A stretch of DNA of 64,000 nt from an uncultured Oscillospiraceae bacterium (GTDB taxonomy: Bacteria; Bacillota; Clostridia; Oscillospirales; Oscillospiraceae), in the NCBI GenBank assembly GCA_944386975.1, contig CALXDC010000002.1, forward strand, positions 35,532-99,531, given 5' to 3'. The position numbers were made by a program, and so were the translations under genes. The notes below the pieces were generated by a model, which was not told the origin of the DNA, did not search any database, and saw nothing but the letters and a program-made list of their open reading frames with translations. Each line of letters begins with the position of its first letter. The first letter of the stretch is position 1. Of this stretch, positions 1-64,000 are shown piece by piece.

Positions 1-1661
1 CCAGTCCCATCGGCATTTCCGTGACGGTGGACGGCCAGACGGGGGAGGTGCTGCGGTACAACCGGAACGACCTCTATGACATGCATGTGGGTACGGTGAA
101 GGACCCCGCCGCCGTCTTTTCCGGCGAGGCCCAGCGAGCAGCCGCTCAGGAGAAGGCCGCCGCCCTTCTCAAGGGGACTCTCCAGCTGCGCCTGGAGTAT
201 GTGCTGGACGACAGCGGGGAGCGGGCGGTGCTGCGCTACCTGCCGGAGAGCACCCATACTTACTATGTGGACGCCGCCACCGGAGAGCTGGTGGATCTGA
301 CGGAGCGGCTTCAGGATGCCGCCGTAGCCGGTGACGGGGCCACCGGCGGCGCCAACGACTCCGCTACGGAGAGCGGCAGTCTCTCCCAGGCGGAGCAGGA
401 GGGCATCGCCAAAATGGAGGGGGTCTGGTCCAAGGAGAAATTGGATCAGGCGGCCCGGAAGTGGACCCAGCTGGGCCTTGGCGGCTGCTCCCTGGCGGCC
501 TGTACTTACTGGCTGGACAAGGAGACCGGCGCCGTCACCGCCACCCTCAGGTATAACGACGGAGACGGCTGGCGGCGCACCGTTACCCTGGACGGCAAGA
601 GCGGGGAACTGCAGTCGGTGTCCGGCCCCACCTGGAGGGACGAGGACCTGAAGGTGAAGGTGTCTGTGAAGACGGCCCAGGCCACGGCGGAGACCTTCCT
701 CCAGGCCCTGCGGCCGGAGGAGTGGGCAGTCTGCGGCCTCTATAAAAGCATGGAGGCGGCGGAGGGCTCCCGGGTCCACACCTTCGTCTTCGCCCAGAAG
801 GAGAACGGCTATTTCTTCCCCATCAATTGCATCTCGGTGTCGGTGGACGCGGTGGACGGCACCGTCGTGAGCTTCTACGGCAGCTTTGACGAGGCCCCCG
901 TCTTCGACAGCGCCGAGGGCCTCATCACCCCGGAGGCGGCCCTGGACGCCTGGTTCGGCACCTATACAGTGACCTTGGGCTACGTCAATGTGTTCCAGAA
1001 TCTGAAGGACTACGGCAGCCAGTACCAGAATCTGCTGGATATGGGGTATACCTACCTCTACAGCCTGGAGCTGGGCTTCCAGCTGGAGCGGGAGAACTAC
1101 CCCTCCGGCATCGACGCCAAGACCGGCAAGCCGGTGTACCCGGCCCGGCTGGACCGGACCATCACCTACGACGATCTGGAGGGCTGCTGGGGCAGAGCCC
1201 AGGCGGAGGCCCTGGCAGACTACGGCGTGGGCTGGCTGGGAGGGAGCCTCCAGCCCAAAAAGCAGCTGACCCAGCTGGAGCTGATGGCCCTTCTGGTGAG
1301 CCTGGAGGGGTATCTGCCGGATCTTGAGGAGGAGGGCGCCGCCGACCAGGTGTACGACTGGGCCGTCGGCATGGGCCTTCTCACCCGGGCGGAGCGGGAC
1401 GACGGCGCTCTGGTAACTCGGGGACAGGTGGTGAAGGTGATTCTGGACTACGGCGGATACGGCGCCGCCGCGCAGATTCCCGGCATTTTCCGCTGCACCT
1501 TTGCCGACGAGGCCGCCATTCCGGCGGAGCTCTACGGCTATGCCGCCATTGCCCAGGGCCTGGGGATGGTGAAGGGGGACGGCGGAGGAAGATTCGCCGC
1601 CGACCGTACGGCCACCCGGGTGGAGGCGGTGGCCATGGTCTATCAATTCATGGCCCGGTGA
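1..1661 (+). CDS. SLH-domain surface protein with YcdB/PepSY-like repeats (5' end outside window)
   Basis: The frame is open from the left edge of the window, so the true start lies upstream; a GTG at 21 is only an internal codon. About 550 codons are visible. The N-terminal two thirds contains repeated units of the form VDxxTGEVL or LDGKSGELQS, each preceded by a helix. This is the pattern of YcdB/PepSY-type domains, secreted modules often found in Clostridia. The last ~150 residues form divergent S-layer-homology repeats (helix, then FADEAAIPAELYGYAAIAQGLGMVKG-like segments broken by basic TRVEAV motifs), which bind cell-wall polymers. It is probably a wall-anchored protein. The substrate and role are unknown. 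A strong hairpin follows the stop codon. Confidence 0.75.
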   Translation, partial: SPIGISVTVDGQTGEVLRYNRNDLYDMHVGTVKDPAAVFSGEAQRAAAQEKAAALLKGTLQLRLEYVLDDSGERAVLRYLPESTHTYYVDAATGELVDLTERLQDAAVAGDGATGGANDSATESGSLSQAEQEGIAKMEGVWSKEKLDQAARKWTQLGLGGCSLAACTYWLDKETGAVTATLRYNDGDGWRRTVTLDGKSGELQSVSGPTWRDEDLKVKVSVKTAQATAETFLQALRPEEWAVCGLYKSMEAAEGSRVHTFVFAQKENGYFFPINCISVSVDAVDGTVVSFYGSFDEAPVFDSAEGLITPEAALDAWFGTYTVTLGYVNVFQNLKDYGSQYQNLLDMGYTYLYSLELGFQLERENYPSGIDAKTGKPVYPARLDRTITYDDLEGCWGRAQAEALADYGVGWLGGSLQPKKQLTQLELMALLVSLEGYLPDLEEEGAADQVYDWAVGMGLLTRAERDDGALVTRGQVVKVILDYGGYGAAAQIPGIFRCTFADEAAIPAELYGYAAIAQGLGMVKGDGGGRFAADRTATRVEAVAMVYQFMAR

Positions 1662-1668
1662 GAGCAAC

Positions 1669-1710
1669 AAAAAATGGCAGGAGAAGCATTTGCTTCTCCT
1701 GCCATTTTTT
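1669..1710. terminator. Bidirectional terminator
   Basis: An A-run, a 13-bp GC-rich stem (TGGCAGGAGAAGC and its complement), a 4-nt loop and a T-run are symmetric, so it can stop both the SLH gene on the left and the convergent DUF6465 gene on the right. Confidence 0.85.
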
Positions 1711-1728
1711 GCAGAGACAATCGACGGC

Positions 1729-2106
1729 TTAGAGCTCGATGCTGCCGGTAGCCACGTCGTTGATGACGTAGTAGGCCTTGCGATCCTCCGGCTTGATGTA
1801 CAACTTCACAGAGGCGACAGCGTCGGTGTTGCCCTCGGCGGCGTAAGCAGCCTTGGCCTTCTCGGTCAGGTCGGCGACCTTCCACTCCATCACGCCGTAC
1901 TGGACGTACACCTCAGAGGTGACGGCAGCGGCCTTGGGAGCCTTGGGGGCGGCGGCCTTCTTCACAGCCTTGGCCGCAGCAGCCTTTACGGGGGCGGCCT
2001 TCTCCGCCTTGGGGGCGGCGGCCTCCGCCTTCACCGCGACAGGGGTCTCCGCCACCTTGGCGGCCTCCACGGCGGCGTCCTTCTTCACGGTCTTACGAAT
2101 TGCCAT
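1729..2106 (-). CDS. DUF6465 family protein with Ala/Lys-rich histone-like N-terminus
   Basis: 125 aa. Residues 1-70 are almost entirely Ala, Lys, Val, Pro and Glu in KKAAAPKAPKAA-like repeats, resembling histone H1 tails. Residues 72-125 form a compact domain (VYVQYGVMEWKVADLTEKA, then VKLYIKPEDRKAYYVIND), which I recognise as the DUF6465 fold of Clostridia. The start has a clear GGGAGGAG site 7 bases upstream. The basic tail suggests nucleic-acid or polyanion binding, but no function is established. It is monocistronic and convergent with the SLH gene. Confidence 0.75.
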   Translation of the reverse strand: MAIRKTVKKDAAVEAAKVAETPVAVKAEAAAPKAEKAAPVKAAAAKAVKKAAAPKAPKAAAVTSEVYVQYGVMEWKVADLTEKAKAAYAAEGNTDAVASVKLYIKPEDRKAYYVINDVATGSIEL

Positions 2107-2250
2107 AGGTATTCCTCCTCCCGAAATAAATCAGAAATATGAAAGTGACTGAAGATTTTCTCTCAATCGGATGTATTGTACTGCTTTTTCTCTTGTATTG
2201 CAAGCAGTTCGTGCGTTTTTGGCAACTTGAGCGGGAAATTTCGGCAGTCA

Positions 2251-2279
2251 TTGATTAGAACGGCAGTCCGTGGTATCAT
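2251..2279 (+). promoter_or_regulatory. SigA-type promoter of the XRE regulator
   Basis: TTGATT, 17-base spacer, TATCAT, 34 bases before the ATG at 2314. Confidence 0.55.
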
Positions 2280-2313
2280 AGAATTATGCAAATATCACAA
2301 GGAGGAATACCCT

Positions 2314-2772
2314 ATGATTACCATTGGACAGCGCATTGAAGAGCTCCGCACCCAGCGGGGCATGAGCCGTCCGGCTCTCTCTGCAGCGCTGGGACTGCCG
2401 AAAACAGCGGTGGAGAAATTTGAGACCGGGCGGCAGACGCCCACCCAGGAGCAGCAGGAGAAGCTGGCGGCCTTTTTCGGCGTGTCTCTGCTCTATCTGC
2501 GGGGGGAGACCAGCGACGGCACCCGGATGGAGGACTGGATGGCGGGGGCCTTCCTGGACCAGCCGGAGCCGGTGCAGGCGCCCCAGGAGCCAAAGCGGAA
2601 GCAGAAGCCCTCCGCCGCTCTGGAGCAGGGGGGGACCATGTTTGAGGCCTTTCTCAGCAGCAAGAAATTTCAGGAGAGCATGGCCGCGGCGGTGCTGGAG
2701 GTGCTGCGCTCTCCGGAGGGCCAGGAGATTCTGGCCAAAGCCGTTCGGCGGGAGCTGGGCGGAAAAAAGTAA
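2314..2772 (+). CDS. XRE-family helix-turn-helix regulator
   Basis: 152 aa. The start at 2314 is chosen because AAGGAGG lies 7 bases upstream and the HTH domain begins at once. Residues 1-58 are a Cro/C1-type domain (IGQRIEELRTQRGMSRPALS, recognition helix LPKTAVEKFETG, then TPTQEQQEKLAAFFGVSLLYLRG). A proline-rich linker and a short C-terminal amphipathic helix (FQESMAAAVLEVLRSPEGQEI) follow, which probably serves oligomerisation or partner binding. The target is unknown. The next genes, DUF3343 and the aminotransferase, are co-directional 135 bases downstream. Confidence 0.8.
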   Translation: MITIGQRIEELRTQRGMSRPALSAALGLPKTAVEKFETGRQTPTQEQQEKLAAFFGVSLLYLRGETSDGTRMEDWMAGAFLDQPEPVQAPQEPKRKQKPSAALEQGGTMFEAFLSSKKFQESMAAAVLEVLRSPEGQEILAKAVRRELGGKK

Positions 2773-2778
2773 CGGATT

Positions 2779-2898
2779 CCCCTCTCGGGGCAGAACGTGC
2801 AGGTATTTTGAGGAGTGGGGGGGAGGTCTCCCGGCGGCGGTGCCGGAGGGAAGACAGACACCCCCCGGAAGGACCTGCATAGGATGCCGTGAGAGGGG
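2779..2898 (+). promoter_or_regulatory. Candidate structured RNA leader of the DUF3343 gene (possible riboswitch or RBS-masking switch)
   Basis: Nested complementary segments can be read directly: CCCCTCTC (2779-2786) with GAGAGGGG (2891-2898), which is the Shine-Dalgarno region of the downstream gene; TGCAGGT (2798-2804) with ACCTGCA (2873-2879); six Gs at 2817-2822 with six Cs at 2861-2866; and GTCTCCCGGC (2826-2835) with a bulged GCC..GGGAAGAC (2842-2855). Purine-rich internal loops separate the helices. CCCC/GGGG at 2779-2790 can also form a competing small hairpin that would free the RBS. I recognise no named riboswitch class. Chance folding in GC-rich DNA is possible. Confidence 0.4.
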
Positions 2899-2907
2899 GT
2901 AACTTTC

Positions 2908-3162
2908 TTGAACCATGTTTTGATTCTCTGCCGGTCGGTGACCCAGGCCCAGCGGGGCGGCATGCTCCTGAGCCGTTCAGGGATCACCAACCGGATCTTT
3001 CGTTCTCCGGCGGGCCTGACGGAGCGGGGATGCAGCTACGCCATCCGCATCAGTCCCGAGGCTCTGCGCTATTCTATGGAGCTTCTGCGGCGCAATGGCA
3101 TTTTACCGGTGAAGGTGGTAGCCCAGGGCCCCGACGGATATGCCGAGGTGAACGCGCCATGA
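2908..3162 (+). CDS. DUF3343 family protein (putative Se/S carrier-like)
   Basis: 84 aa, starting with TTG at 2908 after GAGAGGGGG. The compact alpha/beta sequence (LILCRSVTQAQRGGMLLSR, then SYAIRIS, then RYSMELLRRNGILPVKV) matches the small DUF3343 family, often encoded beside class-V aminotransferases and selenium genes. Its stop overlaps the ATG of the next gene (ATGA), which implies translational coupling and a joint role with the desulfurase, possibly accepting or presenting sulfur or selenium. That role is inferred from context. Confidence 0.75.
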   Translation: MNHVLILCRSVTQAQRGGMLLSRSGITNRIFRSPAGLTERGCSYAIRISPEALRYSMELLRRNGILPVKVVAQGPDGYAEVNAP

Positions 3163-4313
3163 TCTACTTCGACTCTGCCGCCACCACCTTCCAAAAGCCC
3201 GCGGCCGTGGGCCGTGCGGTGTCCGGCGCCCTGGCCGCCATGAGCTCCCCGGGCCGGGGGGGCTACCCCAGCGCCCAACTGGCGGACCGGACCCTGGTAA
3301 CATGCCGGGAGGAGCTGGCGGAGCTGTTCCATGTGCCGGACCCTGAGCGGGTGGTCTTCACCAGCAACGCCACCCATGCTTTGAACATCGCCATCCGCTC
3401 CCTGGTGCGGCCCGGGAGCCGGGTGGCGCTGTCGGGCTATGAGCACAATGCCGTCACCCGTCCCCTCCATGCTGTGCCGGGAGCGCGGCTCCATGTGGTC
3501 AGCGCCCCTCTCTTCCGGCCGGAGGAGATGGTCCGGGGGTTCCGGCGGGCTCTGGAGGCCGGGGCGGACGCCGCCGTCTGTACCCACGTGTCCAACGTCT
3601 TCGGTTATATTCTGCCGGTGGAGGAGATTGCTGCTCTCTGCCGCCAGAGAGGCGTGCCCCTCATTGTAGATGCCTCCCAGTCGGCGGGGATTCTGCCGGT
3701 GGATCTGGCCGCCTGGGGGGCCGCCTTCGTGGCCATGCCCGGCCACAAGGGACTCTACGGCCCCCAGGGCACCGGAGTGCTGTTGTGCGGGAGAGAGGCG
3801 GAGCCCCTTCTCCGGGGCGGCACCGGCAGCAACTCCAAAGAACAGGAGATGCCGGAGTTCCTGCCGGACCGGCTGGAGGCCGGCACCCACAACATGCCCG
3901 GAGTGGCGGGGCTCCTGGCGGGAGTCCGGTTTGTCCGGCAACTGGGACTCGCCCGCATCCGCCGCCACGAGTGGCGGCTCAAGGAGAGGCTCCTGACCTT
4001 TCTGGAGAGACGGCGGGACTTCCGGGTCTACGGCTGCCACGACGAGGCCCTTCAGGCGGGGGTGCTGTCCTTCGCACCGGTGGAGGGCGACTGCGAGACC
4101 CTCTGTGCTCAGCTGGCGGAGGCGGGCTTTGCCCTCCGGGGCGGTTACCACTGCGCCCCCTTCGCCCACCGAACCGCCGGCACTCTGGAGGGGGGCACCG
4201 TCCGCTTTTCCGCCTCCGCCTTCAACACCATGGAGGAGACGGCGGCCTTGTGCCGCCGCCTGGGGCAGGGCGGCCCGCCGAAGACGGCGGAGGAAAAGTT
4301 TACAATTTCGTAA
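3159..4313 (+). CDS. Class-V aminotransferase / cysteine desulfurase family protein
   Basis: 384 aa. PLP-dependent fold type I enzyme: MIYFDSAATTFQKP at the start, ASNATHALN-type cofactor-phosphate region near residue 65, HVSNVFGYILP, the VDASQSAGILPVDL segment with the PLP-binding Asp, and the Schiff-base lysine in PGHKGLYGPQG around residue 195. A cysteine in GYHCAPFAH near residue 330 is the likely persulfide carrier. Length and motifs fit the CsdA-like subgroup that frees S or Se from cysteine or selenocysteine. It overlaps DUF3343 by four bases. The substrate choice is undetermined. Confidence 0.85.
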   Translation: MIYFDSAATTFQKPAAVGRAVSGALAAMSSPGRGGYPSAQLADRTLVTCREELAELFHVPDPERVVFTSNATHALNIAIRSLVRPGSRVALSGYEHNAVTRPLHAVPGARLHVVSAPLFRPEEMVRGFRRALEAGADAAVCTHVSNVFGYILPVEEIAALCRQRGVPLIVDASQSAGILPVDLAAWGAAFVAMPGHKGLYGPQGTGVLLCGREAEPLLRGGTGSNSKEQEMPEFLPDRLEAGTHNMPGVAGLLAGVRFVRQLGLARIRRHEWRLKERLLTFLERRRDFRVYGCHDEALQAGVLSFAPVEGDCETLCAQLAEAGFALRGGYHCAPFAHRTAGTLEGGTVRFSASAFNTMEETAALCRRLGQGGPPKTAEEKFTIS

Positions 4314-4333
4314 AAGTTGCTATCCCTTATTTC

Positions 4334-4362
4334 TTGCAATTTTCCAGCGTATATTATAAAAT
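4334..4362 (+). promoter_or_regulatory. SigA-type promoter of the cdaA block
   Basis: TTGCAA, 17-base spacer, TAAAAT, about 48 bases before cdaA. The upstream aminotransferase ends only 20 bases earlier and no terminator is seen, so read-through is also possible. Confidence 0.5.
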
Positions 4363-4410
4363 AAGATGCAGTATGTGGTTTGGAAAATCGGGGGAATAAG
4401 GAGCGCACAC

Positions 4411-5304
4411 ATGGATTTTTTGATGGAATTTCTGGACTCTTGCAGGCGCTATATTCTGACCATGAGCATGACCACCGGCATCGCGGACCTGCTGGATATG
4501 GCGATTGTGGCCTATCTGGTGTACCGGCTGCTGGCCCTGGTGAAGAGCACCAGCTCCGAGAAGCTGATGAAGGGCGTGCTGTTTATCATTCTGGCCCTGC
4601 TCATCAGCTCGGAATTTGAACTCAACAGCCTCAACTATCTCCTGAATATGATGGTGGAATGGGGCGTTCTGGCCCTCATCATTCTCTTCCAGCCGGAGAT
4701 CCGGCGGATCCTGGAGCAGGTGGGCGCCAGCCGGTTCTCCTTTATGAAGGTCTTTGGGAAGACTCAGCAGACCGGCGCTATCGAACGGGCCATCGAGGTT
4801 ACCGCCGAGGCCTGCGCCGACATGAGCAAGAGCCGCACCGGCGCCCTCATTGTCTTCGAGCGGAAAATCCTGCTGGACGACGTGCTCCGCAGTGGCACCC
4901 GCCTGGACGCGGAGCCATCGGCGGAGCTTCTGAAAAACGTCTTCTTCGTCAAGGCGCCCATGCACGACGGCGCCATGATCATGCGGGAGGGCCGGGTACT
5001 GGGTGCCGGGTGCATGCTTCCCCTGAGCCGGAACGTAAATCTCAGCCGGGATCTGGGCATGCGCCACCGGGCCGGTATCGGCATGAGCGAGAACTCCGAC
5101 GCGGTGGTGGTGCTGGTTTCTGAGGAGACGGGCACCATCTCCGTGGCGGTGGGAGGGATGCTCAAGCGCCACCTCACTGTGGAGACGCTGCGTCTGCTGC
5201 TGGCCAATGAGCTGCTGCCCCGGGAGAACGACACCCAGGCGTCCAAGAAGCGCTTCCGGCTGACAGATCTGCTGCCGGCGAAGAAGGAGAAGGACCATGA
5301 ATAA
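4411..5304 (+). CDS. cdaA: Diadenylate cyclase CdaA (c-di-AMP synthase)
   Basis: 297 aa from the ATG at 4411, chosen for AAGGAG 7 bases upstream and because membrane helices start directly. Three N-terminal transmembrane segments (about residues 24-42, 50-66 and 78-95) precede a DisA_N catalytic domain. Its signature DGA (MHDGAMI, residues 186-188) and RHR (GMRHRAGIG, 218-220) are intact. It condenses two ATP into c-di-AMP, the essential second messenger for osmolyte and potassium control and wall homeostasis. Its stop lies inside the next gene, cdaR, which encodes its regulator. The usual glmM partner is not in the window. Confidence 0.95.
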   Translation: MDFLMEFLDSCRRYILTMSMTTGIADLLDMAIVAYLVYRLLALVKSTSSEKLMKGVLFIILALLISSEFELNSLNYLLNMMVEWGVLALIILFQPEIRRILEQVGASRFSFMKVFGKTQQTGAIERAIEVTAEACADMSKSRTGALIVFERKILLDDVLRSGTRLDAEPSAELLKNVFFVKAPMHDGAMIMREGRVLGAGCMLPLSRNVNLSRDLGMRHRAGIGMSENSDAVVVLVSEETGTISVAVGGMLKRHLTVETLRLLLANELLPRENDTQASKKRFRLTDLLPAKKEKDHE

Positions 5305-6532
5305 GATCAAAAACAGCAGAGCCTTCCGGATTTTTCTCTCCATTTTGGTGGCCGTTATCCTTTGGTTTTATGTCAACAATATGGACCCCAATCCCAGAGA
5401 GATGCCGGTGGACGACGTGCCGGTGGTGTTCATTGGAGAGGACCTTTTGATGGAGCGGGGCCTGATGATGGCGGACTGTTCCCACGACACAGTGGACCTG
5501 ACCCTCTCCGGCAACACCAGCGTCCTGGCCAAGCTGGACCCCCGGGACCTGACGGTGCAGGTGAACCTCAGCAGCATCACCACCACCGGTCAGCACTCCC
5601 TGAATTACGACGTGAATTTTCCTGACAGCGTCACCAAGAACATGATCGAAGTGAAGGGCGCCAACGTTCAGACCATTACCGTGGATATTGTGGAGCTCTA
5701 TAGCAAGACCATCTATATCCGGGGCGAACGTCTGGGCACTCCGGCAGAGGGTTTCATGGCCGGGGAGATGAGCTTCAGCGAGGATACCATTGTGGTCAGC
5801 GGCGAGCAGCTTGCGGTGAGCAACATCAGCTATGCCCGGGTCAGCGTGGACCTGGAGGGCGCCAGTGAGAATATCGTTACCGTGGCCGACTTTGACCTCA
5901 TCGACTTCAACGGCGACGTGGTGGACAAGAGCCTTTTCCGCACCAATGTGGAGAACGTCCAGGTGACGGTGCCCATCCTGCGGATCAAGGAACTGCCCCT
6001 GGAGGTCAAGTTCATCGAATCTCCCGGCTCCATGGTGGAGAATATCAAATGCAAGATCGAGCCCGAGAGCGTTACCGTGGCCGGGGCCAGCAAGAATATC
6101 TCCAAGCTGGAGTATATTCTGTTGGATGAGATTGACCTGAGCACGGTGACCCAAGACACCACCTTCACCATTCCCATTCCGCTCCCAGCCGGGTCCACCA
6201 ACCTCTCCGGGGAGGAGGAGGCCACCGTGACCATTACCTTCCAGAATATGGAAACTCGGATCCTCACCATCGACTCGGAGAGCATCAGCTATATCAACGA
6301 GCCAGAGGGCAAGACGGTGACGGTGGTTACCAATGAGATGGACGTGACGCTCCGGGGTCCGGCGGTGATTCTGGACGCGGTGGAGCCCTTCAATATTCGG
6401 GTGGTGGGGGATCTGTCCGACGTGACGGCGGACAACGGCGACTATGCCGTTCCCGCCGAGGTCTACCTGGACGGAACGGATTTGGCAGGGGCCATCGGCA
6501 CCTATCAGATCACCGTTCGGATTCAATCGTAA
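5297..6532 (+). CDS. cdaR: YbbR-domain protein CdaR, regulator of CdaA
   Basis: 411 aa. One N-terminal anchor (FRIFLSILVAVILWFYVNN, residues 10-28) is followed by tandem extracytoplasmic YbbR repeats, each about 80-90 residues with PV..I..ELPLEVKF-type strands. The gene overlaps cdaA by 8 bases, the canonical cdaA-cdaR arrangement, where CdaR binds and modulates the cyclase at the membrane. The repeat boundaries are approximate. Confidence 0.9.
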   Translation: MNKIKNSRAFRIFLSILVAVILWFYVNNMDPNPREMPVDDVPVVFIGEDLLMERGLMMADCSHDTVDLTLSGNTSVLAKLDPRDLTVQVNLSSITTTGQHSLNYDVNFPDSVTKNMIEVKGANVQTITVDIVELYSKTIYIRGERLGTPAEGFMAGEMSFSEDTIVVSGEQLAVSNISYARVSVDLEGASENIVTVADFDLIDFNGDVVDKSLFRTNVENVQVTVPILRIKELPLEVKFIESPGSMVENIKCKIEPESVTVAGASKNISKLEYILLDEIDLSTVTQDTTFTIPIPLPAGSTNLSGEEEATVTITFQNMETRILTIDSESISYINEPEGKTVTVVTNEMDVTLRGPAVILDAVEPFNIRVVGDLSDVTADNGDYAVPAEVYLDGTDLAGAIGTYQITVRIQS

Positions 6533-6545
6533 GCAGGAGGCAAGG

Positions 6546-6956
6546 ATGACCCAGACAGCAACTGTGGAGCGGCTTCTCGGCGACGGCCGGGTGTTGATCT
6601 CCGTGGCGCGGCAGACCGCCTGCGCCCACAACTGCGCCGAGTGCGCCGGCTGCGGCGGCCGCGCCGGATCTCTGGAGGTCCGGGCGGTGGACCGCATCGG
6701 CGGTGTATCGGTGGGGGAGAAGGTGCTGGTCCGCAGCGACAACCGCCCCCTCCTCACCACGGCGGCCCTGGTGTATCTGCTGCCGGCGGCGGCCTTCCTG
6801 GTGGGCTACGGTCTGGGGACCTCCCTGTCTCCGGCCCTCCACACTCTGGTGACCATAGCCGTCACCGCTCTGGGGGCCGTTCCCGCCCTGGTGCGGGACC
6901 GGCGCAGCCGGAGAGCCGGCGGCGTGGTGGCCTTCGAGATTGTGGGGCGGTTGTAG
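6546..6956 (+). CDS. SoxR-reducing / RseC-MucC family membrane protein
   Basis: 136 aa, ATG preceded by GGAGGCAAGG. A cysteine cluster CAHNCAECAGCGG (residues 24-36) is followed by a short beta domain and two transmembrane helices (about residues 66-85 and 90-110), the RseC/MucC layout. Homologues contribute to redox control or Rnf-type electron transfer. No rnf genes are in the window, so the role here is unspecified. The stop TAG overlaps the GTG of the following gene. Confidence 0.8.
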   Translation: MTQTATVERLLGDGRVLISVARQTACAHNCAECAGCGGRAGSLEVRAVDRIGGVSVGEKVLVRSDNRPLLTTAALVYLLPAAAFLVGYGLGTSLSPALHTLVTIAVTALGAVPALVRDRRSRRAGGVVAFEIVGRL

Positions 6957-7846
6957 TGTTCGGCTATGTGCGTCCCGCCATGGACCGGCTGACGGAGGAG
7001 GAGCGGTCGGATTACGGTGCATTGTACTGCGGGTTGTGCCACACTCTGGGCCGGCGGTACGGGCCTGTGAGCCGGTGGGTTCTCAACTATGATTTCACCT
7101 TTCTCGCCGCCCTTCTCTCCGGGGGACTGGAGACAGAGGAGCGGCGATGCATTGCCAGCCCCTTCCGGCCCAAGCGGGCGGCGGCGAGGGACCCGGCCCT
7201 GGACCTGGCGGCGGACCTCAGCGTGATTCTGGCTGGATACAAGCTCCGGGACGAGGTGCTGGACGCCTCTTTTCTCAAGGCCCAGGGGTGCCGGGCCGCC
7301 GGTGCAGCGCTGGGCGGCGCTTTCCGCCGGGCCTCCCAGGCCCGGCCCCGCATTGCGGAGAGTACCCGGCGGGAGATGGACCGTCTCCTTCAGCTGGAGC
7401 GGGAGGGCTGTCCCACCTTGGACGAGCCTGCCGACACCTTCGCCAGCCTCCTGGCGGGGATCGCCGGGGAAGTGGAGGAGCCTGTCCGGCGGAGGATTCT
7501 CCATCAGCTGTTGTATCATCTGGGCCGCTGGATCTATCTGGTGGACGCCCTGGACGACCTGGAGAGGGACGCCGGGGAGGGCCAGTACAACCCCATATTC
7601 CTGCGCTACGGCCTTACCGGCGGCGTCCTCACTCCTGAGGCCCGCCGGGATGTGGTCATCACCCTGGACGCCTCCATCCGCCAAATGGCGGCGGCCTTTG
7701 AGCTGTGGGACTTCGGACGTTGGAGCGGCGTGATCCGCGCCGCAGTGTACGAGGGCCTCTACCGGGTAGGGAACGGGGTGTTGGAAGGAACATTTCATGC
7801 CGCGCCCCGGGCGATGTGGAGGCGCGGCGAGAAGGAGCACATATGA
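6956..7846 (+). CDS. DUF5685 family protein
   Basis: 296 aa from the GTG at 6956, which shares a base with the preceding stop. The sequence begins MFGYVRPAMDRLTEEE, then YCGLCHTLGRRYG, and later has RWIYLVDALDDLERDAGEGQYNPIF and ends in an Arg-rich tail. The D-A-x-D-D-x-x-x-D motif within an all-helical protein resembles isoprenoid-synthase-like helical folds, but I do not assign enzymatic activity. It overlaps the J-domain gene by four bases, so the two are translationally coupled. Confidence 0.75.
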   Translation: MFGYVRPAMDRLTEEERSDYGALYCGLCHTLGRRYGPVSRWVLNYDFTFLAALLSGGLETEERRCIASPFRPKRAAARDPALDLAADLSVILAGYKLRDEVLDASFLKAQGCRAAGAALGGAFRRASQARPRIAESTRREMDRLLQLEREGCPTLDEPADTFASLLAGIAGEVEEPVRRRILHQLLYHLGRWIYLVDALDDLERDAGEGQYNPIFLRYGLTGGVLTPEARRDVVITLDASIRQMAAAFELWDFGRWSGVIRAAVYEGLYRVGNGVLEGTFHAAPRAMWRRGEKEHI

Positions 7847-8472
7847 ACGATCCCTATCAGGTATTGAACGTCCCCAGCACCGCCTCCGACGAGGAGGTGA
7901 AGAAGGCCTATCGGGAACTGGCAAGAAAATACCACCCCGACAATTACCACGATAATCCCCTGGCGGATCTGGCCCAGGAGAAGATGAAGGAGATCAACGA
8001 GGCCTACGCCGCCATCCAGAAGATGCGCCAGCGCGGCAGCGCCGCCCAGAGCCAATATGGCGGCCAGAGCACCTACGGCGGCTACGGTTACGGCGGGGCG
8101 TCCGCCCAGGGCTCGCCTCTTCAGCGGGCCCGGCTGGCCATCCAGCGCAACGATCTCCACCTGGCGGAGCAGCTGCTGGCCTCCATCAGCGACCGCACGG
8201 CGGAGTGGTACTTCCTGCGGGGAGCCGTCTGTATGCGGCGGGGCTGGCTGGACGAGGCACTGCGCCACTTCCGGCAGGCCTGCGCCATGGACCCGGGAAA
8301 TCCGGAATACCGTCAGGCGCTGGAGCGGCTGGAGAACAGCGCCCAGGCCTATCGGCCCGCCGGCTTCGAGGTGTTCACCTCCGACTGCGGCGGCGGCAGC
8401 CTCTGCGGCGGATTGCTGTGCTCCTACTGTCTGTGCAATTCCTGTATGGGCGGCAGCTTCTTCTGCCTGTAA
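7843..8472 (+). CDS. J-domain protein with TPR-like region and Cys/Gly-rich tail
   Basis: 209 aa. Residues 1-65 are a DnaJ domain with an intact HPD motif (RKYHPDNYHD). A Gln/Gly/Tyr-rich linker (residues 66-90) follows, then a TPR-like helical repeat (ARLAIQRNDLHLAEQLLASI, then AEWYFLRGAVCMRRGWLDEALRHFRQA) and a tail CGGGSLCGGLLCSYCLCNSCMGG. There is no DnaJ zinc domain, so it is a specialised co-chaperone of Hsp70. The terminal cysteines could bind metal or anchor to a membrane. RBS GAAGGAG. Confidence 0.85.
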   Translation: MNDPYQVLNVPSTASDEEVKKAYRELARKYHPDNYHDNPLADLAQEKMKEINEAYAAIQKMRQRGSAAQSQYGGQSTYGGYGYGGASAQGSPLQRARLAIQRNDLHLAEQLLASISDRTAEWYFLRGAVCMRRGWLDEALRHFRQACAMDPGNPEYRQALERLENSAQAYRPAGFEVFTSDCGGGSLCGGLLCSYCLCNSCMGGSFFCL

Positions 8473-8505
8473 CAATCAGTTTATAAATAAAGGGGACAAG
8501 GCCAT

Positions 8506-9384
8506 ATGATCAAGAGCATGACCGGCTACGGTCGGGCCAGAGAAACGCTCCACGGCCGGGATATCACCGTGGAGCTGCGCAGCGTCAACAACCGGTACCT
8601 GGACTGCACGGTGAAGATGCCTCGGATGTATATTTTTGCCGAGGACGCCATCAAGGCCATGGTGCAGAAAAGCGTGTCCCGGGGCAAGGTGGATGTGTTC
8701 CTCACCATCGACACCACCGGTGCGGACCAGGCGGTGATCTCCGTGAATACCGCCCTGGCGGGGGAGTATCTCCAGGGAATCCGAAAACTGGCGGCGGAGC
8801 TGAACCTTCCTGAAAACGTCACCGCCTGGGATTTGTCCCGGCTGCCGGACGTCCTTACCGTCACCAAGGCGGAGGAGGATCTGGAGGCGGTGAGCGCAGA
8901 CCTCTGCGCCGTGCTGGCCAAGGCCATTGAGGCCTACAACGCCATGCGGGAACGGGAGGGGCAGAAGCTGGCCGAGGACATCCTGGGACGGCTTGATACC
9001 ATCGAGCGTCTGACGGCGGCGGTGGAGGAGCGGTCCCCTCAGACCGTGACGGAGTATCGGGAGAAGCTGCTGGAGCGGATGCGGGAGGTGCTGGGCAGCG
9101 CCTCCGTGGACGAGGGACGGCTGCTCACCGAGGCGGCCATCTACGCCGACAAGGTGGCGGTGGATGAGGAGACGGTGCGCCTGCGCAGCCACCTCTCCCA
9201 GCTGCGAGAGATGCTCCAGGGCAGCGAGCCCATCGGCCGGAAGCTGGACTTTTTGATCCAGGAGGTGAACCGGGAGTCCAACACCATCGGCTCCAAGTGC
9301 TGTGATGTGGACATTGCCCGGAAGGTGGTGGACCTGAAGGCGGAGGTGGAGAAAATCCGCGAGCAGGTCCAGAACATTGAATGA
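8506..9384 (+). CDS. yicC: YicC/YloC family endoribonuclease
   Basis: 292 aa starting MIKSMTGYGRARETLHGRDI, the family's signature N-terminus, with ELRSVNNRYLDC next. The C-terminus contains EEVNRESNTIGSKCCDVDIAR-like sequence, the conserved DUF1732 part. Members are metal-dependent RNA endonucleases. The gene lies directly before remA-gmk-rpoZ-priA, the standard Firmicutes order. A 33-base gap with AAGGGG separates it from the J-domain gene. Confidence 0.9.
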   Translation: MIKSMTGYGRARETLHGRDITVELRSVNNRYLDCTVKMPRMYIFAEDAIKAMVQKSVSRGKVDVFLTIDTTGADQAVISVNTALAGEYLQGIRKLAAELNLPENVTAWDLSRLPDVLTVTKAEEDLEAVSADLCAVLAKAIEAYNAMREREGQKLAEDILGRLDTIERLTAAVEERSPQTVTEYREKLLERMREVLGSASVDEGRLLTEAAIYADKVAVDEETVRLRSHLSQLREMLQGSEPIGRKLDFLIQEVNRESNTIGSKCCDVDIARKVVDLKAEVEKIREQVQNIE

Positions 9385-9412
9385 ATAAGATCCGACAGGG
9401 GAGGGCAGAGGT

Positions 9413-9679
9413 ATGAAGCTCATCAACATCGGCTACGGCAACCTGATTTCCGCTCAGCGGCTGGTGGCGGTGGTGAGCCCCGACTCCGCCCCCATCAAGC
9501 GGATGGTCTCGGAGGCCCGGGACCGCAGCATGCTCATCGACGCCACCTTCGGGCGCAAGACCCGGACGGTGCTGATCATGGACAGCGACCATGTTGTGTT
9601 GTCGGGGCTGCCGCTGGAAAAGCTGGCGCCCCGGCTGGAGATTGATCCAGCCGAACTGGAGGAGGAAGAAGACACATGA
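9413..9679 (+). CDS. remA: Extracellular matrix regulator RemA family (DUF370) DNA-binding protein
   Basis: 88 aa. [30 protein letters not shown] and [22 protein letters not shown] are hallmark RemA sequences. In Bacillus it forms ring-shaped oligomers that wrap DNA and activates biofilm and osmoprotection genes. Its stop overlaps the gmk start (ATGA). The regulon here is unknown. Confidence 0.92.
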
Positions 9680-10272
9680 AAGGCAGGACCTTTATCATCA
9701 CGGGACCCTCCGGGGTGGGCAAGGGCACCATCATTCAGGAGCTCTTTGCCCGGCAGCCCCACCTCTATTTTTCCGTGTCCGCCACCACTCGAGGCCCCCG
9801 GCCCGGGGAGGAGAACGGCGTGCATTACCACTTCATCTCCCGGGAACAATTTGACCAGTGGGTCCGGGAGGACGCCTTTCTGGAGCACGCGGAGTATGTA
9901 GGCAACTGCTACGGCACTCCCAAGAAGTTCGTGGACGAGGCCATGGACCGGGGGGAGGACGCCATTTTGGACATTGAGGTCCAGGGAGCCCAGCAGGTCC
10001 ACCAGAAGCGGCCCGACGCGGTGCGGATCTTTATTGCGCCCCCCAGCTGGACGGAGCTGGAGCACCGGCTCACCGGTCGGGGCACCGAGAGCGCGGAAAA
10101 GGTACGGAGCCGCCTGGCCAGAGCCAAGGAGGAGTTCCGCTTTGCCGCTGACTACGACTACATCGTCATCAACAACACGGTGGAGGAGGCGGCGGAGGAG
10201 ATCCGGGCCATCATCCGGGCCGAGCACTGCCGCCCCGCTCAACGGATGCCTCAGCTGATGGAGACATTGTAA
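9676..10272 (+). CDS. gmk: Guanylate kinase
   Basis: 198 aa. P-loop [10 protein letters not shown] (residues 10-19) is followed by [11 protein letters not shown] and [10 protein letters not shown], the GMP-binding region. It converts GMP and ATP to GDP and ADP. The start overlaps remA by four bases, and rpoZ follows, as in most Firmicutes. Confidence 0.95.
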
Positions 10273-10361
10273 AGCGAAATCCCTTCTCAACATTTGCGAA
10301 TCCCGCCGGCGCATCACCGCCGCGAAGTGATAAAAATCTTAGGAAAAGGAATGATAGTATC

Positions 10362-10583
10362 ATGATGCTCTATCCCGCTATGAACAAGCTCACCGCCAAC
10401 GTGCCCAACCGCTACCTGTTGGTGAACGTGGTGGCCCGCCGGGCCCGCCAGATCGCCCAGCACGCCGAGGACATCGGCGAACACCTGGAGGAGAAACCGG
10501 TGACCCTGGCCATCCACGAGGTGGCCGACGGGAAGGTCTCTGTGGCCGCCGCGGATGTGGCCATCAAGGACGTGGAGGCCTGA
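10362..10583 (+). CDS. rpoZ: RNA polymerase omega subunit
   Basis: 73 aa. MLYPAMNKLTANVPNRYLLVNVVARRARQIA matches the omega core, and a short acidic tail follows. It helps assemble RNA polymerase via beta'. Two tandem ATGs exist (10362, 10365); AAAGGAA lies upstream. It sits between gmk and priA as expected. Confidence 0.92.
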   Translation: MMLYPAMNKLTANVPNRYLLVNVVARRARQIAQHAEDIGEHLEEKPVTLAIHEVADGKVSVAAADVAIKDVEA

Positions 10584-10603
10584 GCCTCCCGGGGAGGACC
10601 GGA

Positions 10604-13066
10604 TTGGAAGAGACTGTCATCGCCCGGGTAGCCGTGGCTGCGGCTACCTACGCCTTCGACAAGCCCTACGACTACCTGGTGCCCGCCGCCCTTCAGGCCA
10701 AGGCGGCGCCGGGGGTCCGGGTCACCGTGCCCTTCGGGCGGGGCAACAAGGGGTCGGAGGCCATCATCCTCAGCGTCCGCACCGAGTCGGAGCGCCAGGA
10801 GCTGAAGTACGTTCTGGAGGTGCTGGACGACGGTCCGGTGCTGGACCAGGAGGAGCTGCGCCTGGCCTTCTGGCTGAGGGAGCGGTACTTCTGCACCATT
10901 TATGACGGCGTCAAGACCATCCTGCCCGCGGGCCTCTGGTACCGGGTGCGGGAGGTCTACCATATTGTGGGGGATCTTACCGAGGAGGCCTCGGAGGTGC
11001 TGGGCAGAAAGGCCCGGGCCCGGGAGGTCTATGCCGTCCTTCTGGCCGAGGGGGGACAGGCGGAGCTGGAGACGCTGAAGGACCGATGCGGCGACGGCGT
11101 CACCGCCGCCCTCCGGGAGCTTGCCGATTTGGGGCTCATTACCTCCGAGACCACCGCCCTGCGGCGTCTCAGCGACAAGCTGGTGCGCCGGGTGTCTCTG
11201 GCGGTGCCGCCGGAGGAGGCCATGGCCGCCGCTGAGGCCAAGCGGAAGACCGCGCCCCTGCGGTATGAGGTGCTTCGGCTCCTCGCCACCGTGGGCAGCG
11301 CCCTGTCCCCGGATATCTGCTACTTCACCGGCGCCTCCGCCGCCACGCTGCGGGCTTTGGAGAAGACCGGTCTTGTGACTATGGAGAAGGAGGAGCAGTA
11401 CCGGGTGCCCCGCCTCTCCGATCAGATTACCGGCGCTCCCATTGCTCTCAACGAGGAGCAGCAGAGGGCCTTCGACGGCATCCTGGCCCTGACCCGCTCC
11501 GGAGAGGCCGCCTGCGCCCTTCTCCACGGGGTTACCGGCAGCGGCAAGACCCAGGTGTACCTTCGGCTTTTACAGGAGGTGGTGGCGGCGGGGAAGACCG
11601 GCATGATTCTGGTGCCGGAGATTGCCCTCACCCCCCAAATGATGGAAAAATTCTCTGCCTACTTTGGCAGTAAAGTGGCTATGCTTCACAGCTCCCTCCG
11701 GCTCTCCGAGCGCTACGACCAGTGGAAGCGGATTCGTCGAGGGGAGGTTCAGGTGGTACTGGGTACCCGCAGTGCCGTATTCGCACCTCTGCGGAACCTG
11801 GGCATGATTATCCTGGATGAGGAGCAGGAGAACAGCTATCAGTCGGAGCAGCTGCCCCGTTACCACGCCCGGGACGTGGCGAAGTATCGCTGTGTGGAGG
11901 CCAAGGCTACCCTGGTCCTGGGTTCCGCCACCCCTACGGTGGAGAGCATGTATGCCGCCCAATGCGGCCGCTACCATCTCTTTTCTATCCGGGACCGATA
12001 CAACGCCCAGCCTCTCCCCGAGGTGATCCTGGCGGATCTCCGGGAGGAGGTCCGAGCGGGAAACAGCGGCGCCATCAGCGGTGTTCTCCGCCGGGAGCTG
12101 GAGGAAAATATCCGGCGGGGGGAGCAGAGCATTCTCTTTCTCAACCGCCGGGGCAGCAGCCGGATGTTGGTGTGCGGGGAGTGCGGCGCAGTGCCGGAGT
12201 GTCCCCGCTGCAGCGTCCCCATGACCTACCACAGCGCAAACGGCCGCCTCATGTGCCACTACTGCGGCCACTCCGAGCGGGCCGAGGAGACCTGCGACGA
12301 CTGCGGCGGTCTCATGAAGCACGTGGGGGTGGGGACCCAGAAGGTGGAGGAGGAGCTCCACCAGCTGTTCCCCGGGGTGGAGGTGCTGCGGATGGACGCG
12401 GACACCGCCGCCGGCGGCCATGAGAAGCTGCTGCGGGCCTTTGAAAAGAAGAAAATCCCCATTCTCCTTGGCACCCAGATGGTGGCCAAGGGGCTGGATT
12501 TTGAAAATGTCACCCTGGTGGGGGTACTGGCGGCGGACCTGTCATTGTATGTGGACAGCTATCGCGCCGCCGAGCGGACCTTCAGCCTTCTCACCCAGGT
12601 GGTGGGCCGGGCGGGCCGGGGGGACAAGCGGGGGAGGGCAGTGATCCAGACCTACACCCCGGACAACGACGTCATCGTCAACGCCGCCCATCAGGACTAC
12701 GACGCCTTCTACCGCGCGGAGCTGCGGCTGCGCCGCCTCCGCCGCTACCCGCCCTTTGCCGACCTCTTCACGCTCACTGTCTCCGGTGGGGAGGAGGGGG
12801 CGGTGCTCCGCGCCGCCGCCAAGCTGCGGGACGGATTGAAGATGGGCCTTTCCTATCCCACTGCCGCCAATATGAGCGTGGAGGTGGTGGGTCCCGCACC
12901 GGCGCCGGTGTTGAAGGTGAACAACCGCTACCGCTACCGGCTGTTTTGGATCGGGAAGAACGACCACCAGACCAGGGAGATCCTGGCACACTACTTGAAA
13001 GCGTTTCACAGTCAGAAGGAGAACAAGGGGCTCAGCCTCTTCATCGACTGCAACGCACTGGAATAG
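10604..13066 (+). CDS. priA: Primosomal helicase PriA
   Basis: 820 aa, starting with TTG at 10604 after GGGGAGG. The N-terminal DNA-binding domain (VAVAAATYAFDKPYDYLVP) precedes a helicase core with Walker A GVTGSGKTQVY, RYHARDVAKYR and the motif GTQMVAKGLDFENVTLVG. Eight cysteines around the middle (CGECGAVPECPRC, then CHYCG and CDDCGG) bind two zinc ions. It restarts stalled replication forks. Motif II reads DEEQ rather than the usual DEEH. Def follows 11 bases later. Confidence 0.95.
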   Translation: MEETVIARVAVAAATYAFDKPYDYLVPAALQAKAAPGVRVTVPFGRGNKGSEAIILSVRTESERQELKYVLEVLDDGPVLDQEELRLAFWLRERYFCTIYDGVKTILPAGLWYRVREVYHIVGDLTEEASEVLGRKARAREVYAVLLAEGGQAELETLKDRCGDGVTAALRELADLGLITSETTALRRLSDKLVRRVSLAVPPEEAMAAAEAKRKTAPLRYEVLRLLATVGSALSPDICYFTGASAATLRALEKTGLVTMEKEEQYRVPRLSDQITGAPIALNEEQQRAFDGILALTRSGEAACALLHGVTGSGKTQVYLRLLQEVVAAGKTGMILVPEIALTPQMMEKFSAYFGSKVAMLHSSLRLSERYDQWKRIRRGEVQVVLGTRSAVFAPLRNLGMIILDEEQENSYQSEQLPRYHARDVAKYRCVEAKATLVLGSATPTVESMYAAQCGRYHLFSIRDRYNAQPLPEVILADLREEVRAGNSGAISGVLRRELEENIRRGEQSILFLNRRGSSRMLVCGECGAVPECPRCSVPMTYHSANGRLMCHYCGHSERAEETCDDCGGLMKHVGVGTQKVEEELHQLFPGVEVLRMDADTAAGGHEKLLRAFEKKKIPILLGTQMVAKGLDFENVTLVGVLAADLSLYVDSYRAAERTFSLLTQVVGRAGRGDKRGRAVIQTYTPDNDVIVNAAHQDYDAFYRAELRLRRLRRYPPFADLFTLTVSGGEEGAVLRAAAKLRDGLKMGLSYPTAANMSVEVVGPAPAPVLKVNNRYRYRLFWIGKNDHQTREILAHYLKAFHSQKENKGLSLFIDCNALE

Positions 13067-13077
13067 GAGGAATCCAT

Positions 13078-13590
13078 ATGGCGATTCGAAAGATCGTCGT
13101 CCAGGGGGACGAGATTTTAAATAAGGTCTGCAAGCCGGTGACGGCCTTTGACCAGAAGCTCCACACCCTGCTGGACGATATGGCCGACACTCTGCGGCAG
13201 GCCAACGGCGCGGGACTGGCCGCCCCCCAGGTGGGGATTCTCCGCCGGGCGGTGGTGGTGTCCGACGACGGGGAGGAGATTCTGGAGCTCATCAACCCGG
13301 AGATCGTGGCCACCGAGGGGGAGCAGACCGGCCCGGAGGGCTGTCTCAGCGTCCCCGGCAAGTTCGGTATGGTCACCCGGCCCTACCGGGTCCGGGTCCG
13401 AGCCCAGGACCGCAACGGCCAGTGGTTCGAGGCGGAGGGGGAGGAGCTGATGGCCCGGGCCTTCTGCCACGAGCTGGAGCACCTGGACGGTCACCTCTAT
13501 GTAGAGCACATTGATCACTTCCTCTCTGAGGAGGAGCTGATGGCATATTATAAGGAACAGGGTTACGACATCGAGGAGGAAGAGAACTGA
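13078..13590 (+). CDS. def: Peptide deformylase
   Basis: 170 aa. All three signature motifs are intact: GLAAPQVG (residues 46-53), EGCLS with the metal-ligand cysteine (about residue 90), and HELEHLDG with two ligand histidines and the catalytic Glu (about residue 133). It removes the N-formyl group from new proteins. Start at the ATG after AGGAGGAATCC. Its stop shares a base with fmt, which encodes the opposite reaction. Confidence 0.95.
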   Translation: MAIRKIVVQGDEILNKVCKPVTAFDQKLHTLLDDMADTLRQANGAGLAAPQVGILRRAVVVSDDGEEILELINPEIVATEGEQTGPEGCLSVPGKFGMVTRPYRVRVRAQDRNGQWFEAEGEELMARAFCHELEHLDGHLYVEHIDHFLSEEELMAYYKEQGYDIEEEEN

Positions 13591-14504
13591 TGCGCGTGGT
13601 ATTCATGGGTACTCCCGACTTCGCTGTGCCCTCCCTCCGCCGCCTCATTGCCGACGGCCATGAGGTGATCGCGGTGTTCACCCAGCCCGACAAGCCCAAG
13701 AACCGGGGCATGAAGCTGATTCCCACCCCGGTGAAGGCGGCGGCGATGGAGGCGGGGATCCCCGTCTTCCAGCCCACCACCGTCCGGGACGAGGCGGTGC
13801 TGGAGGAGATCCGGCAGATGGAGCCGGAGCTCCTGGCGGTGGCGGCCTACGGGAAGATCCTGCCGGAGGCTCTCCTGCAAATCCCCACCGTGGCCGCCGT
13901 CAACGTCCACTCCTCGCTGCTGCCCAAGTACCGGGGGGCCGCCCCCATCAACTGGGCCATTCTCAATGGCGACGAGGAGACCGGCGTCACCATCCAGCAC
14001 CTGGGGGTGGAGCTGGACGCCGGGGACATCATCACCGTCCGCAAGACCCCCATCGACCCTCAGGAGGACGCCGCCCAGCTCTATACCCGGCTGGCGGAGC
14101 TGGGGGCGGAGGCCCTCAGCGAGGCAGTGTCCGCTCTGGCGGACGGTACCGCCCGGCGCATCCCCCAGGGGGAGGCGGTGGGTCCCTATGCCGCTATGCT
14201 CAGTAAGGAAATGTCCCCCATCGATTGGAACAAAAATGCCCAAACCATCGTCAATCAGGTAAGAGGCCTCATTCCCTGGCCCTGCGCTACCGCCCAGCTG
14301 AACGGCGAGACTGTGAAGGTGTTCCGGGCCGCTGTGGGGGCGGAGACCAAGGCTGCGCCGGGGACGGTGGTATCCGCCGACAAGCGGGGCATCGCCATCG
14401 CTGCCGGAGACGGGCGGCAGGTACTGGTGCTGGAACTCCAGCGCCCCGGCAGCAAACGGATGGCGGCGGCAGACTATCTGCTGGGCCATCCCATCAATGT
14501 GTAA
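13590..14504 (+). CDS. fmt: Methionyl-tRNA formyltransferase
   Basis: 304 aa. Formyltransferase domain with MRVVFMGTPDFAVPSLR at the start and the catalytic block VNVHSSLLPKYRGAAPINW (Asn/His near residue 110) and GVTIQHLGVELDAGDI. A C-terminal OB-like tRNA-binding region follows. It formylates Met-tRNAfMet. The ATG overlaps the def stop (TGATG). Confidence 0.95.
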   Translation: MRVVFMGTPDFAVPSLRRLIADGHEVIAVFTQPDKPKNRGMKLIPTPVKAAAMEAGIPVFQPTTVRDEAVLEEIRQMEPELLAVAAYGKILPEALLQIPTVAAVNVHSSLLPKYRGAAPINWAILNGDEETGVTIQHLGVELDAGDIITVRKTPIDPQEDAAQLYTRLAELGAEALSEAVSALADGTARRIPQGEAVGPYAAMLSKEMSPIDWNKNAQTIVNQVRGLIPWPCATAQLNGETVKVFRAAVGAETKAAPGTVVSADKRGIAIAAGDGRQVLVLELQRPGSKRMAAADYLLGHPINV

Positions 14505-14516
14505 AGGAACGATCCT

Positions 14517-15218
14517 ATGCCCTTTTATTATTTCTACGACACCCGCTATCTGATGATGCTGATCCCGGTGCTGCTGATCACCCTGTATGCCCAGTTCAAG
14601 GTCAGCTCCACCTTCAACCACTACTCCCGGGTGGCCAACAGCCGCCGTCTCACCGGGGCCCAGGCCGCCGCGGAGGTGCTGCGCCGCCACGGGGTCAACG
14701 ACGTGCGGATCGAGCGAGTCCGGGGCAGTCTCACCGACCACTACGATCCCCGGACCAATGTGATCCGGCTGTCGGAGTCGGTGTACGACAGCCCCACCAT
14801 CGCGGCGGTGGGAGTGGCGGCCCACGAGGCGGGACATGCAGTGCAGTACGCCGTGGGCTATGCCCCCATCCAGCTGCGCGCGGCTATTATCCCTTTGACC
14901 CAGGTGGGATCTCAATTGGGCGTTGTGTTGTTGATTTTGGGGCTTCTTCTGTCCTTTGAGTCCCTGTTTTTCATCGGCATTGTGCTGTTCTCTTTCACCA
15001 CGCTTTTTCAGCTGGTGACCCTGCCGGTGGAGTTCAACGCCTCCCGGCGGGCCATGGAGACCATCCGCAGCGGCGGACTTTTGAATGACCAGGAGGCCGA
15101 CGGAGCCAGGAAGGTGCTCAGTGCGGCGGCGCTGACCTATGTGGCGGCCCTCCTCATGTCCATTGTCCAGCTCCTGCGGTATGTGATGCTCTTTGCCGGG
15201 CGGCGGAGGGACGACTGA
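14517..15218 (+). CDS. Membrane zinc metallopeptidase, YugP family
   Basis: 233 aa. It begins with a membrane helix (YLMMLIPVLLITLYAQF). HEAGH (about residue 102) is the zinc site, and a helical membrane hairpin (VVLLILGLLLSFESLFFIGIVL) follows, then FNASRRA. This matches the neutral zinc metallopeptidase 2 (YugP) family commonly found between fmt and rsmB in Clostridia. The substrate is unknown. It ends where rsmB starts (TGATG). Confidence 0.88.
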   Translation: MPFYYFYDTRYLMMLIPVLLITLYAQFKVSSTFNHYSRVANSRRLTGAQAAAEVLRRHGVNDVRIERVRGSLTDHYDPRTNVIRLSESVYDSPTIAAVGVAAHEAGHAVQYAVGYAPIQLRAAIIPLTQVGSQLGVVLLILGLLLSFESLFFIGIVLFSFTTLFQLVTLPVEFNASRRAMETIRSGGLLNDQEADGARKVLSAAALTYVAALLMSIVQLLRYVMLFAGRRRDD

Positions 15219-16516
15219 TGGCAGGAGACGCGAGGGAGACCGCCCTGTCGGTGCTGACCTCCTGCCGGAAGGCGGAGGCCTGGGCCGACGGGGCCCTGAA
15301 AACCGCCAGCCGCCCCCTGTCCCGGCGGGACGCGGCCCTGGCCGCAAGGCTGACCTACGGGGTGCTCCAGAACCGGGCTCTGCTGGATTTCCACATCGGG
15401 CGGTACTGCAATCAGGGAAATCGGGACTTAGAACCTGTTATTTTGGATATTATGAGGATCGGAGCCTACCAGATCCTCTTCCTTGACCGGGTGCCGGACA
15501 GCGCCGCCGTGAACAGGGCGGTGGAGATGACCAAGGCCCACCGGCGGCCCCGGGCGGCGGGGATGGTGAACGCCATTCTGCGCAAGCTGTCCCGGGAGAA
15601 GGAGCAGCTCCCCCAACCGGAGGAGCTGTCTGTCCGCTATAGCCATCCCAAGTGGCTGACGGAGAGGTATGTGGAGCTGCTGGGGGAAGAGGCGGAGGCG
15701 GCCCTGGCCGCCGACAATCAGCCGGTGCCCACGGTGATTCAGTGCAATTCCCTCAAGACCTCCGAGGAGGCCCTGCTGGCCTCCCTCGGTGGGGCGGAGG
15801 TCACGCCCCACCCCTGGCTCGCCGGGTGCTACGAGCTTACCGGCGCGGGGAACCTGGAGGCGCTGGAGAGCTTCCAAAAGGGCGGATTCCTGGTCCAGGA
15901 CGCGGCGGCGGCATTGGTGCCGAAAGTGGCGGGGTGTCTCCCCGGCCAGCGGGTCATCGACGTCTGCGCCGCCCCCGGGGGCAAGTCCTTCGCTGCCGCT
16001 ATGGCCATGGAGGACCAGGGCGAGGTGCTGAGCTTCGACATTCATCCCCACAAAATCAGACTGATCGAAGAGGGGGCGGCCCGGCTGGGCCTCGCCTCCG
16101 TCCGCGCCGCCCTTCGGGACGGCCGTGACCCGGACCCGGCCCTCCTGGGCACCGCCGATGTGGTGCTTTGCGACGTGCCCTGCTCGGGCCTCGGCATCAT
16201 CCGGAAGAAGCCGGACATCCGCTACAAGGACCCGGCCCCCCTGGCAGGGCTGCCGAAGGTGCAGCTGGCCATTTTGAAGGGGGCCGCCGGGTATGTGAAG
16301 ACGGGCGGGGCGCTGGTGTACTCCACCTGCACCATTCTGCCGGAGGAGAACCGGCAGGTGGTGGACGCCTTCCTCCGGGAGGACGGCCGCTTTGTCCTGG
16401 AGCCCTTTGCGTTAGAGGGGCCGGTGGGGAAGACGGAGGGGGACGTGACCCTCTGGCCCCACCGCCACCAGACCGACGGGTTTTACATCTGTAAGCTGAG
16501 GAAACACCATGACTGA
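15218..16516 (+). CDS. rsmB: 16S rRNA (cytosine-967-C5)-methyltransferase RsmB
   Basis: 432 aa. The N-terminal NusB-like helical domain (residues 1-135) is followed by a SAM-dependent methyltransferase: VCAAPGGKSFAAAMAM as the SAM motif, DVPCSGLGIIRKKPDIRY with the PCS catalytic cysteine, and STCTILPEENRQVV with the second cysteine. It overlaps the downstream rlmN by 8 bases. Confidence 0.93.
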   Translation: MAGDARETALSVLTSCRKAEAWADGALKTASRPLSRRDAALAARLTYGVLQNRALLDFHIGRYCNQGNRDLEPVILDIMRIGAYQILFLDRVPDSAAVNRAVEMTKAHRRPRAAGMVNAILRKLSREKEQLPQPEELSVRYSHPKWLTERYVELLGEEAEAALAADNQPVPTVIQCNSLKTSEEALLASLGGAEVTPHPWLAGCYELTGAGNLEALESFQKGGFLVQDAAAALVPKVAGCLPGQRVIDVCAAPGGKSFAAAMAMEDQGEVLSFDIHPHKIRLIEEGAARLGLASVRAALRDGRDPDPALLGTADVVLCDVPCSGLGIIRKKPDIRYKDPAPLAGLPKVQLAILKGAAGYVKTGGALVYSTCTILPEENRQVVDAFLREDGRFVLEPFALEGPVGKTEGDVTLWPHRHQTDGFYICKLRKHHD

Positions 16517-17546
16517 CATCAAATCCATGACCCGCCAGGAGATCACCGAGGCCATGCAATCCATGGGGGAGCCCGCTTTCCGGGGGAAACAGGTGTTCAC
16601 CTGGCTCCATAAGGGGGCACGGTCCTTCGAGGAGATGAGCAACCTCTCCAAGTCCCTGCGCCAGAAGCTGGCGGCGGACTACTTCGTCACCAGCCCCCAG
16701 GTGGCCCGCAAGCAGGTCTCCGCCCAGGACGGCACCGTGAAATACCTCTGGGAGCTGGGGGACGGCAACTGCGTGGAGACGGTGCTCATGCGCTACCACC
16801 ATGGGAACACGGTGTGCGTCTCCTCCCAGGTGGGCTGCCGCATGGGCTGCGCCTTCTGCGCCTCCACGGTGGGGGGAAAGGTCCGGGACCTGCGGCCCTC
16901 GGAAATTCTGGACCAGGTTCTCTTCACCCAGCTGGACAGCGGCCTTCCCATCTCCAACATCGTGCTGATGGGCATCGGGGAGCCCATGGACAACCTGGAC
17001 AACGTGCTGCGGTTTCTGGAGCTGGTGAACCATCCCGACGGGCTGAATATCGGCATGCGGCACATCTCTCTCTCCACCTGCGGGGTGCTGCCGGGGATCC
17101 GGCGGCTGGGGGACCTGGGGCTGCAGCTGACCCTCTCCGTGTCCCTCCACGCCCCGGACAGCGAGACCCGATCCAAGATCATGCCCGTGAACCGGGCCTA
17201 CGACGTGGAGGATCTCTTTCAGGAGTGCCGCCGATACTTTGAAAAGACCGGGCGGCGGATCTCCTTTGAGTACGCCATGATCGACGGCGTCAACGACCAC
17301 GACTGGCAGGCGGACCTTATTGCCAAGAAGGTAAAGGGGATGCCCGCCCATGTAAATCTCATCCCTCTCAATGATGTGCGGGAGAGCCCCCTGAAGCCCA
17401 GCCGGCGCATTGCCGCCTTTCAGAAGCGGCTGGAGAGCCACGGCCTCACCGCTACCGTTCGGCGGAGTTTGGGGGGCGATATCGACGCCTCCTGCGGCCA
17501 GCTGCGGCGGCGGGCCATGGAGGAGCGAAAGGGGGAAGGCCTGTGA
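16509..17546 (+). CDS. rlmN: Dual-specificity 23S rRNA/tRNA adenine-C2 methyltransferase RlmN
   Basis: 345 aa radical-SAM enzyme. The 4Fe-4S motif is C110-x3-C114-x2-C117 (QVGCRMGCAFCAS). GIGEPMDN is the SAM-binding stretch. Two catalytic cysteines are recognisable: C103 in TVCVSS and C329 in DIDASCGQL. It methylates A2503 of 23S rRNA and A37 of some tRNAs. It overlaps both rsmB and stp. Confidence 0.95.
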   Translation: MTDIKSMTRQEITEAMQSMGEPAFRGKQVFTWLHKGARSFEEMSNLSKSLRQKLAADYFVTSPQVARKQVSAQDGTVKYLWELGDGNCVETVLMRYHHGNTVCVSSQVGCRMGCAFCASTVGGKVRDLRPSEILDQVLFTQLDSGLPISNIVLMGIGEPMDNLDNVLRFLELVNHPDGLNIGMRHISLSTCGVLPGIRRLGDLGLQLTLSVSLHAPDSETRSKIMPVNRAYDVEDLFQECRRYFEKTGRRISFEYAMIDGVNDHDWQADLIAKKVKGMPAHVNLIPLNDVRESPLKPSRRIAAFQKRLESHGLTATVRRSLGGDIDASCGQLRRRAMEERKGEGL

Positions 17547-18277
17547 TTGAGACCTGGGCATTGACCGATGTGGGATTGGTGCGGCGAGACAATCAGGACG
17601 CCTATGGCATCTACAACCAGGAGCCCTGCACCGTCTGCGTGGTTTGTGACGGCATGGGGGGCGTGCAGGGCGGGGCATTGGCCAGCCGCATCGCCGTGGA
17701 TACCTATCTGAAGGTGGTCTGCGGAGAGATCCGCCCCAACATGAGTACCTGGCAGATGCAGCGGCTGTCCGCCAAGGCGGTGGCCGAGGCCAACGACGCC
17801 ATCCGCCGGGAGACGGAGCGGGATCCGTTCCTCTACGGCATGGGCACCACCCTGGTGGCCGCCGTCAGCTGCGGGGAGAACATGGCAGTGGTCTCCAACG
17901 TGGGGGACAGCCGGGCCTACCATATCACGGAATCGGGCATCCGCCGGGTGACCAAGGACCACTCCCTGGTGGAGACCCTGGTGGACCGGGGGGATATCAC
18001 CGAGGAGGAGGCCCGCATCCACCCCAAGCGCAACTACATCACCCGGGCCCTGGGCCCAGAGCCAAGCACCCTGTGCGACGGCTTCGTGGTGCCTCTGGAG
18101 CCGGGGGAGTTTCTCCTTCTCTGCACCGACGGACTGGTGTCCACGGTGTCGGACCGGGAGATGTATGAGGAGATTCGCAGCGGCAATCTGGACGGCTGTC
18201 TCGACCGGCTGCTGGCCATCTCCAAGCGCAACGGCGCGGCGGACAATGTGACTGCCGTGCTGCTGCGGAAACTGTGA
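17543..18277 (+). CDS. stp: PP2C-type Ser/Thr phosphatase Stp/PrpC
   Basis: 244 aa from the GTG at 17543, which overlaps rlmN by 4 bases. Metal-binding motifs are in place: RRDNQDAYG, CDGMGGVQGG, SNVGDSRAYH, CTDGLVSTV and NGAADNVTAV. It dephosphorylates targets of the PASTA kinase encoded 19 bases downstream, and the two form a conserved signalling pair for growth, division and wall metabolism. Confidence 0.94.
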   Translation: MIETWALTDVGLVRRDNQDAYGIYNQEPCTVCVVCDGMGGVQGGALASRIAVDTYLKVVCGEIRPNMSTWQMQRLSAKAVAEANDAIRRETERDPFLYGMGTTLVAAVSCGENMAVVSNVGDSRAYHITESGIRRVTKDHSLVETLVDRGDITEEEARIHPKRNYITRALGPEPSTLCDGFVVPLEPGEFLLLCTDGLVSTVSDREMYEEIRSGNLDGCLDRLLAISKRNGAADNVTAVLLRKL

Positions 18278-18296
18278 AGGGAGGAGGGCGCGAAAT

Positions 18297-20105
18297 ATGG
18301 AGCGATACATAGGCAAGATGCTGGACAATCGCTATGAAATATTGGAGGTCATCGGGCAGGGCGGCATGGCCGTCGTGTTCAAGGCCAAGTGCCACCGCCT
18401 CAACCGCCTGGTGGCCATCAAGGTCCTTAAGCCGGACCTGGCCGACGACGCCGACTTTCGCCGCCGCTTCCACGATGAATCCCAGGCCGTGGCCATGCTG
18501 TCCCACCCCAACATCGTGTCGGTGTACGACGTGTCCCGTGGCGGGGATTTGGAGTACATCGTCATGGAGCTCATCGACGGCATCACCCTCAAGCAGTACA
18601 TGGAGCGCCGGGGCCAGCTGAACTGGCGGGAAGCCCTCCATTTCATCACCCAGATCATGCGGGGCCTCAGCCACGCCCACAGCCGGGGCATCATCCACCG
18701 GGACATCAAGCCCCACAACATCATGGTTCTCCGGGACGGCAGCGTGAAGGTGGCCGACTTCGGCATCGCCTGTCTTGCCGCCCGTAACGGCCAGACCATG
18801 GCGGGCCGGGAGGCCCTTGGCTCGGTGCACTACATCTCCCCGGAGCAGGCCAAGGGGGAGCGGGCCGACGCCCGGTCGGACATCTACTCCGCCGGGGTGG
18901 TGCTCTATGAGATGCTCACCGGCCGCCTGCCCTTCGACGGGGATTCCCCGGTGTCCATTGCCATTCAGCACTTCTCTGCCGTGCCTCTGAACCCCCGGGA
19001 GATCCGGCCGGAAATTCCGGAGGGCCTGGAGCTTATCTGTCTGAAGGCTATGGCCCCCCAGCGCAGCAGCCGTTACCAGAGCGCCGACGAGATGATCCGG
19101 GATCTGGAGGAGTTCCGCCGGAATCCGGAGGTGGACTTCGCCTACGACCTCTCGGATCTCCGGGGGGACGCCCCCATTGACGAGCCCACCCAGACCATCA
19201 ACGCCCGGGAGATTCACCGGGAGTTCACCAACCACAGCCACAAGCGCCGTCAGTCCGCCTGGAAGAAGTGGAGCCTTATCGGCTGCGGTGCGGTGCTGGG
19301 CGTTCTTCTTATCGTGGCCTTCTACAAGGTGATCCTGGCCAGCTTTCAGCTGGACCCGGTGGAGGAGTACGTGGTGCCCAGCGTCATCGGCATGACGGTG
19401 GAGGAGGCCTACGAGCTCCCGGAGATCAAGGATATCTTTGAGATCGACGTGATCTCCACCAAGCCCAGCGACGAGTTTGCCGAGGGGATCATCATGGACC
19501 AGGACCCCGCCCCGGAGCGGAAGAAAAAGAGTGATTTTGTTATCTCCGTCACCGTCAGCGAGGGTCTGCCCAGCGACGAGATGCCCAATGTGGTGGGCTA
19601 CGACCGCACCAGCGCCCGGCTGATTCTCAACCAGCTGGACCTGGATCTGGACATTCAGTATGAGGATGTGTATGACGACACAGTTCCCGCCGGCGATGTC
19701 ATCAACACCCGGCCCGACAAGGGCGCCACTCTCCAGCAGGGGGACACGGTCGTCCTTGTCATCAGCAAGGGCAAGGAGCTGAAGCCGGTGGCTATGGTTT
19801 CCTTCCTGGGGAAGACCCGGGGAGAGGCGGAGGACTGGCTCACCCAGATGAATCTGAAGGGCGAATTTACCGAAGTGGAGAGCAGCGATGTGGCTGCCGG
19901 GCGGATCATCAGCCAGAGCGTCCAGGGAGGGGACACGGTGATGGAGGAGAGCACCGTCTACTTCACTGTCAGCATCGGTCCACCGGAGTCCTCGGAGCCC
20001 GACGATGTCCAGCCTCCTCAGACCGGAGAGGGCGGCAGCGAGCCCGCCGGCAGCGAAACCACCCTGCCTCTGCCGCCCAACGAAGAGGAATTCAACGATG
20101 ATTAA
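18297..20105 (+). CDS. prkC: PASTA-domain Ser/Thr protein kinase PrkC/StkP
   Basis: 602 aa. Kinase domain at residues 12-270: glycine loop GQGGMA (20-25), catalytic Lys42, HRDIKPHN with Asp136, DFG at 154-156. One transmembrane helix (about 323-346, LIGCGAVLGVLLIVAFYKVILA) leads to three extracellular PASTA repeats and an acidic Pro-rich tail. PASTA domains sense muropeptides or lipid II and activate phosphorylation of cytosolic targets. The gene follows stp and overlaps rsgA by 8 bases. Confidence 0.95.
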   Translation: MERYIGKMLDNRYEILEVIGQGGMAVVFKAKCHRLNRLVAIKVLKPDLADDADFRRRFHDESQAVAMLSHPNIVSVYDVSRGGDLEYIVMELIDGITLKQYMERRGQLNWREALHFITQIMRGLSHAHSRGIIHRDIKPHNIMVLRDGSVKVADFGIACLAARNGQTMAGREALGSVHYISPEQAKGERADARSDIYSAGVVLYEMLTGRLPFDGDSPVSIAIQHFSAVPLNPREIRPEIPEGLELICLKAMAPQRSSRYQSADEMIRDLEEFRRNPEVDFAYDLSDLRGDAPIDEPTQTINAREIHREFTNHSHKRRQSAWKKWSLIGCGAVLGVLLIVAFYKVILASFQLDPVEEYVVPSVIGMTVEEAYELPEIKDIFEIDVISTKPSDEFAEGIIMDQDPAPERKKKSDFVISVTVSEGLPSDEMPNVVGYDRTSARLILNQLDLDLDIQYEDVYDDTVPAGDVINTRPDKGATLQQGDTVVLVISKGKELKPVAMVSFLGKTRGEAEDWLTQMNLKGEFTEVESSDVAAGRIISQSVQGGDTVMEESTVYFTVSIGPPESSEPDDVQPPQTGEGGSEPAGSETTLPLPPNEEEFNDD

Positions 20106-20982
20106 GGGCCAGATAGTCAAGGCCCTCAGCGGCTTTTACTATGTGAATACCCAGGAGGGGACCCAGCTCCAGTGCCGGGCCCGGGGGAAGTTCCGCAAGG
20201 ATGGGGACTCCCCTCTGGTGGGGGACTGGGTGGAGGTTCGGGAGACGGAGGAGGGCGCCGGCATGGTGTGGGAGATCCTGCCCCGGCGCAATGCCTTCGC
20301 CCGGCCCGCCGTGGCCAACATCGACCAGCTGGTGATCGTGGCCTCCGGAGCCATCCCCCAAACGGACCCCTTTCTCATCGACCGGGTGTCCGCCATCGCC
20401 GCGCTGAAGGGCTGCGACACGCTTCTGATTCTCAACAAATGTGATCTCGATCAGGCGGAGCGGTTGTGGGAGATTTACACCCGGGCTGGGATGCCGGTGG
20501 TCCGCGTCAGCGCAGAGACCGGGGAGGGAATGGGGGATCTGGTGCCCCTGATTGCAGGAAAGCTGTCCGCCTTTACAGGGAACTCCGGCGTAGGGAAATC
20601 CAGCATTTTAAACGCCCTGGAGCCGGATTTCGGTCTCTCAACCGCCGCTGTCAGCGAGAAGCTGGGCCGGGGGCGGCACACCACCCGCCATGTGGAGCTC
20701 TTCACCCTCCGGTGCGGAGCCAGAGTGGTGGACACCCCGGGCTTCAGCTCCTTCGACGCGGAGGAGCTGGACCTGGAGCTGAAGGAGCGGCTGCCGGAGA
20801 CTTTTGTGGAGTTCCGGCCCTATTTGGGCCAGTGCCGGTTCGTGGGATGCAGCCACACCAAGGAGAAGGGCTGCGCCGTCCAGGCGGCGGTGAAGGAAGG
20901 GACGATTCCCCGCAGCCGCCACGACAGCTACGTCCGTCTCTATGAGGAGCTCAAACAGGTAAAGGCGTGGGAGCGCCGCTGA
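20098..20982 (+). CDS. rsgA: Ribosome small-subunit GTPase RsgA
   Basis: 294 aa. N-terminal OB fold (residues 1-65), then a circularly permuted GTPase whose NKCD (G4) precedes GNSGVGKSS (G1) and DTPGFSSF (G3), and a C-terminal zinc knuckle (CRFVGCSHTKEKGC). It checks late 30S maturation. The ATG overlaps the end of prkC. The block ends here without the frequent rpe and thiamine pyrophosphokinase genes. Confidence 0.95.
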   Translation: MIKGQIVKALSGFYYVNTQEGTQLQCRARGKFRKDGDSPLVGDWVEVRETEEGAGMVWEILPRRNAFARPAVANIDQLVIVASGAIPQTDPFLIDRVSAIAALKGCDTLLILNKCDLDQAERLWEIYTRAGMPVVRVSAETGEGMGDLVPLIAGKLSAFTGNSGVGKSSILNALEPDFGLSTAAVSEKLGRGRHTTRHVELFTLRCGARVVDTPGFSSFDAEELDLELKERLPETFVEFRPYLGQCRFVGCSHTKEKGCAVQAAVKEGTIPRSRHDSYVRLYEELKQVKAWERR

Positions 20983-21000
20983 ACACCATAAAAAAATATA

Positions 21001-21040
21001 AGGCCCGCCGGGCTGTGAACCATCACAGCCCGGCGGGCCT
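21001..21040 (-). terminator. Terminator of the gltX-spoIIM transcript
   Basis: Perfect 18-bp stem with a 4-nt loop. Read on the minus strand it is followed by TATATTTTTTT, so it mainly stops leftward transcription. The plus side lacks a clear T-run but the hairpin may still act on rsgA mRNA. Confidence 0.85.
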
Positions 21041-21098
21041 CTTCATGCGCAAAGAAAAGAAAGGCGGCGTCCCCAAGAGAGGACGCCGCAGCAGCCTG

Positions 21099-21725
21099 TT
21101 ACAACAGCATCTGCAAAATAGCGGGGGTAACAAAGGCCTCCACCGCAGCCGCCACCAGGATTAAGGGAAAAATCAGCAGCAGCATGGTCTGGAGCAGTCC
21201 GGTGAAAAATTCCACCAAGGGCACCGCCCGGGGGCTGCGGGTAATGAGGCGGACCAGGTTGCGGCACAGGGCCACACCCATGGACACCGACAGCAGCAGG
21301 GCCGGAATCTCAAAGATGCCGTGGGGAACGATTCCGGCGAAAAAGAGGGTCAGGGAGGCGCCGCTGATGGTATAGAAGGCGGCCACAGCCCCGATGAGCA
21401 GGCCGTTGCTGACCACCGAGAGCACCGGCAGAAAGACGAAAGGCAGAAATCCGTAGAGCACGGAGAAAAGCATGGCGAACCAGTTGTTGAGGAGAATGCC
21501 GAAGAAGGACACCGATCCGGACTCGTCCACAACCCCGGCCTGAGCAAACATCTCGCTGATGGTCTCCATCAGTTCCTTCGTAATGGAGGGATTCAGGGCG
21601 AAGACCACATAGCCGGCGGCGCCGCAGACCACAAAGAGGATGCCCATGATCCAGGGCATCTTCCCCAGCTGTTCCCGGACGAAGGACCGCATGCCGCCTA
21701 CGTGCGTGTGCAGAGACTCTCTCAT
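21099..21725 (-). CDS. spoIIM: Stage II sporulation protein M
   Basis: 208 aa from the ATG that overlaps the gltX stop (ATGA). Five to six membrane helices are visible: WIMGILFVVCGAAGYVVF, ILLNNWFAMLFSVLYGFL, NGLLIGAVAAFYTI, a conserved GIVPHGIFEIPALLLS and a last helix near the C-terminus. GIVPHGIFEIPA is the SpoIIM/DUF95 signature. SpoIIM works with SpoIID and SpoIIP in septal peptidoglycan processing during engulfment. The coupling to gltX is unusual; co-transcription is inferred from the overlap. Confidence 0.85.
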   Translation of the reverse strand: MRESLHTHVGGMRSFVREQLGKMPWIMGILFVVCGAAGYVVFALNPSITKELMETISEMFAQAGVVDESGSVSFFGILLNNWFAMLFSVLYGFLPFVFLPVLSVVSNGLLIGAVAAFYTISGASLTLFFAGIVPHGIFEIPALLLSVSMGVALCRNLVRLITRSPRAVPLVEFFTGLLQTMLLLIFPLILVAAAVEAFVTPAILQMLL

Positions 21726-23209
21726 ACCAGCTTCTCCAGCCCCGCCTTCAGGCGACGGAGAGTCTCCTCCCGGCCCAGAATGGCGCAGATCTCCACCGCG
21801 CCGCCGGGGGTCACCGCCTTGCCGGCGGCAGCGATGCGCACCGGCCACATGAGGGTGGCGTTCTTCACCGCCAGCCGCTCCGCCAAGGTGATGAGCGCAT
21901 CGTGGACGGTCTCCTGGGTCCAGTCCGCCAGACCTTCCAGAGCGGGAATGGCCGCCTCCAGCATGGCGCGGGATACTTCCGGGTTGGTCTTGGATTTCTT
22001 ATTGGTAAAGAGCTCCGTGTTATAGTCGGGCAGGGCGTCGAAGAAATCTACCTTCTCCGGGATATCGGTGAGCTTTTCGCACCGGGCCTGGAGGAGAGCC
22101 GCCACGGCGGCGGCATCCACGGCGGGATTCTTCACGGTCTCACGGATATAGGGCTCCGCGATCCTGGCGAAATCCTCCGGGGACATGGCCCGGAGATAGA
22201 GGGCGTTGAAATGGGTCAGCTTCTCAATGTCGAAGATGGCCGGAGACTTGGAGATGCCGGCGATGTCGAAGACCTCCGCCAGCTCCTGAAGGGAGAAGAC
22301 CTCCCGCTCCGCCTGATCTCCCCGGGGGCTCCAGCCCAGCAGGGCCACGTAGTTGAGGATGGCCTCGGTGAGATAGCCCTGGGCCTTCAGATCCTCATAG
22401 GAGGGGTCTCCATGGCGCTTGCTCATCTTGTTGTGCTGGTCCCGCATGACGGGGGAGCAGTGGACGTAGGTGGGCACCTCCCAGCCGAAGGCCTCGTAGA
22501 GCAGGTTGTACTTGGGGGCGGAGGAGAGGTATTCACTGCCCCGGACCACGTGGGTGATGCCCATAAGGTGGTCGTCGATGACGTTGGCGAAGTTGTAGGT
22601 GGGCAGACCGTCCCGCTTGAGAAGCACCTGATCGTCCAGCGTCTCATTCTCCACGGTGATGTCCCCGAAGATGGCGTCGTGGAAGGTGGTGGTGCCGGCG
22701 GCGGGAATCTTCTGCCGGATCACGTAGGGCTCCCCGGCGTCCACCCGGGCCTGGGCCTCAGCGGGACTGAGGTCCCGGCAGGGGTCGGCGGCCCGGTTGA
22801 AGTCTCCGCTGTCCTCCTCGCTCTCCGTCTTCTCACAGAAGCAGTAGTAGGCGTGGCCCAGCTCCACCAGCAATCGGGCATAGTGGCCGTAGGTGTCCCG
22901 GCGCTGGGACTGGATATAGGGGGCCACAGGGCCGCCCACGTCGGGGCCCTCGTCATGGGTGAGGCCGCACTCGGCCATGGTGCGGTAGATCACGTCGGTG
23001 GCGCCCTCCACCAGACGGCCCTGGTCGGTATCCTCGATGCGGAGGATGAAGGTACCGCCGGCATTGCGGGCGATGAGCCAGGTGTACAGGGCGGTGCGCA
23101 GATTCCCCACATGCATGTAGCCGGTGGGGGAGGGGGCGAAGCGGGTGCGGACCTTGCCGTGGGGGATTTTCGCCTCCATGTCGTGGAAGTAGGTCATATC
23201 GAGAGCCAT
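21722..23209 (-). CDS. gltX: Glutamyl-tRNA synthetase
   Basis: 495 aa from the ATG at 23209, chosen for GGAGGAGA 5 bases upstream. Upstream in-frame codons lie in the leader and contain no plausible start. Class I HIGH-type motif appears as YMHVGNLRTALY; FILRIEDTDQGR and KMSKRHGD (ATP binding) are intact. It charges tRNAGlu, and may charge tRNAGln if a Gat amidotransferase exists elsewhere. The promoter and an attenuator-like hairpin lie upstream. Confidence 0.95.
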   Translation of the reverse strand: MALDMTYFHDMEAKIPHGKVRTRFAPSPTGYMHVGNLRTALYTWLIARNAGGTFILRIEDTDQGRLVEGATDVIYRTMAECGLTHDEGPDVGGPVAPYIQSQRRDTYGHYARLLVELGHAYYCFCEKTESEEDSGDFNRAADPCRDLSPAEAQARVDAGEPYVIRQKIPAAGTTTFHDAIFGDITVENETLDDQVLLKRDGLPTYNFANVIDDHLMGITHVVRGSEYLSSAPKYNLLYEAFGWEVPTYVHCSPVMRDQHNKMSKRHGDPSYEDLKAQGYLTEAILNYVALLGWSPRGDQAEREVFSLQELAEVFDIAGISKSPAIFDIEKLTHFNALYLRAMSPEDFARIAEPYIRETVKNPAVDAAAVAALLQARCEKLTDIPEKVDFFDALPDYNTELFTNKKSKTNPEVSRAMLEAAIPALEGLADWTQETVHDALITLAERLAVKNATLMWPVRIAAAGKAVTPGGAVEICAILGREETLRRLKAGLEKLV

Positions 23210-23253
23210 AGGGATCTCCTCCATAGGACAGTAGTATAGTGCCGCAGGGCATA

Positions 23254-23288
23254 CAGAAGAAAGAAAAGTCCCAGAAGAGCGGGACTTT
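23254..23288 (-). terminator. Attenuator-like hairpin in the gltX leader
   Basis: On the minus strand AAAGTCCC, an 8-nt loop and GGGACTTT are followed by TTCTTTCTTCT. It lies between the gltX promoter and start codon, so it would end transcription early unless antitermination occurs. No T-box consensus (GGTGGNACCGCG) is present. Confidence 0.5.
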
Positions 23289-23363
23289 CTGAAGAAAACA
23301 GGTGCGGTTTTCCGGCGGGGATCCGCGAGAAAAGCAGTCTCATACAACCCACACAGCAGACAT

Positions 23364-23392
23364 ATTATACTGATTTTCCGCTCATTTGGCAA
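23364..23392 (-). promoter_or_regulatory. Strong SigA-type promoter of gltX-spoIIM
   Basis: Minus strand TTGCCA, 17-base spacer, consensus TATAAT. Predicted start near 23357 gives a leader of about 150 nt. Confidence 0.8.
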
Positions 23393-23460
23393 GTAGTTCC
23401 CAAAGACATCATGAAATTTTGCAGGGAGAGGGGGAGAACGGCGGGGAAGGAGCGGAAAAC

Positions 23461-23486
23461 CGCCCGCCGGAATGCTCCGGCGGGCG
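23461..23486 (-). terminator. Terminator of the lipoprotein gene
   Basis: An 11-bp GC-rich stem with a 4-nt loop, followed on the minus strand by a short GTTTTCC run. The weak T-tract lowers confidence. Confidence 0.55.
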
Positions 23487-23505
23487 ATGGGGCTGGAGGG
23501 CCGGC

Positions 23506-24063
23506 TTATCCCTCCATGGCGTCGATGCGGAGCCCATCCTCCGTTTTGACGAGGGTGAGTGCCGCTGTGCGGACGGAGCCGTAGTTCAGGTACTCCACTG
23601 TGATGTCGATGGCGGTGTCATCCTCGCTGATCACCGCGAAGGATTCCGGATCCCATTGCTTGTCCAGCCCGCCGCCCTGACCGATGTCCATGCACAGCTG
23701 GCCGTCCACGTCCTTGTACCGGGGGGTGTCCCCCTCGAAGGCCCAGAGGTAGAAGTTCTCCTGGGCGTACTCCGCCGTGAAGACCTCCTCCGTGGCCGCC
23801 TTCAGAGCCTCCGCCGTGGGGTAGTTCTCGTCGGTGACGGCCACAAAGCACTGGTAGTTCTCATCGGGCTCGTAAGGGGCGTTGGGGGTGGTGGGCAGGC
23901 CGCCGCCCCGGTAGACTCCCTCGAAGAAGACCTCCTGCTCCAAAAGCTCCGGCAGGTAGTCCCCCAGGTTCTCCCCGGTGATCGCTTCCCCTCCGCTGCA
24001 TCCAGCCAGCAGGACAGCTGTCAGCAGGACAGACAAAATGAATGTGACGCCGCGTGTTCTCAT
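23506..24063 (-). CDS. Putative lipoprotein of unknown function
   Basis: 185 aa. Lipoprotein signal peptide: basic MRTRG, hydrophobic core and lipobox LLAGC (Cys21). The mature part is acidic, with YPTAEALKAATEEVFT and a C-terminal beta-rich stretch (TVEYLNYGSVRTAALTLVKTEDGLRIDAM) like small secreted IseA/NTF2-like domains, though I cannot assign a family. AAGGAGG precedes the start. It is monocistronic and divergent from trpS. Confidence 0.7.
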   Translation of the reverse strand: MRTRGVTFILSVLLTAVLLAGCSGGEAITGENLGDYLPELLEQEVFFEGVYRGGGLPTTPNAPYEPDENYQCFVAVTDENYPTAEALKAATEEVFTAEYAQENFYLWAFEGDTPRYKDVDGQLCMDIGQGGGLDKQWDPESFAVISEDDTAIDITVEYLNYGSVRTAALTLVKTEDGLRIDAMEG

Positions 24064-24196
24064 TGGGGATTCCTCCTTTCCGCGCAGCTGTCGGTGCGCT
24101 TTCTCTATATGTTATAGACGAAGCAGACGGGGAAAAAGTTCCCGGGAGAGGAAAAACAGGCCATGGCGGAAGTTGCCGGAAAAACCGCCCATTGCC

Positions 24197-24225
24197 TTGC
24201 ACTTTGCGGCGGCTTGTGATACAAT
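24197..24225 (+). promoter_or_regulatory. SigA-type promoter of trpS
   Basis: TTGCAC, 17-base spacer, TACAAT (with upstream TG at -14/-15 spacing), 59 bases before trpS. The leader is short and no T-box is seen. Confidence 0.7.
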
Positions 24226-24284
24226 GAAGCGATTATAATGGAAACAACCACGCAGAAAGCGCGGAAGATAAGGAGCCATGGATC

Positions 24285-25283
24285 ATGGATGAGAAAAAAG
24301 TTATGCTCTCCGGCATTCAGCCCAGCGGAGATCTGCACCTGGGCAACTACCTGGGGGCCATCAAGAACTGGGCAGAGCGGGCGGAGGCCTTCGACTGCTA
24401 CTACTTTATGGCGGATATGCACACCATCACCGTGCGCCAGAACCCGGCAGACCTGCGTCGCCGCACTCTGGAGCAGCTGGCCCAGTATATCGCCTGCGGA
24501 CTGGACCCGGAGAAGAACACCCTCTTCATCCAGTCCCACGTCCCCGCCCATGCGGAGCTGGGTTGGGTCCTCAACTGCTACACCATGTTCGGCGAGCTCA
24601 GCCGCATGACCCAATTCAAGGACAAGTCCGCCAAGCACAAGGACAACATCAACGGCGGTCTCTTCACCTATCCCGCCCTCATGGCCGCCGACATCCTCCT
24701 CTACCAGCCGGACTATGTCCCCGTGGGGGAGGACCAGAAGCAGCACTGCGAGCTGACGAGGGACGTGGCCCAGCGGTTCAACCACATCTACGGCGACGTG
24801 TTCAAGGTCCCTGAGCCCTACATCCCCAAGGCCGGGGCTCGGGTTATGGGTCTCACCGCCCCGGACAGCAAGATGTCCAAGTCCATCCCCGAGGGCTGCG
24901 TCTTCCTCATGGAGAAGCCGGAGGACATCCAGCGCAAGTTCAAGCGGGCCATCACCGACAGCGACACGGAGCGCTGCATCCGCTACGCCCCGGCGGAGAA
25001 GCCGGGAGTGGCCAACCTGATGAACATCTACTCCGCCGTTACCGGCAAGACCATGGAAGAGATCGAGGCGGAGTTTGAGGGCCAGGGTTACGGCAAGTTC
25101 AAACCCGCCGTAGGCGACGCGGTGATCGAGACCCTGCGTCCCATCCGGGAGGAGGCCCAGCGCATCCTCAAGGACAAGGCCTATCTGGAGAGCGTCTACA
25201 AGGCCGGGGCGGAGAAGGCCTCCTATGTGGCAAACAAGACCCTGCGGAAGGTCTATAAAAAGATCGGCTTTGTGGCCCGGTGA
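24285..25283 (+). CDS. trpS: Tryptophanyl-tRNA synthetase
   Basis: 332 aa, starting MDEKKVMLSGIQPSGDLHLGNYLGA, where LHLGNY is the HIGH-equivalent. KMSKS (DSKMSKSIPEG) is intact near residue 200. It is a typical-length bacterial class I enzyme. The following WecA-like gene starts 16 bases downstream, so a translation gene and wall-polymer genes share a transcript. Confidence 0.96.
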   Translation: MDEKKVMLSGIQPSGDLHLGNYLGAIKNWAERAEAFDCYYFMADMHTITVRQNPADLRRRTLEQLAQYIACGLDPEKNTLFIQSHVPAHAELGWVLNCYTMFGELSRMTQFKDKSAKHKDNINGGLFTYPALMAADILLYQPDYVPVGEDQKQHCELTRDVAQRFNHIYGDVFKVPEPYIPKAGARVMGLTAPDSKMSKSIPEGCVFLMEKPEDIQRKFKRAITDSDTERCIRYAPAEKPGVANLMNIYSAVTGKTMEEIEAEFEGQGYGKFKPAVGDAVIETLRPIREEAQRILKDKAYLESVYKAGAEKASYVANKTLRKVYKKIGFVAR

Positions 25284-25299
25284 TTGAGGCGAGAGTGAC

Positions 25300-26415
25300 A
25301 TGATAGAGAACAAGGAATTGATTGTCAGCGTCATGAAGGCGCTGGTGACGGCTCTGTGCATCAGCTTTGCCGCCACCCCCTTCGTCCGCCGCCTGGCTTT
25401 CACACTGGGGGCGGTGGATGTGCCCCGGGACAACCGGCGGATGCACAACCACCCCATCCCCCGGCTGGGAGGCCTTGCCATCTTTCTGGGCTTTGTTATC
25501 AGCGTGCTGGTGTTCTGCGACATCGACCTGCAGCTCCAGGGCATCCTCATCGGCGCGGTGATGATCGTGATTTTGGGCGTTATTGACGACATCATGAGCC
25601 TGCCCGCCCGGCTGAAGCTGGTGGTGCAGATTGCCGCGGCCCTCTGCGCCGTGCTCCACGGCGTGGCCATCGAGGCCATCAACAACCCCAACATCTTCAG
25701 CGAGAACCCCTACTGGATCCTGGGCTTCTGGAGTTACCCCATTTCCATCATCTGGATCGTGGCCATCACCAACTCGGTGAACCTCATCGACGGCCTGGAC
25801 GGCCTGGCCGACGGCGTGTCCACCATTGCGGCGCTGACCATGCTGATTCTGGCGGTGCTGTTGAGGGAGTGGGAGATCTCCGTCATCTGCGGCGCCCTGG
25901 TGGGAGCCTGCGTGGGCTTCATTCCCTACAATCTCAACCCCGCCAAGATTTTCATGGGGGATACCGGCTCCACCTTCCTGGGCTTCATTCTGGCCACCCT
26001 GTCCATCCAGGGCCTTTTCAAGTACTACGCGGTGATTTCCTTCCTGGTGCCCTTCATCATCTTGGGGCTGCCTATCTTCGACACCAGCTTCGCCTTCATC
26101 CGGCGGATTCTCCGGGGCCAGAGCCCCATGACTGCCGACCGCAGCCATGTTCACCACAAGCTCATCGATATGGGCATGAACCAGAAGCAGGCGGTGTCCA
26201 CGCTATATATCGTATCCCTGGTGCTGGGTCTCAGCGCCGTGCTGCTGGCCACCACCTCCATCGGCAAGACCCTGCTGTTCATTCTGGCTCTGGTGTTGTG
26301 CGGCTTCGTTGCGGTGCGGGCCATCTTCCCCCACCACCCGGACCACCACCATGAGGAGCACAAGGAGGAGCAGACGGAAAAGGAGCAGAAGAAGGGGGAG
26401 GGAAAGCATGAGTAA
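25300..26415 (+). CDS. Undecaprenyl-phosphate GlcNAc-1-phosphate transferase (WecA/TagO family)
   Basis: 371 aa with about 10-11 transmembrane helices. Family motifs: PRLGGLAIFLGF, VIDDIMSLPARLKL with catalytic Asp pair, TNSVNLIDGLDGLADG, FMGDTGSTFLG, and a cytoplasmic HVHHKLIDMG motif typical of WecA/TagO. The C-terminus is His/Glu/Lys-rich. It loads a sugar phosphate onto undecaprenyl phosphate, the first step of teichoic acid or polysaccharide synthesis. The ATG at 25300 has a GAGAGTG site. It overlaps the wecB-like gene by 8 bases. Confidence 0.9.
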   Translation: MIENKELIVSVMKALVTALCISFAATPFVRRLAFTLGAVDVPRDNRRMHNHPIPRLGGLAIFLGFVISVLVFCDIDLQLQGILIGAVMIVILGVIDDIMSLPARLKLVVQIAAALCAVLHGVAIEAINNPNIFSENPYWILGFWSYPISIIWIVAITNSVNLIDGLDGLADGVSTIAALTMLILAVLLREWEISVICGALVGACVGFIPYNLNPAKIFMGDTGSTFLGFILATLSIQGLFKYYAVISFLVPFIILGLPIFDTSFAFIRRILRGQSPMTADRSHVHHKLIDMGMNQKQAVSTLYIVSLVLGLSAVLLATTSIGKTLLFILALVLCGFVAVRAIFPHHPDHHHEEHKEEQTEKEQKKGEGKHE

Positions 26416-27553
26416 GCTGAAAATCATGAGCGTGTTCGGCACCCGGCCGGAGGCCATCAAGATGGCCCCTCTGGTAAAGGAGCTGGGGGAGCGGGAGGAG
26501 ATTCAGTCTATCTGCTGCGTCACCGCCCAGCACCGGGAGATGCTGGACAGCGTGCTTCAGGTGTTTGATCTGACGCCGGACTGGGACCTCAACATCATGA
26601 CCCCCCGGCAGACTCTGAGCACCATCACCAGCAAGTGCCTTTTGGGCATGGACGAGGCCATTGAGACCCTCCAGCCGGATATGATTCTGGTCCACGGCGA
26701 TACCTCTACCACCTTCGCAGGAGCCCTCTCCGCCTTCTACCACAAGGTACCGGTGGGCCATGTGGAGGCGGGACTTCGGACCTACGACAAGTACTCTCCC
26801 TACCCGGAGGAGATGAACCGGAAGCTGGTCACCGCCATCGCGGACCTCTATTTCTGCCCCACGGAGAACAACCGGCAGAACCTCCTGAAGGAAGGGGTGA
26901 CAAAGGGCCTCTTCGTCACCGGCAACACCGTTATTGACGCTTTGAAGACAACGGTACGAAAGGATTTTACCTTTACAACAAAAATCCTCAACGACCTGCC
27001 CTACGACACGAAAAAGATTGTGCTGGTGACCTGCCACCGGAGGGAGAACTACGGCCGTCCCATGACCCAGATCATGACGGCCCTGCGCCGTCTGGCGGAG
27101 GACCACCCGGACGTGGAGCTGGTGTACCCGGTCCACCTGAGTCCGGTGGTCCAGGAGGCGGCAAAGACCTATCTGGGGGGCCACCCCAGGATTCACCTCA
27201 TCGACCCTCTCTCCGCCGACGAGATGCACAACCTGATGGCCCGGTGCTATCTGGTAATGACCGACTCGGGGGGGCTTCAGGAGGAGGCTCCGGCCCTGGG
27301 GAAGCCGGTGCTGGTGCTGCGGCGGGAGACGGAGCGTCCCGAGGCCGTGGCGGCAGGCACTGTGCAGCTGGCGGGGGTGGAGGAGGAGACCATCTATCAG
27401 ATGGGCAGCACTCTTCTCACCGACCCGGCGGCCTACGCCAAGATGGCCCACGCGGTGAACCCCTACGGCGACGGCTTTGCCTGCCGCCGGATTGCCGACG
27501 CCATTTTGTGGCACTTCGGCAGAGGGGAGCGGCCGGAGGATTTTCGGGGCTGA
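26408..27553 (+). CDS. wecB: UDP-N-acetylglucosamine 2-epimerase (non-hydrolysing)
   Basis: 381 aa. GT-B-like fold with FGTRPEAIKMAPLV at the start, CVTAQHREMLD, VHGDTSTTFAGAL, GHVEAGLRT and TDSGGLQEEAPALGKPVLVLR, all hallmark epimerase residues. It interconverts UDP-GlcNAc and UDP-ManNAc. With the overlapping WecA/TagO gene it suggests ManNAc-containing wall polymer linkage-unit synthesis. Confidence 0.94.
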   Translation: MSKLKIMSVFGTRPEAIKMAPLVKELGEREEIQSICCVTAQHREMLDSVLQVFDLTPDWDLNIMTPRQTLSTITSKCLLGMDEAIETLQPDMILVHGDTSTTFAGALSAFYHKVPVGHVEAGLRTYDKYSPYPEEMNRKLVTAIADLYFCPTENNRQNLLKEGVTKGLFVTGNTVIDALKTTVRKDFTFTTKILNDLPYDTKKIVLVTCHRRENYGRPMTQIMTALRRLAEDHPDVELVYPVHLSPVVQEAAKTYLGGHPRIHLIDPLSADEMHNLMARCYLVMTDSGGLQEEAPALGKPVLVLRRETERPEAVAAGTVQLAGVEEETIYQMGSTLLTDPAAYAKMAHAVNPYGDGFACRRIADAILWHFGRGERPEDFRG

Positions 27554-27574
27554 GACCCCGACAGGGGAGGCGCT

Positions 27575-28324
27575 ATGGACAGAAAACGGCTGACCTATTT
27601 CACCTTCAGCTTTCTGATTTTGATTTTGTTGGTGGTGCTTCTTTTCGCCCGGGGGACCGCCCGCCGCAGCGACCGCATCACACTGCCCGATCCGGATAGC
27701 GACAGCCAGGGAGGATCCCTGCAGCCGGACAATGGAGACAGCGCCCTCAACCTGGTGGAGATTACCCCGGAGACGGTGCAGACGGCCATCTCCGTGATGT
27801 CCCGGCCGGCGGCCTATAGCCGCACGGTAACGGTGGAGCTGTTTTGGGAGGAGGGCTCCCGAGCGGAGGATACCGCGGTGTATGAGCGAGGAGGGGTGAC
27901 CAGGATGGACACCCAGCTGTCCGACGGCAGCACCCGCCACCTCCTCACCGACGGAGAGACCACCTGCTTGTGGTACAATAACAGCAGCGACTGGACCACA
28001 TTCCCGGCCGGGGCTTTTTCTCAGGACGCGGAACAGCGCCTGCCCACCTATGAGGACATCCTGGATCTGCCGCCGGAGGAGATCGCGGATGCGGACTATA
28101 GCGCCTATGAGGGGGTCTACTGCATTCGCGTGGTTACGGAAGAGGACGCCTATGGGTATGTCACCACCTATTGGATTGCGGTGGACACAGGCCTTTTGGC
28201 GGCGGCGGAGACCTATCTGGGAGAGACCATGACCTACCGGATGCAGGGACTGTCGGTGGACGTATCCGAGCCGGATTCAGCCTTTTTCCTACTGCCGGAC
28301 GGCAGCACGTTCTCCAAGGAGTGA
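27575..28324 (+). CDS. Membrane-anchored protein of unknown function
   Basis: 249 aa. One N-terminal anchor (residues 7-25, LTYFTFSFLILILLVVLLF) is followed by an acidic, Ser/Asp-rich linker and an extracellular domain from about residue 60 that contains beta-rich stretches (YSRTVTVELFWEEGSR, GVTRMDTQLSDGSTRHLLTDGETTCLW, YCIRVVTEEDAYGYVTTYWIAVDTGLL). The pattern recalls LolA/MucB-like lipid-binding folds, but that is a guess. It is last in the trpS-wecB run, 21 bases after wecB, and is followed by a strong terminator. Confidence 0.65.
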   Translation: MDRKRLTYFTFSFLILILLVVLLFARGTARRSDRITLPDPDSDSQGGSLQPDNGDSALNLVEITPETVQTAISVMSRPAAYSRTVTVELFWEEGSRAEDTAVYERGGVTRMDTQLSDGSTRHLLTDGETTCLWYNNSSDWTTFPAGAFSQDAEQRLPTYEDILDLPPEEIADADYSAYEGVYCIRVVTEEDAYGYVTTYWIAVDTGLLAAAETYLGETMTYRMQGLSVDVSEPDSAFFLLPDGSTFSKE

Positions 28325-28334
28325 GCAAAAGCAG

Positions 28335-28380
28335 AAAAGAGATGCCGCCGCGCCGTCTTCCGGCCGGGGCATCTCTTTTT
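28335..28380 (+). terminator. Terminator of the trpS-wecB operon
   Basis: AAAAGAGATGCC and GGCATCTCTTTTT enclose a GC-rich loop region; the T-run is on the plus strand. Confidence 0.85.
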
Positions 28381-28402
28381 CGCTTCTATCGTAAGAGAAA
28401 AC

Positions 28403-28441
28403 GCGCCGCCGCAGGTCCCACGGGGAACTTTGCGGCGGCGC
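28403..28441 (-). terminator. Terminator of the amidohydrolase gene
   Basis: An 11-bp stem GCGCCGCCGCA and its complement encloses 17 bases. On the minus strand it is followed by GTTTTCTC. Confidence 0.65.
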
Positions 28442-28445
28442 TGTT

Positions 28446-29327
28446 TCACAGGCAGCACCCTTTTCCTGAAAAGCGGGCCAAAAGAGCCCGGTTGCCCCGT
28501 TCCAGCACCGCTGGGGCGCTGTTGCCCAGGGCCTGGGTCAAAAGCTCCTCCTCCGTGTGGATGCCCGCCCCATGGGGAACGCCCACGGCCCCGGAGTCGG
28601 AGCCGGTGGCGATCAGCGCCCCCAGAGCGGCGGCCCGCCGCAAAAGGGCGCCCTGCCGCCGCAGAGTCTCCGCCACCACCTCCGCCGAGCAGCCGCTCCG
28701 CCCGGCAAAGGGCGCGATAGCCGCCGTGGTGGGCACCCAGATGGTCCGCCCCTCCGCCAGAAGGGACAGGTCCCTCTCATCCATGAAATAGCCGTGTTCG
28801 ATGCTGTCCGTCCCCGCCTCCAGGGCTGCTCGGAGGGCCTCCGGTCCGTTGACATGGGCCATCACTCGAAAGCCCTCCCCGTGGGCCATGTCCACCAGGG
28901 CGTGGATCTCCTCCGGCGGCAGAGGCGGGCAGGAAAGGTGGCCGTAGGTATCAAAATACAAAATTCCGGAGAACATCAGCTTGATGAAGTCGGCCCCCTC
29001 CCGGCGGGCCCGGTCCAGCAGCTGACGGTACTCCGAAAGGCTCTCATACCCAAAGCCCACGATGCCCCCGTACCGGCCCTTCCGGTGGATGGCGAAGGCG
29101 GGAGTCACATAGCGGATACCGTATTCCGCCGCAATCTCCCGGGCGGCCAGGGACACCCCTAAAGGGTCGCCGCCGTCCCGAAAGTAGGCAATGCCGCTAT
29201 TTCGGCAGGCGGCCAGATGGGTCCGGATCAGCGACAGGTCCGGACCATTTTTGTGGGCGGCCATCCCTTCCCGGTAGTCCGCCCCATTCATAAAAATGTG
29301 CCCGTGGCACTCACAATACGTCTTCAT
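28446..29327 (-). CDS. Amidohydrolase-superfamily metal-dependent hydrolase
   Basis: 293 aa. TIM-barrel metal-ligand landmarks: CHGHIF (HxH, residues 8-10), FIKLMFSG with the possible carboxylated Lys, MAHVNG, SIEHGYFM and ATGSDSG with the ligand Asp. The C-terminus ends GKGCCL. The family cleaves amide or C-N bonds in small rings and peptides; the substrate is unknown. No partner genes surround it; the next gene is divergent. Confidence 0.82.
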   Translation of the reverse strand: MKTYCECHGHIFMNGADYREGMAAHKNGPDLSLIRTHLAACRNSGIAYFRDGGDPLGVSLAAREIAAEYGIRYVTPAFAIHRKGRYGGIVGFGYESLSEYRQLLDRARREGADFIKLMFSGILYFDTYGHLSCPPLPPEEIHALVDMAHGEGFRVMAHVNGPEALRAALEAGTDSIEHGYFMDERDLSLLAEGRTIWVPTTAAIAPFAGRSGCSAEVVAETLRRQGALLRRAAALGALIATGSDSGAVGVPHGAGIHTEEELLTQALGNSAPAVLERGNRALLARFSGKGCCL

Positions 29328-29433
29328 ATCTCCATCATACCATTTCTGTCAAGGCGGCGGACGGCTATACATTTGGAAAAAACTGTGGTAGAATGGGGCA
29401 TCTTGAAAGAGTTTGAGGAAAGGGGAGAGGACC

Positions 29434-29931
29434 ATGGGGGAGTGGCTGAGGCCGGAGGTATGGCGGCCGCTGCTGGCCCTGGGGCTGATTGGCGCCGCCG
29501 CAGCTGCCGCCGGGGTGTGGTTCCTTTGGAAAAAGGGAAAGCTGCGGGCCGTGTCCGGCGAGGTGATCCGGTATCTCGTCATCGGGGTGCTGACCACAGT
29601 GGTGAGTATCGCCGTCTATGCTCTGTTGACGGAGTGCCTTTCCGTCCACTACCTGGCGGCCAATCTGGTTTCCTGGGTGGCGGCAGTGGTGTTTGCCTAC
29701 TTCACCAACCGCTCCTTCGTCTTCCGGGCGGAGGGGGGCGGGCGGCAGTTTCTCCTCTTCGCCGCCTCCCGGCTGCTCACGTTGGGGCTGGAGTACGGCG
29801 GCCTTCTCCTGCTGGTGGAGAGGCTGGCCGTCCACGAGGTGCCTGCCAAGGTGATTGTGCAGGCGATGGTTATTGTTGCAAACTATGTGCTCAGCAAATG
29901 GGCGGTATTCAGAAAGGGGCGTCGGGAATGA
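29434..29931 (+). CDS. GtrA-family polyprenol-linked sugar flippase
   Basis: 165 aa from the ATG at 29434 after GGGGAGAGG. Four to five transmembrane helices, with the GtrA landmarks RYLVIGVLTTVVSIAVY, ANLVSWVAAVVFAYFTNRSFVF and a final ANYVLSKWAVFR. An extra N-terminal helix precedes the domain. GtrA proteins are thought to flip undecaprenyl-phosphate sugar across the membrane. It overlaps the GT2 gene by four bases. Confidence 0.88.
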   Translation: MGEWLRPEVWRPLLALGLIGAAAAAAGVWFLWKKGKLRAVSGEVIRYLVIGVLTTVVSIAVYALLTECLSVHYLAANLVSWVAAVVFAYFTNRSFVFRAEGGGRQFLLFAASRLLTLGLEYGGLLLLVERLAVHEVPAKVIVQAMVIVANYVLSKWAVFRKGRRE

Positions 29932-30884
29932 AGCCATTGATCAGTGCCATCGTACCCTGCTTCAACGAGGAGGAGGCGCTGCCCTATTTCTACAAGGAGA
30001 TCTGCCGGGTCAGCGGGGAGATGGAGGAGGTGGACTTTGAGTTCCTGTTCATCGACGACGGCTCCTCCGACGGAACCCTCTCCGTTTTGCGAAAGCTGGC
30101 GGCGGAGGACAAACGGGTGCGGTACCTCTCCTTCTCCCGAAACTTCGGCAAGGAGGCGGCCATGTACGCCGGGTTCCAGAACTGTCGGGGGGACTACGCC
30201 GCGGTGATGGACGCGGACCTCCAGGACCCGCCGGCTCTGCTGCCGGAGATGCTGCGGTGGATTCGGGAGGAGGGCTACGACTCTGTGGCCACCCGGCGGG
30301 TAACCCGGAAGGGAGAGCCCCCCATTCGCTCCTTTTTTGCACGCCGGTTCTACGGCCTTATGCGCCACATCTCCAAGACGGAGATCGTGGACGGAGCCCG
30401 GGATTACCGTCTGATGACCCGGCAGTTTCTCAACGCCCTGCTGCAGCTATGCGAGGTCAACCGCTTCTCCAAGGGGCTCTACGGCTGGGTGGGGTTCCGC
30501 ACCAAGTGGCTGGAGTTTGAAAACCAGGAGCGGGTGGCGGGAGTCACCAAGTGGTCCTTCTGGAAGCTGCTGCTTTACTCCTTCGACGGCATCGTGGCCT
30601 TTTCCGTAACGCCCCTGGCCCTCTCCTCCCTTATGGGGATCCTCCTCTGTCTGGCGTCCCTGGTGGCCGTCTGCTTCATCGTGGTCAGAACCCTCCTCTA
30701 CGGGGACCCGGTGGCGGGCTGGCCCTCCCTGGCCTGCATTATCACCTTTATCGGCGGCGTTCAACTCCTCTGTATGGGAATTTTGGGGCAGTATCTCTCC
30801 AAGGCTTACTTGGAGGTAAAGAACCGGCCCATCTATCTGGTGAAGGAGCAGGGCGGGGAGGAGGATGGCCGTGAGACGGTTTGA
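29928..30884 (+). CDS. Family 2 glycosyltransferase, undecaprenyl-phosphate sugar synthase (GtrB/CsbB type)
   Basis: 318 aa. GT-A core: ISAIVPCFNEEEALPYFY, FIDDGSSDGT, SFSRNFGKEAA and VMDADLQDPPALLPEM (DXD). Two C-terminal membrane helices (about residues 225-250 and 262-290) end with LGQYLSKAYLEVKNRPIYLV, typical of GtrB/CsbB. It transfers a sugar from a nucleotide donor to undecaprenyl phosphate. Placed between GtrA and a GT-C-like membrane protein. Confidence 0.9.
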   Translation: MKPLISAIVPCFNEEEALPYFYKEICRVSGEMEEVDFEFLFIDDGSSDGTLSVLRKLAAEDKRVRYLSFSRNFGKEAAMYAGFQNCRGDYAAVMDADLQDPPALLPEMLRWIREEGYDSVATRRVTRKGEPPIRSFFARRFYGLMRHISKTEIVDGARDYRLMTRQFLNALLQLCEVNRFSKGLYGWVGFRTKWLEFENQERVAGVTKWSFWKLLLYSFDGIVAFSVTPLALSSLMGILLCLASLVAVCFIVVRTLLYGDPVAGWPSLACIITFIGGVQLLCMGILGQYLSKAYLEVKNRPIYLVKEQGGEEDGRETV

Positions 30885-33048
30885 GGACGGCTGGCGGCGG
30901 TGGAGCCCGCTGGGACTGGCCTTGGCGGTTTTCCTGATCATCCTGCTCACCCTCTTCGCCGGGGAGGAGATCGGCCTTTCCGACAACGGGGACTTCTACC
31001 GGGTAATGACCGCCTCCTCCTTAGAGGCTTGGGAGGGGGATAAGGCTTTCACCTATATCGACACCTGCCGCATCATTTTGACGGAGAACAGTGCCGTCGG
31101 GAACATTGCGAAGATCCTTTTCGGGGCGGATGGGCTGGCGGAGTACCCCTCCATTCAGATCCTCCTGGTCCGTCTCTCTGTGGTGCTGAGCCTCCTGGTA
31201 AACAAGGCCCTGGGCCGGGAGATGGCGGTGTATCACCTGGGACTTCTGGGCCTTCTCTACGCCGCCCTCTACGCCTGGGCCATCGGGTATTTTTTCTCCC
31301 GGTTCTCCCTGGGCTCCCGGCGGCGGGACCTTCTCTGCAAGGTCTTGATGCTGCTCGTACTCTGCGACGTGGGGTACACCGCTTATTTCAACTCCCTCTA
31401 CGGGGAGGGACTCCAGCACATCGGGCTGCTCTTCTTCGCTGGGACCCTGGTGGGGATTCTGCTCCACCCGCCCCGGCTCCGGGACGGGGTGTACGGGGCC
31501 CTGTCGGCCCTGGTGTACGGCTGGGCCAAGTTCTTCAATATCCCCGCCGCCTGTTGGATGCTGCTGGGGTTCGGGGCTCTGCTCCTCCTCCGGGGCGGGA
31601 AGCGGCGGACGGCCCTCCTCTGCGGCGGGGCTATCGCGGTACTGCTGGCGGTGTTTTTGATCGTGCCCTCCTGGATGAATGAGACCAACACCTACAACAC
31701 CGTATTCTTCGGCGTGGTCCGGGATGTGGGGGAGGAGCGAGCGGCGGACTACGCCGAGGCCCTGGGCCTTCCCCGGGAGATGGCAGAGCTCCGGGACACC
31801 AACTACTTCACCAACGGCGTGTGGGCCGCTCTGGAACAGGAGGGCTGGCGGGAGGCGGTGAACGGCGTCAGTAAGGTGGATCTGGTGGGCTTTTACCTGA
31901 CCCACCCGGGCCGCACCTGGGAGCAGGCGGAGATCACCGTGCAAAACTGCGGTATGATCCGGCCCTACTATCTCTCCAACTACGGTCCGGACCACCCCAA
32001 GATGCTTCTTTCTCAGCGGATGAGCCTCTGGAGCGCTCTCAGGGAGCGATTGCCCTTCGACACCTTCTGGGGAAATTTCCTGGTGCTGGCGGCGGCGGGG
32101 ACGGTCTGCGGCTCTTTTCTTAAAAAGCGGAGGGAGAAAAGAGGTGTGTGGATCGCCCTGGGCTTCCTGGGCTTGGGCCTTCTGGGCTACACCTTCCTCA
32201 TCCCCATCGTCTCCAACGGAGAGGCGGATCTGGCCAAGCACATGTTTGCCTTTGTTGAACTGATGGACCTGCTGGTGCTGCTGGTGCTGGCGGGGCTGTT
32301 CACCCTTCGGAGGGACTGCCGCCTGCCTGCCGCTGCCGCCGGGATTCTGGCTTTTGCGATGCTCTTGCCCACGGCGGTAGGGGCGGTCCGGTCTCTGGCG
32401 GAAAATAGGGAGACCTACGACGCCCCCACGGAGGGGGCCTGGATCGCCCTGGGCCAATGGGAGGGGGAGGACCTCCTCTGGCAGGTGGTGGGGGAGGAGG
32501 ACGGCGTACTGACGCTGATGAGTGCCTCCTCCGTGGCATCCCTGCCTTTTGACGAGGAGGGGGACGGGACCTGGGCGGACAGCAGCCTCCGGTCCTGGCT
32601 CAACGGCCCCTTCCTGGAGGCCTTTACGCCGGAGGAGCGGGAAGCCATGGAAACGAAAACCTATTCGGTTGCGGTCAACACCGCCCATCGCCAGGAGGCG
32701 GAGGCGGGGGACCGGGAGCTCTACTGCTCCCATATCCCGTCCCTGGCTTCCCGGGATCTCAGCCGGGCCTACCGAGTGAGTTCTACGGATTTGGTGACTC
32801 TGCCGGATGTGGGACTGGTGTCCCGGCTGGAGACACAGGGCCGGGACTGGACCTTGCCGGAGTCCTACTGGCTCACCACACCCTACTATAGCAACGCTGC
32901 CCTGGTCCGTTGTGCAAGCCCCAACGGCACTGTCCCTTTTGCCGACGCCGCTGCGCCGCTCCAGGTGCGGCCCTGCCTGTTTTTGCCGACTGAAAATCAT
33001 TGGGCGGGAAACGGAAGCAAGGGAGATCCCTTTACATTGAACAGATGA
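30865..33048 (+). CDS. GT-C-like polytopic membrane protein fused to a C-terminal DUF6273 domain
   Basis: 727 aa. Residues 1-510 hold about 11-13 membrane helices. Just after helix 1 the first outer loop carries GLSDNGDFYR (Asp40/Asp43), the position of catalytic Asp in GT-C transferases such as YfhO. From about residue 530 the protein has an extracellular domain whose sequence (DSSLRSWLNGPFLEAFTPEE, YWLTTPYYS, VRPCLFL) matches DUF6273, usually found in secreted proteins. It overlaps the GT2 gene by 20 bases. It probably uses the flipped lipid-linked sugar to modify a surface polymer. The fusion to DUF6273 is unusual. Confidence 0.75.
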   Translation: MAVRRFEDGWRRWSPLGLALAVFLIILLTLFAGEEIGLSDNGDFYRVMTASSLEAWEGDKAFTYIDTCRIILTENSAVGNIAKILFGADGLAEYPSIQILLVRLSVVLSLLVNKALGREMAVYHLGLLGLLYAALYAWAIGYFFSRFSLGSRRRDLLCKVLMLLVLCDVGYTAYFNSLYGEGLQHIGLLFFAGTLVGILLHPPRLRDGVYGALSALVYGWAKFFNIPAACWMLLGFGALLLLRGGKRRTALLCGGAIAVLLAVFLIVPSWMNETNTYNTVFFGVVRDVGEERAADYAEALGLPREMAELRDTNYFTNGVWAALEQEGWREAVNGVSKVDLVGFYLTHPGRTWEQAEITVQNCGMIRPYYLSNYGPDHPKMLLSQRMSLWSALRERLPFDTFWGNFLVLAAAGTVCGSFLKKRREKRGVWIALGFLGLGLLGYTFLIPIVSNGEADLAKHMFAFVELMDLLVLLVLAGLFTLRRDCRLPAAAAGILAFAMLLPTAVGAVRSLAENRETYDAPTEGAWIALGQWEGEDLLWQVVGEEDGVLTLMSASSVASLPFDEEGDGTWADSSLRSWLNGPFLEAFTPEEREAMETKTYSVAVNTAHRQEAEAGDRELYCSHIPSLASRDLSRAYRVSSTDLVTLPDVGLVSRLETQGRDWTLPESYWLTTPYYSNAALVRCASPNGTVPFADAAAPLQVRPCLFLPTENHWAGNGSKGDPFTLNR

Positions 33049-33050
33049 AA

Positions 33051-33084
33051 CAACCGCCTGCGGTACCAGTACCGCAGGCGGTTG
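33051..33084. terminator. Bidirectional terminator
   Basis: A perfect 15-bp stem with a 4-nt loop between convergent genes. Plus side continues CTCTTTGATTTT; minus side TTTCATC. Confidence 0.8.
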
Positions 33085-33105
33085 CTCTTTGATTTTCAGA
33101 GGGTC

Positions 33106-34560
33106 TCACAACTGGAAAATTTTGGCGGGACCGTGGCCGCCGAAGACGGTCCAGGTGCCGCTTCCCAGAAGGTCCATCAACGCCTCCCGCTCCCGGGCGG
33201 CCAGGCGGGGGTCCGTGTCCACGGAGGTCATGAGATAGGGGGCGTAGCGGTTGTAGGCGGCCTGCTCCCGGGTCAGCTCCTTGAGGTTCACATACACATC
33301 CCCGGTGAAGGCCACCCGGTGGGCCCGGTCCACCAGAATGAGCTCTCCGGGCAGGTGACCTCCGGCACCTTCCCATACCTCAAAGGCCATAGGGCCGAAG
33401 GAGAAGTCCCCGATCCGCGCCAAAAGCTCTGTGAGAGGCTCCGACGAGCCTCCCAACACTTTGAGCCGGGTGGGGTCCGGGGAGTGGTAGTGAGTGAGGA
33501 GCTTGCAGATTCGGGCATAGGGGGCGTGGAGAGGGTTCCTCTCCCGGAAGCCCCCTTGGACCGTCCGCTCCGCCAGGAGAGAGTCGAGGCTCTTTTGGGT
33601 GAGCCAGGTAGCGGGGAAGAGGTCCAAAAGACCGCAGTGGTCCACGTCGGCGTGGGTAATGAGGGCCTCCTTTTCGCAGGTATTGAAGTCTGGAATCAGG
33701 GCCTGGAGGTAGTCCAGCATTTCCTCCCGGTAGCAGGCGTAGCCGGTGTCGATGAAGAGGTACCGGTCCTCCCAGCGTAGGATGGCAGTGTTGGAACCGC
33801 AGGGAGGCTCCAGGAGGGTGAGGGTCACCCCAGGGGCCAGGTCGTGGCGGGAGATGCGGGGGGCGAAGTAGTCCCCCCGGTACCGGGCCAGAGCCTCACC
33901 GAACTTGGCGATAAAGTCGAAGGTCTTATAGGGGGAGCCACCGTGCTCGTCCAGCAGCTGCATCACCAGATTGGATTGAATTACCAATTCTCCACGGGCC
34001 TCCTCGCTCAGTTCCATACGGGCGGCCAGCTCATTGGCGAAGGAGATGTAGAAGATACTGTTGTCAAAGGTTCGCTCCAGCTTGTCGTAGTCGATGACCT
34101 TCACGGCGCAGAGCTTGGAGGCCTCCCGGAGAAAGATGGTGACGGAGTCCTTGTCCTCCACAAGAAGGCCCATTTTAAAGTGCTGGTAGCCGCTGCCGTC
34201 TGCCTGGGAGCTGATGTAGGAAATGTTGAAGTGGTAGGCCTGGATCAGCTCCAGAACGGCGGTGACGGAACCGGGCACGTCCCGGAGATGGAACTCCAGC
34301 AGCAGCACAGTGCTGCCGGCAGGGGAGGCGGTGAGATAGCCGATTTCCTTCAGAGCCCACTCCGCCTCCTGCAGGCTTTGCTGGGAACCCTCCGCCTCAA
34401 TGAACAGGGTGTGGGTATCCACCGCCTTGTTATAGCTGACTCGGGTGATATTGGCCTCCAGGGCGGCGAAGCACCGGCTGGCCAGGAGAAATGCCCCCAC
34501 GTGGTCGGGCATGGTGGTGACAAAGGTCCTTTTGATGGGGAGTCCCCCTTTCCATGGCAT
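33106..34560 (-). CDS. ACT-domain plus metallo-beta-lactamase-fold hydrolase
   Basis: About 484 aa if started at the ATG at 34560. Residues near the N-terminus hold two ACT-like regulatory repeats (KRTFVTTMPDHVGAFLLASRCFAAL; then VLLLEFHLRDVPGSVTAVLELI). The C-terminal half is an MBL fold: FIDTGYACYREE, THADVDHCGLLDLF (a HxDxDH-type metal site), GGHLPGELILVDRAHRVAFTGDVYV and VFGGHG. The ACT part may bind an amino acid or thiol-like ligand. The start is uncertain: the promoter puts the RNA 5' end at about 34561, so translation may be leaderless or begin at an ATC at 34536 (KRTFVTT) that has an AAGGGGGA site. Confidence 0.75.
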   Translation of the reverse strand: MPWKGGLPIKRTFVTTMPDHVGAFLLASRCFAALEANITRVSYNKAVDTHTLFIEAEGSQQSLQEAEWALKEIGYLTASPAGSTVLLLEFHLRDVPGSVTAVLELIQAYHFNISYISSQADGSGYQHFKMGLLVEDKDSVTIFLREASKLCAVKVIDYDKLERTFDNSIFYISFANELAARMELSEEARGELVIQSNLVMQLLDEHGGSPYKTFDFIAKFGEALARYRGDYFAPRISRHDLAPGVTLTLLEPPCGSNTAILRWEDRYLFIDTGYACYREEMLDYLQALIPDFNTCEKEALITHADVDHCGLLDLFPATWLTQKSLDSLLAERTVQGGFRERNPLHAPYARICKLLTHYHSPDPTRLKVLGGSSEPLTELLARIGDFSFGPMAFEVWEGAGGHLPGELILVDRAHRVAFTGDVYVNLKELTREQAAYNRYAPYLMTSVDTDPRLAAREREALMDLLGSGTWTVFGGHGPAKIFQL

Positions 34561-34567
34561 TTTCTCC

Positions 34568-34596
34568 ATCATAGCAGGTTTGCCGCCTGGGGGCAA
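34568..34596 (-). promoter_or_regulatory. SigA-type promoter of the ACT-MBL gene
   Basis: Minus strand TTGCCC, 17-base spacer, TATGAT. Its -10 element overlaps the upstream ATGATG codons and therefore excludes the ATG at 34569 as a start on this transcript. Confidence 0.7.
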
Positions 34597-34621
34597 GGAA
34601 AACCGTAAAAAGTGGTTTGCC

Positions 34622-34651
34622 TTGACAAACCGCACCGGGCCATGATATAAA
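34622..34651 (+). promoter_or_regulatory. SigA-type promoter of the Mn riboswitch-mntP unit
   Basis: TTGACA, 18-base spacer, TATAAA, ending about 10 bases before the riboswitch core. Confidence 0.75.
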
Positions 34652-34661
34652 GACCATACTT

Positions 34662-34781
34662 CATGAGGGAGTAGTGGCGTCTTCGGGCGCGGCAAGTCAA
34701 CACACTGGCGGTGATCGCCTGGTTTGCCTTAATGAACGAGACTCGTGTACAGTATAGTAATACTGTACATGGGTCTTTTTT
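34662..34781 (+). promoter_or_regulatory. Manganese riboswitch (yybP-ykoY class) with terminator platform
   Basis: The leader has the family-like sequence GAGGGAGTAGTGGCG, then GGCAAGTCAACACACTGG, then GAACGAGACT, ending in a long hairpin GTACAGTAT/ATACTGTAC inside an outer AGACTC/GGGTCT pairing and a run of six Ts (34776-34781). It directly precedes mntP, a usual target. High Mn would stabilise the aptamer and allow transcription of the Mn exporter. Assigned from remembered family features, not from a covariance search. Confidence 0.88.
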
Positions 34782-34821
34782 GTTGTGCGAAATACGAAAA
34801 GACGAAAAAAGGAGAATGGGT

Positions 34822-35379
34822 ATGGGGATTTTGGAGCTGTTTCTCATCGGTATCGGGTTGTCTATGGACGCCTTTGCCGTGGCGGTGTGCAAGGGACTGG
34901 GGATGCGGCGGATCAACAAGGGGCAGGCGGTGGTGATTGCCCTGTTTTTCGGCGGCTTCCAGGCGCTGATGCCTCTTGTCGGCTGGGGCCTTGGGCGGCA
35001 GTTCGAGCGGTACATCACCAGCGTGGACCACTGGATTGCCTTTCTACTGCTTGCCTATATCGGTGGGAAGATGGTGTGGGAGGCCCTCCGGGGGGAGGAG
35101 AGCGTCTCCTGCGGATTTGACCTCAAGGAGCTTTTGATGCTGGCGGTGGCCACCAGCATCGACGCGCTGGCGGTGGGCATCACTTTTGCCTTTTTGAAGG
35201 TGGAGATCTTCTCCGCCATCACCATCATCGGCTGCACCACCTTTATGCTGTCTCTTCTGGGGGTAGTCATCGGCAACCGCTTCGGCAGCCGCTACCAACA
35301 GCGCGCGGAGATCACCGGTGGTGTGATTCTGATTCTCATTGGCCTGAAGATTCTCCTGGAGCATCTGGAAATCCTTTAA
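34822..35379 (+). CDS. mntP: Manganese efflux pump MntP
   Basis: 185 aa from the ATG at 34822, 7 bases after AAGGAG (an ATG at 34816 is too close). Six membrane helices in two inverted halves carry the conserved GLSMDAFAVAVCKG and TSIDALAVGITFAF motifs with membrane Asp residues needed for Mn transport. Length matches the family. Regulation by the Mn riboswitch immediately upstream fits its role. Confidence 0.94.
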   Translation: MGILELFLIGIGLSMDAFAVAVCKGLGMRRINKGQAVVIALFFGGFQALMPLVGWGLGRQFERYITSVDHWIAFLLLAYIGGKMVWEALRGEESVSCGFDLKELLMLAVATSIDALAVGITFAFLKVEIFSAITIIGCTTFMLSLLGVVIGNRFGSRYQQRAEITGGVILILIGLKILLEHLEIL

Positions 35380-35399
35380 AAAAACTGAAAAATAGGAAA

Positions 35400-35431
35400 A
35401 CCCTCCGCAATGTGCCTGCGGAGGGTCCTTT
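35400..35431. terminator. Bidirectional terminator between mntP and the convergent gene
   Basis: Stem ACCCTCCGCA/TGCGGAGGGT with a 7-nt loop; CCTTTTT on the plus side and TTTTCC on the minus side. Confidence 0.85.
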
Positions 35432-35457
35432 TTGTATATACAGGAATAGAGGCGGCG

Positions 35458-36738
35458 TCACAGTGTGACAAGGCCGGCGTCCGCCATCTTTTGAAGGCTC
35501 ATCAAAATGCCGGTTTTCGCGTGATACCAGGTGAGGCCCCCCTGGAAGTAGACGGCGTAAGGGGGGCGGATGGGGCCGTCGGCGGAGAGCTCGATGGAGC
35601 TGCCCTGGACGAAGGCACCGGCGGCCATAATGACGTTGCTGTCGTAGCCGGGCATGGGCCAGGGCTCCGGGGTGACGTAGCTGTCTACCGGCGCGGCAGC
35701 CTGGATGCCCTTGCAGAAGGCCACCATGGCCGCCTCGCTGCCCAGCTCCACCGCCTGGATGATGTCATGGCGGGAGGCGGAGGCGGAGGGGACGCAGCGA
35801 AAGCCCAGCTGTTCATAGAGGCTGGCGGCGAAGATGGCACCCTTCAAGGCCCCGGCGGACACGGTGGGAGCCAGGAAGAAGCCCTGGAAGAGGGCGGGCA
35901 TCAGCCCCAGGTTGGCGCCCACCTCCTGGCCGAGACCGGGGGCGGACAGCCGGTAGCCGCAGCGGTCCACGCAGGATTTCGTCCCGCAGATGTAGCCGCC
36001 GATGGGGGCGAGGCCGCCGCCGGGGTTCTTGATGAGACTGCCCACCACCATATCGGCCCCCACGTCGGAGGGCTCCACCGTCTCCACAAACTCTCCGTAG
36101 CAGTTGTCCACCATGCAGATTACATCGGGCTTAATGGCTTTGCAGAAGGCGATCAGCTCCCCGATCTGTGCCACAGAGAAGGTGGGACGGGTGGCGTAGC
36201 CCTTGGAGCGCTGAATGGTGATGACCTTGGTCGTGGGGCCAATGGCGGCCCGGATGCCGTCATAGTCGAAGCTTCCGTCCTCCAGAAGGTCCACCTGCCG
36301 GTAGGTGACGCCGTACTCCGCCAGAGAGCAGGGGGAGGGACGGATACCGATGACCTCCTGGAGGGTGTCGTAGGGGGCGCCCACAGGAGAGAGAAGCTCA
36401 TCTCCGGGAAGGAGATTGGCGGAGAGGGCCACGGTGAGCGCGTGGGTGCCGCAGGTGATCTGGGGCCGCACCAGGGCTGCCTCTGTGTGAAATACGTCGG
36501 CGTAGACCTGTTCCAGCTTCTCCCGGCCCGCGTCGTTGTAGCCGTAGCCGGTGGTGGCGGCAAAGCAGGCCGCGTCCACCCGGTTTTTCTGGAAGGCCAA
36601 AAGCACCTTGGCCTGGTTGTACTCCGCCGTCCGGTCAATCGCTTCAAACCGGGGGCGCAGTGCCTCCAGGGCCGCCTCTCCCATCTCATAAACCGCCTTC
36701 CCGATGCCCAGGGAGGCATACAACGTCTGTCTCTCCAT
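35458..36738 (-). CDS. Methionine gamma-lyase family PLP enzyme (YnbB-like)
   Basis: 426 aa from the ATG at 36738. A longer start at 36765 (nine residues more) would sit about 8 nt from the predicted RNA start and lacks a ribosome site; AAAGGAA lies before 36738. Fold type I PLP enzyme with QITCGTHALTVALSANLLPGDE, CMVDNCYGEFVE and the Schiff-base lysine in VGSLIKNPGGGLAP, followed by QEVGANLGLMP. This is the family once annotated as aluminium resistance protein. Probably a C-S lyase; the substrate is not established. Confidence 0.85.
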   Translation of the reverse strand: MERQTLYASLGIGKAVYEMGEAALEALRPRFEAIDRTAEYNQAKVLLAFQKNRVDAACFAATTGYGYNDAGREKLEQVYADVFHTEAALVRPQITCGTHALTVALSANLLPGDELLSPVGAPYDTLQEVIGIRPSPCSLAEYGVTYRQVDLLEDGSFDYDGIRAAIGPTTKVITIQRSKGYATRPTFSVAQIGELIAFCKAIKPDVICMVDNCYGEFVETVEPSDVGADMVVGSLIKNPGGGLAPIGGYICGTKSCVDRCGYRLSAPGLGQEVGANLGLMPALFQGFFLAPTVSAGALKGAIFAASLYEQLGFRCVPSASASRHDIIQAVELGSEAAMVAFCKGIQAAAPVDSYVTPEPWPMPGYDSNVIMAAGAFVQGSSIELSADGPIRPPYAVYFQGGLTWYHAKTGILMSLQKMADAGLVTL

Positions 36739-36779
36739 CACGCCGACACTGTTCCTTTCTTCCATACAAATTCCGAACC

Positions 36780-36808
36780 ATGATACCACGGAGTCTCCCC
36801 CTTTTCAA
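36780..36808 (-). promoter_or_regulatory. SigA-type promoter of the methionine gamma-lyase-like gene
   Basis: Minus strand TTGAAA, 17-base spacer, TATCAT. Confidence 0.6.
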
Positions 36809-36907
36809 CGGTATTTTTGCCGATTTTTCCCTTTTTTTATTGAGATTCTTTCAGCGCTGGGGTGAGGGGGTGGGTTATGAATATTTTGTAAAACTATTCA
36901 TGCGGCC

Positions 36908-36936
36908 TTGTATAGACAGGGAAAGTGTGGTATACT
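36908..36936 (+). promoter_or_regulatory. Promoter of the OLE RNA
   Basis: TTGTAT, 17-base spacer, TATACT. Predicted start near 36943 coincides with the 5' arm of the RNA's closing helix. Confidence 0.7.
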
Positions 36937-36942
36937 AAGTGA

Positions 36943-37603
36943 CGCTAAGCAGCGGCGCAGTATCCTAGTCGGAGCTGCCGTTTCTGAAGAAGGGCCTAAA
37001 AATCCTTTTAAGGGCATAGCTGTGAAACCCTTGGTGCCTGCTTCTTACGCCCAGTTTGGGGTGGGTGCTGAGCGGGAAACGCGGAACCCCGCGTTTGCGG
37101 CGGTAGGGCGTTCTCCAATGGCATGGGGAAGCCGACCCTACCGTCGTGGAGACCTGGACTTGTGCGAGGGCGAACTCCCCTGGTGGTACCCCGACCTTCG
37201 TACGACCCAGGCTGGAACCTGCATTGCGGTGGGACCCGGCCTTTGCGCCGGCGCTGTGTGCAGAGTAGCCTTCCTTGCGTGGACCCGCGCGGATCAGCGC
37301 GCCGAGACACTGCCGCGCCCCGGCCAGGGACGGCGTGTGGAGCGCTTTGAAACCGGGCCTGCAAAAGAGGATAGGAGACGGTAAGGCCGCTGTGGAAATC
37401 ACCTAGGCTGTCATTCCATGGGCAGGCGGAGGGTTGCAGTGCGGACTGAGTGGCAGTCGGGTACCGCGGTCGGCAACGCCGCGGCTGGGCGCTGAAAGGG
37501 AAACCACCTGATCGGCAACGAGAGGCGCGCTCTGGGGAAAGCCAACCCGTACCTAAGCCGTAAGATTACCTCTGCCTGTTGCCGCTGCGTAGCATCTCTC
37601 TTT
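36943..37603 (+). ncRNA. ole: OLE RNA (ornate large extremophilic RNA)
   Basis: About 650 bases with no credible coding frame but strong structure. The two ends pair: GCTAAGCAGCGGC (36944-36956) with GCCGCTGCGTAGC (37581-37593), 12 of 13 positions, followed by CTCTCTTTTTTG. Internal hairpins include AAACGCGG/CCGCGTTT (37077-37096), CGGTAGGG/CCCTACCG (37101-37143) and CCGCGG/CCGCGG (37464-37484). The nonamer TCGGCAACG occurs twice (37470, 37512). Size (~610 nt is typical) and position directly before an OapA-like gene and dxs-tlyA-nadK-argR-recN are those of OLE RNA, which forms a membrane ribonucleoprotein involved in stress responses. RNase P and tmRNA signatures are absent. Exact ends are inferred. 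Confidence 0.85.
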
Positions 37604-37648
37604 TTTGTATGGAATTTTTGAAGTAACAAGTATGTGAGGAAAGAAACT

Positions 37649-38212
37649 GTGGAGACCCAGGAGAACGAAAAAAGAAAGAAAAAGCGGGAGGCGGGCCGGT
37701 TCAGCTGGCCCATTCGCGTCTTTTTCATCGCGGTAGCCCTGTCGGCGGCGCTGAGCCTGGCCTCCGGGCAGCTGCTGGGGCGGGCCACTTTGCCGGTGTC
37801 CTTCCTCATTCTTTTTGCTTTTATTGCGCTGGGCGTCCTTTTCGATGTGGTGGGCGTGGCGGTGACCACCGCCGACGAGCGCCCCTTCCACTCCATGGCC
37901 TCCCACCACCGGCCGGGGGCCAGGGAGGCCCTGCGCCTCATTCGGAAGGCCGGACAGGTCAGCAGCTTCTGCAACGACGTGGTGGGAGATATTTGCGGTA
38001 TTGTCAGCGGCGCCACCGCTGCCGCAGTGGTGACGGCTCTCAGCCGCACCTTCTCTCTCAGCAGTGTGCTGTTATCTCGCGTCGTCACCGCTCTGGTCTC
38101 CGGTCTCACCATCGGGGGCAAGGCGGTGGGCAAGCTCATCGCCATTGAAAAGAGCACGGCGGTGGTGTATGCGGCAGGCAGGTTTTTACATCTGTTCAGC
38201 AGAAAAAGGTAG
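37649..38212 (+). CDS. oapA: OLE-associated membrane protein OapA-like
   Basis: 187 aa from the GTG at 37649, chosen for AGGAAAG 5 bases upstream (an in-frame GTG at 37634 is the alternative). A very basic N-terminus (ENEKRKKKREAGR, residues 5-17) precedes about four membrane helices: IRVFFIAVALSAALSLASG, ATLPVSFLILFAFIALGVLFDVVGVAV, a central ICGIVSGATAAAVVTAL, and SRVVTALVSGLTIGGKAVGK. The FDVVGVAVTTADERPFHSMAS segment recalls the DUF21/CNNM membrane domain of OapA. The basic tail could contact the RNA. Encoded right after the OLE RNA and 10 bases before dxs. Confidence 0.82.
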   Translation: METQENEKRKKKREAGRFSWPIRVFFIAVALSAALSLASGQLLGRATLPVSFLILFAFIALGVLFDVVGVAVTTADERPFHSMASHHRPGAREALRLIRKAGQVSSFCNDVVGDICGIVSGATAAAVVTALSRTFSLSSVLLSRVVTALVSGLTIGGKAVGKLIAIEKSTAVVYAAGRFLHLFSRKR

Positions 38213-38222
38213 GGGGATCTCT

Positions 38223-40082
38223 TTGCTACTGGATACCATTCGGTCCCCGGAGGACCTGAAGAATCTGGATAAAGGCCAGCTGGAACAGCTGTGCGGGGAG
38301 CTGCGGACCTTCCTGGTGGACAGTGTCTCCCGCACCGGCGGCCATCTGGCCTCCAATTTGGGCGCGGTGGAGCTGACGGTGGCCATCCACCGGGTGTTTG
38401 ACACCGGGCGGGACCGCCTGGTCTTCGACGTGGGCCACCAGTGCTATGTCCACAAGATTCTCACCGGCCGGAAGGACCAATTCAATACCCTCCGCCAGCT
38501 GGGAGGCATCGCTGGATTTCCCAAGCCCTTGGAGAGCGTCCACGACGCCTTTGTGGCTGGGCATGCCTCCAACAGCGTGTCTGTGGCCCTGGGCATGGCC
38601 CGGGCCCGCACCCGGCTGGGGGAGGATTATGCGGTGCTGGCTCTCATTGGCGACGGCGCCCTCACCGGCGGCCTCAGCTACGAGGGCCTCAACGACGCAG
38701 GGGCTTCCAACGAGCCCCTCATCGTCATCCTCAACGACAACGGCATGTCCATCAATCCCAATGTGGGGGGCGTGTCCAGCCATCTTGCCTACATCCGCAC
38801 CAGAGCCAGCTACTACCGGTTCAAAAAGCACTATCGGGAGACCCTGGCCCGGCTGCCGGGGGGGCGGAGGCTATACCGCTTCAACCACCGAATCAAAACG
38901 GCGCTGAAGAAGATGTTCTGGCCCTGCACCATGTTTGAGGACATGGGCTTTACCTACTTAGGGCCGGTGGACGGCCACAATGTGGAGCAGCTGTGCCACA
39001 CCCTGCGGTGGGCCAGGGAGCTGAGCTGCCCGGTGCTGATCCATGTAAAGACCCAAAAAGGGAAGGGCTACGCCCCGGCGGAGCGGACCCCGGACGCCTA
39101 CCACGGGGTGGGTCCCTTTGACAAGGAAAAGGGCATTTCACCTGCTGCGGCAAACGACTTTTCCGCCGCCTTCGGCCGCGCTATGGAGAAACTGGCGGCG
39201 GAGGATGGACGGGTGTGCGCCATCACCGCCGCCATGGAGTCGGGGACAGGGCTGGTGGACTTCGCCCGGTACCACCCCGACCGGTTTTTCGATGTGGGCA
39301 TTGCCGAGGGCCACGCGGTGAGCATGGCCGGCGGCATGGCCAAGCAGGGGATGATTCCCGTCTTCGCCGTCTACTCCAGCTTCCTCCAGCGGGGATACGA
39401 CATGCTGCTCCACGATGTGGCGCTGCAGAATCTCCACGTGGTGCTGGCGGTGGACCGGGCGGGGCTGGTGGGAGCTGACGGGGCGACTCACCATGGCGTG
39501 GCGGATATTGCCTTTCTCTCCCCCATCCCCAACTTCACGGTGCTGGCCCCCGGCAGCTTTGCCGAGCTGGAGGATATGCTCCGCCAGGCGGTGCTCTATA
39601 CGGAGGGCCCTGTGGCGGTGCGGTACCCCAGAGGGGGACAGGGGGCGTATAAGGAGCCCTGGAACTGTGAGGACAGCCTCCGGCTCAAAAAGGGGACGGA
39701 TGTGACCATTGTCACCTACGGCACTCTGATCAACGAGGTGTTGGAGGCGTGCCGCCTTCTGGAGGCGGCGGGCATTCAGGCGGAGATTCTCAAGCTCAAC
39801 ACCCTGGCCCCCCTGGTGGCGGAGCCGGTGATTTGGAGCGTTCAGAAGACAGGAAAGCTGGTGGTGGTGGAGGACTGCTTTGCCGTAGGTTCCATCGGCC
39901 AGCAGCTGTGCGCCGCTCTGGCCCGGAGCGGCGTGGCGCCCAGGGCGGTGCGTCTGCTCAACTGTGGGGACAGCTTCGTGCCCCAGGGCACCGTGGCCCA
40001 GCTGCGGCAGGCGCTGAAGCTGGATGGACAGGGGATCTATGAAACGGTATGCGAGGTGTGCAATGGCCAAAGTGAGACTTGA
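38223..40082 (+). CDS. dxs: 1-deoxy-D-xylulose-5-phosphate synthase
   Basis: 619 aa from the TTG at 38223 after AGGGGG, which matches the usual Dxs N-terminus (LLDTIRSPEDLKNL). Thiamine-diphosphate motif GDGALTGGLSYEGLNDAG, substrate histidines in SRTGGHLASNLG and FDVGHQCYVHKIL, and the transketolase pyrimidine domain are intact. It makes DXP from pyruvate and glyceraldehyde-3-phosphate, the first step of the MEP isoprenoid pathway. Overlaps tlyA by 20 bases. Confidence 0.96.
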   Translation: MLLDTIRSPEDLKNLDKGQLEQLCGELRTFLVDSVSRTGGHLASNLGAVELTVAIHRVFDTGRDRLVFDVGHQCYVHKILTGRKDQFNTLRQLGGIAGFPKPLESVHDAFVAGHASNSVSVALGMARARTRLGEDYAVLALIGDGALTGGLSYEGLNDAGASNEPLIVILNDNGMSINPNVGGVSSHLAYIRTRASYYRFKKHYRETLARLPGGRRLYRFNHRIKTALKKMFWPCTMFEDMGFTYLGPVDGHNVEQLCHTLRWARELSCPVLIHVKTQKGKGYAPAERTPDAYHGVGPFDKEKGISPAAANDFSAAFGRAMEKLAAEDGRVCAITAAMESGTGLVDFARYHPDRFFDVGIAEGHAVSMAGGMAKQGMIPVFAVYSSFLQRGYDMLLHDVALQNLHVVLAVDRAGLVGADGATHHGVADIAFLSPIPNFTVLAPGSFAELEDMLRQAVLYTEGPVAVRYPRGGQGAYKEPWNCEDSLRLKKGTDVTIVTYGTLINEVLEACRLLEAAGIQAEILKLNTLAPLVAEPVIWSVQKTGKLVVVEDCFAVGSIGQQLCAALARSGVAPRAVRLLNCGDSFVPQGTVAQLRQALKLDGQGIYETVCEVCNGQSET

Positions 40083-40863
40083 CGTGCTGCTGGTGGAGCA
40101 GGGACTCCAGGAGAGTCGCCAGAAGGCCCAGGCCACCATCATGAGCGGCCAGGTGTTTGTCAACGGCCAGCGGGTGGACAAGCCGGGTACCGCCGTGGCG
40201 GCGGACGCCCAGATCGAGGTCCGGGGCGGCGGCCTCAGATATGTGAGCCGGGGCGGCTTGAAGCTGGAGAAGGCCATGGAGATCTGGCCCATCACCCTGG
40301 AGGGAAAGATCTGTATGGACGTGGGGGCCTCCACCGGCGGTTTTACGGACTGCATGCTCCAAAATGGGGCGGTGAAGGTCTACGCCATCGACGTGGGCTA
40401 CGGCCAGCTGGCCTGGAAGCTCCGCAGCGACAGCCGGGTGGTCTGTCTGGAGCGTACCAACGCCCGGTATCTGAGCCATGAGCTGATTTCTGAGGAGCCG
40501 GACTTCTCCTCGGTGGATGTGAGCTTCATCTCCCTGAAGCTCATTCTCCCTGCCATCGCCGCCGTTTTAAAGGCGGGAGGCCAGGTGGTGTGTCTGGTGA
40601 AGCCCCAATTCGAGGCGGGGAAGGAGAAGGTGGGCAAGAAGGGGGTGGTCCGGGACCCCGCCGTCCACCTGGAGGTGCTGGAGCACTTTCTCGGGCACGC
40701 GAAGGAGAGCGGCTTTACGGTTCTGGATCTGACATACTCCCCCATCCGGGGCCCGGAGGGGAACATCGAGTACCTGGGCCATCTGCGGCTGGGCGCGGGG
40801 GAGGAGCGCTCCTTTGACCTGGCCAACCTGGTGGAGGAATCCCACCGTGTGTTGAAGGAGTGA
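40063..40863 (+). CDS. tlyA: TlyA-family rRNA (cytidine-2'-O)-methyltransferase
   Basis: 266 aa from the ATG at 40063, which gives MAKVRLDVLLVEQGLQESRQKAQATI, the S4 RNA-binding domain (residues 1-65). A FtsJ/RrmJ-type methyltransferase follows with MDVGASTGGFTDCML (SAM motif) and KPQFEAGKEKVGKKGVVRD. It methylates rRNA ribose; hemolysin is an old misnomer. Standard position between dxs and nadK. Confidence 0.92.
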   Translation: MAKVRLDVLLVEQGLQESRQKAQATIMSGQVFVNGQRVDKPGTAVAADAQIEVRGGGLRYVSRGGLKLEKAMEIWPITLEGKICMDVGASTGGFTDCMLQNGAVKVYAIDVGYGQLAWKLRSDSRVVCLERTNARYLSHELISEEPDFSSVDVSFISLKLILPAIAAVLKAGGQVVCLVKPQFEAGKEKVGKKGVVRDPAVHLEVLEHFLGHAKESGFTVLDLTYSPIRGPEGNIEYLGHLRLGAGEERSFDLANLVEESHRVLKE

Positions 40864-40865
40864 CC

Positions 40866-41735
40866 ATGAAGAAGGTGATTTTGTGCCCCAATCCCTACCG
40901 GGACAAGGGGCTTGCGGCGGCCAGAGAGGCGGCGGAGATTCTCAAGGAGGCGGGCATCCGGACGGTGGCCTGTCTGCCCTTCCGAATGGAGGGCCAGGAC
41001 TGCGGGATGGAAACCCGGCCTCTTCAGCAGGAGCTCCGGGGCAGCGACATGATCATCGCCTTCGGCGGCGACGGCACCATCCTCCATCTGGCCAAGACGG
41101 CCGCCACCCACGCCCTGCCGGTGCTGGGGGTGAATTTAGGAAGCCTCGGCTTCATGTCGGAGCTGGAGCGCAACGAGATGCACCTGCTGCGCAATCTCTC
41201 CACCGGGAACTTCACCCGGGAGCGGCGGATGATGATGGACGTCACCGTGGAGCGGGAGGGCCAGAAGGTCTACAATAACATCGGCCTCAACGACGCGGTG
41301 GTCACCAAAGGGGCTGTGGCCCGGGTGATCCGGATGAACGTGTTTGTGGGAAATTCCCGGATGGGTCTTGTGGAGGGGGACGGCATCGTGATCGCCACTC
41401 CCACCGGCTCCACCGCCTATTCCCTGTCCGCCGGCGGCCCCATCGTGGAGCCGGTGGCCCGGAATTTTGTGGTAAGTCCCATCTGTGCCCACTCCATGCA
41501 CTCCAATTCCTATGTGCTTTCCGCCGCCAACACCATCACCGTGGTCCCCAAGGATGTGGGGCGCAAGCCGGTGTTTTTATCTGTGGATGGTGGGCGGGCC
41601 TTCTCCCTTCGGGCGGAGGACCGGGTGGTGATCCGGACCTCCCGCTTTGAAACGGAGCTGATCCGCCTTTCCGATAAGAGTATATTTGATATTTTGCGGA
41701 CGAAGATGACAGGAGAAACCCATCATGAAGAATGA
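40866..41735 (+). CDS. nadK: NAD kinase
   Basis: 289 aa from the ATG at 40866 (GTG at 40860 possible; GAAGGAG fits 40866). FGGDGTILHLAK holds the GGDGT motif and catalytic Asp; NDAVVTKG and DGIVIATPTGSTAYSLSAGGPIV complete the NAD site. It phosphorylates NAD to NADP. Overlaps argR by 11 bases. Confidence 0.95.
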   Translation: MKKVILCPNPYRDKGLAAAREAAEILKEAGIRTVACLPFRMEGQDCGMETRPLQQELRGSDMIIAFGGDGTILHLAKTAATHALPVLGVNLGSLGFMSELERNEMHLLRNLSTGNFTRERRMMMDVTVEREGQKVYNNIGLNDAVVTKGAVARVIRMNVFVGNSRMGLVEGDGIVIATPTGSTAYSLSAGGPIVEPVARNFVVSPICAHSMHSNSYVLSAANTITVVPKDVGRKPVFLSVDGGRAFSLRAEDRVVIRTSRFETELIRLSDKSIFDILRTKMTGETHHEE

Positions 41736-42177
41736 ACGGCAGAACAAAATCTTAGAAATCATTCAGAAAGAGGACATCGACACCCAGGAGATGCTGCTGG
41801 ACCGGTTGGAGCGCATGGGCATTACCTGCACCCAGGCTACCATCTCCCGGGATATCAAGCAGCTCCATCTCATCAAGGAGCCGGTGGGACGGGGAAAGTA
41901 CCGCTACGCCATCTCCATCCACCGCAACAGTCTCAATGTGGCGGACAAGCTGCGGACCATCTTCCGGGAGAGCATTACCAGCATCGACTATGCGGAAAAC
42001 ATCGTGGTGATCAAGACCATGGCGGGCCTCGCCAGCGCGGCGGCGGCGGCCATCGACGGCATGCACATCACCTACATGGTGGGGAGCCTGGCCGGGGACG
42101 ACACCGCCCTTCTGGTCATGCGGGACAAGGAGTCCGCGGCGGTGTTCGCCGAGGAGATCAAGGACATGCTGAAGTGA
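41725..42177 (+). CDS. argR: Arginine repressor ArgR/AhrC
   Basis: 150 aa. N-terminal winged helix (RQNKILEIIQKEDIDTQEMLLDRL, then CTQATISRDIKQLHLIK) and C-terminal hexamerisation/arginine-binding domain with AAAAIDGM and GSLAGDDTALLVMRD. It represses arginine synthesis and activates catabolism when arginine binds. Located between nadK and recN as in most Firmicutes. Confidence 0.94.
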   Translation: MKNERQNKILEIIQKEDIDTQEMLLDRLERMGITCTQATISRDIKQLHLIKEPVGRGKYRYAISIHRNSLNVADKLRTIFRESITSIDYAENIVVIKTMAGLASAAAAAIDGMHITYMVGSLAGDDTALLVMRDKESAAVFAEEIKDMLK

Positions 42178-42217
42178 CCGGTCCCTTGGGAAAACCGGCG
42201 GGGAGGAGGCGGCGGAG

Positions 42218-43918
42218 ATGCTGCAGCTGCTGCATATTGAGAATATCGCGGTGATCGAGGAGGCGGACATCACCTTCGCCCGGGGCTTCAACGCCCTCAC
42301 CGGTGAGACTGGGGCCGGCAAGTCCATCGTCATCGACGCCATGGGCGCGGTGCTGGGTCAGCGGACCAGCCGGGATCTCATCCGCACCGGGGCCGCCAAG
42401 GCCTTCGTCAGCGCTCTCTTTACCGGTGTGCCGCCCCTGTCCGTTCTGGAGGAGAACGGCATCGTCCCGGAAAACGGGGAGCTGATCCTCCAGCGGGAGA
42501 TCTACGGCGACGGGAAAAACGCCTGCCGGGCCAACGGAAGACCCATCACCGTGGCCCAGCTGCGGCAGATCGGCAGCGGCCTTCTCAACATTCACGGCCA
42601 GCACGACGGCCAGCTTCTCCTGGATGAGGAGCGCCATTGCGGCTACCTGGACAGCTTCGGCAGGGTTTTTCCTCAGCTGGAGTCCTACCAGACCTGCTAC
42701 CGCGCCCTGGAGGAGATCCGGCGGAAGATTCGGAGCCTCAGAATGGACGAGGCGGAGCGGGCGCGGCGAGTGGACGCTCTGGAGCACCAGATCGAGGAGA
42801 TTGAACGGGCGGACCTGCGGCCGGGGGAGGAGGAGGCCCTGCTGGAGCGGCGGAACCTCCTTCGCAACAGTGAAAAGTTTCTCTCCGCCGTCCGGGGCGC
42901 CGCCTTCTACCTCAGCGGCGACGAGGACACCACCGGGGCCGTGGCCCTGCTGGAGGAGGCGGAAGGCGCCCTCAGCGGCGCCCGGGGGCTGGGGGACAGG
43001 TTCCTCCAGCTGGCGGAGCGGCTCAACGCTCTTCGGAGCGAGGCATGGGATATCGCTGAGACTGTCCGGGACATGGAGGCGGAGTTGGATTTCTCCCCCG
43101 GGGAGCTGGATGCCATCGAGAGCCGGACAGACCTCATCTACCGTCTGAAGAAGAAGTACGGCGCTACCGTGGAGGAGGTGCTGGACTTTCTGGCCAAAAG
43201 CCAGGAGGAGCTGGACCGGATTCAATTTGCCGACGATACCATCGCCCGGCTGGAGAAGGATTTGGAAAAGGCGGAGCGGAAGGTGGAGAAGGCCGCCGCC
43301 GTGCTGACGGAGGCCCGGAAGGCCGCCGCCACCGTGCTGGAGGGGCGGATCCAGGAGGAGCTTCGCCAGCTGGATATGCCCAAGGTACGCTTCGCCATCT
43401 GCTTTTCTCCCTGCGAGCCGGGGGAGACCGGGGCGGACCAGGTGCGCTTCCTCATGTCCGCCAACGTGGGGGAGGACCTGAAGCCCATTCAGAAGATCGC
43501 CTCCGGCGGCGAGCTGGCCCGGATCATGCTGGCCCTGAAAAACGTGCTGGCGGAGAACGAGTCTGTGGGCACTATGGTCTTCGACGAGGTGGACACCGGC
43601 GTCAGCGGCCGGGCTGCCCAGAAGGTGGCGGAGAAGCTGTGCCAGGTGTCCCGCACCAAGCAGGTGCTCTGCGTAACCCATCTGCCTCAGCTGGCCGCTA
43701 TGGCCGACACCCACTTCTCCGTGGAGAAGGGGGAGCGGGACGGCAGAACCTACACCCGGGTGGTGGAGCTGAGCCGGGTGGAGCGGCGGCAGGAGCTGGC
43801 CCGCCTCACCGGCGGCGCCCACATCACCGAGGCCCAGCTTACGGGCGCTGAGGAGCTGATCCGCGCCGCCGAGTGCTACAAGGCTTCCCAGGGCCTGCGG
43901 CCGGATAAAACCAAGTAA
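42218..43918 (+). CDS. recN: DNA repair protein RecN
   Basis: 566 aa SMC-like ATPase. Walker A at residues 29-36 (GETGAGKS), HGQHDGQLLLDEERHCGYLD, two coiled-coil arms (about 150-350), signature KIASGGELARIMLALK and Walker B VFDEVDTGVSGRAAQKV. It acts early in double-strand break repair. Preceded by GGGGAGGAGG; last gene of the OLE-dxs block. Confidence 0.95.
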   Translation: MLQLLHIENIAVIEEADITFARGFNALTGETGAGKSIVIDAMGAVLGQRTSRDLIRTGAAKAFVSALFTGVPPLSVLEENGIVPENGELILQREIYGDGKNACRANGRPITVAQLRQIGSGLLNIHGQHDGQLLLDEERHCGYLDSFGRVFPQLESYQTCYRALEEIRRKIRSLRMDEAERARRVDALEHQIEEIERADLRPGEEEALLERRNLLRNSEKFLSAVRGAAFYLSGDEDTTGAVALLEEAEGALSGARGLGDRFLQLAERLNALRSEAWDIAETVRDMEAELDFSPGELDAIESRTDLIYRLKKKYGATVEEVLDFLAKSQEELDRIQFADDTIARLEKDLEKAERKVEKAAAVLTEARKAAATVLEGRIQEELRQLDMPKVRFAICFSPCEPGETGADQVRFLMSANVGEDLKPIQKIASGGELARIMLALKNVLAENESVGTMVFDEVDTGVSGRAAQKVAEKLCQVSRTKQVLCVTHLPQLAAMADTHFSVEKGERDGRTYTRVVELSRVERRQELARLTGGAHITEAQLTGAEELIRAAECYKASQGLRPDKTK

Positions 43919-43975
43919 TTTCAAACGCTGCAAGGCGAATTTACTTTACAGAGAAAGCACAGGAGAAAGAACCAC

Positions 43976-44929
43976 ATGGAGAGCGTAGAACGCATCAAGC
44001 ACGTCCTTTTGACCCTGTACCCCATGCGCAAGTCCGTGGGGCAGAAGGCCATGTTCCGGGAGTGGCTGGTGAAGGAACTGAAGCACGACGGATACCGGGT
44101 CCGGGAGGAGCGGTACGGGAAGACCAACGGCAGCGTCAACGTCATCGCCGGGGATCCGGAGAAGGCCACCGTTTTTCTGATGGCCCACTACGACACCCCC
44201 TCCATCATGCTGCTGCCCAACTTCGTCAGCCCCACCAACGTGGCCGCCCATCTGCTCTACCACTTCTTCGCCGCTTTCCTCCTGATGGCGGCGGCGCTGG
44301 TGCTGTCCTTCGTCATCACCTTCCCCATCAACCAGCCGAAGCTCACCCTTCCTCTCTTTGTGATTCTGGCCCTGGCCCTGCTGTTCTTCACTGCTTTCGG
44401 CCCTGCCAACCGGAACAACGCCAACGGAAACACCTCCGGTGTGGCGGCCCTGCTGGCCATCGCCCATGAACTGCGGGGGGACAAGCGGGTGTGCCTGGTG
44501 TTCCTGGACAACAGTGAGCGGGGATTTCTGGGGGCCAAGTCCTTCCGGCGCAAGCACCTCAGCGTTTCGGAGAGCTGTCTCTTCTTCAACTTCGACTGTG
44601 TGGGGGACGGGGAGCACCTCCTCTTCATGCCCAGCAAGCTTTCCCGCTGGGACGCCGACCTGGTAAACGCCCTCGTCGACGCCTTCCCCCCGGAGGGAAA
44701 GCGGCAGAGCCATGTGCTGGACCAAGGGCTTATCTACTACCCCTCTGACCATCGGAAGTTCAAATTCCATGTGGCGGTGTGTGCCTGCCGCCGTCTGGCG
44801 GGGCTGGGGTACTACATTCCCCGCCTGCGCAGCCGTCGGGACACGGTTCTGGAGGAGGAGAACCTCACTTATCTGACGGAGGGCTTTCTCCGCTTCCTGC
44901 CCCTGTATCTCAAGAACCAGGGGAAATAA
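43976..44929 (+). CDS. M28-type peptidase-like membrane protein with degenerate active site
   Basis: 317 aa. AHYDTP (His71, Asp73) starts an M28 aminopeptidase fold, interrupted by two membrane helices (about 90-114 and 124-142). The usual metal-bridging Asp in NDN is Gly151 (NANGNTSGVA) and the usual catalytic Glu pair EE is Ser180-Glu181 (LDNSERGFLG). DCVGDGEHLLF and PSDHRKFKF remain. The fold is recognisable but hydrolytic activity is doubtful. RBS GGAGAAAG. A T-box unit starts right after. Confidence 0.72.
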   Translation: MESVERIKHVLLTLYPMRKSVGQKAMFREWLVKELKHDGYRVREERYGKTNGSVNVIAGDPEKATVFLMAHYDTPSIMLLPNFVSPTNVAAHLLYHFFAAFLLMAAALVLSFVITFPINQPKLTLPLFVILALALLFFTAFGPANRNNANGNTSGVAALLAIAHELRGDKRVCLVFLDNSERGFLGAKSFRRKHLSVSESCLFFNFDCVGDGEHLLFMPSKLSRWDADLVNALVDAFPPEGKRQSHVLDQGLIYYPSDHRKFKFHVAVCACRRLAGLGYYIPRLRSRRDTVLEEENLTYLTEGFLRFLPLYLKNQGK

Positions 44930-44951
44930 GGAGAAAAGCAAAATTTTTTGG

Positions 44952-44980
44952 TTGACAATGCCCCGTATTTCCGATAGAAT
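44952..44980 (+). promoter_or_regulatory. Promoter of the T-box-EamA-tyrS unit
   Basis: TTGACA, 17-base spacer, TAGAAT. Start expected near 44987. Confidence 0.8.
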
Positions 44981-44988
44981 ACAGGGCG

Positions 44989-45252
44989 ATGCGAGGAAAA
45001 GGAAGAGTAGCGGGACGTCCTCTGGCAGAGAGCCTCCGGTGGGTGCAAGGAGGGGAGAGGCCGCCTGTGAATACCCCTTGGAGCAGACCGTTCGAACCCC
45101 TCTTGGGCAGTAGGGCGGTCCGGGTGCGCCCGATAGCGCGCGGGAGTCTCTTGGGACTCCGTGAGGCCCCAGGCCGTGAGGCGGGGGCGAACCAGAGGTG
45201 GTACCGCGTACGTTTACGCCCTCTGTCCAATGTGGGACAGAGGGTGTTTTTT
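44989..45252 (+). promoter_or_regulatory. T-box riboswitch, candidate tyrosine specifier
   Basis: About 260 nt. Stem I elements GAGTAG, AGAGAGCC and GGTGGGTGCAA are followed by GTGAATACCCCTTGGAGC, in which TAC (45072-45074) is the best specifier. The T-box proper GAGGTGGTACCGCG (45194-45208) leaves UGGU to pair with an A-ending discriminator, as in tRNATyr. The competing terminator CCCTCTGTCC/GGACAGAGGG with TGTTTTTT spans 45219-45252. Uncharged tRNA would allow read-through into the transporter and tyrS. The class is firm; the amino acid is inferred from the TAC and tyrS. Confidence 0.9.
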
Positions 45253-46125
45253 ATGGAAGTTACGGGAAATATGGAAAAGCAATCCCGGCGGGGGACGATC
45301 TACTGCTTCATTGCCGCCACGCTCTATAGCATCGGCGGTCTGTGCATCAAGGTGATTCCCTGGCACGGCCTGTCCATCAACGGCGCCCGGAACATGGTGG
45401 CCCTGTTGGTGGTGGGGGGCTATCTGCTTCTGAGCCGCCACCATCTGCGGCTGAACCGATGGATTTTGCTGGGGGCAATCAGCGTCTGCGGCACCAACGT
45501 GCTCTTCACCCTGGCCAACAAGATGACCACCGCCGCCAACGCCATCGTCCTCCAGTTCACCGCACCCATCTTTGTGATCCTCCTGGGGATCCTCTTCCTA
45601 CGCCGCAGGCCCACACGACTGGATGTGGGGGCCTGCGTGCTGGTGCTGTTGGGGGTGCTCTGCTTCTTTGTGGAGGGCCTGGAGGTGGGCGGCATGGCGG
45701 GCAACGTGGTGGCCCTGGTGTCCGGCCTCAGCTACGCCGGGGTCTTCCTCCTCAACGACATGCCCGACAGCGACCCCATCTGCTCCGTCTTCTGGGGAGA
45801 CGTGCTCAGCGTCCTCATCGGCTTCCCGTTCCTGGTACAGGAGACTGCCTTTACACCCACTGCCATTACCAGTGTGGTGATCTTAGGGGCCTTCCAGGTG
45901 GGGCTGGCCTATGTGCTGCTTACCATCGGTTTGCGCACCACCCCGGCGGTGACCGCCTCCTTAGTGTCCGGCATTGAGCCGGTGCTGAACCCCATTCTGG
46001 TGGCGGTATTCTACCATGAGACCATCGGTCCCCTGTCCCTGGTGGGGGCGGTGGTGGTCATCGGCGGCGTGGTGGGCTACAACGCCCTCCGGGCCCGCCG
46101 TGCCAAGGCGGAAATCGCCGCATAA
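45253..46125 (+). CDS. EamA/DMT-superfamily transporter under T-box control
   Basis: 290 aa from the ATG at 45253, right behind the terminator T-run; its ribosome site would be AGAGGG in the 3' arm of the terminator stem. An ATG at 45271 (MEKQSRRG) is an alternative. Ten membrane helices in two EamA repeats (for example IVLQFTAPIFVILLGILFL and ALVSGIEPVLNPILVAVF). DMT carriers move amino acids and metabolites. T-box control together with tyrS suggests tyrosine or another aromatic compound as substrate, though the direction is unknown. Confidence 0.85.
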   Translation: MEVTGNMEKQSRRGTIYCFIAATLYSIGGLCIKVIPWHGLSINGARNMVALLVVGGYLLLSRHHLRLNRWILLGAISVCGTNVLFTLANKMTTAANAIVLQFTAPIFVILLGILFLRRRPTRLDVGACVLVLLGVLCFFVEGLEVGGMAGNVVALVSGLSYAGVFLLNDMPDSDPICSVFWGDVLSVLIGFPFLVQETAFTPTAITSVVILGAFQVGLAYVLLTIGLRTTPAVTASLVSGIEPVLNPILVAVFYHETIGPLSLVGAVVVIGGVVGYNALRARRAKAEIAA

Positions 46126-46168
46126 GTAATGAAAAACAGGAAAACATTGAGATAAAAGGAGAATGATC

Positions 46169-47392
46169 ATGCAGATTTATGAGGAACTGGTGGCTCGTGG
46201 GCTTATTGCCCAGGTCACCAACGAGGAAGAGATCCGGGAGATGGTCAACAACGGTAAGGCCACCTTCTACATCGGCTTTGATCCCACGGCGGACAGCCTC
46301 CACGTAGGTCACTTCATGGCATTGTGCCTGATGAAGCGGCTGCAGATGGCGGGCAACCGGCCCATTGCCCTCATCGGCGGCGGCACCGGCATGGTGGGGG
46401 ATCCCTCCGGCCGCACCGACATGCGCTCCATGATGACGGTGGAGACCATCCAGCACAACTGTGACTGCTTTAAAAAACAGATGGAGCGGTTCATTGACTT
46501 TGGCGAGGGCAAGGCCCTGATGCTCAACAACGCCGACTGGCTGATGAAGCTCAACTACATTGAGCTGCTCCGTGAGGTGGGCGCCTGCTTCAGCGTGAAC
46601 AACATGCTCCGGGCGGAGTGCTACAAGCAGCGCATGGAGAAGGGCCTCAGCTTCCTGGAGTTCAACTACATGATCATGCAGTCCTACGACTTCTACTACA
46701 TGTTCCAGCACTACGGCTGCAACATGCAGTTCGGCGGCAACGACCAGTGGAGCAACATGCTGGGCGGCACGGAGCTGATCCGGCGGAAGCTGGGGAAGGA
46801 CGCCCACGCCATGACCATCACCCTGCTGCTCAACAGCGAGGGGAAGAAGATGGGCAAGACCGCCTCCGGCGCAGTGTGGCTGGACCCCAACAAGACCTCC
46901 CCCTACGACTTCTACCAGTACTGGCGGAACGTGGAGGACGCCGACGTCCTCAAGTGCATCCGGATGCTCACCTTCCTGCCTCTGGAGCAGATCGACGAAA
47001 TGGACAAGTGGGAGGGCAGCCAGCTCAACCGCGCAAAGGAGATCCTGGCCTATGAGCTCACCGCCCTGGTCCACGGCAAGGAGGAGGCGGAAAAGGCCCA
47101 GGAGTCTGCTAAGGCCCTCTTCGGCGGCGGCGGGAATAAGGACAACATGCCCACCACCACCCTCACCGAGGCCCAGTTTGAGGACGGCCAGATGGGGGCC
47201 ATCAGCCTCCTGGTGGCCTGCGGCCTGGCGCCCAGCCGGGGCGAGGCCCGCCGTCTCATTCAGCAGGGCGGCGTCAGCGTCAACGATCAGAAGGTCACCG
47301 ACATCGACCAGAAGTGGGATATGGACGACTTCAAGGGCGAGGGCGTCATTGTGAAGAAGGGCAAGAAGGTCTTCCACCGGGCCGTGCTTTAA
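46169..47392 (+). CDS. tyrS: Tyrosyl-tRNA synthetase
   Basis: 407 aa from the ATG at 46169, 8 bases after AAGGAG (46163 is too close). Class I motifs: DSLHVGHF (HIGH), YMIMQSYDFYYMF, FGGNDQWSNM and KKMGKTASG (KMSKS variant). A C-terminal S4 domain (APSRGEARRLIQQGGVSVN) binds tRNA. It sits 43 bases after the EamA gene without a terminator, so it is probably read from the same T-box leader. Confidence 0.95.
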   Translation: MQIYEELVARGLIAQVTNEEEIREMVNNGKATFYIGFDPTADSLHVGHFMALCLMKRLQMAGNRPIALIGGGTGMVGDPSGRTDMRSMMTVETIQHNCDCFKKQMERFIDFGEGKALMLNNADWLMKLNYIELLREVGACFSVNNMLRAECYKQRMEKGLSFLEFNYMIMQSYDFYYMFQHYGCNMQFGGNDQWSNMLGGTELIRRKLGKDAHAMTITLLLNSEGKKMGKTASGAVWLDPNKTSPYDFYQYWRNVEDADVLKCIRMLTFLPLEQIDEMDKWEGSQLNRAKEILAYELTALVHGKEEAEKAQESAKALFGGGGNKDNMPTTTLTEAQFEDGQMGAISLLVACGLAPSRGEARRLIQQGGVSVNDQKVTDIDQKWDMDDFKGEGVIVKKGKKVFHRAVL

Positions 47393-47412
47393 AGCAGGGC
47401 AGGGGAGACTGG

Positions 47413-47447
47413 GACGGCGCGGGGACACGTTCTCCGCGCCGCCTTTT
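47413..47447 (+). terminator. Terminator after tyrS
   Basis: Stem GGCGCGGGGA/TCTCCGCGCC (one wobble pair), 5-nt loop, then GCCTTTT. Confidence 0.7.
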
Positions 47448-47458
47448 CGCGGCCACAG

Positions 47459-47487
47459 TTGCACAACGGGCGAAAGTATGCTATACT
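47459..47487 (+). promoter_or_regulatory. Promoter of the DivIVA-like gene
   Basis: TTGCAC, 17-base spacer, TATACT, 32 bases before the ATG. Confidence 0.7.
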
Positions 47488-47519
47488 GACCTCAATTGCG
47501 ACAGAAAGCGGGGAAAACC

Positions 47520-48167
47520 ATGGAAATGACCTTTCGTACCGCCGCCTTCGGCGGCTTTCACCGTCAGGATGTGACGGACTATATTGCCAATATGGCCAAG
47601 GAGAACAGCGATCGGGTGGCCGCTCTGGAGCAGGAGCGGGACCAGCTGCGGCAGGAGCTGGAGGCCCGGGAGGCCCAGGGGACGGAACTTGCCGCCCTGC
47701 GGGAGCGCTGCGCCAAGCTGGAAGCTCAGGAGAAGGAACGGGCCGCCCGGATGACCCAGCTGGAGACCCAGGCAGCGGAGCGGGACACTCTTGCCCGGCG
47801 GGTAGAGGAGCTGGAGAGCCAGGCAGACGAATATAGCGACCTCAAGCAGCATATCGCCGGTATTGAACTGGACGCCCACCGCCGCGCCGACCAGCTGCTG
47901 GAGGAATCCCGGCGGAAGGCCGACGCCATCGTGGCCCAGGCCAACACCGACGCCGCCCGCATCCGCAAGCAGGCGGAGGAACAGCTCCTGGAGCTGAGCC
48001 AGCGCTATGAGGAGCTGCTGCGGGCCTTCGAAGTGGCTGCCGGCCACGTGAAGGGGGAGCTGCGGAAGATGGACGTGGCGGTGGGCCAGCTGCCCCTGGC
48101 CTTTAACCACCTCTCCTCTGGCCTCCGGGAGCTGAAGGAGAAAACCATTCCTGGGACAAAGGAGTAA
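47520..48167 (+). CDS. DivIVA-domain coiled-coil protein
   Basis: 215 aa from the ATG at 47520 (GCGGGGA upstream), giving MEMTFRTAAFGGFHRQDVTDYI. This is the lipid-binding N-terminal motif of DivIVA-type proteins, with hydrophobic F in a crossed loop. Residues 30-170 form a continuous, Glu/Gln/Arg-rich coiled coil. The C-terminal part is a short helix (GQLPLAFNHLSSGLRELK). It probably localises to curved membrane or septa and recruits partners. It is monocistronic between two terminators. Confidence 0.82.
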   Translation: MEMTFRTAAFGGFHRQDVTDYIANMAKENSDRVAALEQERDQLRQELEAREAQGTELAALRERCAKLEAQEKERAARMTQLETQAAERDTLARRVEELESQADEYSDLKQHIAGIELDAHRRADQLLEESRRKADAIVAQANTDAARIRKQAEEQLLELSQRYEELLRAFEVAAGHVKGELRKMDVAVGQLPLAFNHLSSGLRELKEKTIPGTKE

Positions 48168-48192
48168 AGGAAAGTCGCATTACAGATAAAAG

Positions 48193-48231
48193 AGCCGTCC
48201 CGACGGAGCCGTTCCGCCGGGGCGGCTTTTT
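48193..48231 (+). terminator. Terminator of the DivIVA-like gene
   Basis: AGCCGTCCCGACGGA pairs with TCCGCCGGGGCGGCT over a 5-nt loop, followed by TTTTTG. Confidence 0.82.
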
Positions 48232-48238
48232 GCTGCCG

Positions 48239-48268
48239 TTGTCACGGCCATGGAGGAAGCGGTATATA
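48239..48268 (+). promoter_or_regulatory. Promoter of the small membrane protein-spoVM-SPOCS unit
   Basis: TTGTCA, 18-base spacer, TATACT, 37 bases before the first ATG. Given the sporulation genes downstream, recognition by a sporulation sigma factor is also possible. Confidence 0.45.
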
Positions 48269-48305
48269 CTGTAGTGAAGCTGCTTGGAGAGGAGGGGAGC
48301 GCGCC

Positions 48306-48455
48306 ATGTATGGAGGATGCCGTCTGCTGGGCCTGTGCGCCCTGGCGCTGGGATTGGGAATCCTGATCACCGCCATTTTTCCCGTAGGCGCGCTGCTCTT
48401 TCTCATCTCATTCCTGCTCATCGGATGCGGATGGGCGTGTATGCGGAGAAGATAG
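48306..48455 (+). CDS. Small hydrophobic membrane protein, 49 aa
   Basis: Reads MYGGCRLLGLCALALGLGIL, then a Pro-containing turn and a second hydrophobic stretch (LLFLISFLLIGCGWACM), ending in RRR. It thus has two membrane helices with a positive C-terminus. GAGGGGAGC precedes the ATG. Similar short hydrophobic proteins occur in Clostridia next to spoVM-like or coat genes, but no function is known. It is followed after 10 bases by spoVM. Confidence 0.65.
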   Translation: MYGGCRLLGLCALALGLGILITAIFPVGALLFLISFLLIGCGWACMRRR

Positions 48456-48465
48456 GAGGCGCTGC

Positions 48466-48540
48466 ATGAAGGTGGTAATCGTCAAGCCCCCCAAGATGGT
48501 GGGCAAAATCCTGCGGAGAATCTTCCGCATTCAGGCATAG
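48466..48540 (+). CDS. spoVM: Spore coat assembly peptide SpoVM
   Basis: 24 aa: MKVVIVKPPKMVGKILRR, then IFRIQA. It matches SpoVM in length, in the MKxxxxKxPKxxGxxLR pattern, in the mid-peptide proline and in the amphipathic C-terminal helix. SpoVM recognises the convex forespore membrane and anchors SpoIVA, encoded 11 kb downstream here. AGGAGG lies 6 bases upstream. Easily missed because of its size. Confidence 0.85.
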   Translation: MKVVIVKPPKMVGKILRRIFRIQA

Positions 48541-48596
48541 AGGTCGTCCCTCCCTCATAGGATGGCGGTGAAGAACACATCGTGATGGAGGGCGCC

Positions 48597-50120
48597 ATGG
48601 AACTGCATTTGAAAACGGAGCAATTTACTTATTATGAGGCGGCGGAGGAGGCTCCGCTGTCCCTGGAGACCACCCAGGAGGCCATCGTCCCCGACAGCTG
48701 CGCCGATGTGGAGCGGATCGTGGACACCACCGGCGTGGTGCTGGTACATAGCAAGGACGTGGGGCCGGAGGGACGGCTGGAGATCAACGGCGTCATCAAG
48801 GCCACCGTGCTGTTTCTGCCGGAGGCGGGGCGGGAGCCGGGGGCCGTCCACATTTCCATTCCCTTCCACACCGCCTGCGAGCTGCGGGAGGGGGCGGGGC
48901 GCTGCGCTGTCCGGCCCTGGCTGCGCAGCATTGATTCCCGGCTTTTGAACCCCCGCAAGATGCTGACCCGGGCGGACCTGGTGCTGGAGATCACCGCCTA
49001 CCGGCAGAGGACCGTCCAGCTCTGCACCGCCGCCGAGGGTGACGACACCCTCCAGGTGCTGGAGGACCAGGCGGAGACCACGGTGCTCACCGACGTGGCG
49101 GAACGGGAATTTCCCTATGTGGAGGAGATGACCGTCTCCGCCAGCCGCCGGGGGATTCGGGAAATTCTGGACAGCAGGACAGTGCTGTTTCCCTCAGAGA
49201 CCAGGATCATCGGCTCCAAGCTGGTGCTCAAGGGCATCGTCCGGGGGGAGCTCCTCTGCCGGGACACGGCGGGGGAGGTGTTCCATCTCAGCCAGGAGTA
49301 TCTTTTCTCCCAGATCATGGAGACGGGGGCCTCGGAGGACACGGGCTTCGCCCGGGCCTCCTTCTGCCTCACCGGCTACGACTACACCATCGGATCGGAA
49401 AACGACCGGGACGACGACCACGTGGTCACCATGTCCCTCCACATCCGCTCCTTTGCAGAGATTCTGGAGAAGCGGCGGCTGCGATTCCTCGCGGACATGT
49501 ACAGTCTTACACAAGAGCTGGAGCTGGAGCGGCAGACCCTCACCGTATGGGAGGATACCCGATCCTACACCCGCAAGCAGAATCTGCGGGAGGTGCTGGA
49601 GACAGGGGTGGGGGTGCGTCAGGTGGCGGCGGCCTGGATTTGCCTCGGTCCCTGCCAGCGGCAGCAGGGGGAGGAGGGGGCCGGCGTCCAGCTCCCTGTG
49701 CAGCTGAAGGCCCTGTATTTGGACGAGAACGACCAGCTGCAGCTGGCGGAGAAGACGGTCCAGGTCCACGGAGAGACCGACGACAGCGCCGCCGGGCGCA
49801 TCGCCGTGTCCTGTCCCGGGGAAGCGGCTGCCGGTCCTGCCCCTGAGGGGGTGGAGCTGCGCTTTGCCCTGGAGTTTGCCGTGGACACGGGGGTACGGTC
49901 GGAAAAGCCCTGCATTGCCCAGGTGAAATGCCGGGAGCTTCCTGAGGAGGAGGCCGCGTCCTCCATCGTGCTGCGGAAGCTCTCTCCGGGGGTTCGGCTG
50001 TGGGACGTGGCCAAACAGTATCGTACCACCGCCGCCGACATCCTGGCGGCCAATGCCGTGGACAGCGAGGAGGCTCTCAGCAGCGACAAGCTGATTTTGA
50101 TTCCCCGGCATCGGATATGA
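48597..50120 (+). CDS. SPOCS (DUF3794) and LysM domain sporulation protein
   Basis: 507 aa from the ATG at 48597, which has GGAGG 6 bases upstream (GTG 48582 and ATG 48585 lack one). Residues 1-440 carry SPOCS/DUF3794 repeats (IVPDSCADVERIVDTTGVV, VLVHSKDVGPEGRLEINGVIKATVLF, then SETRIIGSKLVLKGIVRGELL). A LysM domain ends the protein (LSPGVRLWDVAKQYRTTAADILAANAV), binding peptidoglycan or chitin-like glycans. Such proteins belong to spore coat or cortex layers. Placed directly after spoVM. Confidence 0.88.
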   Translation: MELHLKTEQFTYYEAAEEAPLSLETTQEAIVPDSCADVERIVDTTGVVLVHSKDVGPEGRLEINGVIKATVLFLPEAGREPGAVHISIPFHTACELREGAGRCAVRPWLRSIDSRLLNPRKMLTRADLVLEITAYRQRTVQLCTAAEGDDTLQVLEDQAETTVLTDVAEREFPYVEEMTVSASRRGIREILDSRTVLFPSETRIIGSKLVLKGIVRGELLCRDTAGEVFHLSQEYLFSQIMETGASEDTGFARASFCLTGYDYTIGSENDRDDDHVVTMSLHIRSFAEILEKRRLRFLADMYSLTQELELERQTLTVWEDTRSYTRKQNLREVLETGVGVRQVAAAWICLGPCQRQQGEEGAGVQLPVQLKALYLDENDQLQLAEKTVQVHGETDDSAAGRIAVSCPGEAAAGPAPEGVELRFALEFAVDTGVRSEKPCIAQVKCRELPEEEAASSIVLRKLSPGVRLWDVAKQYRTTAADILAANAVDSEEALSSDKLILIPRHRI

Positions 50121-50122
50121 GA

Positions 50123-50162
50123 AAAGGCCCCATACGGAGCAAGTGCTCCGTATGGGGCCATT
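50123..50162. terminator. Terminator between convergent SPOCS and GLUG genes
   Basis: 15-bp stem GGCCCCATACGGAGC and its complement with a 4-nt loop. The minus side has the T-run (CCTTTTC), so it works best for the GLUG operon. Confidence 0.82.
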
Positions 50163-50167
50163 CCCAT

Positions 50168-53100
50168 TTATCGGGTAGCGGTGCGCTTTCGTCTGCGGCG
50201 GAGATGCAGGATCACGCCTGTACCCAGAAGCAGGACCCCGAGGATGGCCGGCAGGAGAGGAAGAGGGGAGAAGCTGCGGCGGAGGAGGACAATCTGTCCC
50301 TCGGCGTCGCCCTCCCATACGAGATAGCTCCCATCCCACTCTGCCCTTGCCGTCTGCCAGCCCTTGCCGGTGAGGACGGCGACAGCGTCGGCGTCCTGAG
50401 CCCTGAGGTGGAGAATTATGGTATCCCCTCCGCCGGTGGCGGTATACCGCCAGGCGGATACGGCAGTGTAGCCTGCCGGAACCTCCTCCGGGAGAGCCAT
50501 CTCCTCCACTGCCAAGGCGGCCTCCGGGTCAAAGGTTCCTTCCGCCAGGAGAAGGGGGATCTCCTCCCCGGAGGAGAGGGTGGACAGGGGCTGGGAGAAT
50601 TGGGCCTCCAGCACCAGGGAGCGGCGCAGGTTGGTGGTAGGGAAGTCGGGCCACTGGCCGTACTCCCCGTTTCGCCGGGGCGGCTGAGGAACCTGGGAGA
50701 GATCTAAATCCTCCCCGTAGGAGAAGGGGATCTCCGCCACGGTTTTTCCGTCCGCTGTGAAGCGGTAGGAGAAGTGGAGAAAGTCAGCGGGAATCCCGGA
50801 GAGCTGGGAGAAGTCCTCGAAGGACAGCCCCTGGGCAGTCTCCGCATAGTCCACGCCGTCCACCCCTGCCAGATCCTCCAGGAGATACCGGTTGCCGCTG
50901 AGTACGTCCTCCGCCTCGCCGGCGATGGCCCCCCGGCACTCCCCGTCTCCCTGGGCAGTGACCATGGCCCGGCAGTCGGTGAGGGTCCCGGCTTTGCCGG
51001 CGATTCCTCCCAGCCAGCTGCCGCCGGTGAGATCCACCAGGGCGGCGCACCGCAGCACCGTTCCCCGGGTCCTGCCCACGATGCCGCCGCAGTAGTCTGT
51101 ACCGGTTTCCACGTTGCCTCGGGCAGCGCAGTCCAGGAGGATCCCCAGCTCGCAGCGACCGGAAATACCGCCGCCGCTGTCGTTTTTCACTACCACGGAA
51201 CCGTCAAACCGGCAGTCCCGGATGACGGCCCGCACTGTGGCGGTGACGTCGGAGAGAAGCTCCAGGTCCTCCAGATCCCAGGTCTCCTCCGGGTCGCCGT
51301 CCACCGCCGGGAACACGCCGCCGGCGATGCCGCCGGTGTTGCTGTCCCCGTTGACGGTGCAATCGGCCCGGCAGCCGGACACCAGTCCGGGGCCCTCCGT
51401 GACCTCTTCGCCCAGCTCCGACACCGTGAGCTCCGGCTCCCGGCTCAGGTTATAGATGGCTTGGCGGACTTGTTGCAGCTGATTTAAAACAGCGGAGGCG
51501 GAGGCGTGGAGGGCGGCGTTGTCCGTCCCGGCCCGGTCCGTCATGGCCTGGACCTGATCTTGAATTACCGTCAGCTGGCCGTCGATGCGGTCCGCCGCCG
51601 CCTGAGTCTTTTCACCCAGGCCGTCGGTGTAAGACTTCAGAAGGGCACGGATGGCGTCGGCTTCCCGATCCACCGTGTCCAGATGGAGGGAAGCGGCCGA
51701 CGACAGGGCGCTGCCTGCGTCGGAGAGATGGGTCAGGGCGTCGTGGATGCGCCCGGCGGACCGGTCCATCTCCCGCCAGGCGCTCCCCACCTGGGAGGAC
51801 GTCTGGTCGCAGACCGCTTTCCAGCGGCTGACCAGCGCCCGGGTCAGGGCGGGGATCTCCTCCACGGATGCGGCAATGGCGCTGAGATGTCCGGAGGGAT
51901 CCATGGCGGGGAAGGGGAGGGAGAGGGCGCCTTCCACATCTCCCTCCAGCAGCAGGGCGCTCACATTCTCCAGGTAACTGCGGAGGCTCTCCAGCTCCGA
52001 GGCCATGGCGGAGAGGTGGGAGCGGATCTGTTGGGCCTGGCTGTGGATCTGGGCGAGGGTGCTGTCCAACGCATCCACCGCATCCCGCAGGCCGCTGTCC
52101 CCACTGACGGCGGCATCCCCCAGTGCCTTCCGAAAGGACGACGTTTCGTTCAGTAAGGTGTCAATGTCGCCGTCTGCGTCCTTCTGGAAGTTGTCCGCTG
52201 CATCCCGCAGGCCGTCCAAAGCGCTGTCGATGGCGGTGAGGCGGAGGTTCAGCTCATCGGACATAGCCTGGAAGTCCTGGTGTCCCTCACTGCCGGCGCG
52301 GTGGGCCTCACTCTGAATAGAGGAGAGGGCGTCGTGAATCACCTGTACATCCGCAACCCCCTGGTCCGCCATGGCGCTGAGCTGGTCGGTGAACCGCCCC
52401 ATCTCATTGAAAAGGGCGGTGAGGCTGTCGTTGAGAGCATCGGCGGGGGAGGGGCCGTAGGTGAGGTCCAGGTCGGGGGCGAAGAGGCCCACAATGCCGC
52501 CCACCTCCTTGCGGCCCCAGATCTCGCCGGTGTTGACGCAGTTTTGTATCGCGCCGGACTGGAGACCCGCAATGCCGCCCACCCGGTAGCCCAGGTGAAG
52601 ATATCCCACCTTGCCGCTGTTGCTGCAGCCGGTGATAACGCCGTCGGACCGGCCGGCAATGCCGCCGGTATTGAGTCCGGCAGTCTGGTCCGGGTCGGTG
52701 TTGATGAGGCCGGAGTTGCTGCAGCCGGAAATGGTGCCGTGATTTTGCCCGGCGATGCTGCCGGTGTCGGTCTCCCCGGAGACGGCGGCGGCACTGGCAC
52801 AGTCCTGGATCTGTCCGCTGTTGCAGCCCACCATGCCGCCCACTTCCTCTTTCGCGGTTACAATGCCCCGCACGGTGCAACGCCGGATCGCTCCCTCGCT
52901 CTCACCGGCCAGAAGTCCCACCCGGCAGGCGGAGCCCCCCGGTTCCACGTGGCCCTCCACCGTCAGGTCCTCCACAGTGGCGGAGGCCGTCAGGGTGCGG
53001 AAGAGCCCGATCTTGGAGCCCTTATCCCGGAGATTTAGCCCTCGGATGGTGTGGCCGTTGCCGTGGAAGGTTCCCTGGAAAATGGGAATGCCGGAGAAGT

Positions 53101-53305
53101 CCAGATCGGTGAGATCCAGGTCCGCCTCCAGTTCCGCAGTGACGCTTTGCGACCACACGTCGCTGGTACAACGCCGGGCGAAGTCCAGAAAATCCTCCTC
53201 ACTGCGGATGGTGACAGTCTGGCCTTCCGCCCATACGGTGGGGGCCGCGGACAGGAGGAGCAGGAGGGCCATCAGGGCCGCTCCGATCCGTTTTCCTTGA
53301 CGCAT
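50168..53305 (-). CDS. Large membrane-anchored surface protein: GLUG beta-helix interrupted by a long helical domain
   Basis: 1045 aa. Signal peptide (residues 1-26, ALMALLLLLSAAPTVWA). Residues 27-275 hold GLUG-type repeats (GGIAGRSDGVITGCSNSGKV and variants). Residues about 285-640 are helical, rich in Ser/Ala/Asp/Gln with heptad-like spacing, similar to YhgE/Pip extracellular helices. GLUG repeats return at 650-800 (GDSNTGGIAGG, CGGIVGRTRGTVLRC). A membrane helix (about 1015-1038) and a basic RRRRKR tail end the protein. It overlaps the MMPL gene stop by 34 bases. AGGAGG precedes the start. Probably a surface partner of that exporter. Confidence 0.78.
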   Translation of the reverse strand: MRQGKRIGAALMALLLLLSAAPTVWAEGQTVTIRSEEDFLDFARRCTSDVWSQSVTAELEADLDLTDLDFSGIPIFQGTFHGNGHTIRGLNLRDKGSKIGLFRTLTASATVEDLTVEGHVEPGGSACRVGLLAGESEGAIRRCTVRGIVTAKEEVGGMVGCNSGQIQDCASAAAVSGETDTGSIAGQNHGTISGCSNSGLINTDPDQTAGLNTGGIAGRSDGVITGCSNSGKVGYLHLGYRVGGIAGLQSGAIQNCVNTGEIWGRKEVGGIVGLFAPDLDLTYGPSPADALNDSLTALFNEMGRFTDQLSAMADQGVADVQVIHDALSSIQSEAHRAGSEGHQDFQAMSDELNLRLTAIDSALDGLRDAADNFQKDADGDIDTLLNETSSFRKALGDAAVSGDSGLRDAVDALDSTLAQIHSQAQQIRSHLSAMASELESLRSYLENVSALLLEGDVEGALSLPFPAMDPSGHLSAIAASVEEIPALTRALVSRWKAVCDQTSSQVGSAWREMDRSAGRIHDALTHLSDAGSALSSAASLHLDTVDREADAIRALLKSYTDGLGEKTQAAADRIDGQLTVIQDQVQAMTDRAGTDNAALHASASAVLNQLQQVRQAIYNLSREPELTVSELGEEVTEGPGLVSGCRADCTVNGDSNTGGIAGGVFPAVDGDPEETWDLEDLELLSDVTATVRAVIRDCRFDGSVVVKNDSGGGISGRCELGILLDCAARGNVETGTDYCGGIVGRTRGTVLRCAALVDLTGGSWLGGIAGKAGTLTDCRAMVTAQGDGECRGAIAGEAEDVLSGNRYLLEDLAGVDGVDYAETAQGLSFEDFSQLSGIPADFLHFSYRFTADGKTVAEIPFSYGEDLDLSQVPQPPRRNGEYGQWPDFPTTNLRRSLVLEAQFSQPLSTLSSGEEIPLLLAEGTFDPEAALAVEEMALPEEVPAGYTAVSAWRYTATGGGDTIILHLRAQDADAVAVLTGKGWQTARAEWDGSYLVWEGDAEGQIVLLRRSFSPLPLLPAILGVLLLGTGVILHLRRRRKRTATR

Positions 53306-55746
53306 GTCATTTCCTCCTTCGGTTCTTCTTCTGCGGCGGGATGCCTGCTTTCGATGAGAGCGTCGATATTGCCGTGGATCACGCCCTTGATCTCGCCGTC
53401 AATGAAGGCATCCACATGGCCCCGGATGTGACCGTCCAGCCGCATGGTGCCATTTTGGAACCGCTGCTTGCGGTCTCGGTTGAGAGTGATGGCTGTCCGC
53501 TCAATCAGGGTGTCCCCCAGCAGCAGAAGCTGGGGCAGCACCGTCATCACCAGCACGATGGAGGTGACGGTGCCCCGGCCCAGAGTCTGGCCCACGGAGC
53601 CGATGGTGGCGTCGGTGGAGATGCCGCCGATGAGAAAGCCCGCCACCGCCATGATGGTGCCGGAGGTGAGAATGGTGGGAAAGCTCTGGCTCAGCGTCTC
53701 CACCACCGCCTCCTTCCGGTCCATCCGGCGCTTCAGCTCCAAGTAGCGGTTGGTGATGACAATGGCGTAATCGATGGTAGCCCCCATCTGGATGGAGCTG
53801 ACCACCAGGTAGCTGAGGAAGAAGAGATTGGTGTCGGTGAGCACGGGCACGGAGAAGTTGATCCAGATGGAGCCCTGGATGGTGAGCACCAGCAGGATGG
53901 GCAGCCCGGCGGACTTGAAGGTGAAGAGCAGAATCACCATGACGAAGAGAGCGGTGAGGATGCTGATCTTCAGGTTGTCTCCGGAGAAGGAGCTGGCCAG
54001 ATCGAAGGCGTTGGTGGAGTTGCCCACCAGAATCACGTCATCGCCGTAGTAGCCCCGGGCAATGGCACGGATCTCATCCAGCAGGGCATAGGTTTCCTCT
54101 CCCTCCTCAGGCACATCCGCCACGAACACCAGCCGGGACCAGTTCTCACCCCGCAGCTGGCTGAGGCCAAGATCCAGCTGCTCTCGAAGATCCTCCACTT
54201 TCTCCTCCTGGTCCGCCGTCAGGGAGACCACGCCCTTGTCCTTCTGCTCCAGCAGGAATTCAAACACGTCGATAAGAGGAACGTCGTAGTCGTCCGGGTC
54301 CTGGAAGATGGCGCCGTACTCTTCCACACTGAGACCATAGGCCTGGTAGAGAAGCCTCGCCAGCTCCACATCCACACCCGCCAGTTCCGCAAACTGGCGG
54401 GTGTTCATCTTGTCGGTGAGCATCCTGCCGTCCTCAATCTCGATGTTGGCGAGGCCCGTGGCGGAGGTAACCTCCTCCAGTGCCCCCACCTGGCTGAGAA
54501 CCCGCTGCTCTTTGTCGTAGTCCCCCCGGGGAACCAGCACGGCGATGGTGTTCTTCTCTCCGAAGGTGTCCGCCACCTTTTCATTGGCAATGCGCCACTC
54601 CGGTTTGTTGTCAAAATCTGTATCGTTGACGGAGAAGACGTACTCGCATCGGGCGGACAGCACTGCTGCCGCCACGATCACCGCCAGGAAGAGGGGAGGG
54701 AGCACGAACCGCAGCTTCAGCACGCCCTTGCCCCACCAGGTGATGCGGGGCACCAGATCCCTGTGGCGGGTGCGCTCGATGGGGCGGTTGAAGAGCATCA
54801 GAAGCCCCGGCATCAGGAGAAATACGCACAGCATGCTGCAGACGATGCCTTTGGCCAGAACGATGCCCATGTCAAAGCCGATCCGCAGCTGCATCAGCAT
54901 CAGAGCCACCAGACCGGCGATGGTGGTGAGGCTGGAGGAGGAGATCTCCACGATGGCCTTGCTCAAAGCGGCGATGTCCGCCTCCCGGGCGGGCAGACCG
55001 TTGTCCCGCTCCTCCATGTACCGGTGGCAGAAGATGATGGCATAGTCGATGGCCAGGGCCAGCTGCAAAACCACGGCGATGGCGTTGGTGATGAAGGAAA
55101 TGGTGCCGAAGAGGAAGTTGGTGCCCATGTTCAGCACCGCCGCAGCGGCGAAGACGATGAGATACACCGGTACCTCCATATAGCTCTTGGAGGTGAACAG
55201 CAGCACCACCACGATGACCACCGCGGCGATGAGGAGGATCACCGTCATCTCCTGCTGGAGGCTGGCGGAGGTGTCCTGTCCTACAGTGGAGGAGATGTAC
55301 ACGTCCCAGCCCTCCAGGGCCTGCCGGACGTCCTCCATGGCGGCCACGGCCTCGGGATCGGTTTCCGGTGCGTCAAAGGAGACGGAGAGGAGGGCGGAGG
55401 CGTTGGTGTAGTGCTCCGGAGTGTCGTCAAAGGTCACCTCCGACACGCCGGGGATGGCCTCCAGACGGTCCGCCAGCTCCCAGGCGGTGTCCACAGTGAT
55501 GTTGGCTACCATCACGTTGGCGCTGCCCAGGGTGACGAACTCCTCGTCCATAAGGGTGAGGCCCCGGCGGGTCTCCGTCTCCGGTGGGAGGTAGGAGGTG
55601 ATGTCGTTGTTGATCTGCACCTTGTCGATGGAGGCGGCGCAGAAGAGGAAGGCGGCCAGAAAGATGAGGTAGAAGGCCTTCCGTTTGTCCACGATGAACC
55701 GCGCCAGCTTGGTCATCACGTTTTCCGATTGCTTTTCCTGCTGCAT
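53272..55746 (-). CDS. MMPL/RND-family exporter
   Basis: 824 aa. Two RND halves, each with one helix, a large outer domain and five more helices. Helix 1 is FYLIFLAAFLFCAAS. Family features: AIDYAIIFCHRYMEERDNG and ATIDYAIVITNRYLELKRRMDRKEAV (the paired proton-relay Asp and DYA motif), GLTLMDEEF, IAGLVALMLM. After the last helix a short cytoplasmic tail has six-residue repeats (DGHIRGHVDAFIDGEIKGVI, residues 771-790). Such exporters move lipids, lipopeptides or membrane proteins using the proton gradient. 15 bases after the TetR gene; overlaps the GLUG gene. Confidence 0.88.
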   Translation of the reverse strand: MQQEKQSENVMTKLARFIVDKRKAFYLIFLAAFLFCAASIDKVQINNDITSYLPPETETRRGLTLMDEEFVTLGSANVMVANITVDTAWELADRLEAIPGVSEVTFDDTPEHYTNASALLSVSFDAPETDPEAVAAMEDVRQALEGWDVYISSTVGQDTSASLQQEMTVILLIAAVVIVVVLLFTSKSYMEVPVYLIVFAAAAVLNMGTNFLFGTISFITNAIAVVLQLALAIDYAIIFCHRYMEERDNGLPAREADIAALSKAIVEISSSSLTTIAGLVALMLMQLRIGFDMGIVLAKGIVCSMLCVFLLMPGLLMLFNRPIERTRHRDLVPRITWWGKGVLKLRFVLPPLFLAVIVAAAVLSARCEYVFSVNDTDFDNKPEWRIANEKVADTFGEKNTIAVLVPRGDYDKEQRVLSQVGALEEVTSATGLANIEIEDGRMLTDKMNTRQFAELAGVDVELARLLYQAYGLSVEEYGAIFQDPDDYDVPLIDVFEFLLEQKDKGVVSLTADQEEKVEDLREQLDLGLSQLRGENWSRLVFVADVPEEGEETYALLDEIRAIARGYYGDDVILVGNSTNAFDLASSFSGDNLKISILTALFVMVILLFTFKSAGLPILLVLTIQGSIWINFSVPVLTDTNLFFLSYLVVSSIQMGATIDYAIVITNRYLELKRRMDRKEAVVETLSQSFPTILTSGTIMAVAGFLIGGISTDATIGSVGQTLGRGTVTSIVLVMTVLPQLLLLGDTLIERTAITLNRDRKQRFQNGTMRLDGHIRGHVDAFIDGEIKGVIHGNIDALIESRHPAAEEEPKEEMTCVKENGSERP

Positions 55747-55761
55747 ATCGCACGCATCCTC

Positions 55762-56337
55762 TCAGATATTGGGAATGAACCGCTCCAGGTTCTCCAGCAG
55801 CCGCTCCTCCGGTACGGGGTCGTCGCTGCTGAGCCACCAGCGGATCAGAGAGAACATGGCCCCCACGTAGAATCGGGCGGCGATCTCCGGGTCGCTGTCG
55901 GGAAGGGCCCGGCGGAAATCGGGCTGGGACAGGCGGAGGTACAGCTGCCGGGCGGCGGCGTCCTCCAGCAGCCGCGCCTCCGTGTCCGCGCCGCTCTGAA
56001 GGCAGGCCCGGTAGAGGGCCTTCCGGTCCCGGAAGAAGTGGAGGGCATTACGGGAGGCAGTCAGGAAAAACTGGCGGGGGCTGCCGCTGTCCTCCGGGAT
56101 GCAGGTGGAGATGCACTCCCGCTCCAGCTGCTGCAGCATATAGCGCAGCAGCTCCTGCTTGTCGGTGAAGTGGGCGTAGAAGGTGGTGCGATGGACCATG
56201 GCCCGGCGGCAGATGTCACTGACGGACAGCTCCTGGAAGGACCGCTCCTCCATCAGCGCCGCCAGGGCCTCTACCAGACTGTGCCGGGTCTTGCGCTGCC
56301 GGAGATCTAAATTCTCCTGATTCTTTTGCCGCATCAT
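55762..56337 (-). CDS. TetR/AcrR-family regulator
   Basis: 191 aa. N-terminal HTH (TRHSLVEALAALMEERSF, then LSVSDICRRAMVHRTTFYAHFTDKQELL) has all TetR residues. The C-terminal all-helical ligand domain (residues 75-191) is typical. Tandem ATGs start at 56337. It is the first gene of the operon with the MMPL and GLUG genes, and the promoter region has a dyad, so autoregulation of the exporter is likely. Ligand unknown. Confidence 0.88.
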   Translation of the reverse strand: MMRQKNQENLDLRQRKTRHSLVEALAALMEERSFQELSVSDICRRAMVHRTTFYAHFTDKQELLRYMLQQLERECISTCIPEDSGSPRQFFLTASRNALHFFRDRKALYRACLQSGADTEARLLEDAAARQLYLRLSQPDFRRALPDSDPEIAARFYVGAMFSLIRWWLSSDDPVPEERLLENLERFIPNI

Positions 56338-56372
56338 ACATGCCGCTCCTTTCCCTGCCTCTTTGCGGGACC

Positions 56373-56401
56373 ATCATAGCGCGATAAACTACACTTGTCA
56401 A
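56373..56401 (-). promoter_or_regulatory. Promoter of the TetR-MMPL-GLUG operon
   Basis: Minus strand TTGACA, 17-base spacer, TATGAT, about 36 bases before the ATG. Confidence 0.72.
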
Positions 56402-56417
56402 GATAAAATACAAATGT
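56391..56417. promoter_or_regulatory. Candidate TetR operator
   Basis: Inverted repeat ACACTTGT ... ACAAATGT with an 11-base centre and one mismatch, overlapping the -35 element of the operon promoter. Confidence 0.45.
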
Positions 56418-56430
56418 CGATTAAAAGCGC

Positions 56431-56463
56431 AAAAAAACCGGCCCGCCCTGATTGGCGGACCGG
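56431..56463 (-). terminator. Terminator of the amino-acid ABC transporter operon
   Basis: Minus strand CCGGTCCGCC, 6-nt loop, GGCGGGCCGG, then seven Ts. Confidence 0.85.
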
Positions 56464-56482
56464 CAGGAGACAGGGGAGAGGA

Positions 56483-57268
56483 TCAACTCTCCGCGTAGCG
56501 GGAGAGAAACTGGCGGGTGCGCTCCTCCCGGGGGTGCTCGATGACCTCCCGGGCGGGGCCCTTCTCCACAATGACTCCCTCGTCCATGAAGATCACGTCG
56601 TCGGCCACATCCCGGGCGAAGGCCATCTCATGGGTGACGATGATCATGGTGGTTTTCTGTTCGGCAAGGCCCCGAATCACCTTCAGCACCTCCCCGGTGA
56701 GTTCCGGGTCCAGGGCGGAGGTGGGCTCGTCAAAGCAGAGAATGTCCGGATGCAGGGCCAGGGCGCGGGCGATGGCCACCCGCTGCTGCTGGCCGCCGGA
56801 GAGCTGGCTGGGGTAGTGATTGGCTCGCTCGCTGAGGCCCATTTTGGCCAGAAGCTCCCGGCCCTCCTCCTGAATCTCCTCCAGAATGGCCTTCTTGTTC
56901 GCCTTGAACTCCGGCCGCTCCTGGAAGAGGAGCTCCTTGGCCAGGGTCACGTTCTTCAGGGCCGTGTACTGGGGGAAGAGGTTAAAGGACTGAAACACCA
57001 TGCCGAAGTGAAGACGCTTTTTCCGCACCTCGCTCTCCCGCTGGGTAGCGGGGTCGGCGGCGTCAAAGATCACATTGCCATTGACGGAGATGACGCCCTT
57101 GTCCGGCTTCTCCAGGAAGTTGAGGCACCGGAGAAGGGTAGTCTTCCCGCTGCCGGAGGAGCCGATGATGGCCAGGGCCTGGCCCTGTTCCAGATCGAAG
57201 CTGATGTCCTCCAGGACTCTGGTGGGGCCGAAATGCTTTTCAATATGATGTACGTCCAAAACTGCCAT
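56483..57268 (-). CDS. Polar amino-acid ABC transporter ATP-binding protein
   Basis: 261 aa. Walker A GSSGSGKTTLL, Q-loop VFQSFNLFP, signature LSGGQQQRVAIARAL and Walker B ILCFDEPTSALDPELTGEV, then the H-loop VTHEMAFARDVAD. The VFQSFNLFPQYTALKNVTLA and AFARDVAD patterns are those of the GlnQ/ArtP group. It powers import with the permease 15 bases upstream. Exact substrate undetermined. Confidence 0.92.
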   Translation of the reverse strand: MAVLDVHHIEKHFGPTRVLEDISFDLEQGQALAIIGSSGSGKTTLLRCLNFLEKPDKGVISVNGNVIFDAADPATQRESEVRKKRLHFGMVFQSFNLFPQYTALKNVTLAKELLFQERPEFKANKKAILEEIQEEGRELLAKMGLSERANHYPSQLSGGQQQRVAIARALALHPDILCFDEPTSALDPELTGEVLKVIRGLAEQKTTMIIVTHEMAFARDVADDVIFMDEGVIVEKGPAREVIEHPREERTRQFLSRYAES

Positions 57269-57283
57269 GTTCGGTCCTCCTCA

Positions 57284-57973
57284 TTACTGAAAGAATTCCA
57301 TCTTCTTCTCCAGCTTGCCCAGCAGTACCGTGACCACGCCGCTGAAGATCAGGTAGTACACGGCGGTGAAGAACAGGGGCCACACCAGGCCGGCGATGCC
57401 GGAGTTGCCCTTCATGAAGGACTCACCCATCCAGATGACCTCCTGCAGGGCGATGACCCGGGCCAGGGAGGTGTCCTTCACCAGGGTGATGACCTCGTTG
57501 GACATGGGAGGGACGATGCGCTTGATCATCTGCAGCAGGGTGATGTGGCGGAAGATCTGGAGCTTGGTCATGCCCAGCACCTGGCCTGCCTCCTGCTGGC
57601 CCTTGGGAACGCCCTGGATGCCGCCCCGGTAGATCTCGGAGAAGTAGCAGGCGTAGTTGATGATGAAGGCCACGCACACGGCGATCATCCGTCCGGTTTC
57701 GCCGCTGGGCCAATAAAACCACTTCTTGGTGCCGGGAATGTAGAAGAGGGCGATGATCTGCAGCACCAGGGGAGTGCCCCGGATAATCCAGACGAAGGTG
57801 CGGGTGACCCACCGCAGGGGCGGGAAGCGGCTCATGGAGCCAAAGCTGATGATGAGGCCCAGGGGCAGGGCCCCCAGCAGGGTGATGAAGAACAGCTGCA
57901 GCGTTTTGAGAAAGCCGCTATTCAGGGCCGATAAAACCGTTTGAAAGGTGCTGGAGGTAAAAAATTCCATCAT
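57284..57973 (-). CDS. Polar amino-acid ABC transporter permease
   Basis: 229 aa. HisM/GlnP-type permease with about five membrane helices. FLKTLQLFFITLLGALPLGLI at the start and the EAA loop YRGGIQGVPKGQQEAGQVLGM, which touches the ATPase. WVTRTFVWIIRGTPLVLQI is another family landmark. Encoded between binding protein and ATPase. Confidence 0.9.
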   Translation of the reverse strand: MMEFFTSSTFQTVLSALNSGFLKTLQLFFITLLGALPLGLIISFGSMSRFPPLRWVTRTFVWIIRGTPLVLQIIALFYIPGTKKWFYWPSGETGRMIAVCVAFIINYACYFSEIYRGGIQGVPKGQQEAGQVLGMTKLQIFRHITLLQMIKRIVPPMSNEVITLVKDTSLARVIALQEVIWMGESFMKGNSGIAGLVWPLFFTAVYYLIFSGVVTVLLGKLEKKMEFFQ

Positions 57974-58077
57974 ATTGGTATCGTCCTCTCCGGGTGGTTG
58001 TGGTGGGGCGAAAAGCCGCCGAAAGGCAGAGCGCGCATAGGGCGCGCTCTGCCTCAGGTGTGTCTATGGGGAAGGGA

Positions 58078-58968
58078 TCAGTCCAGAATCACGGCGTCCT
58101 GAAGGCCGTAGGTGGTGGCGGTCTCCAGCACGGTGCCGTCGGCTACCTTCTCTGCCCAGAAGGTATTGAAGGCGTCCACCAGATCAGAGCCCTGGCGGAA
58201 GCCCACGCCGTACTCCTCGGACTCCAGACCCTGGGTGTCGTTGAGGTTGAGGCTATATACCAGATCGGCATAGCTGGTGCCCTCGCCGGTCATCTCGGCG
58301 GCCATCAGAACGTCAATGACGGCGGCGTCAGAGGTGCCCGCGGAGACCTCCATCAGGGCGTTGGCCTGGGCCTGGACGGGAACGGTGGTGGCCCCCAAGG
58401 CTTCGGCGGCGTCCTCACCGGCGGAGCCGGACTCCACGGCGATGTTCAGGCCCTCCAAAGAGGTGAGACCCTCGAAGTCAGCAGCCTTGTCGGCGGAGTA
58501 AACCAGGGTCTGGTAGTTGGTGCAGTAGGGGACGGAGGTGCCCATGGCCGCCAGCACGTCCTCACCCAGGGTCATGCCGTTCCACACACAGTCAATGGCC
58601 TTGGAGTTCAGCTCCTCCACCTTGTAATCCCAGGTGATCTCCTGGAACTCCACGCTGACGTCCAGGCTCTCGGCGAAGGCCTTGGCCATGTCGGCGTCAA
58701 AGCCGATCCACTCCTCGCTGCCCTCGGCCTTGTAGTCCATGGGGGCAAAGTAGGTGATGCCAACCACCAGAGTGCCCTTGTCCTTCACATACTGCAGGTC
58801 GCTCTCGGCGGTGTCGCCGCCCTCGTCACCAGCGCCGCTGTTGTCGCTGACATTGTTGCCGGCACCGCCGTTATTGGCGCTGCCGCCGTTGTTGGTGGTG
58901 GTATTGCCGCAGGCCGCCAGAGCCAGCATCATGGCCAGGACCAGCAGCAAAGACGCAATTCTTTTCAT
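58078..58968 (-). CDS. Amino-acid ABC transporter substrate-binding lipoprotein
   Basis: 296 aa from the ATG at 58968, selected for AAGGAGG 10 bases upstream. Lipobox LALAAC (Cys20) ends the signal peptide. An Asn/Gly/Ser-rich linker (residues 22-48) leads to a family 3 solute-binding domain (LVVGITYFAPMDYKAEG, WIGFDADMAKAFAESLDV, VEESGSAGEDAA-like hinge, YGVGFRQGSDLVDAFN). It captures a polar amino acid outside the cell for the downstream permease and ATPase. Confidence 0.92.
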   Translation of the reverse strand: MKRIASLLLVLAMMLALAACGNTTTNNGGSANNGGAGNNVSDNSGAGDEGGDTAESDLQYVKDKGTLVVGITYFAPMDYKAEGSEEWIGFDADMAKAFAESLDVSVEFQEITWDYKVEELNSKAIDCVWNGMTLGEDVLAAMGTSVPYCTNYQTLVYSADKAADFEGLTSLEGLNIAVESGSAGEDAAEALGATTVPVQAQANALMEVSAGTSDAAVIDVLMAAEMTGEGTSYADLVYSLNLNDTQGLESEEYGVGFRQGSDLVDAFNTFWAEKVADGTVLETATTYGLQDAVILD

Positions 58969-59021
58969 CTTCAAAAATCCTCCTTGATTACCGAAGGTAT
59001 CTCCTTCGGCCACTATGCTAT

Positions 59022-59050
59022 AATTTACCATGCTAAAGTGCTAATGTAAA
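59022..59050 (-). promoter_or_regulatory. Promoter of the ABC transporter operon
   Basis: Minus strand TTTACA, 17-base spacer, TAAATT. The leader also contains a small hairpin CCGAAGG/CCTTCGG (58991-59008). Between 59051 and 59145 I see no other feature. Confidence 0.45.
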
Positions 59051-59145
59051 GAAAGAAATAAGAGAATTTCCTCCAAATATTCTGCATCTATTTTGTATAA
59101 CTTGCATAGTATTCAGGAGACGACCGGGGAGCTGGTCCGGCAGGG

Positions 59146-59177
59146 AAAAGGGGGACACATATTCCTGTCCCCTTTTT
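59146..59177. repeat. Strong dyad (AAAAGGGGGACA / TGTCCCCTTTTT) upstream of spoIVA
   Basis: Twelve-base arms around an 8-base centre with A- and T-runs look like a bidirectional terminator, but no gene on either strand ends here. The centre contains the putative SigE -35 element. Confidence 0.6.
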
Positions 59178-59185
59178 CATAAGGT
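59158..59185 (+). promoter_or_regulatory. Candidate SigE (mother-cell) promoter of spoIVA
   Basis: CATATT, 14-base spacer, CATAAGGT. The -35 half fits the SigE consensus well and the -10 half partly. spoIVA is a SigE gene in Bacillus. Confidence 0.4.
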
Positions 59186-59221
59186 GGGTGCAGGAGAACT
59201 AAGTGAAAAGAGGACGGTGCT

Positions 59222-60700
59222 ATGACAAACACGACCATCTATCAAGACATCGCGCAGCGGACGGAGGGGAGCCTTTTTGTAGGGGTTCTGGGTCCGGTGC
59301 GGACGGGAAAATCCACCTTTATCAAGCGGTTCATGGAGACCCAGGTGATCCCCAACATCGACAACGTGTACCGCAGGGAGCGGGCCATTGACGAGCTGCC
59401 CCAGAGCGGCAGCGGCCGGACCATCATGACGGCGGAGCCCAAGTTTGTCCCCGAGGAGGCGGTGGAGGTGTCTCTGGAGGACGGCGTTACCTTCTCCGTC
59501 CGTCTCATCGACAGCGTGGGCTACATGGTGAAGGGGGCCATGGGCCAGATGGAGGACGACCACCCCCGGATGGTGATGACCCCCTGGTTCCCCCAGGAGA
59601 TCCCCATGGCGGAGGCGGCGGAGCTGGGGACCAGGAAGGTCATCACGGAGCACTCCACCGTGGGCATTGTGATCACCACCGACGGTTCCATCACCGACAT
59701 CGACCGGGAGGACTATATCGAGCCGGAGGAGCGGGTGATCCGGGAGCTGAAGGAGCTGGGAAAGCCCTTTGTAGTGCTCCTCAATTGTGCTGAGCCCCAG
59801 AGCCAGCGCGCCCAGGCCATCAGTGCCGAAATTGCCCAGAAGCACGGCGTAGCCTGTATGCCGATCAACTGCCTTACCCTCAGTGAACAGGACATCAAGG
59901 AGATCATGAAAGCGCTCCTCTTTGAGTTCCCCCTCAGCGAAATGGACTTCTTCCTGCCGCCCTGGGTGGATGCTCTGGAGATGGATCACCCCATCAAAAG
60001 CGGTATTTATACCCGTATCCGGGAGACGGCGGCAGATCTCCGTCATGTCCGGGAGGTGAAGGGGGCCATGGCAGCCATCGGGGAGGGAGAGCAGATCAGC
60101 GCCTCCCGACTTACCGCCATGGACCTGGGGAAGGGCGTTGCCACCGTGGAGCTGGAGCTGCCCCGGCAGCTCTTCTACGAGACCCTCAGCGCACAATCCG
60201 GCTTCCATGTGGCCGACGATGGAGACCTCCTCAGCCTTATGCGCTCCCTGGCGGAGGTGAAGAAGTCCTATGACAAGGTGTCCGGGGCCCTGGAGAGCGT
60301 CTACGAGACGGGCTACGGCATTGTCATGCCCACCATGGAGGAGCTCATCCTGGCGGAGCCGGAGATCATGCGCCAGGGGGGCCGCTATGGCGTGCGGCTG
60401 AAGGCCAACGCCCCCTCCATCCACATGTTCAAGGTGGACATCGAATCCACCGTGTCCCCCATCGTGGGCAACGAGAAGCAGAGCGAGGACATGGTGAACT
60501 ACCTTATGGAGAAGTTCGAGGGGGACACGGGGAAGATCTGGGAGTCCAACATCTTCGGCCGCAGCTTCCACGAGCTGGTGAACGAGGACCTCCAGGCCAA
60601 GCTTCAGCGGATGCCGGAGGACGCCCGGAAGAAGTTCCAGGAGACCCTCCAGCGCATCGTCAACGAGGGCAGCGGCGGGCTCATCTGTATCATTCTTTAA
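59222..60700 (+). CDS. spoIVA: Stage IV sporulation protein A (spore coat ATPase)
   Basis: 492 aa, the usual length. MTNTTIYQDIAQRTEGSLFVGVLGPVRTGKSTFIKRFME holds Walker A at residues 24-31. FIRLIDSVGYMVKGAMG-like switch region and NEGSGGLICIIL at the C-terminus are also SpoIVA hallmarks. It hydrolyses ATP to polymerise into the coat basement layer, anchored by SpoVM. Start at the ATG after AGAGGACGGTGC. Confidence 0.96.
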   Translation: MTNTTIYQDIAQRTEGSLFVGVLGPVRTGKSTFIKRFMETQVIPNIDNVYRRERAIDELPQSGSGRTIMTAEPKFVPEEAVEVSLEDGVTFSVRLIDSVGYMVKGAMGQMEDDHPRMVMTPWFPQEIPMAEAAELGTRKVITEHSTVGIVITTDGSITDIDREDYIEPEERVIRELKELGKPFVVLLNCAEPQSQRAQAISAEIAQKHGVACMPINCLTLSEQDIKEIMKALLFEFPLSEMDFFLPPWVDALEMDHPIKSGIYTRIRETAADLRHVREVKGAMAAIGEGEQISASRLTAMDLGKGVATVELELPRQLFYETLSAQSGFHVADDGDLLSLMRSLAEVKKSYDKVSGALESVYETGYGIVMPTMEELILAEPEIMRQGGRYGVRLKANAPSIHMFKVDIESTVSPIVGNEKQSEDMVNYLMEKFEGDTGKIWESNIFGRSFHELVNEDLQAKLQRMPEDARKKFQETLQRIVNEGSGGLICIIL

Positions 60701-60706
60701 TAGTAA

Positions 60707-60739
60707 GAGGCGGTCTCGGTGAGACCGCCTCAATTTTTT
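60707..60739 (+). terminator. Terminator of spoIVA
   Basis: GAGGCGGTCTC/GAGACCGCCTC with a 3-nt loop, followed by AATTTTTTG. Confidence 0.88.
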
Positions 60740-60750
60740 GTAAAAATTTT

Positions 60751-60783
60751 CTACAAGTGGTTTACAAAGTAGACCACTTGTAG
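60751..60783. promoter_or_regulatory. BlaI-type operator 1 within a 33-bp palindrome
   Basis: Near-perfect 33-base palindrome (14 of 15 arm positions match) with core GGTTTACAAAGTAGACC at 60759-60775, covering the -35 element. Its GTTTAC...GTAGAC core fits BlaI/MecI sites (TACA/TGTA-like). Confidence 0.75.
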
Positions 60784-60789
60784 TATAGT
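60761..60789 (+). promoter_or_regulatory. Promoter of the blaI-blaR unit
   Basis: TTTACA, 17-base spacer, TATAGT. The -35 lies in operator 1; operator 2 starts 2 bases after the -10. Confidence 0.75.
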
Positions 60790-60790
60790 A

Positions 60791-60807
60791 GGTTTACAAA
60801 GTAGACC
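60791..60807. promoter_or_regulatory. BlaI-type operator 2
   Basis: Exact second copy of GGTTTACAAAGTAGACC, 32 bases (three helical turns) from the first, covering the start site. Confidence 0.75.
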
Positions 60808-60822
60808 AAAGGAGGAGTGACC

Positions 60823-61209
60823 ATGGGAGAGATCCATCTGACAGCCAGCGAGTGGAACGTATTGGACAGCCTCTGGGAGAAGTCCCCCCAGACGGTGATG
60901 GAGCTGGTGAGTGTTCTGTCTCAGCGGGTGGGGTGGGCCAAGAGCACCACTATCACCACTCTGCGACGGATGGAGGAGAAGGGGCTGGTCCGGGCGGAAG
61001 TGATCGACAAGGCGAAGCACTATACACCCGCTGTGGAGCGGGAGACGGCGGTGGTACAGGAGACCAGCAGTTTCCTCAACCGGGTCTACCGGGGCAGCAT
61101 CGGTCTTATGGTGAGCTCCATGGCCCGGCGGCAGGCACTCACGGAGGAGGACATTCGGGAGCTGCGGGAAATTCTGAAGCACGCGGAAGGAGGGGACAAA
61201 GATGCTTGA
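60823..61209 (+). CDS. BlaI/MecI/CopY-family repressor
   Basis: 128 aa from the ATG at 60823 (GGAGGAG upstream; GTG 60817 possible). Winged helix: LTASEWNVLDSLWEKSPQTVMELV, then STTITTLRRMEEKGLVRAE. The C-terminal dimerisation helix includes the cleavable region VVQETSSFLNRVYRGSI. It should repress its own promoter via the two GGTTTAC operators and be inactivated by the M56 sensor, whose gene overlaps by 8 bases. Confidence 0.92.
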   Translation: MGEIHLTASEWNVLDSLWEKSPQTVMELVSVLSQRVGWAKSTTITTLRRMEEKGLVRAEVIDKAKHYTPAVERETAVVQETSSFLNRVYRGSIGLMVSSMARRQALTEEDIRELREILKHAEGGDKDA

Positions 61210-63718
61210 GTGGATTGTCACATCCAGTCTGCTGATCTTTGTGGTGCTGGCGCTGCGGCTGCTGCTGCGCAACCGGCTCAGCGGCCGGGTGCGGTACGCC
61301 CTGTGGGGGCTGGTACTGTTGCGGCTGCTGATTCCGGTGCAGCTGTTCACCGCGCCGGTGTCGGTGGGGGACTATCTGCCCCAGCCAGACGCCGCCGCCC
61401 TGGAGGAGCGGACCCTCTATGTACTGCCGGTTCAGGAGATCCCCTTGGAGGAGGCGGAGCAGGCCGGGCTGATCCAGACAGAGGAAGGCGGTCTGGCCGC
61501 ATCCGATGCCGACGCCTCCGGATACGCCCGGGTGGAGGGGGACACGGTGCGGCGGTACGCCGGGAAGATCAGCGCGGCGGACTTGGCCCTGTGGGTCTGG
61601 GGGAGCGGCTACGCCCTGGTGCTGCTGGCCCTGCTGTGGTCCAATGTCCGCTTTGCCCGGCGGCTCAAGCGACTGCGCCGCCCTCTGGAGACAGGGGACT
61701 GCCCGCTGCCGGTGTATGAGGCGGAGGGACTTCCTTCCCCTTGCCTTTTCGGATTATTTCATCCTGCAATTTACATAACACCTGAAGTAGAGGCAAACCC
61801 GGTGGTGCTGCGCCATGTGCTGGCCCATGAAACCACCCATTACCGCCATGGAGACCATCTCTGGAGTGTCCTCCGGGCGGTTGCCCTGGCCCTCCACTGG
61901 TACAACCCATTGGTGTGGTGGGCGGTGATCGCCTCCAAGCGGGACGGGGAGCTTGCCTGTGACGAGGGGGCCATCCGTGTGTTGGGGGAGGGAGAGCGGC
62001 AGGCCTATGGTGAAACCCTGCTCCATCTCCTGACGGTGAAGCCGGGTCCCGGCGATCTTCTGGCCTGCGCCACCACCATGACCGGGGACAAGGCGAGCAT
62101 TCGGGAGCGCATTACCCGGATTTCCTGTAAAAGAAAAATCCTTGTCGGTGCATCCGCCGCAGTGATTTTCGCAGCGCTCCTGGCGTGCGTGCTTCTGTTC
62201 TCCCATACGGAGGGACAGGATGACCATTCGTTCATCTACATGGGGCTGGATCGTACCACTGTGGAGGGCACGGAGTCCGGGGAGTCGGTTCTGGAGCTGC
62301 CTTCCTTCCTGGATACGGAGGATCCCTTCCTCCAGCAGTTCAACCAACAGATGGCGCAGATGAAAGCGGCGTATGAGGAATGGGTCGGCGCGGACCCCGC
62401 CAACAGCTGTGAATTGTATGCGTATCCCAGCAGAGGGGAGAGCTGCTATTCCGTTGTGATGGTGGGGAACAAGTGGCCCTCCTACGGCACCGACGGGGAG
62501 CTGCAGAGTTTCTGCTATAGCTGGCGGGAGGAGCGGGCAATTACCGTGGAGGACGCCCTGGCCGCCAGCGGCTGGACAGAGGAGGCCATGCTGAATGCGC
62601 TGTCCACGTATCTCTACGCCCATCTCACAGATTTTGGCTATCCGGAGGATGCCGCATCCCTTGCGACAAATCTGGAGATCGTGGGCTTCCGCCAGCGGCA
62701 GGACGGCGGCTGGGACTTCTTCCTTCAGTATGAGAAGCCGGAGGACCTCTATAGCGACGCCTGGGCCTATCTGTTGACTTTCTCAGACGGTGTGATCATG
62801 AAGGGCGTGGCCATTCCTGCGGAGGAAATCGACGACATCGGCTGCAGCCTCGCGGGACTGACTCCCTACACCACGGAGGGACGCTCGACGGTGATGACCG
62901 CCGACGCCGTCATGGCCGGCATCACGACGGAAGGCATCCTCTACATGGACTATGATCTGGGGGAACCGGAGGAGGTGGCTTCCACTCTACGCCGCGCCTC
63001 CGAGCACATTGTGACCGCAGAGAAGATCGATGAGATACTCTATGACTGGTATGCACTGTGGAATGCGACCATTTACCTCAGCGGAGGCCCGGACAGCTTC
63101 GGAAGCGACGACCGGAATCTTTTGCTCCGGGCCGGCCTTCCGGAGAATGTCGTGGAGGTACGATACAGTGACTGGCCGTTTCGCCACACAGTGTATGTAG
63201 AGGACGAAGCCCTCTATACCCTCCTTCGGGAAGGCTACAACAGCGAGGGCTGGGTGGATCAGGCGGCCGCGGAGCGCTATGCCGCCCAGCTGGACGCCCA
63301 CATGGAGGCCGTTTTGAAAAGTCTCCAGGAGACGGATGCAGAACGGGTAGACTGGACGGATCCTCCTGGGGAAACGGCGGACTACACCGGCTGTGAGCTG
63401 CTGGACTTCCAGGAGATCGCCGTCTATGATGATCTTCTGCCGGGGCAGGTGATTTACCTTTACAGCTTTGACTATGCCATCACTATGGAGCATCCGGAGA
63501 ATATGTTCTGGGTAGGTGGGAACTATCTGGACGGAGAACTGCGGATGCGGGGGATGGACGGCTGCACCTACTTTGCCGCTGCTCTGGATGAGAATGGAGA
63601 TCTGGTAGACACCCGGTTTTTCTGGTACGATCTCTTTTCCGGTCCAAACGAGGCGGCAGGGGAGCGGAATGCCAGAGACGCCATCCTCTCCGGTTTCACC
63701 GGCGATGGGGAGGAATGA
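61202..63718 (+). CDS. M56-family (BlaR1-like) sensor metalloprotease with unusual extracellular region
   Basis: 838 aa. Membrane helices at about 5-21, 33-50, 127-146 and 310-331. HETTH (209-213) and the downstream GELACDE (249-255) form the zinc protease site. A ~70-residue outer loop lies between helices 2 and 3. Residues 332-838 are outside the cell and do not contain the penicillin-binding SxxK domain of BlaR1; they hold acidic repeats and a Trp/Tyr-rich C-terminal half. The signal is unknown. Upstream ribosome site is GAAGGAGGGG. Confidence 0.85.
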   Translation: MLEWIVTSSLLIFVVLALRLLLRNRLSGRVRYALWGLVLLRLLIPVQLFTAPVSVGDYLPQPDAAALEERTLYVLPVQEIPLEEAEQAGLIQTEEGGLAASDADASGYARVEGDTVRRYAGKISAADLALWVWGSGYALVLLALLWSNVRFARRLKRLRRPLETGDCPLPVYEAEGLPSPCLFGLFHPAIYITPEVEANPVVLRHVLAHETTHYRHGDHLWSVLRAVALALHWYNPLVWWAVIASKRDGELACDEGAIRVLGEGERQAYGETLLHLLTVKPGPGDLLACATTMTGDKASIRERITRISCKRKILVGASAAVIFAALLACVLLFSHTEGQDDHSFIYMGLDRTTVEGTESGESVLELPSFLDTEDPFLQQFNQQMAQMKAAYEEWVGADPANSCELYAYPSRGESCYSVVMVGNKWPSYGTDGELQSFCYSWREERAITVEDALAASGWTEEAMLNALSTYLYAHLTDFGYPEDAASLATNLEIVGFRQRQDGGWDFFLQYEKPEDLYSDAWAYLLTFSDGVIMKGVAIPAEEIDDIGCSLAGLTPYTTEGRSTVMTADAVMAGITTEGILYMDYDLGEPEEVASTLRRASEHIVTAEKIDEILYDWYALWNATIYLSGGPDSFGSDDRNLLLRAGLPENVVEVRYSDWPFRHTVYVEDEALYTLLREGYNSEGWVDQAAAERYAAQLDAHMEAVLKSLQETDAERVDWTDPPGETADYTGCELLDFQEIAVYDDLLPGQVIYLYSFDYAITMEHPENMFWVGGNYLDGELRMRGMDGCTYFAAALDENGDLVDTRFFWYDLFSGPNEAAGERNARDAILSGFTGDGEE

Positions 63719-63727
63719 CTCCGTAAC

Positions 63728-63880
63728 CTATAAAAGTGCCGCCGGGAAGCATTGCTTCCCGGCGGCACTTGGCTTCATTGTCGGGAACACCCCGCCGGTC
63801 TCTTCATCCGGTTTCATCACGGCCTGATGTGTTGAAAACGCACCATTTTTACGAGGGTTTTCTAACTTTTTGGATTCCAT
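63728..63880 (-). CDS. Possible 50-aa peptide of unknown function
   Basis: A minus-strand frame begins MESKKLENPRKNGAFSTHQA after a good AGGAGGACATCC ribosome site. It runs through the 63734-63770 hairpin to a stop at 63728, so its last residues are encoded by the hairpin. No family is recognised. It could be a small expressed peptide or chance. The rest of the edge (63881-64000) holds AT-rich sequence with two GTAGAAA repeats and no other feature I can support. Confidence 0.3.
   Translation of the reverse strand: MESKKLENPRKNGAFSTHQAVMKPDEETGGVFPTMKPSAAGKQCFPAALL
63734..63770. terminator. Hairpin after the M56 gene
   Basis: 17-bp stem AAGTGCCGCCGGGAAGC and complement with a 3-nt loop. The A/T-run is better on the minus side (CTTTTAT). 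Confidence 0.7.
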
Positions 63881-64000
63881 AGGATGTCCTCCTGTGCCGT
63901 CTGGTTCGGGGCAAAAGTTGTAGAAAAATTGTAGAAAGTTGTATTGGCACAAAATCGGCTCAATATCGACTTCAAATTGGCACAGCGAATGGTTGCATTG

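Follow-up and report, generated by a model that had tools for sequence, protein, structure and literature searches.

The 64,000-nucleotide stretch of DNA analysed here (the window), from an uncultured Oscillospiraceae bacterium, carries an OLE RNA gene at 36936-37601 on the forward strand. To our knowledge, OLE is among the largest structured bacterial RNAs for which no biochemical function is known. In a search with the Rfam covariance model, OLE (RF01071) matched this interval over model positions 1-616 of 616 with 364.3 bits and an E value of 1.9e-103, the Rfam cut-off for OLE being 50 bits. It was the sole Rfam match at gathering threshold across the 64 kb, and the window's genome (G000; the other 10 genomes of the genus are numbered G001-G010) holds a single copy. 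A first-pass annotation had read an interval of about 650 bases here as OLE RNA and proposed the Rfam check, and the end-to-end match showed that this identification was correct. The annotation let the locus start at 36908, where the -35 box of the promoter indeed lies, but the RNA itself begins near 36936-36944. Coverage of model positions 1-616 marks the gene as the full-length form with P7-P9, neither variant 1 nor variant 2 as defined in the accessible text of PMC11332333, and a shortened variant was thereby ruled out.

Compared with the RF01071 RNAs of Halalkalibacterium halodurans, Clostridium acetobutylicum and C. botulinum, the window's OLE shared the whole model, the terminal helix and the position of oapA directly on its 3' side. 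It differed by three insertions that the model lacks (20, 15 and 16 bases), the 20-base one being a perfect hairpin as judged by eye, by a G+C content of 63%, and by an altered UUUAC near the 3' end. The strands of the terminal helix lie at 36944-36956 and 37581-37593 on the forward strand and pair at 12 of 13 positions, which is the complementarity of the RNA ends noted in the first-pass annotation.

The promoter described there was also present, with TTGTAT (36908-36913) and TATACT (36931-36936) separated by 17 bases on the forward strand. A strict sigma-70 scan of 36800-38300 returned no promoter, the pair matching 8 of 12 consensus bases where 9 are required, so the support for the ole promoter comes from conservation. 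Of 81 sequences, 67 carry the looser pattern TTGnnn-N16-18-TAnnnT upstream of ole, where 6.2 would be expected. These 81 upstream regions were taken from 68 of the 77 OLE-positive loci described below, which had enough upstream DNA, and from 13 genomes; 3 of the 81 were duplicates. Further upstream, an inverted repeat (TGAATA-N11-TATTCA) occupies 36878-36900. Its strict pattern was seen in 7 of the 81 regions, with L090 and G004 being one sequence and 0.0 expected, and the repeat was rejected as a general ole operator because it occurs in these 7 regions only; judged from sequence, it may at most be an element confined to this genus. The repeat persists in G006, a congener that has lost ole, and could be a regulator site.

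Downstream of OLE, oapA (37649-38212, forward strand) encodes a basic membrane protein of 187 aa, and its GTG start codon is preceded by GAGGAAAG. The DxxxD motif reads DVVGD (D110-VVG-D114), and both aspartates were invariant in 28 aligned proteins, namely the window's and those of 27 of the 80 loci described below. A CNNM match to the window's OapA reached 22.3 bits, under the Pfam cut-off of 28.4, and CNNM was detected in 22 of the 28 proteins at E<=0.01. The protein had no NCBIfam match, and its best PDB match had an E value of 0.81. When it was aligned with six other OapA proteins, as had been suggested, identities of 38-71% were obtained and no notable difference from the known CNNM-like membrane partner of OLE was seen, the likeness extending to size, basic N-terminus, weak CNNM similarity, DxxxD and place.

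On the same strand follow dxs (38223-40082; TIGR00204, 684 bits) and then tlyA, nadK, argR and recN (40024-43918; domain matches), a conserved block outside the RNP whose order after the membrane protein had been read correctly from the start. The divergent upstream neighbour, a methionine gamma-lyase-like PLP enzyme on the reverse strand (35458-36744; PF06838, 577 bits), served as a synteny anchor. The window also encodes an MntP-type manganese efflux pump (34816-35379; PF02659, 186 bits), another metal transporter near OLE.

The search for OapB and OapC proposed in the first-pass annotation showed that both are encoded in the genome. OapB is encoded on contig C92, flanked by map and infA (neighbours identified by eye); the one PDB match that it gave at E<=0.01 was 7k9b, OLE-associated protein B (E 1.7e-6), and it had no Pfam match. 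The OapC gene is on contig C13, immediately upstream of rpsL, and the best match of its protein was YbxF (E 1.7e-13). Since OLE, OapA, OapB and OapC all occur in one genome, the core OLE system is complete, as the annotation had concluded. Within the genus, OapB was present in 10 of 11 genomes, missing in G001 and kept in all four genomes that lack OLE, and an L7Ae-type protein was present in 11 of 11, its place being confirmed for the window's genome. Ribosomal protein S21 (bS21, encoded by rpsU) is a reported accessory partner of the OLE RNP. Its gene was present in 8 of the 11 genomes, including the sister G004, and was not found in the window's own genome (a draft of 90.5% completeness), G005 or G008.

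To place the locus among its relatives, OLE and OapA were followed beyond the genus. OLE was found in 67 of 197 sampled genomes of the window's order, a sample for which >=90% completeness was requested and strict filters were applied. The OapA alignment scan yielded at least 569 relatives, of which the best 80 were retained; 43 of these 80 were labelled Oscillospiraceae, while most others were other Clostridia and two were labelled Bacilli. Named genera among them were Oscillibacter, Dysosmobacter, Papillibacter, Sporobacter and Anaerofustis, and many isolate names pointed to gut samples. An HMM built from 13 OLE sequences detected OLE in 77 of these best 80 loci at E<=1e-5, some of the loci being clipped by contig ends. 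OLE was not found at L149, L159 and L169, where 101, 567 and 6,000 bases, respectively, were covered upstream of OapA, and Rfam detected OLE in 10 of 11 submitted loci, L169 being the miss. Locus L119, from the cultured Papillibacter cinnamivorans DSM 12816, reached 504.8 bits. C. acetobutylicum and C. botulinum are mesophiles. OLE structures from C. acetobutylicum (accessible parts of PMC12286853) and C. botulinum (as cited in the available text of PMC12265935) have been published, and 2,822 Bacillota genomes have OLE according to a GTDB survey, in which gut clades carrying shortened variants are also named (PMC11332333, accessible text). The proposal that a mesophilic gut host would widen the range of OLE therefore did not hold; such a host was rejected as news, and a gut host is ordinary for OLE.

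Two loci were arranged differently. In L169 (Anaerofustis stercorihominis DSM 28733), an OapA-like gene at 5995-6549 scored 222 bits with an OapA profile that includes this protein and had no Pfam match; the next gene is tlyA-like, with FtsJ and S4 domains, and no OLE was found within 12.5 kb. In G013, mfd (TRCF, CarD and helicase domains) takes the place of oapA after OLE (L078:9830-10464, 403.7 bits), and a profile search found no OapA within the 10.7-kb stretch. The order OLE-oapA-dxs was also present outside the genus in G011, G014 and G018. The arrangement is thus old, which suggests that OLE is ancestral to the genus.

Within the genus, OLE was found in 7 of 11 genomes, the window's included, and OapA in the same seven, so that G003, G006, G007 and G009 are without both. 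Completeness was 95-96% for G006 and G009 and 79-81% for G003 and G007. In all four, the gamma-lyase gene and dxs lie on one contig, a profile search found no OapA in the gamma-lyase-dxs stretches, and an ole-type promoter was seen by eye directly before dxs. G006 is the freshest deletion and the one clear scar. From 36876 to the -10 box it is identical to the window at 60 of 61 bases, and its dxs protein is 87% identical. In G006, roughly the first 90 bases of OLE survive in decayed form (score 25, reached by 0 of 1000 shuffles), together with a remnant of the oapA 3' end (score 57 against the window's genome, shuffle maximum 26); the oapA remnant stood above shuffles with G004 as reference too, and did not with the other three references. 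For G007, 1 of 5 comparisons rose over the shuffle maximum; the match is 19 bases long and lies directly before dxs, so it is not necessarily oapA. Outside the shuffle comparison, a 28-base match extends from the -10 box of G007 into the beginning of OLE. In G003 and G009, no ole or oapA remnant rose over the shuffle maximum (0 of 5 comparisons each); the shuffles in all five comparisons per genome preserve base content only.

A locus tree was built from dxs, tlyA, nadK, argR and recN of 17 genomes; G005 contributed dxs alone, and the set lacked argR and recN for G002, dxs for G019 and tlyA for G015. The nodes G000+G004+G006, G005+G007 and G003+G009 each had a support of 100, and deeper nodes were weak (54-65). 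Given these three nodes, and if OLE is ancestral, ole-oapA was lost at least three times in the genus. The same patchiness could arise from repeated gain by transfer into one site, and the interleaving of OLE-bearing and OLE-lacking genomes over the weak deep nodes, together with the absence of remnants over shuffles in G003 and G009 and the single 19-base case in G007, would suit such gain. However, the decayed OLE 5' end and oapA 3' end in G006, the ole-type promoter before dxs in the four OLE-minus genomes and the gene order common to other genera argue against transfer, which we consider unlikely. Repeated loss is thus the preferred reading of the genus.

The joint loss pattern was not found in the accessible literature on OLE with OapA, gut or MpfA. 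The nearest statement in the accessible portions of PMC11332333 / PMC12265935 concerns apparently defective ole genes in rare organisms without OapA. Some further features were seen at these loci. In L074 (G005:C244), the contig repeats itself in inverted orientation, so that OLE is present twice and dxs is truncated at either end; this duplication most probably arose in assembly, and L074 was counted as one locus. G003 encodes an 82-aa AbrB/MazE-type DNA-binding protein (L057:3594-3842; PF04014, 27.9 bits) in the interval from the gamma-lyase gene to the ole-type promoter, and a similar frame was seen by eye in G009 (L058).

Other readings of the interval itself were weighed. OLE sits between promoter and oapA on one strand, and the scan of 36800-38300 found no terminator-like site between OLE and oapA, as expected if the RNA were a cis-acting 5' leader controlling oapA-dxs and not a free RNA. 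In studied species, however, OLE is an abundant non-coding RNA with a processed 3' end (PMC11332333, in the text available), and in G013 a high-scoring OLE precedes mfd without OapA in its stretch, which makes a mere leader very unlikely.

A decaying relic, heading to loss as in the sister G006, could be suspected from the score, since the genus has 8 OLE matches in its 7 OLE-bearing genomes, and 364.3 bits is the lowest score among them (the rest reached 367-427). Also, of the 205 columns that do not vary in the other 11 sequences, the window's genome and G004 deviate at 4, 2 of these common deviations sitting in the conserved UUUAC near the OLE 3' end, and the gene is gone from G006. Yet 142 of 155 model pairs are standard in the window's OLE, and 643 of 666 bases are identical to those of its nearest relative G004, with 2 gap columns, a divergence of 3.5% where dS was 0.37 in oapA and 0.43 in dxs. 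In the same comparison, oapA had a dN of 0.026 and a dN/dS of about 0.07. These values indicate that RNA and OapA are under selection in this lineage, and a relic is accordingly highly improbable; sequence comparison points to strong constraint on OLE.

The structure was examined by covariation in 11 OLE sequences (the window's, 6 congeners and 4 from the same family or order, with G013 and G017 omitted), using the Rfam structure, mapped via the window's own Rfam alignment, plus the terminal helix. The results showed that 88.6% of cells form standard pairs and that 84 of 168 pairs vary on both sides, values reached by 0 of 500 shuffles and 0 of 6 slid versions; in the terminal helix, 7 of 13 counted pairs vary on both sides and 79% of cells are paired. 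Although the frame at 36908-37384 is open for 158 aa, the chance of a protein gene is negligible, because relatives carry 1- and 2-base insertions inside the ORF and the base-pair covariation matches OLE, in agreement with the first-pass reading of the interval as non-coding.

The relation of OLE to MpfA-type transporters was then considered. MpfA, CorC and CorB (CNNM + CBS + CorC_HlyC) resemble OapA in that their CNNM domain is weakly similar to it, and are protein-only, unlike the OLE RNP. In a CNNM scan (E<=0.01), all 4 OLE-minus genomes of the genus and 5 of the 7 with OLE, among them the window's genome (contig C7), had an MpfA-type protein, and none was found in OLE-bearing G001 (86% complete) and G010 (93%). 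The proteins fall into three types, G000/G004/G006 (94-97% identical; that of G004 ends early at 197 aa), G005/G007/G008 (78-94%) and G002/G003/G009 (66-94%), with 26-45% identity between types; one tested member of each type had CNNM, CBS and CorC_HlyC domains. Because each type spans OLE-minus and OLE-bearing genomes, each loss has an MpfA type in common with an OLE-bearing congener. The third group is the weakest part of this argument, standing beside MpfA-less G001 and G010: G002 groups with these two at 100 in the locus tree, so there was either a loss of MpfA in that group or more than one gain.

Across the 197 genomes of the order, with MpfA called as CNNM at E<=1e-10, 12 had OLE and MpfA, 55 OLE only, 123 MpfA only and 7 neither (Fisher P 5e-29, kinship ignored), and 12 of 67 OLE-bearing genomes thus also hold MpfA. 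An OLE-MpfA anticorrelation across Bacillota has been published (PMC11332333, accessible text) and is repeated here within one order; the same paper reports that H. halodurans has no mpfA. According to unpublished data mentioned in a review, some OLE phenotypes are rescued by some MpfA proteins, and vice versa (PMC12265935, in the part available). The joint losses, with MpfA in each, fit the published proposal that MpfA can replace OLE, as a correlation and not a proof.

Taken as a whole, the locus is best explained, and we hold this with considerable confidence, as a full-length OLE gene with its own promoter and oapA on the 3' side, with a presumed RNP role and a presumed overlap with MpfA. 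Transcription of OLE RNA would start from this promoter. By analogy with other species, the RNA would dimerise, OapA would hold it at the membrane, and OapB and OapC would bind; the RNP may then aid tolerance of high Mg2+, cold, alcohols and poor carbon sources. The membrane RNP, the RNA dimer and these stress roles are described in the accessible parts of PMC11332333, PMC9723947, PMC12265935 and PMC12286853. We infer that the RNP and MpfA-type transporters may overlap in function. Where MpfA is present, the RNP would become dispensable and ole-oapA could be deleted as a unit; the ole promoter would stay after the deletion and then serve dxs.

The genus may accordingly form a replacement series, in which MpfA came first, three or more deletions of ole-oapA followed, every one of them on the background of a different MpfA type, and the promoter was left driving dxs; the window's genome and G004 would represent the stage with both systems and G006 a fresh deletion. 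We give this series somewhat less than an even chance, as it is weakened by the third group, in which the shared MpfA is only 66% identical and whose OLE-bearing member groups with MpfA-less G001 and G010.

As a member of its family, the locus is ordinary, a further example of the known OLE system. The part useful to specialists is the repeated joint loss of ole and oapA with MpfA present in each case. Near relatives with and without OLE, including G006 with its promoter in place, offer a natural experiment on OLE function, and such pairs allow the proposal that MpfA replaces OLE to be tested by close comparison and not by phylum-wide correlation.
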